From contig JARUPZ010000021.1 of NCBI GenBank assembly GCA_031213475.1, forward strand, positions 7,819,420 to 7,883,419: a stretch of 64,000 bases of DNA, read 5' to 3'. Source of the stretch: Nereocystis luetkeana. Its lineage: Eukaryota; Sar; Phaeophyceae; Laminariales; Laminariaceae. Below the pieces are notes generated by a model, which did no database searches, was not told the origin of the DNA, and was given only the letters and a program-made list of their open reading frames with translations. Positions 1 through 64,000 of the stretch are shown here, in pieces (the first letter of the stretch is position 1; each line of letters begins with the position of its first letter). The position numbers and the translations under genes are program-made.

Positions 1-2072
1 GCAAGTATAACTTACCAGATTTACCGATGGTGTACCGAGTGGTGCCATCGATGTGGAATCAATGCACATCGCGTCGCAGGACCAGACTTGACATCTTAAT
101 CTGCAGCAGATGACACGAAAGACTGCTAACGGAACGAAGGATGGGTTTTCGTCAAAACCTGGTGGAGCTGAATGGTAAAGCAGTGAACGTTGGTCTACCA
201 GACACGGACCAGACTGCTCGGTAGGCACTTCATAGGCTTCGTCCGTGTTCGAGACGAAGGGCATCAATGCTCCCCTTTTGGTATAAATGCGTGGATACGG
301 GTAGCGAAGACGTCGTCGAGCCCCAACGAAATTCGCCGCCATGCCACTATATACATTTCACTTCTCCGCATGTTCAGCATTGGCAGTGTCGCAGCAAGGG
401 AAATATTTTCCCATACCGTTGCTGCAAACTGCCCCTGGTACTCCTGGTGGGCTGTCAAGGGTTCAAGGGACTGAGCGACGGCGCCGGTGTGGAGCCGTTA
501 CATCAAGATGCTCTAGGAGCCAACTGGTTTACAGCAATAAAAGACTGCCATCGACGCATCCTGCGGTGGGGGTAGACCGAGACTCTTTTAGGCTGTCCAC
601 ACTGGGGAAGACTCTACCTCGCTTCAAACTGGACCTTGGGGGCAAAATTTGCATGCCCAGCCAGATATACAATACCACTGGCTACACGTAAGCATAGAGG
701 ACTGTTGATGCTGTGAAGTGGACGTCAGCGACAGTTGAGCGCCCTGCCTCTCAAAATACATCCAGGCCCCCTAACTGTAGTACTTCGTATACCGTACGTG
801 TAGCGTGGGGCACTCGGCTTCTCCGATCTCCGCAGGACATCACGCGCTAGCTAAGAAATCGAAATAAAGCACCGCATTACAGCTAAAGCATATACATACC
901 AGGTACGGAATGCGTTTGAACTATCGCTGGGCGTACAGTGCATTCCAACCACTACTTCGCACGGCCGACGCGAATGGCATAGGTTGATAGTTGGTTAATA
1001 CGATGAAGCTGTATACGGCGCAAACTGTAGCCATCGTTCCGTCAAAGGTGCCTCAGTCCTAATACTTTCATTCACACCCGCGTCGTTTTATCGCACGCAA
1101 GGGACGGCGATAATTGGAACAAAAGTTTTGTCCGGAACACATATCACGTCCGCCATGCCACTTGCTACTGATTATAGTGTTGTATTCAAAATGTCACTCA
1201 GGTACGTTTTGACACACAAGCTGCGTAGACCGACCTCCCGAATAAGTGCAAGCAATACACAAACAATCTGCAACCTCAACTGACAGGTAGTCAGTCCTGG
1301 AAACAACAGAACGCTACGAGTAAGCGACATACTGTCGTCGTTGATGATGCACAGCGCCACCGGGATGTCGCCGCAATAAACGACCATGTCCCTATGTTTG
1401 CTAGTTGAGCAGAAGCAAGGCCAGCATGAGAAAAGGTGAGAAACAAAGGGCGGAATTGGGGGTCGAGTAGCACACCTGGTACGTTTTCTTGTCAGATGTT
1501 TGTAAACCTGGTGGTGGGTGCGATGTTAACGCGGAGGGGGTTGTGGCTGGCGCACGATACCAGAGAAGACACGCTCCCGGAACTCCTATGGTTTTATGCG
1601 GCACGTTCTGTTATATGGTGTGAGCTCCGCTCCGAATGGGACAAGTAACGTCCTATCTCAAAGGTGCCGGTTGTCAACGTAGTTGGAGGGGACGAAGAGT
1701 AAATGAAGACAATGCTCGATGCATTACGTGGATGTAATCTCTGAGTGAGAACTGCGACAACCGTAAGTACTACGACGTCGTAGGGCCATAGCTCCCAGTG
1801 CATTTCCGGTGAGACGTTTCCGACATGCCGCCCACAATATCACATCATACGATAGGTCAATGGCCGCGCACACGATTTGCTTTTAAGACTACGATCGGCT
1901 GTGTACCACGTATAGGTGAGAGGTAGCACAGCTCGTTGTGACGCCTGAAGCACGCAAAGGAGTCATACAGTTCAAGACAGGGTTGGGCCGACCTCGTTAT
2001 TTCTGTTTATTGTGGCCTATGTTGTTAGTGCTAGGCATACCACTTTATTACCTTTTCAGCAGTAGCAGCTGG
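1..2072. other. Unassigned DNA, no gene recognised
   Basis: Only short open frames without recognisable domains occur here, on both strands. I see no clear exon with flanking splice sites. One exact TACCAGGTA motif lies at 897-905. Confidence 0.5.
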
Positions 2073-2757
2073 ACCCGACCAAGGGAATGCGGAGAGGGGG
2101 GGGGCAAACGGAAGGAGAAAGACGGGAACTGCGGTGGACGAAACTAGGAAGGAAATGGCAGACGGGGTTCAAGCCACCCCTGGCCGACTAGAATGTAGAA
2201 CATGCCTATACTACTCCTGGCACCAACTGGTGCAGCTGGTTCGATCGTGGTCTTCTTTTTTCTTTTTTTTCTTTTCTCTTCGTTCGTGCGCTGACCTTCT
2301 GTGGTTTGAAGTTTATTATTCGTTTTCCTTTCTTTGATTGGCAAGCCTTATTAATAAACTCGTGGGGCGTGGGTTGATGACGAGCCTGCTTTGCTTGTTT
2401 CCTATTGTCTGACGCCGAGGGGAAGGACACAATATACGAATGGAACGCACCGAGGGGAAGGACACAATATACGAATGGAACGCAGGAGGGAGACGGCAGA
2501 CAAGGTAGCATGTTGCCGGGCAGACTGGCAGGGAGAACCTGGCTATGCTACTTGTACCAAAAACTGCTTCCGCTACCTGGAGGGTGCTTTGTGCTTCCGT
2601 TTGTTCGGTTTTTTTCCCTAGTTCCTAATCTTACTCTGTTTACAAGTAGGGTTGTTTTCTACTTCTTCTTCTTCTTCTTCTCCCAGCTCGTTATTTTCAA
2701 GTGTCGCCCACATCCCGTACGGGGGGCGGCACGACAGCTAAAGCGGGGCGCGACGAT
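2073..2757 (+). mobile_element. LINE 3' remnant (5'-truncated)
   Basis: The stretch starting with GACCCGACCAAGGGAATGCGG-like sequence matches the end of the LINE reading frame and the 3' untranslated region seen again at about 31,640-32,300. Shared blocks include the GGAAGGARATGGCAGAC stretch, the TACCACAAGCTGCTGCCGCC-like block and a G-run followed by GCACGACAG. Only the last few codons and the 3' region remain. It meets an oppositely oriented LINE at about 2,757. It carries an internal tandem duplication at 2,413-2,483. Confidence 0.75.
2413..2483. repeat. 36-bp tandem duplication
   Basis: Two nearly perfect copies of a 36-bp unit containing GAGGGGAAGGACACAATATA lie head to tail inside the LINE remnant. 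The other LINE copies in the window have a single unit at most, so the duplication is local. Confidence 0.85.
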
Positions 2758-4330
2758 TTATAAAAAGCACTTTGCCCGCAGCGAAATCCCTCTATAGCTG
2801 TTGTAATCAGTTCGGTATTTCTGTTTGTGAAGGACCTTGATGATTACATATTACCGTTGCTGGGGTACTCCTCCTGCTACCCAAACATTGGCAAGGATGT
2901 TGTGAAACCACTGGGCGAATGCCCGGTGGTCGATGTTCAGGAGTTCAGCCGGGAGATCATCTGGCCCGAAAGCTTTCCAATTTGGCATCCCCTTACGTGC
3001 TTCCGTACTCGCCCATGGATGATTAATCTCCGAGCGACAGTTTAAGCGGTCGTGGTGGTAAGAGGTCGATGATCGTGGGATCGAGTTGAAGCGATTTCGT
3101 GTTCAAGAGTTTGTGGTTAACCCCCCCCCCATCGTCCACGCGTTCGCACCGTTTCCCGCAACACCGTTCAATCCTACTCCTCCATGAACTGTTCGCTCCT
3201 CGCATTAGTCCGTTTTAATCCTACCGTACTCTTAAGGTGCTTGCCAAAGCGTCTATGGCCGTTGTTCGCTAAGTGTCGTTCCTGTTTGGCGAGATACGCT
3301 TCGAAGTACGCATGCTGTCCTCCGGCAATTACCTCCTGCAGGTTCGCACACGAAGATTTCAGTGCCCTCCACGCGGTTTGATTCCGGGCGTGGGCGCGCA
3401 AGAGTTGCGTCGTATCCTCCCTTGCTGTCCATGTTATTATAAATGCGGCCAAGGTTTCAACAGACTCACACCATCCATGTCTGCGGTGCGGCGTGCAGGC
3501 GGTGGTACCTCGTTTTCGACAACATCAAGAATAGCCGTAGTGAAAACCTCAACCTTAACAGACGTATTACGGGGCTGGATAAGCTGGTTGAGAGCGAAAA
3601 TAACCCTCGCGACTACTCGTTCACGACATTTTTCATCGGACATCAAAGCCTGCCTGTCGAACTCTCGGCATTTAATCGATCTACGCATTCGTCTGTTGGG
3701 CGCAAAGTGACCACTGAGTCAGACTATGATTTAAACGATGTTGCGGTCTGAGTCAGCCTTGGCTGGGGTAGAAGACTGTGGGACCACTTTCACATCATGT
3801 ACTCTGCATCGATGGGCTTGACGGTTTAGGATGCTTACGGTGTTTCGGGCTGGTGCCGTTGTGTGTATACGATATGGCACCATTGCGCGTGCCGGAAAAC
3901 GTGTCGGTGAGAGCTAACTTGCAATTGGTGGCGAACGGCAAGAGTCGTTTGCCATTATCATTACCAACATCACGTCCACAAGCTCCATTCACTCTCCTTT
4001 CATCATCACAACACCCTTTCATCGTCTGTCATGTTCGCATCCATCAGTACAAACAGACGCTCTGCCGTCGGGATCTTTTCCACCAAGTCCTCCAGCTTTT
4101 GCCAGAATATACTTTTCAGTTCGGCGTTCTTGGCGCAATCGGTTGGAGCATACGCAGCGACGAAATTGACTGCCTCGCATTTGCTAGCCAGCTCAAATCG
4201 CATAGACATTAGCCACTTGCCAATGAACTGATGAGTGTTCAAAGACATACTGTAAAACGATTCCTTGGCAGCTGGACCTACCCGGTACAGCCTTTGCCTC
4301 TGGCAGCTGTTGCTTCCTGGCCGGAACTGA
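2758..4330 (-). mobile_element. Decayed LINE: endonuclease and start of reverse transcriptase
   Basis: Read on the minus strand, consecutive frames encode an apurinic-type endonuclease segment (FVAAYAPTDC, then FVLMDANM) and a region with GACGRDVGNDNGKRLL. A linker follows with NLQEVIAGGQHAYFEAYL and TVGLKRTNARSEQF, then KLLNTKSLQLDPTIIDLLPP. The early reverse transcriptase comes last, with MPNWKAFGPDDLPAELL, then KVLHKQKYRTDYNSYRGISL. The order is that of a single-ORF2 non-LTR retrotransposon. The frame is broken at several places and the copy stops at about 2,758, where another LINE remnant begins, so the catalytic core of the reverse transcriptase is absent. The clade is uncertain. It may belong to the same broad family as the LINEs at 23.9 and 30.9 kb, but they share no overlapping domain here. 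Confidence 0.85.
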
Positions 4331-7300
4331 AAACCCGATACCCTGCAGCACGAAACGTAGAGCTACCGGACCTCTGAGTTTCCTGCAGGCCAGGGGAGTC
4401 ACAGCAGAGTTGCCGTCCGTACGCGCTCGTCATGTCCGTGGCTGTTCTTCTCCAGCCAGGGTGCGCACATTGTACCTCGTTATCGACACCAACGCCTTCT
4501 TATGTCTGTTATAAGCCTCGCGAGCTGCTTCGTTTGCCAGCCGACGTGAGGCTCGCGAGGCTCGCCCCCGCCTCCCTACATTTCCTAAAAACAAACAAAT
4601 CTCCTCAATGACGAAAGTGGCTTTCAGTTTCGTAGCCCGGTACGCGCCTGGGTTTCCGTTGACTGGGTGCAGCTGTATTAGCCAACGCCGACATTCCCAT
4701 CCTTTTCGTCATTCCTGCTTGTCTACGCTGTGGCCAGCCTCTCCACCCCCCCGGCTGTCCACGTAGCGCTCCCTGCTGTGGTCATGTACTTGTACCGCTT
4801 GAGGGATGAACTTCTTGGCGTCGGGGTTAAGAAGTGTCGCCATCACCACCACCTCACGCAGCGAGCAGGCCACCAGCCCGACCGCGCAAGGTCCCCTCTC
4901 TGCCCAGTCCGAAGCTCGATACTCGTGTGACTTTCTCTAGACCGTCGCAGGTCTTGGCGGACTTCCTCGGCCCACCCCTAGGACGGGGAAGGCCGAAGAT
5001 CACACATGTACTATACTATACGCATTTTTCTGAATATTGGATTGGATTACGGGAAGGACAACTAGAGTTCAAGAGTTCCCCCGTGAAGTTTTCAGAGAGA
5101 GAGAACACGTCTACTACCCACACACACAAGCACAAGGGCTATCCCGCCCCAGTGGTAGCTCTGCTGCTGAGCATCTCCCACAGCCAAGCAGATCTCTGGT
5201 GACCAGCGGTGTCGTCGTAGACGTGATCGATGCTGGCACTAAGAGAAACATGCAGACGTCAGGGATTTCTACAGATTATAATTTGAGTCGGGAATATCAC
5301 CAACATGGCGTTTTGTTATATATCTCGGGGTATCCAAGCGACGTATGCATGTAGTATGTGTGCCTTATGCCCTGAGTTGGGGGCGTGTACCTCCCGTACT
5401 TCGCCGAGCAGTCCCATATATATACTATCCATTGTCGTTCCCCGTCGTACCCCCATTGTCGTTTCTCATTGTGCCCCCGTAGTTCTCCCCACATTTCTCT
5501 ACTGTTTCCCACCCCCTTAACGACCCGCTATTATGGTCCCGTCCCATCCCGTTGGCCTCACGTTTGACTTCCATGACGCCACATGAAAACAAACACTCAC
5601 CCCAGCTTCCCGTTCCCATACCAAGCATAAAGCAGGTGGGCTTTTGCCGTTCCCAGCACCACCCGAGGCAACCTTTTCGCGGTGGGGTTCTTATTCACTT
5701 TACAATGGGGGGCAACCACACCTCCAGGCATCGGCGGGCAAAACCCGACCGTCTCGTCCTACACGGGTTTCGCCTCCCGTGGCAACCATTGAAATAAATG
5801 CCATCGATAACTACTGCATGAAATGTGAGGAGTGTAAGGCCAATTATAATCCGAACGGGAACGTTGATTGAAAAAAATTGGTTTCCGATCCTTTTTTTCC
5901 CCCGAGACTTGATTGTGAATTGCTACCCTTCGTGTCGTCGGACGGATCGGGTCTTCAGTTTGATGCAAGAGAGTGTAGCTTTACTACTGCTGTAGCCTCA
6001 AGAAACGAAATGTAAGGTAAGCTGAAGTCGGCTGGAAACGTTTTCGCCGTAGTACTGGTGGGTCAGAGGGGGGGTCTTCGTCTTCCTAGCAGCTGCGCCC
6101 AACTACGCATACATGTCAATCGCAACGCTGGACTTCTTGCAATGCCGCTGAGCTACAGCCAGCGCAGCAGTTGGCCAAACGGTCATTGATACCGCGCACA
6201 GCGGACATCGGGGGCTGACACGTGCTGCCGACGGGCGGCGTAGATCAGGATGTATCACGCTGACTCGCGGCGGGCACAGCAGCAGGAGTGACAGCAGCCA
6301 AGCCAACGTCGCCGATGTTGTGGAATGACGCCGTGTCGTTCGTCGTTTGTCGTGTTGACGTGCCGTAGGTATTGGATACTCGTACCGTATGCAGCGGGGC
6401 TTTCTAACTTCTCCGGTGCATGAATCCGACTCGCGCGTTGAATCGAGATTGCCAGTTGTTTCGACTGTCTGCTCAGTAGATAATATAATCGAAAAATGCT
6501 GGATTGAAAAGGCGCTTTTTCAACTGCATCATAACACCAATAATTGTCTCCGATTGGTAACCGGCTTTTTCAATCCATCTTTCTGACTTCATAACAACTG
6601 GCCTAACCCCTGATTAACCTTCGTCACATCAATTTCCTTCCAACCCATATTAACCTGGTGTCTGATTTCGAAAAGGGGGGGGCGATAATTCAACGGATAA
6701 CATGAGGTGGCTTGGAACAAACGTTGGAGTGGGGGTCCAATCTGAAAAACGGTGGACAAACTATGTGCGCGGCGCGCGCGGTCAGGTCTGACCACGGCCG
6801 CTTGATACTTAGTACTGTACAATAATTTTTGCACATTTCGGGAACCTTCCCTGAAGTAGTCAAGTTCTTGAGCAAGAGTGCCAGATCGACGGTCATGGCC
6901 GTTTGGTTAGAGTGTATGGCCGCGAGGTTCCTCGCTCCAATCCATGGGAACCGTCCACAGTATATCTGCGTGACGCCCAGATCGTACGACGATAACTTGT
7001 AAGAGTGCTCCTTCAGTTCGACGACTCGTCGTTACTTTTCGACGTCCTTACTCTTCCACTCCTGCACACGGACCTGTACGCAACAAAACAGACACAGGGA
7101 GGATGTTACTTGCAAAAATAGAATATAACTGATATTATTGAGCATGTATGTGCAGAACGATGTTGTGCATCGTATCATAGCTGCAGCAATGACACGGGAC
7201 ACCATGCAGCAAACCATCACATATTCACCCACCCTTAACTTGTCATGGTCAAGGTGGCAGACCTTGTAGATATTTCTAGTGTCGATCATCCACCTATCCT

Positions 7301-7980
7301 CGGTCACGACCGGAACCCGCCGACCTTGCGTCCACCCCTTGCAGATCGTCTGAGAACGGAGGGGATTAACAAGCGTCAGCGTTAACCGCTAACCCATCGA
7401 CCTGAGTTCACTATCCTGTACAGGGCTCGCACTTTCGAGTGCGCATTCTTGTCCTTCTACAGGGGCCGCCCAACAATTGGTCCTCCTACCAGATATAACC
7501 TCCCCGTCTTCCACGGCCTTTCATCCGTGCTTCTTGCATGGGGGTCGATGTGGCACACGCTGTGAGGCGAAGTACAGATGGTTAGCATGTATGTGCGTAG
7601 ACGGTCGGATAGAGATACCCTTCCAGGCGTGTATTGGACGAGGACTTCGACTTGTCGATCGGTTGGACGACAGGTGTCTGCATCTTCGCCAACCCTCCAA
7701 TTCGTCAAGTAAGTATAACCTGCAGAGAGTAATAGAGAGGAGGCAAGTTCGCCACGCTGGACACGACTTGAAAGCGTGTGCAGGCAACAGCAACATAAGT
7801 CTCTCTTGTACCAGGTATATAGGTGTTCGTGAGCCCAACAGGGGACTGAGTTTCACCTGCTGGCACCGTGCTTTCACCGCCGACGACATGTTGAAGTTGA
7901 CCACTCCCCTAGCCTCCGGCGACATGGAGAAGTAGAACGCCCCCCTCGCCTTCTTGTCTACCTTCGCCTCGCGTCCCTCA
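4331..7980. other. Unassigned DNA, no gene recognised
   Basis: No domain, splice-supported exon or repeat family could be assigned. A few short open frames occur on both strands without recognisable motifs. Around 5,440-5,510 there is a short degenerate CCCCATTGTCGTT-like repeat. Confidence 0.45.
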
Positions 7981-7995
7981 TGCACGCCCCTCTCT

Positions 7996-8024
7996 TCCTC
8001 CTCCTCCTCCTCCTCCTCCTCCTG
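7996..8024. repeat. (TCC)n microsatellite
   Basis: About nine perfect CTC/TCC units in a row. They lie in overlapping open frames on both strands, which are probably open only because of the repeat. Confidence 0.9.
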
Positions 8025-8630
8025 ATCCCAGCGACAATCTTAGCCCTCCTCAGAATCTCTGGTTCCAGCTCCTCCTCCACCGTTGCCGTGTCCATCACCC
8101 AAACGCTTAATCTGTTTGTCAACCTCCCTCGATACGCGTGGCGTAGGCTGTGCCCGCCCACCACCCAGGCCCACCGGCCGTGTACTCGTAGGGCAGCCAG
8201 ATGGTGAGAGAATACACTGAATCCAAAGCTTCGCAATTCATCCGCTGTCCGTTGTGGTTGATGTGCCCGCTTGCTCGGAAGGATACCGTTCTGCAGGTCT
8301 TTGAGCTCGTCCTTTGCCTCGTTCGTCTCTGGTGGTCTGTATTGCCTTCCTTCGCTCACAATAAACCCATAACGAGTTCGAATGGGACAGAGGATGCGAG
8401 CGATTTCGTGCGATCAGTCTGGAGTTTGGACGTTACATTATGGACAGCATTGACAATACTGGGTTGGAGAGACACAATTGACGCCGAGCGAAACGAAGGG
8501 CTCTACACGTCTTCTGCTGTGGGGGCCTACCGTATTCACATGCCACTACACCACACGACTACGACTACATACCATACGTGTAAGTACCAGGTAGTACTGT
8601 TGTGGGCACTGCTGTAGCTCTGGAGTATAC

Positions 8631-8709
8631 CAGGTACTACGCTAAATAGACACACAACGGACGGGAATACAGGTACTACACTAAATAGACACACAATGGA
8701 CGGCAATAC
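8631..8709. repeat. 39-bp tandem duplication next to a TACCAGGTA motif
   Basis: Two copies of a 39-bp unit beginning CAGGTACTAC and containing CTAAATAGACACACAA lie head to tail with few differences. The first copy starts inside an exact TACCAGGTA motif (8,628-8,636). Confidence 0.85.
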
Positions 8710-10370
8710 AATCACTGTTCGGCATATTATCGAAATATCAAACAGGTACCTGGTATTATATTTTCGCCTATAATAGTTGAAGGCACAACATAATAACGTA
8801 CCCGGTAACATGCAATGAACCTGCTAAGTACGCTGTAAATTGAACCCCGACAACGCCACAGACTAGTGGACACTCTTCTCGTACTCACTTGTGTCGTCCT
8901 TGCTTGCCAGCTTTGGTGTCCTTCAGCATCCTCTCGCACCTCGGTATCTCCCTTTCAATAGCTTCCTGTCGATCCCTTGCCGTTTGTTCGCTGTCTCTTT
9001 TTTCTCTTGCAGCTACATACAAGCCTGCTACCGCAGCTTCCACCGCATCTTCTTCCTTGATTGCCTTGTCACATAGTTCATCAACATCATCAATCAGTGC
9101 CCCCGGCCAGGTTAGCCCCGGGGTGGCCAGATGCGTCTTCCATCAAGCTTTCTAACTTTCGCAAGGCGCTTCTGCTGCCGTGTTCGGCGGCAGAATCTGC
9201 AGCGTTCGGCGGCAGAATCAGCTTTTTCTCGTCCAATCAGCGTACGAAAAGTGTCACAATGATAGTTGTTTTGGTGTGTGTGATTGCCCTACGCCACGGA
9301 GTGTTCAGGCCCCAACACTGCTAGGTTGTCGCTGCCATTATTGTTTCTCACCTTACCCTGTACCAAACAGCCCTTCACATTATTATATATGGAAACCCTC
9401 CAAAATAGTCTCGTTTCTTCACCGGTTGATCTCTTTTCTACCCGTTACCCCCCGAAAAACCAGGTTGCCACAACGTCAGCCTTCTTCATTCAACTGCAGA
9501 AGAAAGCCCAATTATTATGTCATCGATCGGAAATCGGCGTTTTCATTCCATGTTTCCGACTGCAAAGGAAGTGGCCTGAGCTGCAAAAATAGGGATAAGA
9601 TATATAGAGGATAGTATGGACAAATAATTTCCTCAACTGAAAACCTTTTTTCTCACTCACCAATTAATTCCGATGTTTTGAAACAATACATATATATATG
9701 TACAAAAGACGTGAACGCAAAGCGCGAACACATAATTGGGGTGATGAGTAAAAATAGTTAATGTGCCTGCAAAATAAGTTGAGGTGCATACCTTCTAAAG
9801 AGGAAGCAAATAAATGTACTCTGCATCCTCCTGAGAATACTAAGATCAGATTTAGGGCCGTTTTTAACCACGCGTTTTTTCCGCAAAAAAAAACAGCAAA
9901 ATTTCCATAATATTAATAGTATGGGATTTTTTGCTTGCCAAAATATAAATAGCAAAACCAATTGCCAAGCTTTTCTTTGGAGATTACAACTTCCCGTTCG
10001 TTGGCAAATTTTTGGCAGTAGAAATTTGATGCTTTATCTCCAATTTTAGCCCATTTATGGCAACCAAGATAGTACAAACCAGACTACCCCTCCACGCCCT
10101 ACGCTAGTCTCGCTCTAACTTGTGCACTAGAGGGATATATATACGAAGGATACTCGGTGGCATTGATCACAGTGATGATAGGGCTGGCGACACTGGGCGT
10201 GAGCCTCGTTTGGATGCAATATGGGTGTCGTTTGGTGCTGGGGTTAAAACATAATCACAAACAGCAGCCGTGCTGGAAGGACTACTGACCTCTGATGTGC
10301 GTGGGCTGTGCCTAAAGTCGGTGCTGCGGCAGTATTGACTCCATAGAGAGCGTCGGCGTCCCGTGGGCTA

Positions 10371-10371
<1 letters not shown>
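8710..10371. other. Unassigned DNA, no gene recognised
   Basis: No domain or splice-supported exon was recognised. The stretch 9,650-10,080 is AT-rich. An exact TACCTGGTA motif lies at 8,747-8,755. Confidence 0.45.

Positions 10372-10419
<48 letters not shown>
10372..10419. repeat. (CTG)16 microsatellite
   Basis: Sixteen uninterrupted CTG units. On the minus strand they encode poly-alanine in a 64-codon open frame (10,244-10,438), but nothing else supports that frame as a gene. Confidence 0.95.
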
Positions 10420-10420
<1 letters not shown>

Positions 10421-11279
10421 GAGGGGTTTGTAAAACATCTGGGGGCGCTAAGATGCTAACATTTAAATTTGCTAAATATTGCCACTTATGCAGCGTTTCA
10501 CGATGATAGAAGGTTTTGGCAACTTTTTTTAGACTTTTTCGCTTGCTAAAATAGCAAAGTTTCTGCTATTTCTTCCGGTCGTTAAAACCGGCCTTTAGTT
10601 CCGAAAAATGCGGCATACTCGTACACAAAAATGGCCTTCATGGCACCTAGATTATATGTTTTGAGATGAAGAAGACATTGATCTTCTGCTGCAATACGCC
10701 TGGAAACCGCGAAAACGTATGCCTTTTGAGGGTAGACGCCAGTCAGGTTGGGGTCTCGTATTGTATGCCCGTCAGGAGTTGGGAGTTATGAACGATCAAC
10801 GGAAAACCGAGTCACAAGTGTCTCCACATTTGTCGCGGTTGTTTGATATATATAATACCTGGTATATAAATAGTATATAAATATACCTTGTATGCCATAT
10901 TATATACCCTGGTACCAACAAAACTATAAAAAAAATCGTTTTCTCTGGTCGGTCGCCGTGGGGGCGTTTCGGTGGCCTTTCGCAAGATCGTCAGCCCTGA
11001 TTCGCGAGAGCTTTGTACTATTCGCGAGTGGAGGGACTTTTCGGGAACAGATTCAACAGGACAGCCGTTGATCTCAGCTGCTTTGGCCCGAAGAGACCGG
11101 CTATAAGACGGCATACATACGATAGTAGTAGACCGATTATTTTTCTATTTTGTTCCGGAATAGTTTCAACAGGACTACGGGTCATTGGATTATTTGCGTG
11201 GGTGGGCACATACATGTAGCGTGGACAGCATACGACGCGCGCCACGCTGTTGCTGCCTCTTCGTATACCGCTTGGCCAG
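10420..11279. other. Unassigned DNA, no gene recognised
   Basis: No coding signal could be supported. Short direct similarities occur (TTCCGGAAT/CGGGAACAGATTCAACAGGAC-like stretches at about 11,040 and 11,155). One exact TACCTGGTA lies at 10,856-10,864. Confidence 0.4.
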
Positions 11280-11475
11280 TTGGCCTCCTGCTGGCGTTGC
11301 TCCTGCTCGTGCCGCTCCTGCTCGTGTCGCTCGTGCTCGTGCCGCTCCTTCTGGTGCCGCTCCTGCTGGTGCTGCTTTTGCTTTCGCTGCTTCTGTTGGT
11401 ACCGGGTGCTCCTCCCGCTGGTGCTGCTCCTGCGTGGTAGATGGCATCGCCTGCTCCTGGTGGTGCTGCTTCAAC
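11280..11475. repeat. Minisatellite of about 15-bp units (GCTCCTGCTCGTGCC type)
   Basis: Degenerate tandem units of GCTCCTGCTSGTGCC and variants run for nearly 200 bp. All frames stay open on the plus strand because of the repeat, giving LLLVPLLLV-like or Cys/Ser/Arg-rich translations. These should not be taken as genes. Confidence 0.85.
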
Positions 11476-11697
11476 AGAGTGGACTGCACTTTTTCCTGCT
11501 GCCGATATTAAAGGTGCTGCCTTCAATACACCTCTGCCTCGCCCTCTTCTGACGGATCTTGGAAGCCCATCTCGAACAGAACCCCCCTGTCCAAGTCAGA
11601 GCTTAATCCCACTGTAAAGTGCAACCGCTGCATCTCCCAGCTATATGATGGAGACAGATCTTTGGAGGCAAGGTCGAGTTTGCGACCTGCGACCACG

Positions 11698-11809
11698 ACA
11701 CCTGCCCCTGCAGGGGAATAATCTTGGTGTGGCCCAAAGACTGTGAATTGTGCGCCGGGCCTATCGACGTCCGCACCGTGTCCTTCACGCTCGAGACAGG
11801 AGGTGGCGG
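11698..11809 (+). CDS. Possible exon of an unknown Cys-rich (zinc-binding-like) protein
   Basis: A plus-strand frame reads from a possible acceptor (GAGACAG) through FGGKVEFATCDHDTCPC and WPKDCELCAGPIDV to a good donor (GCG/GTGAGT) at about 11,809. Paired cysteines (C-x4-C-x-C, then C-x2-C) suggest metal binding. The frame is unusually free of low complexity compared with its surroundings. A second possible exon with a similar KDCxxC motif lies at 13,846. The predicted phases of the two do not match directly, so they may not be consecutive exons of one gene. I do not recognise the family. Confidence 0.3.
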
Positions 11810-11864
11810 TGAGTTGTGTTCTGTGCTTCTCTGTTGCTGTTGTCGTTTGCTACCTATTTATACC

Positions 11865-11946
11865 GCCGCGGTTGCTGCTGCTGCTGTTGTTGCTGTTGTT
11901 GTTGTTGTTGTTGTTGCTGTTGTTGTTGTTGTTCTTGTTGTTGTTT
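11865..11946. repeat. (TGC/TGT)n microsatellite
   Basis: About 27 trinucleotide units, mixing TGC and TGT, directly follow the possible exon. They give poly-Leu, poly-Cys or poly-Val translations in the plus frames. Confidence 0.9.
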
Positions 11947-12044
11947 GTCGACCTTTAGCACTAAACCCAAGACAAAAAACGTACCTGGTACTAATAATAA
12001 ATATTGCCATTTTTTTGTTTATGCGCTACTGCGCCTACTGCCAT

Positions 12045-12330
12045 TTGCTTTTGTGCTGCTGCTGCCGCTGCTACTGCCGTTGTTGTTTACAGCCTGCGTT
12101 CGTTTCCCCAACAGTGTCTACCGCCGCTGCTGCTGTTAACAGTTGTTGTTTATGCTGCTGCTTCTTTTCCTGCTGCTGCAACCCCGCGCGCCTATCGTCC
12201 CTGATGCTGATTTTACTGTGTACGCCGGCGTCGTTCGCGTTGTTGCTGCTGTACGCAGCTTTGAGTCGGTGTCTGCCGCCGCTGCTGCTGCAGCTGTTGT
12301 CTGGGTTGTTGCTGTTCCCGCATGTTGTCG
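12045..12330. repeat. Degenerate CTG/GCC-rich tract
   Basis: Scattered short CTG and TGC runs with interspersed unique sequence. Long frames here follow the trinucleotide bias and are not evidence of genes. Confidence 0.6.
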
Positions 12331-12829
12331 ACCTTCAGCACTAAATACAAGACACAAATACATACCAGGTACTACAGTAATTTCGAGTTTTGTCTTGCAC
12401 ACTAGAGCAGTACGTATAATAATTAACAAAAAAAAAATGGCAATTTTTTTTTTCTTGATACGAGCTCACACCGAGACAGGGGTATAGTATACGCGTCCTG
12501 CCATTTGTATATGCGCTGCTGCTGCCGTTGTTTTTATTTTGCACACTATAACCAACTTTTTTTCGGAACAGTTGTCGTTGTTGTTTGCAGCCTGCGTTTC
12601 TTTCCACTCCGAGACAGTTGTCTACCGCCGCTGCTGCTGTTGTTGACACCATAACAGACAGAGGTTGAGTACACTAACACGTTTCCATGTTTTATGCTGC
12701 TGCCGACTCTGCCGTCGCCGTCTCTGCCGCGAAAAAAGACGGGAGGGTTTGCTAACATCATTCATCGCATCCCATTCCTATTTACCTTTAGTGCTTTCTG
12801 CCTGTACAGCGCGCGCCAACGCGTATTTT

Positions 12830-13525
12830 CGAGACTGTGTTTCAAGGTGTTTTTGCCAAAATCAGGTATATCTGGCCGCTTTTCGGCCAAAATCAGTTAC
12901 ATTCTAAACACAAGTACAAAACACACCCCAGGAGCGCTGCTAGTGTCCAGGCTGACATCATAACTGATTTTGGCTCGAAAAGACCAACTTATACCAGTTT
13001 TTTTTCTGCTCTCTCTAGCTTTCAACTGATTTTGGCCAACTTTGAACCAACCAATCAAAGGGGCCACATATGTACACTGTTGTTTCTCTCCGTATGCGTC
13101 TGCCCTACCTCAGTTGAAATTCTTCTGCATTACGCAACGTATAAACTCTGTGCTCGCACGTACACATTGTACGTCAAAGTACGTTTTTACATAAATATGC
13201 ATACATGAGTATGCTGGTTTCGCTTTTTTTCTTCTTTGGGATGTGCGACGGGCTTCCGTTATTGAATAGTTGTTGTGTCCTACTGCCGCTGCTTTGTTGT
13301 TTTCTATGGTCACAGCGGTCCATACATCACCATGGTCTTGATCTGCACCACCCCGCGTCGAGTTTGTCTCAGGTTTGGTACGGCAAGATAATTTCGTGCC
13401 GAGCTGGCAGTTCCGCGAGGACGGTCAAGAAGATTTAAGCTGTCAACGGTGGAGGTGCGCCAGATTAAATACTCTTCTTGACGCCCCCGCCGTCGCAGAA
13501 CAAACGAAGCCTATTAACAGTGACT
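12830..13525 (+). repeat. Dispersed ~700-bp repeat, copy 1 (second copy at 42.3-42.9 kb, inverted)
   Basis: This stretch matches the reverse complement of 42,300-42,930 in several blocks in the same order. The blocks are the GCCAAAATCAG segment, an ACAAGTACAAAACACACCC block, TTGGCCAACTTTGAACC, TCTCCGTATG and GATAATTTCGTGCCGAGC. It ends with GAACAAACRNAGCCTATT. The motif TGATTTTGGC or its complement recurs several times. No coding frame or terminal inverted repeat is evident, so the class is unknown. It may be a non-autonomous element. Confidence 0.7.
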
Positions 13526-13845
13526 CTCTGCAGGTCCAAGTGAAGCCCGTGGTATCTACACCCTGAAGAAAAGTAAACGACTTAGATTTTGGAGGCCATA
13601 TATGAAACGCTTCTTTTTTTACCCGACTTTCATGGACAGAACACCGCTCGTGGCGCGCGTTTTTTACTTGGTTTTAGTCTACACCTGATTTTGGCTCAAA
13701 CGGATCAGGTATATTTCTGATTTTGGCATTTACCCTGTTCAAAGTCTTCGTCAACTAAACTCATACCAAGTAAAACGTTTGTATTCAACACGTCTTACAT
13801 GTCTCCTTTGTGCTGTCGGTTAGTTGTCTATAATCTATGTTTGCA

Positions 13846-14060
13846 GGTCCGTAAGGATTGTGTCTGCTGCAAAGGAACTGTCAAGGACAACGGCATCTTG
13901 GTCGGCCTGTGCAAGCCCCCCCTGCACTTCTCTGGCTCCAAGCACTCGAGGAAGCTCTTCATCGCCCACGACGAGCAAGTTCAGGGCGAACGCCACGCGA
14001 AGTTCGACGAATGGGCTCGGGTGGAACTGGAGAAAAACACCGCCAAGCGGGAAGGCTGTG
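13846..14060 (+). CDS. Possible exon of an unknown protein with a KDCxxC motif
   Basis: A strong acceptor (CTATGTTTGCAG) precedes an open frame starting VRKDCVCCKGTVKDNGIL. It continues with GLCKPPLHF, then a charged stretch including FIAHDEQVQGERHAKF and WARVELEKN. Amino-acid composition is ordinary and not repeat-driven. C-x2-C followed by another Cys resembles zinc-knuckle motifs in general, but I cannot name the family. The 3' donor is not clear; candidates lie near 14,056-14,068. It could be paired with the possible exon at 11.7 kb. Confidence 0.35.
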
Positions 14061-14255
14061 TCGGTCGATCTCCTCGGTTCGGGCTCGGAATAGATCTTCG
14101 TACTTTAAGAGTCTGTCCTCGTGTCTATCATGATCTGCCGGTACAGCACCATACACGGTTGATCTGCCTTTGGTCTGCACCTGGGGTCCAAATATAGAGG
14201 CGTTCGCGGGCGTTTCGTTGCAGCGTACGCCTGCGTCTATAATATTTCAATACTT

Positions 14256-14641
14256 TCAGCAAACATCCGTTGTGCGTGTACTTGCAAGTCTGTCAGCGGG
14301 TACTTTGAGTTCAAGCGTGGGGAGCGGACTGGTTGATGTGTTTTCGGTGGGGGTTTCTTCACCTAAGAAGAGTGTCAGTTTTTGCATCGCCTCCATCACG
14401 CTAGTGCCTTGGCGAGTGCCAAGGTCTAACTGACTTTTTTGCATCCTCTTTGGGTGCCGTGGACAACGAAAGATCCTGTTTTTTTCAATACACCTTGGGT
14501 GTTTGCCAGGGTGCCGATCCCGTTGTTGTTAGCGAGATTCGCGTTTGCGAGGGAATTTTTGCTACTACTTACTCCCGTCGCTTCGACTTCTTTGCGTTTG
14601 ACGCCGGCCCCGGGCCCACTGCTACGCTTCGTTGAAGACAT
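14256..14641 (-). CDS. Possible minus-strand coding stretch, unknown, two overlapping frames
   Basis: Starting at an ATG at 14,641 (context AAAAATGTCTTC), the minus strand encodes a Ser/Lys-rich segment beginning MSSTKRSSGPGAGVKRKE. Near 14,430 the open frame passes to an overlapping one that includes QGTSVMEAMQKLTLFLGEE. Composition is protein-like, but no domain is recognised and no splice site is certain. It could be a decayed gene or the start of an unidentified element. Confidence 0.2.
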
Positions 14642-15072
14642 TTTTTCTTTAGGAATTCCTGTCGTAGTTGGTTTGGGCGTCCGCCAAAGGTTTCGTTCGT
14701 TGTCGAACCGTTAGGTGTCGCAGGACATGTGTCGACTGGCGCTGGGATTCGTTGAGCAAGTGCTTACTGTCGAAGTTGCATATCACGCTCATGTCGCCTT
14801 CATATCTCATAACAGCTGTAATACATAATTACTACCTGCTTTTTCGGTCATTAGAAGTGCTCTCTTGCGTCACCCTCATCTGCATTTTCCACTAGTATTT
14901 TCCTTATACTCATACATACTACTTGGTTGTTAAAAGGTGTACATTTGAGCTATTGCCCCAACTGCAGCGCATACAACTGCTATTGGTGGAATTGTTCAAA
15001 CCAACCCACCGAATACGTATTTCGGCAAGAGTCTTCTTACACGCAATGCTCATGCCACTCCGAAGGGAAAAC

Positions 15073-15119
15073 TTGTATACATATATATATGTATATATAT
15101 ATATTATATATATATATAT
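15073..15119. repeat. AT dinucleotide microsatellite
   Basis: Alternating TA/AT with a few GT interruptions. Confidence 0.9.
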
Positions 15120-15147
15120 CCCGATAGAATGTTCCACTACATAGGTG

Positions 15148-15226
15148 TTGGAGCCTCTCCTGCGACCACGGACAGGATAGTATAAAATCGGGGCGGTAAT
15201 CATGTGATTCAATGTGAGTAATGTAA
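15148..15226 (+). mobile_element. Short 3' end of a LINE like the one at 23.9 kb
   Basis: The block GGAGCCTCTCCTGCGACCACGGAC and the following ATTCAATGTGAGTAATG resemble the reverse complement of 24,010-24,055, the 3' terminus of the LINE nested in the copia element. Only the terminal ~75 bp remain and the (CAA)n tail is missing. Confidence 0.5.
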
Positions 15227-15420
15227 CTTCCCGTGGGGAGGTGGAGTGTGTTGAGGCGCTTTGTGATTCGAAGAAGCTGGCCTAATCGTGGGATGAGGCG
15301 AGGTCAGACGACAGACGAAAGCGTCTAGTCACTAGAGCTTCTTGGGCTTAGACTGCAGCGGCGGCCACAACAACAGGTCATAGCAAACCTCGAAAAAAGG
15401 GTGCCCAGACAATTGAACTA
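15227..15420 (+). repeat. ~360-bp dispersed repeat, 5' fragment
   Basis: It begins ACTTCCCGTGGGGAGGTGGAG and continues with GATTCGAAGAAGCTGGC, GGTCAGACGACAG and CAGACAATTG in the same order as the copies at 32,622 and 32,983. The 3' half of the repeat is not present. Confidence 0.75.
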
Positions 15421-16480
15421 CTTTCTGGGTATGGCCGACCAGCGTTCCGTCCAAGAGGGAGGTGTGCGCGCCCCGCTGGATATGGTGGGAGTTAGGCCAC
15501 CGCTCTGGACGTACTGAGAAAACAAGGGGAAGGAGCTTGCGTGCGTGGATCCGGGGCACGAGACGGAGGCATCGGCTAAGGCGGAGCCACGGGCATTGGC
15601 ACAGACCCTATCGCAGCACCAGCCGATCCTGCCATGATGGCTTTGCTGCACCAATTGTTGGCGAGCAACCACGCGTTCGCGGCTCGGGTCGCATGTCTTG
15701 AAAACATCTAGGCCCACACGAAGCAGCAGGAGAAATATCAACTGCAGTCGCAGCCGTAGCAAATTCAGCTGGTTCGCCGACCTCCCGAGGGCGCTATCGC
15801 CGGGGGGCTGTTGGCCCCGTGGACTGGCGGCGCCATGGGACGTCAGTCGCTGCCAGCGCCGGAAGACGCGAACCTCCAGGCCGTTATCTCTGCGGGCATA
15901 AACGCTACAGTAAAGCAGGCGGCAAAACTTTGCCACGCTTCGGAAGGCCCAGCCCCTAAGGTGAAATGATCTCCCAGCACGGACGGGCAACAGACTGGCT
16001 ACACGAAAGGCCGGGCAGGCACCGGAGGAGGAGGTGGGTCCACGTTCAAGGCAAACCTGCTGGTGCGGGGGACTCCACCGGGCGTTTGCGATATCGCATG
16101 TCGCGGCGACGCGCGCCGGCGGATAAACTGCGCGTTCTCCCACCTCCCAGCCGCTAACACAGCCCCGTTGGTCGCCGTGCAGCAGCAGCAGCTGCAAGCA
16201 CAGTCATCGCCACCGACACCTCCGCCACCCCCGCTGCTGCCGACGCCGACGCTGCGGCACCTGTGGCCGCAGTATCAGGCGGCCGCTATGGTCGGAGATC
16301 GAGCGGTAGTAGGAGGGGCGGGAGCCTCCCAGTCAACGCGCGTCGCACGCTTCAGCAGAAACGACGCGCCCGGCGGCCAGGGCGGGACTGCCGCCGGGGG
16401 CGAAGCGAGCGGGGGACCAGCAGCAGCGGACAATACGAGCTCTGCCATTTGGCGGGGCCGACCGATCGGCGCCTAGTGTC
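15421..16480 (+). pseudogene. GC-rich decayed coding stretch, origin unknown
   Basis: This block is clearly GC-richer than its flanks. One plus-strand frame encodes a stretch starting PADPAMMALLHQLLASNHAF and reading ARVACLENI. Further on it contains GGAMGRQSLPAPEDANLQAV and a Gln/Pro/Ala-rich part near 16,170-16,270. The minus strand also stays open for 259 codons at 15,418-16,197, but its composition is poor. The N-terminal helix-like, Gln-rich character would suit a gag-like or structural protein of an old element. This is inference only. Confidence 0.3.
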
Positions 16481-16940
16481 GATAGAAGACTGGGCAATCT
16501 TCTCATAAGCCAGGAGGTCCGTGGTAATTCTCCACGCATCCACTCCCGGGTTGGTGTTGCCGGCCGTCTTTCACGGTGATCACCGGGTACCGAGAAATGA
16601 AAACAGTGAATCCAGCGGCAGATATATTGGGATAGGGTCCTGTCCAGCGACTGTGCGGCATTGAGAAAATGTGATTCACGTAGGAACGCAGTGCCGCCGC
16701 AAGTTACAACACTCGTCCCATCCACCCCCGCATGTCCCCTAGCCTCACGCCCTCTGCCACATTATGGACGCACGTGGATCCCTATTGTCAGCTAAATCAT
16801 GCCACCCAGCCTCGCACGACCACCCTCCTCCCCCCCGTCCGCCCCCCGTCGCGTTGTGCATGCACGGGGACCCTTACGGTCAGCGTATGCAGGAAGGAGA
16901 GTTGATAATGTTTTCTGCTGAAACAGCATGATCCGTTCGC

Positions 16941-17549
16941 ATGTACAGACAACGCAAGACATTTTACCTCGTGAATCAGATTGCCAGCCTCGCGACGTAC
17001 ATACACCAGCGATCACCCATAAGAAGGGAATACTTGACAAAATGGGCTTTCAGCCTGAACAGAGGGCCAGATTACCCCACTTCTCTCCGAATCAGGACTG
17101 TACCGAGGTTGCGGAAGGTTCAGTACCGCAGCCTTGGTGTCAGTAGAGGGCCAGGTTATCCCCTTCCGACAGAGAACCCAGGCAGTATCGGGGACGCGGA
17201 AGGCTCACACTACAGCACAGAACAGCTTAATCAGAAGGCCAGATTACCCCACTTTCACGCGAATCGGTACAGTGTCGATACCCCAAAAGGCCCAAATCCG
17301 AAGGGCCGTCCAGCAATTCAGTACACAGAAATCCCCCCAGCAGCACAGACAACGCACATAATTTGCCAAAGCGACCAGCCACCCTTGCAGAGAACAGGTG
17401 AACCCACGCTGGGTTTGGACGACGTGCGGGACAGTACCGGGTCAGCGTTCGCGGCTTCCTGTTGGGGAGTCGCGCCGTCGGAAACTATCATACAGCACGG
17501 TGCAACAACGGCACGCAGAAAAAAACAAACTCGGAAAAAACAATATTGA
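16941..17549 (+). CDS. Open frame of 202 codons built partly on tandem repeats, unknown
   Basis: The frame runs through three degenerate ~80-bp units (17,058-17,345), giving repeated RARLPHF/KARLPHF-like segments. It ends in a basic tail (ARRKKQTRKKQ). No known domain is seen. It lies just upstream of the DIRS-like reverse transcriptase remains, so it could be the upstream part of that element. It may equally be a chance frame over a repeat. Confidence 0.25.
   Translation: MYRQRKTFYLVNQIASLATYIHQRSPIRREYLTKWAFSLNRGPDYPTSLRIRTVPRLRKVQYRSLGVSRGPGYPLPTENPGSIGDAEGSHYSTEQLNQKARLPHFHANRYSVDTPKGPNPKGRPAIQYTEIPPAAQTTHIICQSDQPPLQRTGEPTLGLDDVRDSTGSAFAASCWGVAPSETIIQHGATTARRKKQTRKKQY
17058..17345. repeat. 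Three degenerate tandem units of about 80 bp
   Basis: Units begin AGGGCCAGATTACCCC, AGGGCCAGGTTATCCC and AAGGCCAGATTACCCC, and share GCGGAAGG and CAGTACxG-like blocks. Confidence 0.65.
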
Positions 17550-19597
17550 CGCCTGAAAAAAGGAAGCTCTGTATACGCTCGACAACATTTGCACAACCGT
17601 GATGCGAGATAAGCGAAGCGTTGTGAAAGACGTCGCATGCATGAACGATAGCATTACCTCTGCACCACTGATAGACCCCGTGCACACACAACAGTTCTTC
17701 GGAGACTTGAAAGGATTCGCGGCAGTCGACGAGCTAATCATGATAGCCACAGGAGGGGTACCTGTACACGCAGCAGCGACGGGCGTAGATCTAACGCGCG
17801 CATTCCAGTACGGAAACCATCCCAGTGCCAATGAGCCTTTGCCAGCGGTCTGGCTTACCCTCAGCGAAGATGTACAACAACAGAAAAGCTTTGTCATACT
17901 AAACTCAGGTGTGCAAGAAGTCCCTAAGTTAAGAGTGTCCCCGTTGGCGACCGTAGTGACACACAAAGTCAGGATTATCAAGGATCTACCATTTCATGAC
18001 CAAAGTCGAGAAAACAAAGGTGGGCTCAACGGAGATACCAACCTTCACACTGCCCCGTAAAGCCTGTGCGCATAGGAGCTGCCCAAGGTTCTTGACAAAG
18101 GCGTGACGATGAGAAATAGGTTCGCAGGAGAAGGGATATTGGCGAGTAAGGCTGATGTGTCAGACCCCCTTTAGCAACGTTTAGGTCGACCCTCTTCTAG
18201 CTCATAATGTTTGCTACATAGTAGGAGATCTGGTTGTGATTGATTTTCGATTAACCTTCGAATGGTCGGGATTGTTTGTGGTATGCGGTAGCTTGATCCA
18301 GGTATGCGGGTATTGGGGATTGGGGGTTTTATATACGGTGGGGTTTCGTATTATGTATCGAGGCATTATTTAGTATGCCTCGTGGATGGAGGAATGGAGC
18401 TGCTCCTCCGAGAGCAGTCACTGATGTTAATGATACGACCCAGGCTTTGATGATAACGTTACTGCCTGTCTATATGTGAGTGGTGCAGCCGGTGACAATC
18501 TTGGTGCGGCTTACCTCCTGTGTTTGATTTATTGTACTAGTATTTTATTTGCTCGTCCTCAACGATCATTGTGTAGACCACATGCGTATCACGTGCACGC
18601 GTCCGACAGCTACTGTAAACTAACAGGGATCGCGAGGTTTCTGGGGCGTCAAGTCTTCTGCGGGCGAACATGCGCATTGCAACACCACTCTGGATTCGAT
18701 CTAGGTATTAGACGAAGGAAATGAAATGATGGACTATTTTGAGGCGGTCGCTCGATGGGAAGAGGTACACCCACGCCGCTTCCGATGCACGCACAGCGGG
18801 GGAGAGATATCCGACTCATTGTTTGCAACCGTGTACGTAGACGACTTGCTACAGCATGGTACAGCTCTCAGACTCCAAAAAGGACCCGTGCTCTTTAGGT
18901 CTCTGAGGCTGACTGACCTGCTGGTTGGGAGTTCGAGAAGTGCTCTCGTGCAGTAATGATCGGGTCACGCCGAAAGTGAATCTATGCGATGCGGTTGTTG
19001 CAAGCAGCCAGAGTGAGCAATGGAACAGGCACCACAGACACGGTGACGGGCACGGTGGGCAAAGCAGGGCCCAAAGGGTTGGGGATCGATGGGACGGGTA
19101 TCACTGATCACTTGGCTTTGACTTTCTCCCGTTAATTGGTGGTGTTTAGTAAACACCGGGCTGTTCTGTGACCTCGTCACTGGTTCTTTTCACGGAATTG
19201 AAAGCGTTCCCACACCGGGGATCCTCCCTGCCCCTATAAGATCCGCCCCGAGGATGCTAACCAAAGCTTGCCCTCTGCCTGTCGAATAGACCCGACGCGT
19301 GACACTGATCAGGACAGTTGTCTCGCACCGTATCATTCTTCCCACAGCACTGGTCACGACAGTCGCAGCGGTATGAACCTCCTACCCTGGCGCCACTCGC
19401 TGTAACGCCCCCCCTGCCCGACGCATGACGATCGTTGGCACAAAGCGGGCATCGCAGTACTTGCCCGGCGACAGCGCGTGCGCTTTCCTCCTCAGCCGGC
19501 CCAGCGTTTGTAGCACCCCCCCAGAGGGCATTACGATCACGAACCGCTGCAGAGCGTGCGCCTTCCATCTCCGCACCGCGCCGTCAGCTCGATGTTC

Positions 19598-19905
19598 CTG
19601 CTCCCCTCCTTCCTCAGTGTCGCCTCCAGACTGTGGTGAGAAGAGCGGCGATCTTGACCTTCGTCCGGACGTTCTCCAGCATTCTTCGTCCCATCCATCG
19701 CCGTCGGCCTGATACTGCAACGCCTCTCCTTTCCGTGGGATTGCCCTTAGACGGTGGTACGAGCTTTCGGGCCTGACCTTCGTCCAGATGTTCTTCAGCA
19801 TTCTTCCGTCCATCGCCGTCGGCCTGATGTTGCAGAGCCTCTCCTCCCCGCGGTGTTGACCGTGGACGCTGTTGAGAACAGCGGCGGACCTGACCCCCGT
19901 GCATT
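19598..19905. repeat. Tandem repeat of about 120-bp units
   Basis: Two to three units share CCTTCGTCC, TTCTxCAGCATTCTTC, CCATCGCCGTCGGCCTGAT and GCCTCTCC blocks in order. They are GC-rich. The minus-strand open frame across them simply follows the repeat. Confidence 0.75.
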
Positions 19906-20221
19906 CTTCACGACTTGTAACTCCCAGCGCCCTATCTGTATAACACGCTCGGAGCATGTACTCACCTGTGAAAAATACGTTTTTCTTCCTGCTTCACCTG
20001 CATCTGAGTGAGGTGGGGGGTCACCTGCATCTGAGGTGGGGGGTGCCTCTCGCAGGCCTACATCTGCATTTTGACAATAATCTACACGTATACTGTTTCG
20101 GCCCCGGCATGGATTCCGCTGTAAGCTATCGTCCTACCATACAACCTCACCTTTAACAGAAACTTTACAGAATTCTGCCAGTCCATAATGGCGGGGCTAT
20201 ACGTGGCCACACTGCACGAAC

Positions 20222-20520
20222 ACTGCGGTGATTGACCACGTTGCCCCTCTCTATATATCTGCGCGCTTGATAGTCTAACCTGTAGTATTGGCCCACCGCT
20301 TGATACCCCAATATACTTGCGTACTGGACTCTCGATATTACAAAACTTCACATACCTTTGGCAAACGTGCATGCGGTGATTGCCCACGTTGCCCCCCTCT
20401 ATATGACTGCGCGCTCATATATGCTGTAGTAATGGCCCACGGCTTGGTACCCGAGTATACTTGTGAACTGGACTGTCGATATTGCAAAACTTCACGTACC
20501 TTTGGCAGACGTTTCAACCT
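20222..20520. repeat. Two tandem copies of a 147-bp unit
   Basis: GCGGTGATTGACCACGTTGCCCC at 20,225 recurs as GCGGTGATTGCCCACGTTGCCCC at 20,372. The sequence in between (CTCTATAT, TGCGCGCT, CCCACSGCTTGRTACC, CGATATTxCAAAACTTCAC, ACCTTTGGCA) is repeated in order. The period is a multiple of three, and a 115-codon plus frame crosses both copies (20,288-20,635). No domain could be assigned. Confidence 0.8.
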
Positions 20521-22017
20521 GCGCCGTGGACTGTGTCGACGCTGCCACCATTCACTTATCTTGGCCAGACGCTTCTTACTGTACCTTCCATCAACAACAG
20601 TTTCTGCGTATATTAGCATTCCTCTGCCACTCTGAAGTATCTGCGAATGTCTCTTAGTCTCTTGGTAAGGATTAGGACGTTCTGACCTATTGATTTACTT
20701 CGATCGCGCGTAATACGGGTTTACATGACATACACCTACCTTTTGGCGATTATCCCAAACTTCTCTGCATTAAGAGTAGGTACTTCTTGCGAATGTGGAG
20801 GTGATTTTAGGTATGGGTTCGTCACGGACGTGCTGTAGGAAGGTCATGACGAGTCCTCTTTCTACTCCCTCCTCCTGATGTAGAGTTCTACTTGGTATGC
20901 TTCGAGTGTTTCGTCTTTCTGGCACTAGCCAAATTATTATCCGATCCCGAGGGACGACATCGTTTGAAGGTACTGGCGTTTACGCCACTTCGACGTACGG
21001 GCACTTCTAAATTGCTTCCAAGTAATGTATCTGTTAAGATAGCGAGTCAATATGAGGGGCTCAGGAACCTCTGGTGCATCCCTACTGTGGGATGGTTCAC
21101 TAGCCGGGGTAACTATATTATTCCGAGTTAGTAAGTCGTTTGAAGGCACTGATGTATACGCCACCCCCAATCTAACTCAGAATCAGGGTACAAAATTGAG
21201 ACGACGACAAGACCCCCTTGATCGCATGGATCTCGCTTGCCACGGATCACGTGCGCTTATTCGGACCGGGGGAGGAATGGGTGTCGCCCATTTAAGCCCC
21301 GAAGAAGAGTACGAATTGAGACTCTACGATCGACGCGTTAGTATTCACTACCACAAACAGAATGAGAATCTCGTGTCCGCGAGAAAAGGCCAACGATATC
21401 AAAGGCTGCTGTTTGACCAGTGGCCCGTGAGCAGGAGGCGAGCGTCGGTGAGGAGCGTTCTCATTGTGGTCGGGATGTTGTGGAACCTCACGTACGTAGT
21501 GCGAGCGGGCAGGTATGTCGTATGGAGGCTGTTGCGACTGACCGGATTACACGACGCAAGCGCTAGAAACAACCATAACCGCATAGCAGAGTTTGTCAGA
21601 GAGTTTCACGCGGGCGTCCTCTGTAAGAACTGGGCGATAGATCTCGAGCTGCTACTAAAGGGAGAGGCGCTTAGCGCGCCCTGCTCCATGGCGATATAAC
21701 GACTCGCCAGAAGGCATTATCTGACTGACGCAAGGTTTCAGGTGGTGGGAGGATTTTGCGTTGAGAAGAAGGTTTTTTGGAGATACGACGTGCCGACAGA
21801 GTTGACTGCAGAATTTGAAAGAATAGCCGATCTTCAGGAGACCTGTACCATCACAATCAACCTACTAAAGTCTTTGGGAATGGATGAGACCGCGTTGGTA
21901 ATGCTCGATTTGGCAGGCCAGACGTGGCAGTAGACCCGACACAGATGCGAGGCGATAGCATGGCGGCCGTATCGTGGGTGTGTCGAAGCGGCGGGGCCAT
22001 AGACATATGAGCGTGCT

Positions 22018-22387
22018 TGTTCGATATAGCTTGTCTCAACGAACAACCTAGCAATAAGTTACGGTTACATACGTTGTGTCACGGAGGTAAAGTTACAGGG
22101 ATCGTCTCGTGGTCTCACTCACGAGCAGTCCCGCGGGTATGTACGAGTGGGCACTATGCGAGGAGGTTTAGGTATTCGACTACGAGCGGTTGTTACTGGG
22201 CTGTGGAGAGTTGACCCACATGACCCACTCCACCGTTCCCCCTGTATTCGTCTACCCCTTTCCGGGCCGACATATCAAATACATCTTAAACTATCTTCTC
22301 CACACTGCGTGTTGCAGTGCCTCGCTCACAGCCTAGTGTGGCTGTTGGGAGCTTATCCGTCCATCGCATATCCGCGCTAGTTGAACA
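22018..22387 (+). repeat. 5' LTR of the copia element
   Basis: 370 bp, starting TGTTCGATATAGC and ending TTGAACA. It is preceded by the target duplication GTGCT. Confidence 0.92.
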
Positions 22388-22423
22388 CGTTAGCGACTTA
22401 TTGTTCGAGCAAGCAGCCTGATC

Positions 22424-23800
22424 ATGCCGAGTGGAACCCCAGTGGACGGGTCGTCCGAGATGGACGACCTGACCATTCTCTTGAGACAGCTGGCGGCGGA
22501 CAGGAGAGAAGACCAAGATCGACGCGAGAGCGACCGAGAGCTGCGACGTCAAGACGATGAGCGACTGAAGACGCAGATGTTCGAGGAGATGGATCGCATA
22601 CCTGCTGCGGTTAGTGAGGTTGCGCCTGGTGTTACTGGTGAGCGGGTCTGAACCGCTACCAGTGCAGGGGAAGTATGGGGAGTCAGCTCCAGTGGGAGTT
22701 TGCCAGGTCTTGGCGCGGCAATAGGCCTGCGAAGGAGTGGTGCGAGTAGCAGCGTAGATGGTCATAAGGCTGAAGTTGGTTCTCGCGAATTTGGGAGTTT
22801 GAAGCAGTCGGTTCCAAAATTCAGTGGAAAGTCGGAAGATGTTCTTTTGTGGAAGGAGAACTTCGAAGTGTTTACTTCCATGGTTGGGTGCATGTCGGCG
22901 TTCCTCGTAGATCATGATATGATGATTGGCGACGTTACGAAGAACACTCAATATTCTCTCTCGCAAGGGTTCAGTGAGGAACATGTCAAGACAGCTAGAG
23001 TAGCTTGGATTTTCCTGACTGAGAGCGTTGTGAACCGTGATCTGCTAGGTAGATTGTTCACAACAAATTCAACTAGTGCTGGCTGGAGAATGCTGTGTGA
23101 TTGGTTCATGCCCAAGACCATGGGTGAACAGGTCGAGTGGTCGGTAGCGTTCGACTCCGCAAAAATGAAGAAAGGAGAAGAGCCCATGAAGTACTATGGT
23201 CGGATTGACAAGATTAGGAGTGCTCGCGGGTGCTAGGTGTGGTCAAGTCGGTAGCAGACGTCAACCGCAAGATCATCATGACCCTCACATAAGACTACGA
23301 AATACAGGAACGTACTATCTTGTAACGTGAGGATGTCACTCGAGCGGAGATCGAGAGCATCATCCGACAGCGGTACTTGCGCCTTTCCGCGCCGAAGGGT
23401 AAAGACGTGGGCCAGGCTCTATTGACGATTGGAGCTGCTCGAGGTGGTCGTGCAGGTAGGGGTAGGCATAGAAGTAACGGTAAGCAGAGAGGTGGAAGTG
23501 ACACCGCAAGTTAAAACAGTCAGGGTAGCAGTAGCAGTAACCCCCAAGCCCCAACACATAACCCCCCCCTCAGCGTTCGACAAAGTTAAAGGAAAACGCA
23601 TTCGTTGCTTGGAACCCGGGCACACCTGGTCCCAGTGCAAGGATTGCATCCCCCCTGTACCAGACCATACATCAGGCGGAGGTGCGCAAGGCCAGAACAA
23701 AGGCGGTGAGACTATGTGTTGTCTTGCGAAGTGCGTGCTTGGTGCTAACGATGACTTGTGTAATGAGGAACGTCGTGATTGCATAGATAGTTGAGAAGTG
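22424..23800 (+). pseudogene. Copia gag region, fossil
   Basis: It contains the gag core-like segment VPKFSGKSEDVLLWKENFE and MGEQVEWSVAFDSAKMKKGEE. Downstream lies a CCHC-like segment, RCLEPGHTWSQC, at about 23.6 kb. It is typical of copia gag (the UBN2 type) and is broken. Confidence 0.8.
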
Positions 23801-23918
23801 GATAGCGGACAGTGGTGCATCCTATCACATGATCCATTCAGCTGACATCTTGAGCGATGTAAGACTTTTCGAAGACAAGGTTAGAATCGGTCACAACCAT
23901 CTGATCGACGTGGTAGGG

Positions 23919-23919
<1 letters not shown>

Positions 23920-23994
<75 letters not shown>
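23920..23994. repeat. (TTG)25 microsatellite, 3' tail of the nested LINE
   Basis: About 25 uninterrupted TTG units lie directly next to the putative target duplication TAGGGT. Read on the element's strand it is a (CAA)n tail. Confidence 0.95.
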
Positions 23995-23995
<1 letters not shown>

Positions 23996-25332
23996 CTCAC
24001 ATTAATTCACAATTCAATGCAGTCCGTGGTCGCAGGACAGGCTCCAATAACTCTGGAGTGGAAGAAATACCTCAAGTAAAAACAGAGGCAAAAAAACAAA
24101 AAACAAGCATACGCACTCCACCACTGCGGACACCAGGGAAGCAAAAAGGAGACTATTAATAGGAGACAAAAACATATAAAAAGAAGATGAAGCTAAGCAA
24201 AACAAAAACAAAAACAAAACAAAAACAGACGCAGATAGCAAAACGCAAAAAAAAAGGCAAAACGGACCATACTAACAAAGACACAAAGAGGTACAAACGG
24301 GAATGAAAGAAAAATGAAAAAAAAGAAGGGACAAAAAAGCGATAATCACGGGCGGGGGGGAAAGAAAATACCAAAGGCAGGCACTGGAGCATACAGACAC
24401 GCAAAGTTGCCCAGATGGCACCATGCTAGTTACTTGGGTCCCAAAGAAAGGAGTGCATCATGACGATGATGGCCATAACCAGGCTTCAGTCTGTTGGGCA
24501 GACCGCCTCCCCTCCCCCCCCCCGCCATTCCCCCTCGTCCCCCTTCCGCCCCCCCCTCTTCCCTGCCATTCTGCACACTCGCGTTGGCGTCAACGGCTGT
24601 GGTCGTGGTTGCAGCTATTCTATGCCGTTCTGCCGATGCCTCCTTCTCATCTGTATGCCATTTCCGCATGAAGGCCTCCGCCCCTTCCTCGACCCGTTGG
24701 AACCATCTGCCGGCTTTCTGTGCTGCCTCGCGCCACCCTTCGAGCTTGATGCCGAACTCCTTGAGGTCCTCCTCAAGGTACCTCATCCAGTCCCACTCCT
24801 GTCCTCCGGAGTAACCCTTACCCCCAACCATCTCCCCAAACATCACCCTCTTCGGCAGACGCTCCTCTCCCATTCGTGTCACAAAGCCCGCAAACAAGAG
24901 CCTACGTCTGCGTACCGTCGTCTCGACGCTTTCAGATGTTGTCCTGAGAAGCGCGCTAGCATAGGATAGAATGTGGTCTTCGCGCTTTCGTTTTCGCCAC
25001 CCGATGCATCGGAGGAGCATCTTGTGGTGGACCTCCCGTAGCCTACCGTAATCATTCTTGCTCGGGCTCCAAGTAACGCAACCGTAGAGCAACGTTTCGA
25101 TCACCTCGGCTCTCAGCATTTGCACCTTCAGGCGTAGGCGCACACCCGGGCGGTCATACATTTCCATCTTATACCGTCCGAAGCATGCCCATGCCCTCTG
25201 GAGTCGACGCGTTACCTCGACACTTCTGCCCGTCCAATCTGCGCTGATAGCCCCGCCCAGATACACAAACTCGGTCGTTTGTTTGTACACTTGGCCGGCG
25301 GCGGTGACGGTGAACGGCACGTTCCCCCCATC
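23920..25332 (-). mobile_element. LINE (5'-truncated) nested in the copia element
   Basis: The minus strand encodes an intact C-terminal LINE ORF2 segment of 296 codons (25,320-24,430). It has TEFVYLGGAIS, VTRRLQRAWACFGRYKMEMYD, ETLLYGCVTWS, HHKMLLRCIGWRKRKREDH and RRRRLLFAGFVTRMGEERLP. This is the post-catalytic region common at the end of ORF2 in many non-LTR elements. A 3' region of about 400 bp follows. It ends in a long (CAA)n tail, seen as (TTG)n on the plus strand. TAGGGT at 23,914-23,919 and 25,333-25,338 looks like the target duplication. The frame is still open, so this is probably the youngest of the three nested layers. Confidence 0.88.
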
Positions 25333-25515
25333 TAGGGTACGGAACGCTGACTGTTGTATTCCCAGGAGATCTGACTGTCAAGCTGTTGGATGTGGCCTAC
25401 GTGCCGGAAATCGCATTTAACTTGTTTTCGCTGATGGCTGCGCACAAACAGGGAGTATCATTTACGACTGAGGAGAAAAACTTATGTATTTCTCTTTTCA
25501 ATGGGAGGTTGAGGT

Positions 25516-26319
25516 TTGAGAGTGATGGGTCTAGTTAGTCCGGATTCCCTTACAGGATACCTGGTAGAGCCAGACAACGGTTATATGCCGTTCCCCCTTG
25601 AAACCCCCAACCCTCCCGAGACTTGTGTTGAATATGGTTGCGATTTTCCCTTTGCTTTTCCCGTGCTTGCACCCGGTAGTACCGCGTCTACTGAGACTAG
25701 TGTAGACATCAACGTTTTTCACTGCGTGCAAGGTCACTCGAATGAACTACTCTTGCGAGAGACCACGAAATCACTCGGTATAGAACTGGTAGGAAAACGT
25801 AAGCCCTGTACGGGATGCTCTATGGCGAAAGGCTACCGCAAGCCTATCCCTAGCAGCACTGAGTCACGCTCGACAGAGAGGTTGGGCAGAGTTTTTGTTG
25901 ACCTCAGCGGACCTAAGAGAACACCTTCCCTGACGGGTGCGCGGTATGTCATGCTTGTGAAGGATGACTACTCTCGCCACGCGTGGGCGTATTTTCTGAA
26001 GCATAAATCGGATTCAGGAGACGCATTTAGGAAGTTTTTGGCTGACGAGCGCGCCGACAAAGTACCCTCGAAAGTTGATATAGTAAGGTCTGATAACGGG
26101 GGGGAGTTTTTCGGTGGTGAGTTTGGAGAGGTGTGCAAACAGTATTTCATCAAGCAGGAATCCCCCAATGCCGATAGACCTGAGCAGAACGGTGTAGTAA
26201 AAAGAGCGCTAGGTATCATCCAGAACGCGGAACTCGCCGCGTGCATTCAAGCGCCCATCATATTTCCTCACATTCATTTGCCGCCGACTAAATCCTCGAA
26301 GGCGGAAGCGGTGCGTTGA
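25516..26319 (+). pseudogene. Copia integrase region, fossil
   Basis: An open stretch of 267 codons carries the HHCC-type segment (HCVQGHSNELLL...KPCTGCSMAKGYR), VFVDLSGPK, KDDYSRHAWAYFLKHK, RSDNGGEFFG and PEQNGVVKRA. The D, D and E positions of the retroviral-type integrase core can be recognised. The element as a whole is broken. Confidence 0.88.
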
Positions 26320-27179
26320 GCTTGTGACGCCCTGAACCACATCGCGACCACTGCAAACCCCGGGAACCGGTCGCTGCACGAAATGTGGTACGGAACTGCC
26401 GCACCTGCTTCACCGCACCCGTTCCTTCGCCCAGCATTGTGTCGCTGGAAACGCCCGTCGAAGTCGAACCCCCGGGCCGAAAGCTGCTTTTACCTCGGGC
26501 CGGGCATCGACCACCCAAGTGACTCTTTGCGGATGCCCACGCGGGCGAACAAGGTGGTGGAAACAAGGGACGTGACCTGGGAGGCAGCGCTTAGTGCAGG
26601 AGCGCCGTCACCCCCGCTGCCAGAGAGACCGGAGCAGGGAGGGACCGTGGACCTAGAAGAAACGCCTGGGCCGAGAGGGACGGATGACTATGAATCCGCC
26701 CCGACGACTCTACTGCCGGTGTTGGGGAGGGGAATTCCTCATCAACTTCGTGCGGTGTCTCCGATGACACACGCCGGCGGCGAGTGGCAAGCCTAAAGTG
26801 AGGAGCTGAACGATTCATCAGCGGTCAGCAGCGAACCGCCCGAAAGCGACACTTCATCTCGAGATGACGACGATGCGTCCTCCTCTGACGATGGAGCTCC
26901 GACCCCGACTGCTATCCGGACTGCTGCGCGCCAACTTGGAGCGCACATGTCAGGACCGGGCGATAATGAAGAGATTCGGGAGGGAAGAACGAGAGCGCAG
27001 ACCAGAGCGCTCAACCGGGAAGCGGCGACAGGGCTGATCAGTACGATCGGACCCTGTGAGGGAGGCCGCATACTCCATGCGCTACTGGCGGCGCAAGACA
27101 CAGGCGGTGAACCTACTCCGTTGCCGGATTGCCTCCTCTAGGAGGCGGAACCGGAACCGACGCCTTACTCCGCGGCGCG

Positions 27180-28077
27180 TTCACCAATCCACTCTGGCGT
27201 TTGGGTGGAGGCTATGCAAGCGGAATTTGATGGCCTAGAGGTCCCTTACACCTTCACTGAGATTTCCGAAGTTCCGGCGGGTAGCAATATTGTGGAATCA
27301 AAGTGGCTCTTGAAGTGGAAGGGCGACGAGTACGGCATGATCGATAGAGCTAAGGCACGTGAGTGGTGAGGACCCTGCGGGGGACGCGAGATACCACGAA
27401 ATGGTGGGGAGTCTGATGTGGATTGCGAATCAGACGAGGCCAGCCGTCACCAACGTAGTACGGGCGGTTGCGAGGTTTTCACATGAATGACCCTAAGGAG
27501 GTACATGTCAAGGCGGCTAGGAAGACAATCGAGTACCTGAGCGCAACGGCTCACTTGGGTCTGGCATTCAGGAAGGACAGTAAACTAGAGGAAGTGCAGT
27601 TGGAATATGACTTGGAGACGTACGTGGACGCGGACTACGCTCACAAGGCCGACGATAGGCGTTCGGTCTCTGGCGTGGCTGTCTGTTGCTGGGGTACACT
27701 TGTGTCGTAGTTTTCAAGGACGCAGAAGTGCGTCACCCTGTCAACTACCGAGGCGGAGTACGTAGCCATGGCCGATGGGGTGAAGGAAGCCCTTTACGTG
27801 AGAGGAGTGTTGGTTTTTCTGATGCCCAGTCTGGGGTCGCCGAGTATTGGAGTGTTTGAGACGACAAAGGGGCGATAGACTTGGCCAAAACCCACTAAGC
27901 TCATCCAACAGTAAGCACATCGATGTACGGTACCATTGTATGCGCGAGTTGGTGGGGACGGGAGACTTGTCGGTTAAGCATCTCCGGACGGACGACAAGC
28001 ATGCGGACATTCTCACGAAGGCTATTGGCAAAGAGCGTTTTGAGAAACACCGCAATTTTCTGTTAGGGATACAGTAA
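27180..28077 (+). pseudogene. Copia reverse transcriptase and RNase H remains, fossil
   Basis: Recognisable pieces are NIVESKWLLKWKGDEYG (reverse transcriptase start), MVGSLMWIANQTRPAV, YVDADYAHKADDRRSVSG, LSTTEAEYVAMADGVKEALY and KHLRTDDKHADILTKAI. The last three are classic copia RNase H and C-terminal motifs. It is broken. Confidence 0.85.
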
Positions 28078-28145
28078 TTTGTTGTTTGTCGATGGTGTTC
28101 GTTTGTGCTATCGAGGCTTGTTAGTTGATCCAGCGCCAGGGAGGG

Positions 28146-28515
28146 TGTTCGATGTAGCTTGTCTCAACGAACAGCCTAGCAATAAGTTACGGTTACATAC
28201 GTTGTGTCACGGACGTAAAGTTACAGGGATCGTCTCGTGGTATCACTCATGAGCAGTCCCACGGGTTTGTACGAGTAGGCACTATGCGAGGAGGTTTAGG
28301 TATTCCACTACGAGCGGTTGTTACTGGGCTGTGGAGAGTTGACCCACATGACCCACTCTACCTTTCCCCCTGTACTCGTTCACCCCTTTCCGGGCCGACA
28401 TAATAAATACATCTTAAACTATCTTCTCCACACTGGGTGTTGCAGTGCCTCGCTCACAGCCTAGTGTGGCTGTTGGGAGCTTATCCACCCATCGCATATC
28501 CGCGCTAATTGAGCA
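28146..28515 (+). repeat. 3' LTR of the copia element
   Basis: 370 bp, starting TGTTCGATGTAGC just after a GGGAGGG purine tract and ending TTGAGCA. It is followed by the target duplication GTGCT. Confidence 0.92.
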
Positions 28516-28739
28516 GTGCTTACTCCCGAGAATGACTGGTGCAGAACACTTTATCGGACCGGATTTCACGGTGGCCTAGAGCGATGTTGGCAGACAAGTG
28601 CCTGCCACGGAGCTAACCCACTCCACCGATCGGCGCGAACAATCCATTGGTCCGCAGGTATTGTACTGTATTAATAGATGAAACATCCTCACAAAGCACG
28701 ACGACGTTTTATCGACCATCATGACGAATGAAGCAAAAG

Positions 28740-29106
28740 AAGTCGGCTGACTCGCGCGCAATAATTACAGGACACATGGCTTGTTTATCTTATGGAATGC
28801 ATGATGTACACGCCTTTGGTCGCAGGAATTGGGGACATAAAAGGAGGAAACAAAGAAAAGGTGGCGGGATTGGTCGAAACGCTCGCGCTTGGTTCTGTCG
28901 GGAAGAGTACCATGAAAAACTTCATAGCAAAATACAACACCTGGGTACAAAAAAACAAACCACAGGGTGCAGGGCATTGGTTGCATACTGTCGACGATCC
29001 CAATGAAGCGCTGACAGAATTGATCGATTTCACATCGTCTCGTTGTGTTGTGCATACCATCCAGTATTCGACCGTCAGAGGGTACTATGAAGGTGTTAGC
29101 TCCTGA
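28740..29106 (+). pseudogene. Tyrosine-recombinase N-terminal domain of the DIRS-like fossil
   Basis: An open frame encodes MKNFIAKYNTWVQKNKPQ, GHWLHTVDDPNEALTELID and STVRGYYEGV. The pattern of a short helix pair, a W and STVRGY resembles the SAM-like N-terminal domain of tyrosine recombinases in YR retroelements. The catalytic domain is not seen downstream. It is a fossil. Confidence 0.6.
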
Positions 29107-29435
29107 GGTATAGAGCTAAAATATCGATCGAATACCTAGCCCAGGGTAATCCTTAGAACGCCCCCCCCCCACCCTAAATAGCGTCATATTTGGGGGGTCA
29201 GACAACGTGTACGTCTGTACGCTGACCTACCCGCTTCGTTTCATTAACTAGGGAACCAAAGATATGTGTTTTTAGGCACACACAACCATTTTTACTATTT
29301 ATTATTGATAAGAAACGTTCGAATCGAGGTTCGAACCCGTATCCTGGAGGACGTCAAATGTGAAGGTGTTACGTACTGAGGTATAGAGGTAAAAAATCGA
29401 TCGATTACCCAGCCCAGGGTAAACCTTACAAGGTA
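29090..29435. repeat. Pair of ~70-bp direct repeats about 270 bp apart
   Basis: GAAGGTGTTAGCTCCTGAGG at 29,090 and GAAGGTGTTACGTACTGAGG at 29,360 start two similar stretches. Both continue TATAGAGSTAAAAxATCGATCGA, CCTAGCCCAGGGTAA and CCTTA. The sequence between them contains a C-run and a GGTTCGAACCC box. The first copy overlaps the end of the recombinase-like frame. Confidence 0.75.
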
Positions 29436-30465
29436 TAACAGTACTCGTACTCGGTAGCAAAAATATTTTTCCACAAGATGTTCGCAGGCTGGGAGCTACC
29501 GTTGTCGCTCTGAGTAGTCGTCGCAGTGGGAAATGGGATAGACAGGGCGCACGGCATGCCTACTAAAATGTAACAAGTCTGATCTCCCTTAACATGGGCA
29601 ATGCTTTTCAGAAGGGCGACAGGCAGTCGTGAGTAGGGAAGACGGGGGTAACGTCAATGGGTCATGTGGTTAGAAATCGCCGTGTCATATTTGTTTTTCG
29701 GGCCGAGTGTCGGAGTCGTGGGCATACGCCAATGGGCAGGTACACATCCAGAGTTTTGTCTGACGACGCGGAAACGTATTTCTTTCTTTCTTTCAAGAAA
29801 GAGTAAAAAAGGTTGCGTTTGAGGACAAATCGATCGCTACAGCAGTGCAAGTAGAGTTTCTGGCGTCGACGTGTGGCCAAAACGAGCAGGGTGCACCCTC
29901 ACGCGAACGCCCATCATGCAGGAGAAGGAGACGGGGAGGGGCCGTCGATGGCAACGTTCGAAGCTCTGTTGGAACTGCTGGCTGTATATATATATCCACT
30001 GCTGTCAGCGGAAGCGACCTTGACGGCTACAAGCACCCCGCTTGGGTGGAAAGTGTTTTTTGTAGAACAGAAGTGATCGCGGCGTTGAGATTTATGTTAG
30101 TTAGGGCTGGTAGAGACCCTCATAGCTATGCATTTTCAGTTGCACTCTGGAAACATCGGGGGGGGCACCCAGCTTTTATAGGGTCCGAAGGAATCTCGGA
30201 GTTAGTTGCACATTCAGAGCACAGCAGGACGATGGAAGTGACGGGCACTCTCCGTTTCTGTGAATAACTTTCGTGACAGAATGAATAATTCGTTTAAATT
30301 AGTCACGCTCCTTCATGGCGCGAGGTGTAGATAGCCTCGCAGTCTAGAGATTGCAGGGGGCACATTAGACTTCGGGTTGGCCTCATTCATTAAACGTAGG
30401 AGGGTTTTCTGAAAGAGGTAGAAGGGGCACTATGAACGGGGCATATGACGCAGTGGTACCAGTTT
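29436..30465. other. Unassigned DNA, no gene recognised
   Basis: Open frames of up to 140 codons (29,845-30,267, plus) show no recognisable domain, and no convincing splice pattern is seen. Confidence 0.4.
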
Positions 30466-30820
30466 GTATTTTTTGTTTTTGTTTTTTTTTTTGTTTCGCT
30501 TATCCCATTTTCTATCTTCGCACATCTTCTTCTTTCTCTCCTTCCAACTTAGATCCATCCGTGGTCACATAGCAGGCTCTTCTACCCCCTTCCCGCTACG
30601 GTACGTGCCTTCATTTTTATCGCGAAAATATTTCAGTCTTTTCTTCCCTCGTCGACTCGCATCGAATTGTGCCTACCCACGCTGCAAGGCGCTCTCAACA
30701 ATTGAATCCTTTTTATTTTTATTTTTGGAAAAAAAGTCAAATGCCCGACCCACCTGGGGCTCGAACCCAGGACTTAAACACAAGTAAAATTCGAGGAAAA
30801 CCACTTCAACCACCGGGGCG
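30466..30820 (-). mobile_element. tRNA-derived SINE, full-length copy
   Basis: On the minus strand the element starts GCCCCGGTGG with an A-box-like GGTTGAAGTGG. The B-box-like CTGGGTTCGAGCCCC follows about 35 bp on. A ~220-bp body follows (GAGAGCGCCTTGCAGCGTGG, GCGAGTCGACGAGGG, GGCACGTACCGTAGCGGG, AGAGCCTGCTATGTGACC), then an A-rich tail seen here as a T-rich start. Five other copies or fragments occur in the window. Confidence 0.85.
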
Positions 30821-30824
30821 ATTG

Positions 30825-30904
30825 GGAGGTATTGAATTTTACACGCGATATGTCTACCTGTAAAAACATTGCCCAGAATTCTCGATTCTCGAGTTATATA
30901 ACTG
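30825..30904 (+). repeat. ~360-bp dispersed repeat, 3' fragment
   Basis: It contains GTATTGAATTTTxCACG, GTCTACCTGT and AATTCTCGAGTTATAxAAC, matching the ends of the copies at 32,622 and 32,983. It lies between a SINE head and a LINE 5' end. Confidence 0.7.
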
Positions 30905-32620
30905 TACGCTGACCTCTCGCTCGAAATCGACCGACGGATCCGCCTCATGCGAGCATGCCTCAAACGGTTCGGCCCGGAGTTGTATGATAGGACGACCGCC
31001 CCCCTTAGCCTTAAAGTCCAAATGCTGAAGGCCGAGGTGATTGAGACCCTGCTGTACGGGTGTGTGACGTGGACCCTCAGAGCGGAACACTTTGCCAAGC
31101 TTCGAACGGCTCACCACCAAGTCCTGTTGCGAGTCATTGGCTTCCAGCGCCGACTTCATACTGACCATGCCACCCTCTCGTACGCGAAGGCCCTCAAGAT
31201 GACACGTTGCGAGAGCATCGAAACGACCATTCGTAAACGGCGGCTCTTCTTTGCGGGGGGCGTGGCACGGCAAAGCAAGGAGCGATTACCCAATCGGGTA
31301 ATGCTCGGGATGATAGCTGGTGGGGAGAACCCGAGACCAGGCGGACAGTGTAAGACTTGGCATAGATGCATAGTCGAAGACCTTAGGGAGTTCCGAGCCA
31401 CCGAAGGGTCAACGGAAGTTGCCCCCTTGGTGTTTGGAGTTGAGACCGCGTTGTGGTCCACTGCAGCCAAAAAGGTGGGGAAGTGGTACCGGGGGATCCT
31501 TGAAGCAGCCGAACGGTTCATGGTGAGGTGGCACGAGGCTGAGGCTGAGATGAGTAGGCAGCGCCGCGCATCCGCCGTGGATGGTGCCCAAAGGAACGGG
31601 GGGGGAGGGGGCAACAGGAGAAGTGGCATAAAGCCCGACCGAGGGAATGCGGAGAGGGGGGGGAACAGGAGGGGTAGAAGGGAAACGGCGGTAGACGAAA
31701 GTAGGAAGGAGATGGCAGACAGGGTAGCAAGGCACCAAGTCGACTAGGAAGTAGAATATGACCATACTACTAGTGCTACCAACTGGTGCAGCTGGCTCGA
31801 ACGTGGTCTTCCCTTGTCTTCTCTTTTAGTTTTGTTTTTTTTTCGTTCTTGCGCTGACTCTCCGTGATTTTCATTTCATTTTTTCTCTTCCTCTTCCTTT
31901 TCTGATTGATAAGCCGTACTCAAGGAGCCGTGTGGCGTGGTTGGAAGACGAACCTGCTCTGCTCGGCTCGTATTGTCTGACGCCAAGGGGCTGGGCATAG
32001 TTGACGAACGCAGGGCGGAGACGGCAGTCTGGGTAGCAAGGTACCAGGCGGATTAGCGGGGAGAACCTGGCTATACTACTCGTACCACAAGCTGCTGCCG
32101 CCACCTGGAAGGTGCTTTGAGCTTTGGTCTGCCTGTTATTTCCCCTTTGTTATTATTCCTTGTTACTTTCTCCTTGGTTCTTTGTCTTACTCTGTTCACA
32201 AGCAGCGGTGTTTTTTGTTATTTCTTTTTTTTTCCAACTCGTTCTTTTTCAAGTCTTGGCCACCTCGCCTGCGGGGGGGGGGGCACGACAGATTGTTTCT
32301 CTTAGATTTTGCTTTCATTTTTCTTCTTTTTCTTTTTCGATTTGTCTACCTTGTTTTTGTTTTCTCTTTGATTGTTTCTTTTCGTTTCACTATTTCATAG
32401 ATTGCGTATGTCGTGCCTGTCGTATCTAGTATGATGACATGGCTTTGCATTGCCCACTGCAGTTCACACTGCACACGTGGCAACGTAGTATCTCTGTGGC
32501 GTAGCTTTGTGACCACAGAACTGGTATCTCTTCTAGGATTGAAGAATCGGCACGGACACTGGTTGTGCCGGATGTCGACGGGTAGAAAGAACGGTTTACT
32601 GTGAAGAACACACACACACA
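30905..32620 (+). mobile_element. LINE, 5'-truncated, with open C-terminal frame and complete 3' end
   Basis: An open frame from about 30,908 to 31,747 encodes DLSLEIDRRIRLMRACLKRF, ETLLYGCVTWTL, HHQVLLRVIGFQRR and RKRRLFFAGGVARQSKERLP. This is homologous to the C-terminal part of ORF2 in the LINE at 24.4-25.3 kb. A 3' region of about 870 bp follows with a G-run/GCACGACAG block and TCGTATCTAGTATGATGACA. The terminal block GGATTGAAGAATCGGCACGG ends at (AC)n near 32,602-32,620. It is the reference copy for the 3' ends at 2.1, 37.6, 38.8 and 42.5 kb. The dinucleotide tail differs from the (CAA)n tail of the other LINE, so these are two families. Confidence 0.87.
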
Positions 32621-32621
32621 T

Positions 32622-33460
32622 AACTTCCCGTAGGGAGGTGGAGTTTGTGGAGGCGTTTAGGAATTCGAAGAAGCTGGCAGAAGCGTGAGAGGAGGCGAGA
32701 TCAGACGACAGCTGAAGTGGTCTATTAATAGTCACTAGATATATCAAGTGCGGTAACAACAAGAGCTCGTAGAAAGTAGCGTGCGCAGACAATTGTTCGA
32801 CTGTTCCACCCGCCCGTCCTGTCGCTCCACAGGGGGGTTCTGCAAAAGAGATGCCCATTGAGAAATGAGCATATATATGACGAATTGGTCGTTCCAATCA
32901 AAATTTGGGATGTATTGAATTTTGCATGATAGAGTCTCCCTTTGAAAACAGTGTCCATAATTCTCGAGTTATAACAAGACATTACTTCCCGTAGGGAGGT
33001 GGAGTTTGTGGAGGGGGTTTGGAATTCGAAGGAGCTGGAAGAAGCGCGAGGGAAGGCGAGATCGGACGACAGCCGAAATCATTCATAAATAATAGTAGGA
33101 GTCACTATTATTCAAAATGTACCAGGGTTTAGATCAAGTGCGGCAACAACGAGAGCTCGTACTGATAGAAAATATATATGTACCAGGGAATAGATCAAGT
33201 GCGGCAACAACGAGAGCTCGTACTGATAGAAAATATTGTAAGTTGCGTACTCAGACAATTGTTCGACTGCTGTTCCAACCCGCCCGTCCTGTCGCTCAAC
33301 AGGGGGGTTCCCCAAAAGAGATGCCGATTTAGGAATAAGAAATGAGCATATGACGGATTGGTCGTCCGTATCAAAATTTGGGGCGTATTGAATTTTGCAC
33401 AATATAAGTCTACCTGTGATATTTTTATCCGGAATACGTATCATATTGGACAATACCTGG
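32622..33460 (+). repeat. Two tandem copies of a ~360-bp dispersed repeat
   Basis: Copy 1 (32,622-32,982) and copy 2 (32,983 to about 33,460) both start ACTTCCCGTAGGGAGGTGGAG. They share GATCRGACGACAGC, ATCAAGTGCGG, CAGACAATTGTTCGACTG, CCGCCCGTCCTGTCGCTC, CAAAAGAGATGCC and CAAAATTTGGG in order. Copy 2 carries an internal 61-bp duplication. Parts occur at 15,227 and 30,825. No coding frame is seen, and the class is unknown. Confidence 0.85.
33119..33240. repeat. 61-bp tandem duplication starting at TACCAGGG
   Basis: GTACCAGGGTTTAGATCAAG and GTACCAGGGAATAGATCAAG start two units that agree nearly throughout (GTGCGGCAACAACGAGAGCT, CGTACTGATAGAAAATAT). Confidence 0.9.
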
Positions 33461-33465
33461 AAACT

Positions 33466-33525
33466 CACAAAAACAACAACAACCACAACAATAACAACAA
33501 CAACAACAACAACAACAACAACTCG
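33466..33525. repeat. (CAA)n tract
   Basis: It starts with interrupted CAA/CAC units and continues with an uninterrupted run of about ten. It directly follows the ~360-bp repeat pair. The (CAA)n sequence is also the tail of the LINE at 23.9 kb, so a shared tail is possible. Confidence 0.85.
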
Positions 33526-36500
33526 GGGTAATGCAGAATCAGGCTACAAGGAAGGTACGGCAACGACGACAACTACTGACGACCGAACCAACGTTTACAG
33601 GGCAACAACTTCATCATTCCTTGACGCCACCCATCACGCACCATGTACTTACGTGGATCTTTGGTTTTATCATAACCCCACACCAGCAATACAGCAGCAC
33701 TTCTCGCACCCTCAACGTCAGCATAACAAAACGAGCACAAAACGAACTCTACGTAACGAGTACTGTCTGTGGGCTGAACCAAGGGCGGCCAAAAAGAGTA
33801 AAACCTATATAAATACTGGTATATGTGAACCGTCATATATTTGTGTTTTTAGCTGGACAGGGAACGGGGGTTGCTAGAACGAAGTGGACAAATGAATATA
33901 AAGATCCTTTTTTTTTCTTTTATCTTTGTTCTTTCTTCGTTTGTCATCATTAAGAACGGTTGGAACGGGTTTCCATTCCGACCACTGGGGGTTGTGTCGT
34001 TCTCTTTTCCACGCACGTATCACGCACGCAAAGAGGGCAGGCAAAAAAAGAAACACATACGCACACACACACACTCACGCACACATCGCTTACATACAGG
34101 CAGACATCACCGGCAAAGGAGCAACTAACTAACTGGTGAAAGGTAAGCGCCCTTTCAAAGCTTGCGATGTAGGTGACGCTGCGCGCGGCGTGTTCGAGCC
34201 ACGAGATTCATGACGTCCCACACCCATGTGCGCTCCGGGGGGGTGACATCATAGCTAAAGGCGGCAAATTTTGCTACCTTTCGACAGAGCTTGACCCATG
34301 CTTTGAGGGACTTGAGTATATTGGAATCACACGTGGTTCATTGTATTTTCTCATAAATGTTTTTAATACCAATAATGGTGTACATACAAAAACAAATCAA
34401 GACTACCGGTCTGAGCCCTTGCAGCCATTCATGCCAATCTAGAGGACCTGCAGTCTGCAGTTCAAAGACCGAATAACTTGAGAGAATTGTGTAGTAACAG
34501 TCGTTCGTTCGAAGGACAGGCCAATCCAATTTCTGCTGTACCGTCGACGATTGACCAGTGCCCCGTCGCCTGGCAGGATTTTCTTCATGAGTTCCAAGGT
34601 CTACTTGATTAATCTAGTTTGAGTTGAGTTCATACCATTCCAGGGGCAATATGAATCGTGGCTCCATTGCCTGGTGGGAAATCTCTTCTCCCCTGGGTGT
34701 GACAAGTTCTTCAATCCCGGCAGGCTTACGCTTCCCTTAGCCGCATATATATGCGAGGAGCTAAGTTCCTTTTATTACATCGTTTCGTTTCACGAGTTGT
34801 TTACGATCAAACCCGCTGGGATGTGCGTTGCTTGTGGCGCTTCCTTTTGATTTTGGGTGTTTATCTGGAAATCCACCATTGTTGAATCGATCCTGGAGCA
34901 CATATTAGCACGGTGCGTTTCCTCTCGCTCTCCGGCGCAGAAAAACAACTATTAGGACGGTGCGTGCGATATAACGCATTTCGATCGCGCGTACTACGGC
35001 ATGTATATATTCAAGAGGTGTTCGCTAAAAGTCTAGTCCGAGGTCACACGACAGGCTCGAAATAACTGTGGAGTGGGAGGAGAATACTCCGGAGGGGAAA
35101 AAAAAAATGCAAACCAAAAACACATGGAAGCTCAAATCAGAACTCCTGAAGCAATCGTACGTCACAAGCAGGAAAAAGGTAAAACAAAATAAGTCACGTC
35201 GTCAAAAGTCAAGAGGATTTAGTAGGTGCTGTTCGTACTCGTCCGAGCGGTCTCCAAGTCAGCGAAAAAACACGGGATTATCTAGCAGTCGTCGCGGCAG
35301 CATTCAGGCGGGTTGCCGAATGCATCGAAAGCGGTGCAGCGTCGCAGAGGGTGGCAGGCTGCATCAGGAATACGTTTACACCTACCTCCAATCTCGAGCA
35401 ATATTGAAACATGATCGAGAACTTCCCCCCCGATGAATCCGATGTATCGACCATAAAAAAAATATGACGTCTGGATCGGTGGACCTCCAGAATGCCGAGA
35501 GAGCCTCCCAAGACAGATTAAAGGGAAATCAAGGCTCTCCACGATAAATAAATGCGATTTTTTCCTTTGTCTTACCCTGCGGTTTTGCCGAGTGCAATCG
35601 TGTGCGGTTGCACCGAACAGCACTGGACTGTACAGTTTCTCCTTCGATTTTGATTTAAAGGTTGCCCTCCGACAATGTATATTACACCTTCCTTTCCAAC
35701 TTTCAAGACTACATCAGTACTTTGAACCAACAGGTACCATACTTCTATCGGCTTCCCTGCTCGATAGTTTTATCATGTGCGTCTTCCTCCCTCGTAAGTG
35801 AGCTCTTCACATATTACCGGAATTTATACCCGTCGACATCCATCACGGCCACTCCTGTCCATCCCGGTTCTGCAATCCTGGAGAGATACCCACCCTGCAT
35901 GTCATTGGCAGCAGCAGTGCTGCAGTTTCATCCCTCCCCTGGGTAGCATCCATGTGCCAGTATTTACTCCTGTTTCCGTGCGGAATCGCGACACGGGTCA
36001 CATGAACTACATGGAAAATCCGTTATTTGTAGACTCCTTTTCACGCCAAGGACGGCCCGATGCATGCCGTCCCTCGATCGCTCAGGTCGCAGATTTCTTT
36101 CGGAAGCCAACCAAAGCTTTTCCCACGACGATGGCGGCATCACGAAACGCAACGTGTGTGTCCGTAACATTTGTATACCATACAAGTGTTCGTAGAAAAT
36201 GAGAAACGCATCGGCAAAGCCAGCGTACAATTAACACAACTCAGCACCGAACAGAAACTTAGGGCACTACACCGCACCGTTGGACTGACACAAATCGTAC
36301 GGCCTTCGGACGTCGAAAGTCAACTTCATTTCTACAGCAGTTCATTGCTACTTTGAACGGAATTTAACGTTCGTAGCTACAATACAGCAGTCAACCCCGG
36401 CGGAGCACCACCAGCTGGTGCCGGTGTAGCCTTTTTCCGAACCGCCCTTTGAAAATATCAAAGGTCGTTTCGGCTTCAATCCACGCTGGGGGAGGCTACT

Positions 36501-37224
36501 TCGCCACTCATAATTCGCCGGCAAAGGCGTGGTACAGGAGTTCGAGGGTTGGTTGCGTGTAACATACGAGCAAGGTTGATATATTTGCACATTTTTTTAA
36601 TTCCATCTCGCACCCTGTTCCCATTTCATAGTTGGACCTCGCAATGGGCAACAGGCGGACTTTTCAACCCTACGTTGAAGGCTCTGAACGTACCCCGCTC
36701 ATCATACTTTCTCAATAATAGCAATGTGCTCTGAACGGAACAGCGACCTCATCCTATTCGGTACCATGTAGGCCACACTTGAAGCATATATCTGCAACGA
36801 CTCCTCCTGAATGGAAACAGGGTACGTGCATTTTCTCAGCCGGCTTCTACAAACAACTGTGAAAATCGACAGGTACCTCGACGGTCACGGCGCTTTTTTC
36901 GGTGCTCTATGTATTAACACTACTGCTGTACACAACCTACTACAGCGGTTGTAGCAGATTTGACCCCAATTCGCAATTCTTGTCCGAACAAAGGGAGTGC
37001 TGTCGAGAAGATGCCAATATCAGACGACCCCTCCGGTTTCACCCAAGAGTGACCTTGAAAGTGTAGTTTTTGGCCGTTTCTTTCTTGGGACCAGCTTTTA
37101 GGATTGATGAAACCAAAGTCGGGTAGTTGCGCCGTCCGATTGGATGCTGTGCGTTCTTGGCATTGAGCCGTCTTCTTTCTCCAATTCCACACAATCCGAG
37201 TTGATCGGACCGATATAGCCGGTC
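33526..37224. other. Unassigned DNA with minor LINE debris, no gene recognised
   Basis: Open frames of up to 134 codons occur without domains. A stretch near 35,035-35,105 (GTCACACGACAGGCTC, CTGTGGAGTGGGAG) resembles the 3' end of the 23.9-kb LINE in minus orientation. A CA-rich run lies at about 34,050-34,090. Confidence 0.4.
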
Positions 37225-37563
37225 GCCCCGGTGGTTCAAGTGGCTTAACATAGAATTCTACGTATGTCTGAGTCCTGTGTTCAAGCCCCAGGTGGGTTGG
37301 ACATTTGACTATATTTTGCAAAAATAAAAATAAAAAGCATTCAATTGTTGAGAGCGCCTTCCAGCGTGGCGGCACAACTCGATGCGAGTCGACGAGGGAA
37401 GAACAGGCTGAAATCTTCTCGCGATAAAAACGAAGGCACGTACCGTAGCGGGAAGGGGGTAAAAGAGCCTGCTATGTGACCCCGGATCTGAGTCACGAGT
37501 TGGAAGGAAGAAAAGAAGAGGACGTGCGAAGATAATGAATGGGATGAGCAAAAAAAAAAAAAA
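37225..37563 (+). mobile_element. tRNA-derived SINE, full-length copy
   Basis: It starts GCCCCGGTGGTTCAAGTGGC, carries the B-box-like GTGTTCAAGCCCC at 37,278-37,289 and ends in an A-run at 37,550-37,563. The body agrees with the copies at 30.5, 37.9, 40.4 and 43.0 kb. Its tail abuts a LINE 3' region. Confidence 0.87.
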
Positions 37564-37564
37564 G

Positions 37565-38425
37565 CTTCTACTCGTACCGCAAACTGCTGCCGCCACCTGG
37601 AGGGTGCTTTGGGCTATGGTCTGCCTGTCTTTTTAATTGTTTTCCCTTTCTTGTTTCTTCCTTGGTTCTTTGTCTTACTCTGTTTACAAGCAGTTTATTT
37701 TTGCTATATATATATATATATTTTATTTGTCCAGCTCGTTCTCTTTCAAGTGATGGCCACCTCGCCTGCGGGGGGGGGGGGGGGCACGACAGATTGTTAC
37801 TTCTAGTTTTGTACCAGGTATCATATATATTTTTTCCTTTTCTATTTGTCGTCTCTGTTTTTGTTCTCTTTCAATGTTTATTTTCGTTTCTTTATTTTTT
37901 AGAATGTGTATGTCGTGCCTGTCGTATCTAGTATGATGACATGGCATTTTTTATTTTTTATTTTTTGCTCATCCTATTCATTATCTCCGCACATCTTTTT
38001 TTCTTTCTCCTTCCAACTCGTAACTCAGATCCGGGGTCACATAGCAGGCTCTTCTACCCCCTTCCCGCTACGGTACGTGCCTTCATTTTTATCGCGACAA
38101 GATTTCAGCATTTTTTTCCCTCGTCGACTCGCATCGAATTGTGCCTACCCACGCTGCAAGGCGCTCTCAACAATTGAACCCTTTTTTATTTTTATTTTTG
38201 CAGATAAAGTGAAATGTCCGACCCACCTGGGGCTCGTACCCAGGACTCAAACACAAGGTGCGCACTACTGTGCTTACTGGATACGTGGCAACGCGGTATC
38301 TCTGTGGTGTAGCTTTGTGACCACAGAACATGTATATTTTCCAGGATTGAAGAATCGTCACGGACACAGGCTGTGCTGGATGTCGACGTGTAGAAAGAAC
38401 GGTTAAATGTGAAGAACACACAAGA
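37565..38425 (+). mobile_element. LINE 3' region with a nested SINE
   Basis: CTCGTACCGCAAACTGCTGC through TATCTAGTATGATGACATGG matches 32,080-32,445. After the interposed SINE (37,946-38,256), TAGCTTTGTGACCACAGAAC through GTGAAGAACACACA matches 32,490-32,610. The SINE therefore inserted into an already present LINE end. Confidence 0.83.
37946..38256 (-). mobile_element. tRNA-derived SINE, head-truncated, nested in LINE
   Basis: The T-rich tail starts right after the LINE sequence GATGACATGGCA. The body and B-box-like part are present, and the tRNA-like 5' end with the A box is missing. The LINE sequence resumes afterwards. Confidence 0.83.
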
Positions 38426-38811
38426 CACTCAAGTGTTCTTGTTTCTCTTGTTTCGATTTGGTATTCTGTGTTCCTTTCGGTTTTTCTCTCTTTTATAAGG
38501 TCGTGTCTGTCGTGCCTCTCGTATCTACAGCAGCAGCATACGTACGTATCACGACGACATGGAATAGTACTGACTAAGCCGCTTATTGCATACCAACCAG
38601 GTAGCAACTACCAGGTACATTCTTACGGATTTGATAGTGTAGTCCTTGCGTGTCGTAGTTTTTATGATCGTCACGGACACTCTAAATAGCTTTGGCGGAT
38701 GTGTACAAGTAGCAAGAACGGTTTATGATCGTCGAACGTCAGAGTGGAACAGAGGCCACCGGTATAAATTACCTGGTAACGATTACAGAAACGGCCAGTA
38801 TGATATGGGCG

Positions 38812-39450
38812 TTGTCTGTGTTCTTCACATAAAGCCGTTCTTTCTACCCCTCGACATTCAGCACGACCAGTGTCCGTGCCGATTCTTCAATCCTAGAAGA
38901 GATACTATACCAATTCTGTGGTCACAAAGCTACGCCAGTATGTAGTAAGCATAGCAGTGGGCAATGCAATGCCATGTCATTATACTAGATACGACAGGCA
39001 CGACATACACATTCTATGGAATTTCGATAAAAAATATTAAATCAAAGAGAAAACAAAAACAAAGAAGACAAATTGAAAGAGATCAATAAAAAAGAATAAA
39101 AGAAAACTGGAAGAAATAATCTGTCGTGCCCCCCCCCCTGCAGGCGAGGTGGCCAACACTTGAAAAATAACGAGCTGGAAAAAAGAGAAATACTAACAAA
39201 AACACCACTGACTGTAAACAGAACAAGACAAAAAACCAAGGAAAAATAACAAAGGGAAAACAACAGGCAGATCAAAGCTCAAAGCACCCTCGAGGTGGCG
39301 GCCGCAGTTTGTGGTACGAGTAGTAAAGCCAGGTTCTCCCTGGTAATCCGCTTGGTGCCTTGCTACCGGCCCTGCGTTCGTCAACTATGCCCAGCCCCTT
39401 GGCGTCAGACAACACGAAATGCGCAGAGCATGTTCGTCATTCAACCACGC
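38812..39450 (-). mobile_element. LINE 3' region, minus orientation
   Basis: Reverse-complement match to 31,960-32,610, from the terminal GTTCTTCACATAAAGCCGTTC through the C-run at 39,129-39,137 to the GGCGTCAGACAA block at about 39,400. No open coding part is left. Confidence 0.82.
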
Positions 39451-40426
39451 CACACGAAGTGCGGCACAGGTGCGTCATATTGATGGCGCTACCGGTACCG
39501 CTCGGCGCTCGGGCTTCTCTTGTCCGGTTAATGACACCAAAGTTGCCAACCATTGATCTGGTCACTATCTCGATTTTTTTAAGAGAGGAAGCCCCTTTAG
39601 AACCGCAGTCCCGTTTCTGGGACAAACCGCCCAAACTCTAAGAAACTCGTCCCCAATACGATACTGCGGTCGGGAAAGGGAGAACCTCACATCCCCCAGT
39701 CAGTGCCCGTGCCGATATTTCTATCCCAGCGAGATTCGAGCCCTTCTTGTGATCACCAAACTGCGACACAGCAGAGGTTTTGCATCTGTCGGGTAGTAGG
39801 CCGACTAGACCAAAGCAATGCCGTCATCATCCGCACTGGTTCAGGACAGACCGCGGCCATGTTTTGAGGACAAGCTACCTGTGATGTGAGTGGTGTGTCC
39901 TTAAAAAAAGTACTTTTTTTTTCGATCTTCTAGACAAGCCGCGGTCACAGATGCATGTGGTCCCCCATTCTCACCGGTTGAAAGTTTTGTTCATTTTTCT
40001 CGCTTATATTCTGTATTCATCATTCCCACAACTCGCTTCTGTTCGTTTTATGAAGGATAGACCACTGACCCATACTTTATGAAACGAACAAGCGAAGTCC
40101 TGGGTCCGATTCCCGCCAGACGTCATGTACCAGGTATTTCATTAGATGGAGAGAACCACACTCGACCAGTGAGTAGAAAGTGGAGTGAACCACCCAACTA
40201 AAAGAACAGACGACTAGGGAGGGGGGGGCTAAAGAAAATAAAAATGTCAGCGCTGACTGAGTAGCTCTGCGGTCTTATATCATTTATACAACGTTAAGCT
40301 GCCTTTCTTCGGGTATCGCTAACGCGGCGATGCTACCTCCCCGAACAGTTATCAGGGGAGGAATATTTTTTTTCACCATGCTTATACGAGTACAAGTACG
40401 CGCTCGGTGAGATTCGCATCCACGAT
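39451..40426. other. Unassigned DNA, no gene recognised
   Basis: It contains a ~65-bp palindromic unit at 39,597-39,661 (listed separately) and an exact TACCAGGTA at 40,128-40,136. A weak B-box-like GGGTCCGATTCCC lies near 40,103. Confidence 0.4.
39597..39661 (-). repeat. Short palindromic repeat, GGGACAAACC...GTCCCC type, copy 1
   Basis: GAACCGCAGTC is followed by CTGGGACAAACC and, about 20 bp on, CTCGTCCCC. The same arrangement is found at 40,936 and 54,590. Confidence 0.65.
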
Positions 40427-40800
40427 TTTGTTTTCATTTTTTTTCGCTCATCTCATTCATTATCTTCGCACATCTTCCTCTCTCTCTCCTTCCAACTCGT
40501 AACTCAGATCCGGGGTCACATAGCAGGCTCTTCTACCCCCTTCCCCCTGCGGTACGTGCCTTCATTTTTACCCCCAGAAGATTTCAGCCTTTTCTTCCCT
40601 CGTCGACGCGCATCGGATTGTGCCCACCCTCGCTGCAAGGCGCTCTCAACAATTGTTTTTTATTTTTTATTTTTTTATGCAATAAAGTCGAATGTTCGGC
40701 CCACCTGGGGCTCGAACCCAGGACTCAAACACAAGTAGAACTACCGGGACGACGAGTTGATCATGCTTAAAGAAACACGCGGACCACCAAGCCACCGGGG
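40427..40800 (-). mobile_element. tRNA-derived SINE copy
   Basis: A T-rich tail, the full body and the CTGGGTTCGAGCCCC box on the minus strand are present. An extra stretch of about 30 bp lies within the tRNA-like head. It ends at CCACCGGGG. Confidence 0.82.
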
Positions 40801-40935
40801 TATCTGGCTTGCAGCGCAAAACTTTATTTTTGCTAATAACCCGGGAATTAAGAGTGGATGCGACAGGCCCCACCTCAGTATTCCAGCGCTTTCAAAGATG
40901 GAACAAATCGGAATGTTAACCCTTTTAGGGCAGCA

Positions 40936-41003
40936 CTCCCATTTGTGGGGACAAAACTCTTTAACTATCAGTGGTTTGTCCCCAAAACGCGACTGGGGTC
41001 CTG
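40936..41003 (+). repeat. Short palindromic repeat, copy 2
   Basis: GGGGACAAAACTC, a short loop, and GTGGTTTGTCCCC are followed by CGCGACTGGGGTCC. Confidence 0.65.
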
Positions 41004-42299
41004 AAAGGTCGAGGGTATAAGTAAATCTACCAGACATGTACGTAGAATGGCCCCCGCTAATAAGAAGGTCGCTGAACTGACCAGAGTAGAAGATTGACGG
41101 GAGGAACTCTGGGGTTTGTGAACAGGTGTTGAATCGTTGGCATGCGTAAACCGAAGTAGATGGGCAACAAGAGGTTCATAGCGTTGATGATGGGCTGCAG
41201 TTTTACAGTACAACCTAATTAACACAGCGTAAGACCAATTACCAAAGGAAATGACAGGCAAACCGAGGCGCAACAAAAACTACCAAATTCACCCTCCAGG
41301 TAGCTGCAGCCGTTGTGGTCGAAAAAAGGATGACGTCCTCGGTCTAGTACCTTGCCAACCTGTGTGCCGTCTCCGTCCTGCGTACGCCAGGTATTCCCAT
41401 ACCATGGTATAGAAAAGCGCCAACCTGACAAGCATGTCTCCTGTGTCACACCCTGGTATTCCCGAAGAACCGGCCGTAGGCGTATATTAGCAGGTGTTCG
41501 TGATTTTGGAACAACAATACCCTGGTATTTTTTTTCGGTAAAGTTTCATCGGGTCAGAAGCAATCGCGGCCGGCGCCCCCGGTTTTTATTTTGGAAATGG
41601 AAAAGGGGGAAATCAGGTACACCTGATCCGTTTGCGCTAAAATTAGTTGATAGTAAAAACCAAGTAAAATGAGCGTGTCACAAGCAATATTCTGTCCAAA
41701 AATATCTGGTAAAAAGATAACGCGCCTTGATCATTGTGCCGCATGGACGAATTAGTCTTTGGAGTGCTTCCGTTATTACTTGGAGTATATTTTCTAGATT
41801 CCTTTTTGTTCTTGGGAAAGTAGGTATGTGGTTGGAGGCAGTGTTTACGGTTGCGAACCCAACTTTGAATCGTTTTTTTAGTATCAAATACCAGGTAGGC
41901 ACTATTTACTACCAGTACCTTTTATTATTGCTGGCTTGGTATTTGTTCATTTACGTTTGTTACATGAAGAAAGATGGTGGCTTCTAATTATCCCCTTCTG
42001 GACGTAAATATCAAAGCCCGCTATTATTAGTAGATTGTACACACTTCGATCCTTACATTTATTTGAAATATTTAGTAGGTATTTAATTGTAGTATTATCA
42101 GTGCTATCTATTGCGGTAGTGCATTTCCTTATTAACGACAGCTTAGGTTCTTGAAATGCTTGGAATTTTTTGCCAGACACCCCGATCGGCAGAAATGAAC
42201 GCAAAAAATATATCATGCAAATTTACTTGGAGCGTCATGCAAATTTTGGGTGAAGTTACCACGGGGTCCCCGCCTGGACCTGCAAACAGTCTCAGTTTA
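41004..42299. other. Unassigned DNA, AT-rich in its second half
   Basis: No gene recognised. Several near-matches to TACCWGGTA cluster at 41,390-41,525, and an exact one lies at 41,889-41,897. From about 41,640 to 42,240 the AT content rises noticeably. Confidence 0.4.
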
Positions 42300-42930
42300 T
42301 AAATAGGCTATGTTTGTTTCGCCATGGCCGGGGCGCCGAAAGTATTTTGGTCTGGCGCCCACCCCCCGTTGAGAGACCGTCCTTGCGGAACCGCCTGCTC
42401 GGCACGAAATTATCTTGCTGTTCCAAACTCTGAGACCACCTCCACATGGAGTGGGGCAGACCAAAAACTACCGTGGTGTAGGATTGAAGAATCGGCACGG
42501 ATACTGGATGTGCTAGATGTCGACGGGTAAGAAAAACGGTTTCATGTGGAGAACACACACGTAAGAATTCACCCGAGGGAGGGCAGACACATACGGAGAC
42601 AAGAAACATCAGTGTATGTATATATGTATGCTTCTGGTTCAAAGTTGGCCGAAACCAGTAGGGACCTAGAAGCGTACAAAGAACAGGGATACCTTCGCCT
42701 TTTCGATCCAAAATCCATTACGAAGTCAGCCTGGCCAATATCAGGGCCCCTTGGGTGTGTTTTGTACTTGTCCTTAGCGTGCAACTGATTTTGGGCGAAA
42801 AATGACTGGGTAAACCATATTTTAGTCGAAACCCCCAAAAAAGCATCGAGATACTGAGTGTGATTCTCGGGTTGTTGGGTCTTGTAGAAGTGTTGGCCGA
42901 CTCTCGGGAATGTCTGTTTTTTTTTGTTTT
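42300..42930 (-). repeat. Dispersed ~700-bp repeat, copy 2, with a LINE end inserted
   Basis: Reverse-complement match to 12,830-13,525 (TAGGCTATGTTTGTTTCG, GGCACGAAATTATCTTGC, CATACGGAGA, GGTTCAAAGTTGGCC, GGGTGTGTTTTGTACTTG, AACTGATTTTGG). Between two matching blocks lies an 85-bp LINE 3' end at 42,475-42,560. Confidence 0.72.
42475..42560 (+). mobile_element. LINE 3'-terminal fragment
   Basis: GGATTGAAGAATCGGCACGG, GATGTCGACGGGTAAGAAAA and GTGGAGAACACACAC match the last ~85 bp of the LINE at 30.9-32.6 kb. Confidence 0.78.
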
Positions 42931-43016
42931 GCATTCAAAACTCATCATTCCAAGAAATAAATGTAAATTTCATCCAAGCCGACGTTGATCGTTTGCCGCA
43001 TTTCTAGTGTCGATCA

Positions 43017-43279
43017 TTTTTTTTTTTTTTTTTGCTCATCCCATTCATTGGCTTCGCCGATCTTCTTCGCTCTCCTTCCAACTCGCAACTCAGATCCGGG
43101 GTCACATAGCAGGCTCTTCTCCCCCCTTCCCGCTACCGTACGTGCCTTCATTTTTATCGCGAGAAGATTTCAGCCTTTCTTCCCTCGTCGACTAGCATTG
43201 AATTGTGCCCACCCACGCTGCAAGGCGCTCTCAACAATTTCATCTTTTAATTTTTTTTTTCTTGCAAATATAGTCAATG
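43017..43279 (-). mobile_element. tRNA-derived SINE, head-truncated
   Basis: A T-run tail and body match the other copies. The tRNA-like head is absent. Confidence 0.82.
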
Positions 43280-43654
43280 GGCAACTGAAATCACAGATCG
43301 TAACTTGTTTTTCATATTTGTAGACCGTCAATAAAAATATAAAAAATCTAGTTCTTAGTTACACGAGATTCGTGAATACCCCGGTACGTAAATATCATCT
43401 TGCGCGCAAACTTCCAACCTACGTTTCAACTATTTGTCAATCGTTTGAAATCACAGGTGATGTACGTACACAATTTTCTGAACACGAAGGCCAGTAACTG
43501 GGGCTGATGTAGGGAAGGGGTGCCCCAATCCCCAATATTTTGCACCCAACCGCCTTGACGCCACTCGAGCGGGAAGCTCTTCATCTGACAACAAATGCAC
43601 GCAAAGACGTTTCTTGCCGTCGCAGAGTTCAAAAATTGCTGGGCTTTTCGCGGG

Positions 43655-44290
43655 TCACGTCAAACCCCACGGGTCTGACCCTACCCGACCGGGGGGGAAT
43701 TTGAAGTGTGTTGGCTCGATCCTACCCGACGGGTGATTTTTAAAAGACACTTTACTACAGGCTGAGCCTCCATGGGCTCTGCCCAAAAAGCCCAAAAAAG
43801 CCGAAGAACATACACCTTACGATTTGGATCTATAATATCGTTGATGAATGAGATGGTAACCCTTATATTTTGCGCGCACAGCAGCACCACGACACTGTGA
43901 GCCAAAACCTCCTACTATGTATGTATTGCTAGAGGGATGCCTTACTGGCCTCTTGAGTAGCGCAGCAGCCTTGTTGTCACGATTAGCGCTGATTGGGCCT
44001 GGTTCCCACCAGCAAAGCCATATCCTGGTTACCTCACCGAGTTTTTTAAATCGTAGCCAAAAATGCCGAAAACAGATAATTTTATTTGTGCGCCTATTTT
44101 TCATTTATTTGCTTCAAGCCAAAAACGAGCCCAAAAACGTTTTTTTTCAAATCGGGTTTTCCACGGGAGCCTAATTGTTTTTGAAGTCCGAAAATCCATG
44201 AGAATCGAGCCCACGGAGGCTCAGCCTAGTTCTTACCCTGACCCGACTCTCGAGAGTAGAATGTCTTCTAACCCGACTACCGACCCGTCG
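43655..44290. mobile_element. Inverted-repeat unit, MITE-like
   Basis: Left arm ACAGGCTGAGCCTCCATGGG (about 43,757) and right arm (complement of CCCACGGAGGCTCAGCCTAG at about 44,212) form an imperfect inverted repeat around about 450 bp. Farther out both sides carry CGGGT/CGACCC-rich sequence, so the arms may extend beyond 60 bp. No transposase frame is visible. It could be a non-autonomous DNA transposon or a fold-back element. Confidence 0.5.
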
Positions 44291-45319
44291 CAATGCCGTA
44301 CTTGAACGTAAGCCGATCAGAAAGCGCAGTGATGCTCTATCTTCCTCAGCACGACAAACGCGACGTACAAACGACAGCAACTGAAACAACTGCTGTACAC
44401 AAACCGAAACAAAACAATACACAGCTCGAAATATAGTAAGAGTCGCTCTAACGGTCGGCGGTTGTGAAATTTTAGACTGAAAAGCGACCCCCTTGCCGTA
44501 CAACCAGGGCCGAAGTTCTTTGTGTGCTCATGTTCGTGGGCCCATTCTGTATCGCGTGTTGCGAGGACAATACATTCGTGAGATGTGTTCCCTGAAGCTT
44601 AGATGTTTCACACAAACCCTGGTACTTAAACCTTTCATTTCCGCCAGGTCTACGTTTTTGTAGGTGGCTGCGGTGGTGCTATGATAGAGCACCACTTTAG
44701 GTTTGCTGCATTCAGTTTCATCGTAGTTGTGGATCTGATGTTGTCGGCGTTTGTTTGCGATTAATAGCCATTTTGGATAAAGATGGAACACCGTGCGGAA
44801 AAAATCACAAGGAAGCGCACACCTCTTACTGTGGACAACACTCCCTTCCCACAGTTGGTACACCCACGTCGATTATTTTGTCTGCTGGTTTTTCGAAGTC
44901 GTTATTACACGGTGTACGTGGAGAATCGCAAATCACCCTCCCTAAAGGGGTGCGTCCAAAACAGCGTCAAACTCCGAAAATAGCACACAACCCAGCGGAT
45001 GTACCTTTCACCCACCAACCACACTGTTGATTTCGTTTGCCCTGCCCCAACCACCTTCGCCGGTACTAGATTTGTTGCTTGTCCCGGAATTCACATCGTG
45101 CCATCGTACTGAAAATATTGCCTCGAAAGAAGGCAAGGGCGCAAATGCTCTTTACTTTTCAGGGCTTCAGAGAGAAACAAAAGTTTGTATTGAGATTTGC
45201 AGCTTCTTTGTCTTACGCATGGCAAGGGGTTACGAGGTGCACTTTGGATATAATTTAACCCGTAACGAAGAATTGTAGCGAACGAAGCATCTTTGTTCGC
45301 TCGTATTCGGCGCACGTTT

Positions 45320-45320
<1 letters not shown>
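44291..45320. other. Unassigned DNA upstream of the cysteine-rich gene
   Basis: Open frames of 91 codons (44,755-45,030, plus) and 111 codons (44,863-44,528, minus) overlap. Neither has a recognisable domain. Promoter elements for the downstream gene probably lie at the 3' end, but I cannot point to a TATA box. Confidence 0.4.

Positions 45321-45381
<61 letters not shown>
45321..45381. repeat. (TC)30 microsatellite just upstream of the start codon
   Basis: About thirty uninterrupted CT units end 31 bp before the ATG of the cysteine-rich gene. Its place suggests the promoter or 5' leader. A pyrimidine tract could also affect splicing or transcription, but that is inference. Confidence 0.93.
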
Positions 45382-45384
<3 letters not shown>

Positions 45385-45412
45385 GGTGGAAAACAGGCAC
45401 TAGAGCAAAACC

Positions 45413-45473
45413 ATGAAATTCGGATTCGTGCTGCTGGGGCTGGTGGCGCTTACGTCAATTCATGTTTCGAGCG
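45413..45473 (+). CDS. Exon 1: signal peptide
   Basis: ATG in context AAAACCATGAAA starts a 20-codon hydrophobic leader. It ends with one base of the next codon before the donor GTGAGC (phase 1). Confidence 0.82.
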
Positions 45474-48084
45474 GTGAGCACTCGTTTGATGCGTTTTGAA
45501 GAGTAGTGCACTGTTACCCGAGGCCATAATAAACAGGACCAAATATTGTCTATGCAAGTAGGTAAATAATTTTTTATTTTTTTGTACGGTAGGTACTAAA
45601 CGCTATGGTGCCCCGTAGTAGTTGTTACCGAAAAATCCCGCGAGGGGGCGGTGTGGAAAAATCGCCGGTGAAGTCGTTAGGTCAATGTCATGGTTCCTAT
45701 GGCCGGTGACTTTAACTTACTTATGACGCTACTGCAAAACAATATTCTCTCTCTATAGATGGAGTCTTGCAGGGCTATTTTGTAGGGGAGTGCCTCTGTA
45801 ACCCGCGGGTTGCAATTAAGTTGCGTATTTCCTTGCTGACTACGCCCAGAGGCTCTCTTTAAGCCCTTACACAACCTCTACCGCTTGTCTCTGTCCCTCC
45901 CGCCGAATCGTTACCTCAGGTAGCTGCACAACATTGCAGGGTGATTTCATCGTTTGAGTACGAAATACTGAGTCGGTTGAACTCACCGATTTCGAGTCGT
46001 GTTGACTCAGCATTCCAAAGTCCAGTCTCAACCAAACAAATGGCGAAACTCACAGCTGTCGTGCTGAATTGAATCTGTTAATTACTTTCCCCCATGCAGC
46101 TATCCGATGGCGTCCTTCCGTAAGGCATGGGTAGGGGGTAGAGGTGGTGCATACTCTTCGGGTAATAGTGTGTGCCCTTCCGAATATTCAGCTAGGGTAA
46201 CCGTATTCATTCCAACCCGATGTCGATAAATTGGCGCTCCCTTACTCCAACTTTGAAGGCGCAAGCAACATATTCACTGATGAATAAGGGAGGAAGACGG
46301 AATTGATTGTGGCGGGCTTACTGCGCATGCATATCCGTACCTGGGATGTAAAGGGTGTATACATATTCCATCTGTTGCCAGCACGGAACGTGGTGTAATC
46401 CTTGGCATGCATCTAGTCTGAGAGGAGTTGTTCTATTCTTTCCAATATATATTATGTCTATTAATAGTCAATAAAAAAGCCAACGTTTTGGTGAAATAAT
46501 TAGTACTACTTCATGCACCCTCTCAGTAATGGTGGACACAGCAAGAAACGCGCGTGCGGCGGCACATCAGATATAGAGCACCTTTTTCTTCCTTTTGCAA
46601 CGCTTGTTGAAACCTACCGTCAAATAGACAAGGAGCACTTTCTCATCGTGTTCAAATCAAAATGTTTTTGATTGCAGTTTTCTAACTACTAATGTCGGTC
46701 GTCTAGCTTGGAACGTCAGGTTGTTCTTGCGCACTGCGAGAGTAGAGGGCTTCGCAACATAATCGGAAAAAAAGTGCTACCACGCGCACTTCGCGCTATC
46801 GTGTTCAGCCTATTGCAGCTCCAATCGCGCTACCGCCAACTACAACCGGCGACGTCCGCTCCCACTCTCCCCGCCATGCTTGTTCCTGTTGCGCTGAAGG
46901 CCAATGCAGCAACGGTTTGGTGGGAGTTGACAATGACGACGTCTGCTGCATTGCGGCCTGCGGCACGTGCGGAGGGAGGGGTTGCGCCGGACGATCCGGC
47001 GGCGGGGTGAGTTCGTGTCTGTTGTAGACGCGTGCGCCACTGCACAGCAGTAAGAAGTAGTTACCGGCAACGCCATTTAACCGGCTACTTTGAGAGTTAT
47101 TTACATATCGAATGAAGGCAGCCGTGAGAATACGAAATACGATTCTCCACTGGTTGTACGAGCTACAGCACTCGCAGTTTGACGTTGTGGACACAACGTT
47201 TTGTGCTCAGCCCCCTACATGGCCTATATAGACAAGTCTGATAAAAGACATTATTCGCTCTCATGCTCTCTTGAATTGGACAGGACAACTGCTGCTCCAG
47301 CCGGATCCGGGACAGTGGAGTAATGTGCAGCGCCAGCGGCGCGGCGCCGTGCATCATGGATGATATCGTCGTAGGTGCGTCGTAGTACACCAGCGACAAC
47401 CACTGTTGTTGCGGCTGCGCTTTTCGTGATATCTGTAGGAACATCTTTGGGATCTGTAGGAACATCTTTGGGGTTTGTTTATTTACCTTATCACCCCGGC
47501 GACCGCACTAGCCGACAGGAACACTGGCATGATGTCCAACGACGCATACGTCCTGCGGGTATCTTTTTGACTATACTCGAGAAAACCTACATTGAACGCT
47601 TTGCAGCTTTCATGGATGAAGTGCTCCTTCTGTTTTTCGGCTTGCTCTTCTTGCTGCTTCTGTCTTCCGTGGCAACATGGCTGGAATTTATGTATGTGCT
47701 AACAGGCGGTGACGTACGTAGCTTCATTACCTTACTGCCGATTCGATGCGTGCTTGTGTTGAGCAGACAGCGACTGCAGCAACGGCGTCCCGGGAGTCGA
47801 CGATGGCGAAGTCTGCTGCGCTGCTAGCTGTGGCACTTGTGGAGGAAGTGGTTGCTCCAGACGACCGGGCGGAGGGGTCAGTTGGTTTCTGTGAAAAACG
47901 CGTTCTACCGTTACCGTTGGGAAATGAAATATGCCATCTCAAGAGGGTTGGTTGAGCTCGTACCAATTGAGTTCTATACCTTCCTCGACTAACGAACTTT
48001 AGAAATAATTGCAGTTATGAGCTAACTTCCGAGTTGGTCAAGGGAAAGTTTGGTTCTGCGTCAACCGTGGTTTTGGGATGTTCG

Positions 48085-48122
<38 letters not shown>

Positions 48123-51100
48123 CATCCCATTCATTATCTTCGCACATCTTGTATGAAAAACATCCAATCGACCTGTAAATTACAACAAAGTAAGTGCTGA
48201 GCTCGAGCGAAGCAAAGCTGTTCTACGAGAAGGTGGTACGACCCAAGTGTTTTGAATAATCTTTTGATCTTATACGTTACTCTGGGGTGTATTTTAAGTT
48301 TCTTCGTATTGGATTTCGAGCTGAACTTTGACTTTTCACGTGGTGGACACAAACGTGTTCTGCTCAGCCCCCTATATCGCCTACATTGACAAGTCTGATA
48401 AAAGGCATTATTCGCTCTCACCCTCTCTTGAATTGGACAGGACAACTGCTGCGCCAGCCGGATCCGGGACAGTGAAGTAATGTGCAGCGCCAGCGCCGTG
48501 GCGCCGTGCATCATGGATGATATCGTTGTAGGTGCGTCGTGGTACTCCAGCGACTACCACCGTTGTTGCGGCTGCGCTTTTCGTGATATCTGTAGGAACA
48601 TCTTTGGGGTTTGTTTATTTATCTTATCACCGCGGGGGCCGCACTAACCGACAGGAACACTGGCATGATGTCCAATGACACATACGTCCTGCGGGTATCT
48701 ATCTGACTATACTCGAGAAAACCTACATCGAACGCTTTGCAGCTTTCATGGATTCTGTGTTCCTTCGGTTTTTCGGCTTGCTCTTCTTGCTGCTTCTGTC
48801 TTCCGTGGCAACATGGCTGGAATTTATGTATGTGCTAACAGGCGGTGACGTACGTAGCTTCATTACCTTACCGCCGATTCGATGCGTACGTTTGTTGAGC
48901 AGACAGCGACTGCAGCAACGGCGTCCCGGGAGTCGACGATGGCGAAGTCTGCTGCGCTGCTAGCTGTGGCACTTGTGGAGGAAGTGGTTGCTCCAGACGA
49001 CCGGGCGGAGGGGTCAGTTGGTTTCTGTGAAAAACGCGTTCTACCGTTAACGTTAGGAAATGAAATATGCCATCTCAAGAGGGTTGGTTGAGCTCGTACC
49101 AATTTAGTTCTATACCTTCCTCGACTAACGAACTATAGAAATAAATGCACTTTGTAGGCCCTATATACCTGCATGAGTTGGTCAAAGAAGACTTGGTTCT
49201 GCGTCAACCGTGGTTTTGGGACGTTCTTAGTATGAAAAAAACATCCCATCGACCAGTAAATTACGACAGAAGTATGTGCTGAGCTCGAGCGAAGCAAAGC
49301 TGTTCTACGAGTAGGTGGTACGAACCACCTGGTACCAGGTTATTGTTGTTTCTTCACGGTGTATTTCGAGCCGAGCTTTGACTTTTGCTGGAGTTATCGT
49401 CCGCTGTCCGCTCCGATGATGCCGGGTCTCAGTTGCCCTTTAGTATACACCGGTCTGACGGAAGCATGCTTCGCCCGCCCCATCGCTTTTGTACACAGGA
49501 CAACTGCTGCTCCGGCGCAATCGAGGACAGTGGCGATCTATGCAGCGTCACCCAGGCGGCGCCGTGCATAATGGACGTAGATGCAGGTATGTCTCGATAA
49601 ACTCTCGTCTAGGTCGGCGGCTACGACCCCTGTAGGCAAGTCACCGCTTTCACGGAAATTGTCTGTATCTTTTCGGCGGTTTTTCCTACACATTGTTTTT
49701 TTTTTGTGCACATAGGAACGTATCTGCTGAATGCCCCGTGAGCGGTAAGAAGTAGCGCGTCAAACATAAACCATGATACGACGAGCATGAACGCTCTTTC
49801 TCTGTCATCGATGCCCTTTCTGTGATAAAGGTTGCCGTAAGGGGTGTACCCCAGTTATCGCGACCGACTTTCGTCCAACCGCGCGGACGGCCCTGTACAT
49901 GTAAAAATGTACATGAATAATCGTGTTAGTAGACGCCAATCAACAGAACATTTAGTACTCGGTGCGTATCACGGAGCCTGCACATTTGAGGTATTACGGG
50001 AGACGATAGGTAATATAGGGCCTATGATATTTAAAAACACCTATACCTCGTATATTTAACACTTTTTTACTAATACAACAATATTTGGTCCTATTAACTA
50101 TGGACCCCCGTAATAGGTCTAATTTGATCGTGTTGACACATACGGTATTGGGGTTTATTTACTTGTGGGAGGTTTAGTTTGTTTCGACGCACGGGTTCCC
50201 TACCTGGGAAGCTGTTTGGTTCCTCTGTTACCCCGTGTACGTTTTACGTGGATATTTTGGTGTACCCGGAGGTAGAGTCGAATGACCCCGTGTAAAGTTG
50301 ATCAGGGTCGGCGTCCTAGTTAAACACAGTTCTCGATTTGCTTTCTTTCACCACATGTAGTTTTCAGCTGAGCTCGTGCATCGAGCGGCCGACGAGGTAA
50401 AATACTACGTGTCTCCGGATTTCCGCTATCGTTCCAACCTTTCCCCCCCCCCTCTTGATACCCCGCAGCCCCTACCTGCACCAACGGTCTGCCCGGTGTC
50501 CAATCGGGCTCCATCTGTTGCGAAGCTCAGTGCGAGACCTGCGGAGGAGCCGGTTGCGGCTCGCGCCCCGGTGGCGAGGTTCGTTCGTTGCTGTTGCTTT
50601 CATTTCTAGCCCCCTGTTCGCAGGCGGCAACTATCGTAGCATGTAGTTTAGGTTTTCCCCGACCTAAGAAACCGGGGGAGGCCTTGGGAGAACCAACGTT
50701 CTGTTCGTCTTGTGTCTGGCGGGAGAACGTACCCTGCTCGGCGTCTCTACGTTGGCGGGTCTGACGAGCAGCGTGATATCCTACAGCTTATTAGGAACTT
50801 TATATGGACGAATGGTTTACGCAGGAGACAAACGGGTATATTCCTAAAAACAATTTACTGGGAAGTGGTGAATTTTATTCCAAGTTTGCGTAATTGCCCT
50901 GTTCGTGAACTCGGCTTTGTATCGTTGAGCGGAAACATTCTATATATATGCGAAGTGCTACCAGTACATTAGTGAAGTACGCAAAACCTCTCTTTCCCAC
51001 ATTGTCAGGACCGTTTCGAGGACTTGGTAATATGAAAGTGCTTTTGTTCTTCGGGAAACTGATGTGGTTCGGCCACAGCAGTGTTCGTTTGTACTCTGCC

Positions 51101-53863
51101 CTACTGACGAAAGCATTCCCTACCACTTTCCCCGGTCAACAGGACGGCTGCTGCACATCCAACATCATGGGTAATGGCATGAACTGCACCACCACTATGG
51201 CCGCGCCGTGCATCGTCGACGGTGAGGCTCTTATCATGTTCAGATCGTTAGCCAAGCCAACACTCACAACATCCTTGTGTACAGGTTTCCTTAGTTCGGC
51301 TTACGCTCGCCACCTCGACATTCAGTTGTTCATAGCTCTTTTCTGAATGTGGCGGAGTACCTTCAAGTGTTTTACGATATCTAGATGAAGCGTTGTTTTT
51401 TTAACAAACTGCTACAGGGGCTGTCGGGGTCGTCAACCCATTAACTATGCAAAATCGTCGGACGAGACGCGTGCGGAACCAACCATAACCTATTTCGGCA
51501 GATGCTAAGTTGTTTCCCGAGCGACGAAACCCTCCGATTCAGGATCGTCGGAATGCCATTCTTGTTCAGACAGTGTTTTTCGTATTGCGTTAATTGTGAG
51601 GACGTGACAGTGGTCATCCTGTAGTAGCAGTCAACACGTTCCTCCGTCCCTTTGGGTGGAGCGTAGTTAGTGGGGAGAGACACTCGGAAATGAAATCGCG
51701 AACATTGTTCCGTAGCATGCGCCATTGGCCTAGTCCTTGTTTCCTATGTTCTGCCGATGCCTTCGATAGGCCAAGCAAGGTAACAGCGTCCGTTTAAGAC
51801 ATCATCTAACTCTGTTCTTGGGCGAGCATAAGAGTTCTTGATGTCGTAAGCCTCGGACGACATAGGTGTTACCCCCTAACAGAAACGCACACGTGTCCCG
51901 CGAAAGTGCGAGGAGTGTGGACGGGTTACGGGCTTGCGACACCGATGACTGACGTGAAGATCGGTTGAACTTCTCGCAGTCGTACACATCTAGATATTTA
52001 TTCTACCCTGTCTGGGTGTCTAGGGAATTGGCTAGAGGTCTACCTATAAACCATACGCCAAAAACAACGGCATACCTGGTACATATTATTGGTTACTTCG
52101 AAAGCACGCAGGATTTCCAGTACATTTTCGCGTTCGGTCCTTCGCCAAACATGGAGGGTGCCGGCTATTGTGGTTGTGCACACGCTCGTGCGATTCCAGA
52201 TATGGCGTGGTGACCCCGTATATATTTCTGCCGTCGCTACATGTGTATAATCTTGTCGAAACAGGAGGGTTCCCGGATGTGCCTGTGGCGCTTTGCAGCA
52301 ACGGTGTGGTTGGCGTGGAAAATGGCGGCTTCTGCTGCGAGGCCGGTTGCGGGACATGCGGAGGAAGCGGATGCTCCTCGCGCCCCGGAGGAGCGGTGCG
52401 TTCATAGATGTTGCAATATTTTGTGTCCGAGGCCTCCCGTTCGAGGAGCTATTATACCGCACCAAATCACTGACTTTGAAAAAATTCGAAGTCAAACCGG
52501 ATTAAAAAGTGATGGCCTATATATATATATTAGATATCCTAAAGTATATCTTTGCGAAACGACATAAATCCGACGAACGTGGTCCCAGGAGCCACGTCAC
52601 TCTAAAAGCATTTATTTCCATATTCTGCTTTGTGTACCTCTCTATCGCTGCGCCCGCCATCTTTCGCCCTCGATACGGGCAACCATAGATGTGATACCTT
52701 GGCTTTGCTGACTAGTTGTGACTTAAGAGTCGATTGCTCATGTGGGACTGAATATTCAATGTCGTTGGAAGCATACATATTTGCGGTTGATAATGTTTCC
52801 TATGTATTCCTGATCTTTGGGGTTGCTCAGCAAGCGAAAACATTGGTCTTTCGTTTCCTGTATAACTTTTTTTTTTTTTTTTGCAACAATATAGGTCCCG
52901 TCGAGGGGACGAGCCCCAAAAATGATCGGTTGACCCGCCTTAGCGTGTCAAGTATATCAGCCCCTTTCTGTGTTGCGTACAGCAGTAATTGCGTACAGCG
53001 TCATTTTCTCTTCGCCGAAAGTGGACAATATACTCGCACGATCGAATGAATAGACCACATTTAACATATTCGGCATGCTACGTTCCATATTGGTTGATAT
53101 TGACGTTCAACCATTGACTCCTTCTACCACAGGGTGAACAAATTGCGATCGTTTAGGTCAGACCGTTTCTGACAGGCTGGCATCGTACCCACAGCACGTA
53201 CCAATATGCTCCTAGAGATATAAGAGGCATTGGCCTCATTGTGAATGAATACAATCGATTCTTTTATATGCATTTTCGGGCTTTGTGGCAAAATCTCCCG
53301 GTTGAGTTTTAACATCCAAAACAGGCGGGAGGCTCGCCAGGACCTGCAGAAAGGCGCTGCGTACGACAACCGCTGGTGCCTCTTAGAGCCCCAAATATTG
53401 TTATCGCCGGTAGGGCCCCCTTTGCTATTGCAGCTGAGATGGCCATCCAATGCGCTTTCAACCGATCTCTGTTATCCTGGAGGTTCTGTCAATTTACCTG
53501 ACCTCACCTTGTTCGTGGATATGTATGAATGTACCTGGCGTACAAGCTCGCATTAGTTGTTGAACCCTCTTAGGACTTGTCTCTAAACCAAGACTGTATC
53601 CCTGAAAGGTTCAAGTCAGGGGTTGGTGTTACACGTTCAAGTTCTCTAGCGAAAAGCCTCAGACTAGTATAACTTTAGGCGTTGCCCGCACCGTACCTCC
53701 AGCAGGAACACGCTCGATGACCTCGCCCCCCGACACTGTCTGGTCTGACAAAAAATACACTCCTCGCCCCTGCTGCGTGTTGTAGGACGCTTGCTGCACC
53801 AGCCGGATCGAAGACAGTCAAGTGATGTGCGACGATACGATGATGGCGCCTTGCATCGTCTAA
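45413..53863 (+). CDS. Secreted five-module cysteine-rich protein, 11 exons
   Basis: Spliced product of about 378 residues. Residues 1-20 (MKFGFVLLGLVAL..., then small residues) form a signal peptide with a short basic start and a hydrophobic core. Five two-part modules follow. Part A reads C-x12-CC-x3-C-x2-C-x4-C (CSNG..GV, CC, CGTCGG, RPGG). Part B reads CC-x10-C-x7-C (DNCC, M/L-C, APCI). Each module has ten cysteines in constant spacing, and module 1 has three more at its start, giving 53 cysteines. This suggests disulphide-stabilised extracellular units. All ten introns are GT-AG. A-to-B introns are phase 0 and B-to-A introns are phase 1, and every junction keeps the frame. Module sequences of this kind I recall from heterokont algae, function unknown; binding or cell-wall roles are guesses. 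No other domain is seen. Exon limits rest on motif, frame and splice-site agreement, and additional undetected exons are possible. Confidence 0.85.
46819..47006 (+). CDS. Exon 2: module 1 part A
   Basis: Acceptor TATTGCAG. The exon opens with a Pro/Thr-rich linker (PIALPPTTTGDV) and a short extra Cys cluster (ACSCCAEGQ). The A motif follows (CSNGLVGVDNDDVCC, then CGTCGGRGC). Donor GTGAGT, phase 0. Confidence 0.85.
47284..47374 (+). CDS. Exon 3: module 1 part B
   Basis: Acceptor TTGGACAG. DNCCSSRIRDSGVMC and AAPCIMDD follow. Donor GTGCGT, phase 1. It belongs to the first copy of the tandem duplication. Confidence 0.88.
47767..47876 (+). CDS. Exon 4: module 2 part A
   Basis: Acceptor GAGCAG (a GAG three bases upstream would also keep the frame). 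CSNGVPGVDDGEVCC and CGTCGGSGC follow. Donor GTCAGT, phase 0. It is identical in sequence to exon 6. Confidence 0.85.
48091..48148 (-). mobile_element. SINE tail fragment in intron 4
   Basis: A T-run of about 30 and the terminal SINE sequence TCATCCCATTCATTATCTTC, then GCACATC, are flanked by TTGTAT on both sides (48,085-48,090 and 48,149-48,154). The sibling intron at about 49,223-49,236 has no insertion. It is a strongly 5'-truncated copy. Confidence 0.82.
48441..48531 (+). CDS. Exon 5: module 2 part B
   Basis: Acceptor TTGGACAG. DNCCASRIRDSEVMC and VAPCIMDD follow. Donor GTGCGT, phase 1. It differs from exon 3 at five bases, four of which change the residue. Confidence 0.88.
48903..49012 (+). 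CDS. Exon 6: module 3 part A
   Basis: Same sequence as exon 4 over all 110 bases, with the same acceptor and donor. Confidence 0.85.
49499..49586 (+). CDS. Exon 7: module 3 part B
   Basis: Acceptor TACACAG. DNCCSGAIEDSGDLC and AAPCIMDVDA follow. Donor GTATGT, phase 1. Confidence 0.87.
50469..50578 (+). CDS. Exon 8: module 4 part A
   Basis: A pyrimidine-rich acceptor (CCCCCCCTC...CCGCAG). CTNGLPGVQSGSICC, then CETCGGAGC and RPGGE follow. Donor GTTCGT, phase 0. Confidence 0.87.
51143..51221 (+). CDS. Exon 9: module 4 part B
   Basis: Acceptor GTCAACAG. DGCCTSNIMGNGMNC and AAPCIVD follow. Donor GTGAGG, phase 1. Confidence 0.87.
52265..52395 (+). CDS. Exon 10: module 5 part A
   Basis: Acceptor GAAACAG. 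A short linker (GGFPDVPVAL) is followed by CSNGVVGVENGGFCC and CGTCGGSGC. Donor GTGCGT, phase 0. Confidence 0.87.
53786..53863 (+). CDS. Exon 11: module 5 part B and stop
   Basis: Acceptor GTTGTAG. DACCTSRIEDSQVMC and MAPCIV are followed by TAA. After the stop the same frame stays open for eleven codons to a GT at phase 1 (53,898), the position where the other B exons have their donor. The stop may therefore have shortened a once longer gene. Confidence 0.8.
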   Translation, partial: DACCTSRIEDSQVMCDDTMMAPCIV

Positions 53864-53899
53864 GACGACGCGATCCAGGCCAATTGCTACAAGACAGGT

Positions 53900-56732
53900 A
53901 TTTTTCTGGCATTTGATACCAGTCAGTGCCTTATAGAGCGCTCGCCTAGCCGTAATCGCGAGGTTGTCCTTTGCCGGCGTTTTGGCCGTTCCCAGCAAAA
54001 GAAACGAGTGCATGAGAATCTCCGGTGCGGATTGCCTGTAAAACAAATCAAACAATATCTCTAAATTCGGTTGGGAAATCGGGAAGTTTCATCCTAGAGA
54101 GCTTGTAGCTGCTGTGTGTATTGGTAAATGTGCAGCTGGCCATGTCTCAACCATTATCTCCACATTATCGTACGCTGTAACTTTTGTTCAGAGTTTCGTA
54201 TCGTCCGTAGTATCGAACACATATATCTACTTACTACGTGACAGACTGTACTCGACAATTCACATTTTTCTACGAAACTATGTTGCATTCCAAAGATGAT
54301 ACATAATACGTGCAGACGAACTGTCGGCTCAGGAGATATGGTGTGTAACGTTAGAGGGTGTACAACAGTGTACACCACGGTCGAATGAAATGGACGTCGC
54401 TGTTTGAAAATATATCTGTTAAGATGGCTAAACCAGCTCGGGGTGTATGCATGCTGAGGAGCACTGCCTGCCGTGGCAATAAAAAAAGCACGTTAAATCA
54501 TCTAATATATCAAGAAATAGACAGGGACGCGTGCTCGAGCAGGGGCAGGACCGCCTTCCGAATGACGGGAGCTCCTTCAGATCGCGAGTCTTGTTTTGGG
54601 GACAGACTACTTATATTTGGAGTGGTTTGTCCCCAAACCCGAAGTGCGGTTCGGAATCGGTTTATCGTTGTCGGAGTTTCCTCTTGGTGTTGCGTGTCGT
54701 TTCGGTTGGGTGCAGGCAGTGCTGGAGTCTCTTGGTGGGGTCAATCCACTCAAAATACAAGACGTCTGTCCGCAAGATGAAGACCACGATATTACGTGCC
54801 CGGTAGTAGTTACCCGTTCCACCAAAATCGTTAATTAATTGTGGGTGAGGTACGTATAAAACTCCTGGTGCTTCGTAAGGCGATGCTGGGAAACTCTAAA
54901 AAAAAAGGGTCCGCATCTACGGTAGCGTACGTCCCAGCGGACGATTTGTGTATTCTCTCGAGACCAAATGCATTAAGAAACGGTAACTGCTACGTTTTGA
55001 ACGACTCTTCCGCCTTGTCGAGTGACAAAATTTTATTGTTCCAAGACGGTAGTTGAGCAGCTGTTTCACGTGAAGGAGTTATAACGACACGTCGTGCAGG
55101 ACATGTCGAGGTACAAGGACAGACGGACGATGGTCACGGGAGGGTCTCGCCGCGTCCACGTTCAGACTCTGCTCGAAGCCTGCTATCGGATCCAGCAGCC
55201 TTACTCGCCGAACCCTGCCTAGCCCTGAGAGCTGACCTTTCACCACGAACTACCTACCAACCACTTGCGTCACAGATTCCGACGCTCTATGCCGTAGCCC
55301 CAGAGTATAACCTAGGGAGCGTTCGCCTCACTCAACAGATTACTCACTTCGTGGGGGGGCATTGAATCACTGAGCGATAACAACCAAATGTCAGCTCTAG
55401 CTAGACATAGGGCCGACTACGATACGTAGGTGGTTGATTGTGCGTTTTTAACGACTGCTCGATGCGCGTTTTCTGCAATTTCGTGAGAACCAACACATTG
55501 ACCGTATGGTACCAGTGTGAATTTTAAACAAAATGTGGAGAACAGCTTCGGTAAAAGGGATGTCCCACCATGCAGGTACTTTTACAGGACACGAGGAAGG
55601 GTTGGTGATGATCCAAACGAGCCTGTTTGACAACTCACGTTACCATGAACAAAGCGTAACAGTTTGAGACAAATTTAACGGATGATCTGACTCGAACAAT
55701 ATGACTTTGCGTTTGTATGGATTGCATGCGCTCACCTCCCCACGCCGCCGCCTTGTTCGACCCCCCCTACAACCGTTTTTGACCAGGGTGCGCACGTCGA
55801 TCCCACCGACCCCCATTCACCTCATGTCCGGGTCTACTCATTGTTCAAGCCTGGTTGTTTATGGGGCTAGCATACGATTGAAGATTGAAGAAAACGTCGG
55901 TGTCGGAATAAGATACATCATAGGTTTGGCGACTGGGGGCCCGGGAGGTTTCTTCCAGCACAATTACATCGGTGTACGTCATCTCGGCCTTCGAGGCCGT
56001 GTCGGTAACGGGGAATATGAGGTCCACGTGCCGTGGGCAAAGCATGCCGACTTCCTCATCAAACCGTTTTTCATTTCATGACGTTTAACGTGCCGGGTAG
56101 TTGGGGTGTTGGGTTGGCTGGAACGGGGAAATTGCAGAGCAATTAGAAGTGCGGTCTAGTGCTGACCATTGTTCGACTCAAGTCATCACGCCTGTCGGCT
56201 CCTATGTCGATGGTCTTGGCGACCTATGGCGCACACTTCGCTAATTTGTGTACTGCACCCAGCATACTTAAAAAGCAAATACTACTGTAGTATTAATATT
56301 TCCATCCGAATGCCGAAATGCGTTCTATATTTCACACTCCTGTAGACACAAGCGTAGGGGCCTGCATCAAGCTGGAATTGATGTTTAGTGTAACAGGGCC
56401 GTACTATCGTGCTGTTTTTCCAGTGTGGAAACACAACAGACGCAGTGATGCCATCCGGCAGTACGTCATCTATGTGAAAACAGTGTTGAGATTTTACGTT
56501 GAAGGTTTTACCAATATGCCATATTTTTGTTGGACTTTTCCCCTTCCCGTACTCACTGTTTTAAGTTTGTGGATAGATCGTAACTGAAATAGCAGAATTG
56601 CCGTTTCGAGATACGGACATCGCGACTGCCGTTTTTTTCTTTCGTGACGATAATGTACCAGGGTAATGGAGTTTGGGGTCGTCATTTTAGCCACGGGCAG
56701 GTATATATGATAGGTTTGTTCTTGCGTCGATT
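53900..56732. other. Unassigned DNA downstream of the cysteine-rich gene
   Basis: No further cysteine module is seen. Open frames of 126-140 codons (54,358-54,780; 55,701-56,081, both plus) lack recognisable domains. A palindromic unit lies at 54,590-54,655. Confidence 0.4.
54590..54655 (+). repeat. Short palindromic repeat, copy 3
   Basis: GTTTTGGGGACAGACTAC, a loop, and GAGTGGTTTGTCCCCAAA are followed by GAAGTGCGGTTC. Confidence 0.65.
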
Positions 56733-57450
56733 TACCTGGCGCAAGCGCTTTTTTGTTTCCGGGACGTCAGTCATGTCTAGCACCGAGTAGGAAGGTTGCG
56801 AAGATTTCTGCGGTGGTTTATGTTGGTCTTTTGAGGAGATGGGGTATAAGGCTTTGCTGCGACCGCTTTTCGAAAATAAGTGTCCATTACCGAATGCTGC
56901 ATCGACTGGGTGGTTCGCCCGCCAGGGGGGGGGGTCAGGAGCTAGTGGTCGGTGTTGCGGTTATTTTACTACTAAAATATTTTAGGATGGGTTGTTTTCA
57001 TGAGCCGCTTTACCTGGCCTCTGATGTATCCCACACCCACACCGAGTATGGAGGATGACGTGAATACCGCGGTGGTTGGTACTACTGTAGTCCATATGTG
57101 GAGATGGGATTTTATTTTGTTGTGGTGAGCGCGTCTCGGAACCGGCGTCCTGCACCGAATGCTGCATCGACTGGGTGGCTCATCTGGCGGACTCAAGCAA
57201 TTCGCTAGGTTAACCACGGGAGGCTACTGTGATGGGGTTTTCCGAAGCGCAGTTTTACCAGGCATTGGGTCTATATTTTGTGTGTGCTCTTTAAGTGTCT
57301 AGGACCGAGTAGGGACGCTTCTTGTATTACTGCGGTGGTTGATCCTGGTCTACGGAGAGATGGGGTTTCATAATACAGTAGGTGGCGATCGCTCATCATT
57401 AAAAGTGTACCGTCCCGAACTAAATGCCGCATTTGACTGGGTGTTCGCCT
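56733..57450. repeat. Three degenerate tandem units of about 260 bp
   Basis: Each unit shows, in order, TTTACC(A/T)GGC, CACCGAGTAxG or GACCGAGTAGG, TGCGGTGGTT, GAGATGGG and AATGCYGCATYGACTGGGTG (about 56,890, 57,157 and 57,423). Similarity is moderate. No coding role is evident. Confidence 0.65.
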
Positions 57451-59570
57451 GCCCGGAGTACGAAGAGGACAGGAATTTGTGGTGTAATAATACAACACTC
57501 GTGTGTACCAAAATGTATGGAGTGCTATCGAATCTCATTCGTGGGCAAAGAGTCTGTAATGCAACTCAGAATCCGGCCCATGTATGATGCGTGTGTGAGA
57601 CCAAATAGATGGTTCGTGGGGATGTCCTAGATACAAGGCTTGCGCCCCAACTTTCGTTTCCTCGGACAAGGCGGCATCAATGTTTTAAAGAGAGACGCTC
57701 CACTCTCCTCGCTCCCTGCTAGATGACAATGAAAGCAGTCCCCGCCAGTAACGTTGATTTCCTGTTAATCGATGGCCATTCAGTGCAGTAGCATAACTGT
57801 CTTGCTGCATGACCTCACATAGCGCGATCGCAGTGTATGGCTGACAATGCTGTTAGCATGCATGCGCATGGATGGTTGTCGTCAAGATTACGATGAACTT
57901 CCTCCTGCACAGAGGTAAGATCGCCCTCGTGGTTGTGGTTATTCCGGTTCGGGAAGAAGGGATCCATGACTCCAGCATGACGTCCAAACGATTACAACCT
58001 TCCTCGAAGTCGGCAAGAACATTGTTCATTGTGGAGTTTGGTTTGAGCCCGCAAACCAAGTGGCAGGACCGAGCATTCCGCTACTCGAAGCGTCGACGAA
58101 GTGGCATGGTGGTAGGCGCAGACAACAAGAATAAAAAACGGTTGGTTCGCAGACAACTGGTTCAGCTGACGGCCTCTAGGCAGACTACCTGGGGCAGTGT
58201 ATTGGTTTTGCGAGTTGAATATCGGCTAGCTAACCGGGCTTAGTCGCCCCACCACCGGCGGCGAGAGAGCCGTTCTGACGATGCGGGCAGAGGTCAAACA
58301 GACACGCCTCTTGGTTTCACGTTCCCTACTGCTACGGCCATCGATGCAGAAAACGAAGAGGAAACGACAAATGGAACGTGCAGTGATGGGTGTGACGATC
58401 TTGTTTGCTTTTATCTTCGCGCAGGCGCATCATAGGACATTTTCGTTTTCAAGGTGTGTACATCATTATTTTTCACTTGGGCACAGGGTAAATAAAGGAA
58501 GCTCGCATCCAAGGTTTCATCGCCGAACCAAAACAATTGTAAGCTCAAGATGAACGACAAAAGCACCCGTCGGGCTTCGACGCCCATTTCATCGAGTCTT
58601 CAGCCTCAATGCCCTGTGAGCGCGCGGTTAGTCGCGTGCACCTATTCGTGATCACATGATCGAAGGATGCAATGCCTCCGGGCGCTCATCTAGACTCGCC
58701 AGCAGCAGAATAATTTGCTGCGGCAGCGTCGGCAGAGACCGTGGCATCATTGGATGAAGTGGCTTTTCCATCGTGGCTCCTTCTTATATCTCCTGTCTCC
58801 AATCCAAAATGTATTCTGACGGGCTTCCGCGAATATAACATGGATGACGGTTTGTGCAGCCGGTGGCATCATAGAATGGCTCGAGGAAACTTGTGCGCCG
58901 TGATGGCGGAGTAGCCTTCTATCTCACATTTTGTTTCAAGATATAAATGTATCGTGATGGTCTTCTGTATTATGACAACAATATTCAATATAAATGTATC
59001 CGAGAGCGATGTTCTGAGTTCGCTGGTTCTATTCCTTTGTGAGGTCGCAAATAGTGGGAGTTGACAAGAGTGACGAGAGAGACCAACCGGCACACGCATA
59101 AGCGGCACCCTAGCAGGCAAGGTTTGGCTCCATCGTACTGACCGTCTGCGTGCTGGCTATCGGTATTACTCGTGGTCGTACAGGGTGAGGATATGGGGTA
59201 TTCGTCTTGGTTTGTATAGGGCAATCAACATCCAGCAACATTTATGTTTTGCGTTGTTGGTAGTGAGGCACCAGACGCTTCCACGGCCTACGATTACTAG
59301 AAGAGTGGGAATGACGAACGTGACACATCTACGGCAGTGGTCAAGCTAGTGTGTTCGCGGTTGTGTTATTGTCATGAATGCGATGTTGTCGTTCTCAGCC
59401 TCGTCATAGAGTACTAAGGACAGCTGTCTTGACAGATGGACACGAACAAGCGGCATGTGCTTGCAGCCGGCAGAGACACTGGGCACACAACAAGCAAGGG
59501 ACGATCCCGGGGACACAGAAACAACACTTCGGTTTCAAATGTAGTGCTACCAAGTTGTGAGGTCCCAGAC
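57451..59570. other. Unassigned DNA, no gene recognised
   Basis: A 123-codon plus frame (57,872-58,243) with a hydrophobic start and basic remainder is the longest candidate. It has no domain I recognise. Confidence 0.4.
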
Positions 59571-59762
59571 GAACAACGATGATGTTTCAGGTTTTAGTAT
59601 TATTCACCCGGCAGAGTAGGTACAGATGGAAGTGTGGTCACGGGGCTATCACGTACAAGAGAAGCAACCACCAAGTGATTCATAATGCCGATATACCGAA
59701 GTGTGATGAAACCGTCCAAAGAATAAACAAGCACATTCGAATAGACATACACTCCCTGCTTT
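59571..59762 (+). repeat. ~190-bp dispersed repeat, copy 1
   Basis: ACGATGATGTTTCAGGTTTT, CCCGGCAGAGTA, AGAAGCAACCAC, TTCATAAT and CAAGCACATTCGAA occur in the same order at 62,247-62,430. Confidence 0.8.
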
Positions 59763-60700
59763 TTCAGCAAAACAGCAATAACAATTCAAGAAAACCGAAC
59801 AAAACTCATTTCCATGGTCAAAAACCAACTAAACTATTTCAAGAGGAGACCAGTACCTTTCAAGCAAAAAAAAACTCCCTTCCGTATGAAACTATTGCAG
59901 ATCTCCTTTGCAACACTTCGATGCTGAAAAAAAAAAATCTAAAGCGATAGATGAAGGATATAACTCTCGCGAGGAACTCCCTTCCCCGGGACGAACGTCT
60001 CCCTGTGCCACATACTCCCGCCATAATTTATCAGATTTTAGCTGTAACACGCGAGACATCAAATATCGTTCCCTATGGAATTTGCCCGGCGCTTGCTATC
60101 CCCGAAACAATATCCGTTAGTTTCAGAACCAAAAAGAAAAACACTCCCTGTTCCTGGTTCAGTGCACTAAAAAATAGCTATCCTTGTTCCTTGAAAGTAT
60201 TCACCTTCCTGCTCGTGTACCGAAATTTTCATCACTCTCAATCATGAACAATCATATATACCCACAATATTTCATCTCCCAACTCGCGAACAAGATTAGT
60301 GCAATATTTCCATCTCCCATCAAGTTCGGAAAAAACATTGGTGTATGGTGAGAACACTCAATTGTTAGTATCCATTATTTTGCCATTCGACAATGTGCAG
60401 CATGATCTTCAACATGGATCACTCATAACTTTCCCGAAAGACTCAATTATCATGAATGCGCATACCCTCCCTTCTGCTGTCACCGCAAAGGCAAATCCTT
60501 GCAAGACCCAATACAATCCGAATCTTCCAACATCGCAGCATCTGCGAAACACCGCTCACCCACCACGTTATCCTTACTCGCCAATCCGACACAGCAAAAA
60601 AATATCAGTACCACCAGTCACCTTCTTCTGGTCCTGTTTATTCCACCTTTTAAGACTGCTTGATTTGAGCATAAAATTACATTTAAAAATCTAAGGCAAA
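59763..60700. other. Strand-asymmetric, G-poor stretch
   Basis: On the plus strand C is about two to three times as frequent as G over nearly 1 kb, with many A and C runs. Plus frames of up to 131 codons (60,299-60,694) are open, but this follows the composition. No domain is seen. Confidence 0.5.
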
Positions 60701-61390
60701 CAAAGGCTACGTATGTATACCGTCGAGTAGACGATAGTGTACCTCCGTACCGTTTACGACTTTCCCGGGATCCAATCGCAAGATAAAACTACCACTGCGA
60801 ACACCCACTACAGAGACTACGACGTAAATAACCCCCAGCTGACGAGATACCTGTCTATCCACTTCACGACCTTCCCGCAATAGAAATACACCCTTGATAC
60901 CAACCCCCTCCAAACCTTTGAAATATGCGATATTAACGTATACACCATGGTAGTATTTGTCCAGTTGCTCTTGTGGGCCTGCCCACACATCGAACACGGA
61001 GCCCAGCGAAGCGCAGTGGATGTATTCGGCAGAATTCTGAAGCATTTCTAACCAACACACAACGAATACGACTTTTCAACTACCGGGTGGGGGACGGGAG
61101 GGTATTGACCTATCTATGGTATATCATCCAGAAAAAGAACCAAACAAAACTTGCGTAAGTATCATCCAGTGTGAATCGTTGCCGCACATTTCATACGTAC
61201 CCATACGCACTACCAGGTACGAATCAGTTCACGAATTTCCACTCTCGTCGTAAAAAGAAACAAACTCCACTATTAACAGTGGATCGAAGACCCACCACTA
61301 CAAGTGCTGACGATATCCCTTCGCCCCGCGTGTTGCTGGACCCACAAAAGGATCCAGAGGACGATCCAACCACGCTTGCCCCATCCACGA
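60701..61390. other. Unassigned DNA
   Basis: A 117-codon minus frame (61,060-60,707) has no recognisable domain. An exact TACCAGGTA lies at 61,211-61,219. Confidence 0.35.
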
Positions 61391-61395
61391 ATCCC

Positions 61396-61485
61396 CACTG
61401 CTGCTGCTGCTGCTGCTACTGCTGACAATCCACGGCTGCTGCTGCTGCTGCTGACAATCCACGGCTGCTGCTGCTGCTGCTGTTC
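61396..61485. repeat. CTG runs in a ~30-bp minisatellite
   Basis: Three blocks of five or six CTG units are separated by ACAATCCACGG. Confidence 0.9.
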
Positions 61486-61910
61486 CTGACCTCCCGCTGC
61501 AGCTGTTCTGCTGCTGTTGCTATCGTCGTGTGCACGCGACTACTGTGTCACGCGACTTATTGGCGATGCAGACGTGTTCTCCTTCGTTACTAGTACTGCT
61601 ACAGTAGCCCCCGATTCCCCCTGAGTCCGCTCCCTCCACCCCTACCACACCGGGGTCGAGTGCGCGCATTTCGGACGAGGCTTTGCCGACCATGCCACAT
61701 GGGTGGCCAGGTGCAAACAGGCCTGGCTCACCGTGCGACTTCACGCAAAAATGTGCAAATATGTCTCCCATCCCCATAGGTCCTACCCCCACCGCCATCT
61801 CCCTGAGTGGGGTGCGCACGTAAAAAGACGCACGCCTTGTTATCCTCCGTGCCACTCCCCAAGGAGGTGCCTATGGTTTTGCTTCCGCCCCAAGGCTTTT
61901 TCTTCGCTAG

Positions 61911-62189
61911 TTAGAACGCCGGCATATCTCCAGCATACTCCAAAAGCACCAACCCAGCTTCCGCTCCCTTTTCCGCCGAGGGGTTATTTTCCGCGGAAAC
62001 GCCTTCACCCTCCCGGCTCCCGACGCCAACGTCGGAGTGTTCCGACGACCCCATCTGCGCTATCATCTTGAGGTTCTCGGCGTAATTCGACCGTCGACAC
62101 TCCTCTGCGTCTGCGACCGCCGGCTGCAGCCCCTCGAGGGCGAGGCCCTGCTCTAATACCATCGCCCGAAGATCTTCTAGATTTGTCAC
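61911..62189 (-). CDS. Possible small minus-strand protein, unknown
   Basis: 92 codons starting MTNLEDLRAMVLEQGLALEG, helix-rich and acidic, then GSSEHSDVGVGSREGEG. It lies in a GC-richer block (61,600-62,200). A second minus frame (61,855-61,520) follows after a gap. There is no domain and no certain splice site. It may be part of an unidentified element. Confidence 0.2.
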   Translation of the reverse strand: MTNLEDLRAMVLEQGLALEGLQPAVADAEECRRSNYAENLKMIAQMGSSEHSDVGVGSREGEGVSAENNPSAEKGAEAGLVLLEYAGDMPAF

Positions 62190-62246
62190 GCATGATCCTA
62201 TGTTCTCAACGTCGCGACTCTAGGGTGTTGATAAGTCCTAGGTGAA

Positions 62247-62430
62247 GAACGATGATGTTTCAGGTTTTAGTAATATTCTCCCGGCAGAGTACACACATAT
62301 GGGAGTAGCCATGCGGGTATGACGAACACCCACAGAAGCAACCACAAATAAGTTCATAATATTAAGCCACTATCCCGAATAGTCATGAAACCGTGAACAT
62401 ACTAATCAAGCACATTCGAACCTACCCGCC
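62247..62430 (+). repeat. ~190-bp dispersed repeat, copy 2
   Basis: Matches 59,571-59,762 in order. A second shared block, GTGACGAGAGAGACC with GGCACCCTAG, occurs at about 59,070 and 62,620. Confidence 0.78.
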
Positions 62431-63499
62431 GCAGGGCATCGCAGCGGCACGAACAACTGCGCCAGTACTACTCGTACCGGATTAGGATCGATTTCATTGA
62501 GGTAATCGGTTTTTGTGGTGCTAAATATTTTATTGTCATTGCCCTCGACGAAATGAGTGCGAGCGCTGTTCTCATCGGCTAGCTCGTCTTGTATGTGTGT
62601 CGAAGTTGGAGCTGATGAGGGTGACGAGAGAGACCCCCCGGCACCGGTACCGACGGCACCCTAGTAGGTGGGGTTTGTCTCATACTGAGATTCGCAAATC
62701 GAAACATTGTTCCTATCTATGCAGAAAAATTAGATTTACTGTGCACGCATAGATTCGAGCAAACGTCGAGACCAACTGCTGTTGTCGTTGTATGGTGCCG
62801 CGTATATATAGCCGCTAGGTGCGCTGCACTGCGCGTAGGACCAAAGCGTTAGAGCTAACTCTGACTGCCTTTTTTTGGTCTGGCGGCGGAGAGTCGTGCC
62901 GAGTGTTGCTTAAAAGTCAACTTGTCTTGAGATTTTGCACTTCACTATGTGACTGCTGCTGCTGCTGTGCCGCTGCCGTAAACTACCAGTGCATAACCAC
63001 CTAGCGTTGCGCGCCGAGTGCGCTTCCCCTGGTCTCTAGGCCCAAACCCGCGCCAGCCGACCGTAGTCTGGCCACGAGAGATACGTCGCCCGCTGACCAC
63101 GCGTTGGGCGCGAAGCGGCGACGCTATACAGCTGTGTCGCCATCCAACGCATAGATCGATCTGCTGCTGTTTATTGTTATGAAGAGCATCTTGCAGTCAG
63201 AGAGCTAAACATTTTTCGATACTAAAAGCGCGTCACCCAGGTGTAAGCCGCAAAATTATGTCTAGGATAATGCACAAACATTGCCTGGATGTTCACAGGT
63301 GGAAATAACAGCCGACTCTCTGGTTTTATGGGTATCCCTTTGCACCTCCTCATATACCAGGTATCACCCTATCACCTTGCACCTTCACGTCACTCATCAC
63401 CTCATCACCTTACACCTTCAACGTATTTGTTTATTGTGTACTTGATGTCATATCGTATGTTCGTATATGGTATGATGGTATTAAACGGTTTGATATAAT
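62431..63499. other. Unassigned DNA, no gene recognised
   Basis: No gene recognised. It contains a short CTG run (about 62,957) and a TCACCTTACACCTTCA-type short repeat at 63,365-63,420. An exact TACCAGGTA lies at 63,355-63,363. Confidence 0.4.
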
Positions 63500-63690
63500 A
63501 TTTTCAAATATCACGGTGCACTATATGGTATATGGTGGTGGTATGGTAAATGAGAGAAACACCGTATGCGGTATGTTGGCGGTAGGGTACGGGAAACACA
63601 TTGTCTATAGTATGGTATGTTGGCGGTATGGTATGATGGTACGTTGTCGTGGATGGTTTGTATGACTAAATGTGCCTGGTGGTATGGTAT
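63500..63690. repeat. Degenerate GGTATG-rich repeat
   Basis: Irregular units of GTATGGTAT, ATGTTGGCGGTATGGTA and TGGTGGTATGGTA run for nearly 200 bp. Confidence 0.7.
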
Positions 63691-64000
63691 ATGTTGTATA
63701 CAAGGTCTGTAAGCGTTCAATACATCGTACGAATATCAATAGTAACGACCTTGTAAATCGGCCATTGAAAAGTGTTCAAACATATCAGCTATGCGGACAG
63801 ACAGACATATATATGTGCAATTACCGATGCTGAGACTCAGTTTTTAACACTGAGAAAAATATGCCGTTTTCATCGGCAGGTGTACGTAAGATCAGTCTGC
63901 TGACAGCACATACCACTACCCTTTCAGCGGATTGATACCTACTACTTGTGGTTATATTCTGTATAACAGTTTCATGCCCCACCTTTATACCAATCAGAAT

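Follow-up and report, generated by a model that had tools for sequence, protein, structure and literature searches.

A ten-cysteine module repeated in a kelp gene family and carried at the C-terminus of predicted polysaccharide-acting enzymes of Myxococcota

We have analyzed a gene of the brown alga Nereocystis luetkeana whose predicted product is little more than a signal peptide and five copies of a cysteine-rich module. The gene lies within a 64,000-nucleotide stretch of DNA (the window; contig C21, positions 7819420-7883419). The question raised by this locus is what such a protein might do. Our preferred reading, a possible one that we place somewhat short of an even chance, is that the product would be a multivalent extracellular polysaccharide-binding protein.

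A gene of five two-exon modules

The gene occupies window positions 45413-53863 on the forward strand and comprises 11 exons separated by 10 GT-AG introns. The joined exons give 1056 coding bases, or 351 amino acids, with a single stop at the end and no internal stops. The features of the gene are as follows.

45413..45473 (+) exon 1, signal peptide (MKFGFVLLGLVALTSIHVSS), judged by eye; ends in phase 1
46900..47006 (+) exon A1, first half of module 1; phase 1 to 0; 5' boundary from the conserved acceptor AG
47284..47374 (+) exon B1, second half of module 1; phase 0 to 1; motif and open-frame model
47767..47876 (+) exon A2; NAGNAG-like acceptor, start uncertain by about a codon
48441..48531 (+) exon B2; motif and open-frame model
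48903..49012 (+) exon A3; acceptor context as in A2
49499..49586 (+) exon B3; motif and open-frame model
50469..50578 (+) exon A4; motif and open-frame model
51143..51221 (+) exon B4; motif and open-frame model
52265..52395 (+) exon A5; motif and open-frame model
53786..53863 (+) exon B5 with the stop codon; motif and open-frame model

Splicing of the ten introns is predicted from conservation among paralogues. Exon A1 most likely starts at 46900 (AG/GCCAATGC), since this acceptor AG is kept in all seven copies read. A longer A1 exon, which in this gene would give a 378-residue model, is excluded in copies 7929 and 7970 by in-frame stops that lie 8 and 6 codons, respectively, ahead of the module cysteine. 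The terminal B exon ends in a stop codon in all four of the other copies read to that end. The signal exon ends in phase 1, A exons run from phase 1 to 0 and B exons from phase 0 to 1; because of these phases both the A+B unit (1-1) and the B+A unit (0-0) are symmetric. A long CT repeat is found at window 45322-45381 (+), a short way upstream of the start codon. CT stretches before the start are also long in copies 7810188 and 7929355, short in 8138949 and absent from 7727226 and 8019709.

The A motif (C-x12-CC-x3-C-x2-C-x4-C) occurs five times between 46905 and 53854 (+), alternating with five B motifs (CC-x10-C-x7-C). The strict A pattern has only these 5 matches in the window, and 60 simulated 64-kb sequences (order-1 Markov) contain none. 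For the strict B pattern there are 13, of which 5 are module parts and 8 fall inside two poly-Cys homopolymer runs; the simulated mean is 0.05 per sequence (n=60). A complete module is 59 residues long, with ten cysteines that we infer to pair in what are presumably five disulphides. All 50 cysteines of the protein are module cysteines, and the mature protein is acidic (pI 4.05). The first-pass annotation had described a multi-exon gene of alternating A and B parts with consistent splice sites and frame, encoding a secreted, disulphide-rich repeat protein. The 351-residue open model bears out the gene structure, and the signal peptide and the 50 module cysteines agree with the description of the product, which is predicted to be secreted. 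AlphaFold models were unusable, both for a single module (12-row alignment, pLDDT 47) and for a full-length bacterial protein that carries the module (L040; 2-row alignment, pLDDT 33).

Pfam contained no family matching the 378-residue model (E up to 10) or the 351-residue model (0.01); families without a match to this protein include CBM1, CBM18/hevein, WSC and EsV-1-7. A search with 20 modules gave a single chance match at 0.18. There was no module match above chance in NCBIfam, PHROGs or PDB, where profile searches were empty, and no relative among viral contigs, phages or plasmids. Judged by titles and the starts of abstracts, no paper on the module was found in open-licence PMC, and the matches listed for module peptide strings in its text were only DNA-like strings. 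Among eukaryotes, the search covered the window's own genome. We rate the module as undescribed and disulphide-rich, with habits that resemble those of a carbohydrate-binding module.

Elsewhere in the window, 25513-26316 (+) is a retroelement remnant with an integrase core (Pfam rve, E 6.4e-8, just above the cut-off). Three further ORFs, at 22652-23233 (+), 24433-25377 (-) and 30902-31744 (+), are mobile-element-like by eye and have no Pfam match.

Unsplit relatives in the alga and in Myxococcota

A second type of module gene is present in the same genome. On contigs C22, C20 and C11 all 13 modules read sit in one exon, without the A/B intron, and in each of the four last exons read a stretch rich in Ser, Thr and Pro comes after the module and leads to a hydrophobic end. 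Proteins of this type are probably held at the surface, like surface-anchored proteins, the anchoring being judged by eye. The one locus read on C1 is of the split type.

The first-pass annotation pointed to similar modules in heterokont proteins; relatives were found in bacteria as well. Two short peptide patterns, scanned against a genome collection (84,980 species, one genome each), matched at three loci, each of them in Myxococcota; the scan misses relatives that lack the exact patterns, and restriction to this phylum does not follow from it. With profiles, the module was detected in 16 of the 377 genomes searched for the phylum; searches of two single classes found it in 3 of 147 and 9 of 317 genomes, respectively, with overlap among the three sets. 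After removal of repeats and of three weak partial matches (G286, G390 and G736) there are 21 bacterial matches, including the divergent G722, which matches model positions 12-57 only. The ten cysteines have the same order in bacterial and algal modules. Outside the cysteines, 14 to 24 of 45-47 columns are identical in all 12 bacterial-algal pairs, versus about 5-6 in shuffles, and a bacterial module used as query against the 465-Mb algal genome finds exon A3 of this gene as its best match (E 1.4e-8). The homology of algal and bacterial modules thus extends past the spacing of cysteines. In a module tree of 59 columns, in which many forks are open, the bacterial group has support 83/28. The bacterial module is unsplit, occurs once per protein and is usually borne on an enzyme, whereas this algal protein has five modules, each with a phase-0 intron, and no enzyme. 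Because bacterial modules are also unsplit, the split type has probably acquired its A/B intron.

In 19 of the 21 bacterial matches the module terminates a predicted polysaccharide-acting enzyme. Seventeen modules form the C-terminal end of proteins of a single beta-helix family: 13 of these proteins were aligned, L099 and L100 were placed in the family by eye, L051 was recognised from a C-terminal stub only, and L055 is cut by a contig edge but matched in the beta-helix family search. Two modules are C-terminal to GH16 (PF00722, E 4.4e-15 and 4.5e-16). Of the other two, L098 joins the module to a second region without assigned identity, and L102 holds a divergent module nearly alone in a short protein. 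The latter (1492-2127, minus strand) looks secreted, and its single module contains Trp and Tyr, unlike most others. The BT3328 hyaluronan-lyase model matches all 13 beta-helix proteins scanned (best 4.2e-15); because these scores are far below the model cut-off of 1100 bits, any assignment of activity, even as broadly as polysaccharide lyase or hydrolase, is a guess. The best PDB match of the beta-helix is a putative pectin lyase (5.1e-5, over a 63-residue stretch).

The beta-helix is held by 22 of the 377 genomes, 14 with the module and 8 without. The module-bearing proteins are close relatives of the query (at least 49% identity), while the module-less ones are distant (31-42%); no swap between near orthologues was seen among the 22 genomes. 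Six of the eight module-less proteins end at or near the end of the beta-helix; in the remaining two that position is taken by CBM96 (E 1.7e-20 and 1.8e-41), in one case together with an F5/8 type C domain. The GH16 relatives, three of three, are without the module. A beta-helix query found no match in the algal genome, in a search that could miss an intron-rich gene, and so gave no indication that the complete enzyme is present in the alga; nor was an enzyme seen adjoining the modules in the algal loci read.

Proposed roles: polysaccharide binding or wall structure

It is the position of the homologue, as an accessory tail on myxobacterial polysaccharide-acting enzymes, that suggests that the module may bind wall polysaccharide and may thus represent a binding module of a novel type. 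Each module would be a small domain of carbohydrate-binding type, and a run of five would bind with avidity to the chains of cell wall or mucilage, or to glycans of microbial surfaces. The unsplit relatives, with their stalk and hydrophobic tail, would hold the same module at the cell surface.

Carbohydrate-binding modules are non-catalytic domains of carbohydrate-active enzymes, are optional and exchangeable, and commonly, although not universally, present an aromatic or basic ligand surface. The bacterial modules agree with the first of these features, in the 19 of 21 matches where enzyme activity is predicted. Optional and exchangeable use is seen in the wider beta-helix family only, where the argument is limited because the module-less homologues are all distant. 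The third feature is absent. Aromatic residues are the usual sugar platform of carbohydrate-binding modules, but in a set of 47 modules, grouped as algal split, algal unsplit and bacterial, W, Y and F each stay below 1% of residues in every group. The mean net charge is -3.0 in algal split modules, -6.8 in algal unsplit modules and +1.0, or near neutral, in bacterial modules. The set of 47 includes 18 split modules from six copies; copy 7970 is left out, as are several middle modules, the last module of 7929 (which is incomplete) and, repeats excepted, the bacterial modules of the two class-level searches. The near-absence of aromatics and the acidity count against polysaccharide binding: the acidic algal modules are ill-suited to binding alginate or fucoidan directly, except through calcium bridges.

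The main alternative, which we consider rather unlikely, is a structural role in the matrix. The protein would be a stiff rod, rich in disulphides and resistant to proteases, that does not itself bind sugar but fills the wall or mucilage, or cross-links it, by contacts between proteins; the bacterial tail would then be a stabilising or surface-attachment cap. The only invariant columns across the 47 modules are Cys, Gly and Pro (Ile is present in 45 of 47), so few candidate ligand residues are conserved. The confinement of all cysteines to the modules and the Ser/Thr/Pro-rich stalks of the surface-type relatives also fit a structural role. However, the bacterial tail follows two unrelated enzyme families, which is usual for substrate-binding modules, and two distant beta-helix homologues carry CBM96 just where this tail lies. 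CBM96 (PF24517) shares with the bacterial module its place after the beta-helix and differs from it in kind: it has a 164-position Pfam model with no sequence relation seen to the module and, according to PMC9971899, is a beta-sandwich family founded on an alginate-binding domain.

If the module does bind polysaccharide, it would represent an undescribed binding family present both in a seaweed and on bacterial polysaccharide-acting enzymes, and a large tandem gene array without a known domain would acquire its first testable function. The domain would then be unsplit in bacteria and intron-split in the alga, where it is still duplicated in frame in either rotation. The architecture points to an assay, of one 59-residue domain against a few glycans.

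Paralogues, family growth and selection

The signal-peptide exon is matched at at least 17 places on C21, this gene included (40 of 157 candidates scored), and the module exons form at least 19 gene-like clusters at 7.12-8.15 Mb and one at 8.51 Mb, on both strands. Clusters were grouped manually from match coordinates and only the best candidates were scored, so these counts are lower bounds. Five copies read to both ends contain 5, 4, 4, 3 and 3 modules, the last of them having a divergent second B.

Growth of the family has occurred at more than one scale. Within the gene there is a tandem duplication of 1.16 kb, whose copies are about 90% identical in two aligned pieces.

47178..48245 (+) first copy, carrying B1 and A2; aligned with the second copy
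48334..49327 (+) second copy, carrying B2 and A3; unit B+A, phase 0-0

Three loci on C21 (L006, L007 and L008, at about 8.02, 8.065 and 8.11 Mb) are 44.5 kb apart and 99.5-99.9% identical over 3.1 kb, which reflects either a tandem triplication of very recent date or an artefact of assembly. In the module tree the penultimate modules of four copies cluster (support 99/98), the last modules of five copies cluster weakly (88/78), and the first modules are unresolved by position. Where the tree resolves, modules group by position rather than by gene; whole-gene duplication therefore seems dominant, with module order kept. The family seems, from these groupings, to have grown mainly by whole-gene duplication with occasional internal duplication, and not by shuffling. 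Of the marks of an exon-shuffled gene, the phase-symmetric unit is present and reassortment of repeats between genes is not seen. The expansion proposed in the first-pass annotation is thus evident in the 44.5-kb-spaced copies and in the intragenic duplication; of the two processes that it names as allowed by phase-symmetric modules, duplication is supported here and shuffling is not. At a different location, a module gene is repeated three times at 24-kb spacing (C2:17649069, 17673049 and 17697044), with a fourth copy on a small contig (C142:46582).

Selection on the coding sequence was estimated from seven copies. All 21 copy pairs have dN/dS between 0.32 and 0.61, which indicates purifying selection. 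Excluded from this set were B sequences that are decayed or, in the case of the second B of copy 8138, divergent, as well as three whole copies: the one on the minus strand at 7.50 Mb and the nearly identical pair at 8.06 and 8.11 Mb. Within this gene, nine of ten module pairs fall at 0.19-0.57, and the recently duplicated pair 2-3 has a value of 1.30, on little change. The ten Cys columns contain no non-synonymous change, a result somewhat biased because the similarity search that identified the copies favours conserved motifs; synonymous TGC/TGT changes are present in these columns (pS 0.21). In the non-Cys columns pN/pS is 0.62. Splice sites are intact in all exons examined (25 A donors, 22 B acceptors). 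Judged by its paralogues, conserved splice sites, dN/dS and fixed Cys columns, the gene looks functional.

A role in defence or recognition is clearly unlikely as an explanation in its own right, although defence by glycan recognition would be compatible with the binding reading. On this view the tandem paralogues would agglutinate microbes or bind glycans of microbial or non-self origin, and conflict would drive the array to diversify. The approximately 20 gene-like clusters, the recent 44.5-kb triplication, the 3 to 5 modules per completely read copy, the variable non-Cys columns and the elevated ratio of pair 2-3 (one of ten within-gene pairs) are all in keeping with such a role, but dN/dS is below 1 in every copy pair and module order is largely kept, not reassorted. 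A parallel is found in the LRR-ROCO genes of brown algae. In PMC11378527, brown-alga LRR genes with one exon per repeat are described as candidate immune receptors, and the LRR-ROCO genes resemble the module gene in having exon-encoded repeats of fixed phase that permit in-frame duplication. They differ from it in being a GTPase family with one 72-bp phase-2 exon per repeat and a reportedly strong shuffling; the module gene has two exons per repeat, phases 1-0-1 and an order that is largely kept.

A more elaborate proposal, which we hold to be improbable, is that the module founds a new carbohydrate-binding family, which brown algae and myxobacteria share by ancient horizontal transfer, and that its amplification in the alga produced soluble five-fold proteins that act as a decoy shield or agglutinin, occupying the same wall sites against module-docked bacterial enzymes that may attack algal polysaccharides. 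Finally, a decaying repeat array without functional product is scarcely credible: decayed B remnants do occur in two other copies (7931650 and 7972718) and isolated B fragments at 7884494 and 7908824, but the module is not confined to decayed copies, given the unchanged Cys columns, the preserved donors and acceptors, the dN/dS values below 1 and the open frame of this gene.

EsV-1-7 proteins form another cysteine-rich repeat family that is expanded in brown algae, and its very large expansion in this genome agrees with a brown-algal, and hence heterokont, origin. The likeness to the present family lies in cysteine-rich repeats expanded in this genome, and the difference in a 35-position repeat model (PF19114) that has no Pfam match in this protein. 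Matches to PF19114 are spread over many contigs of the genome; the family cut-off was exceeded by all 150 candidates scored, which were the best of the 1718 first-look candidates.
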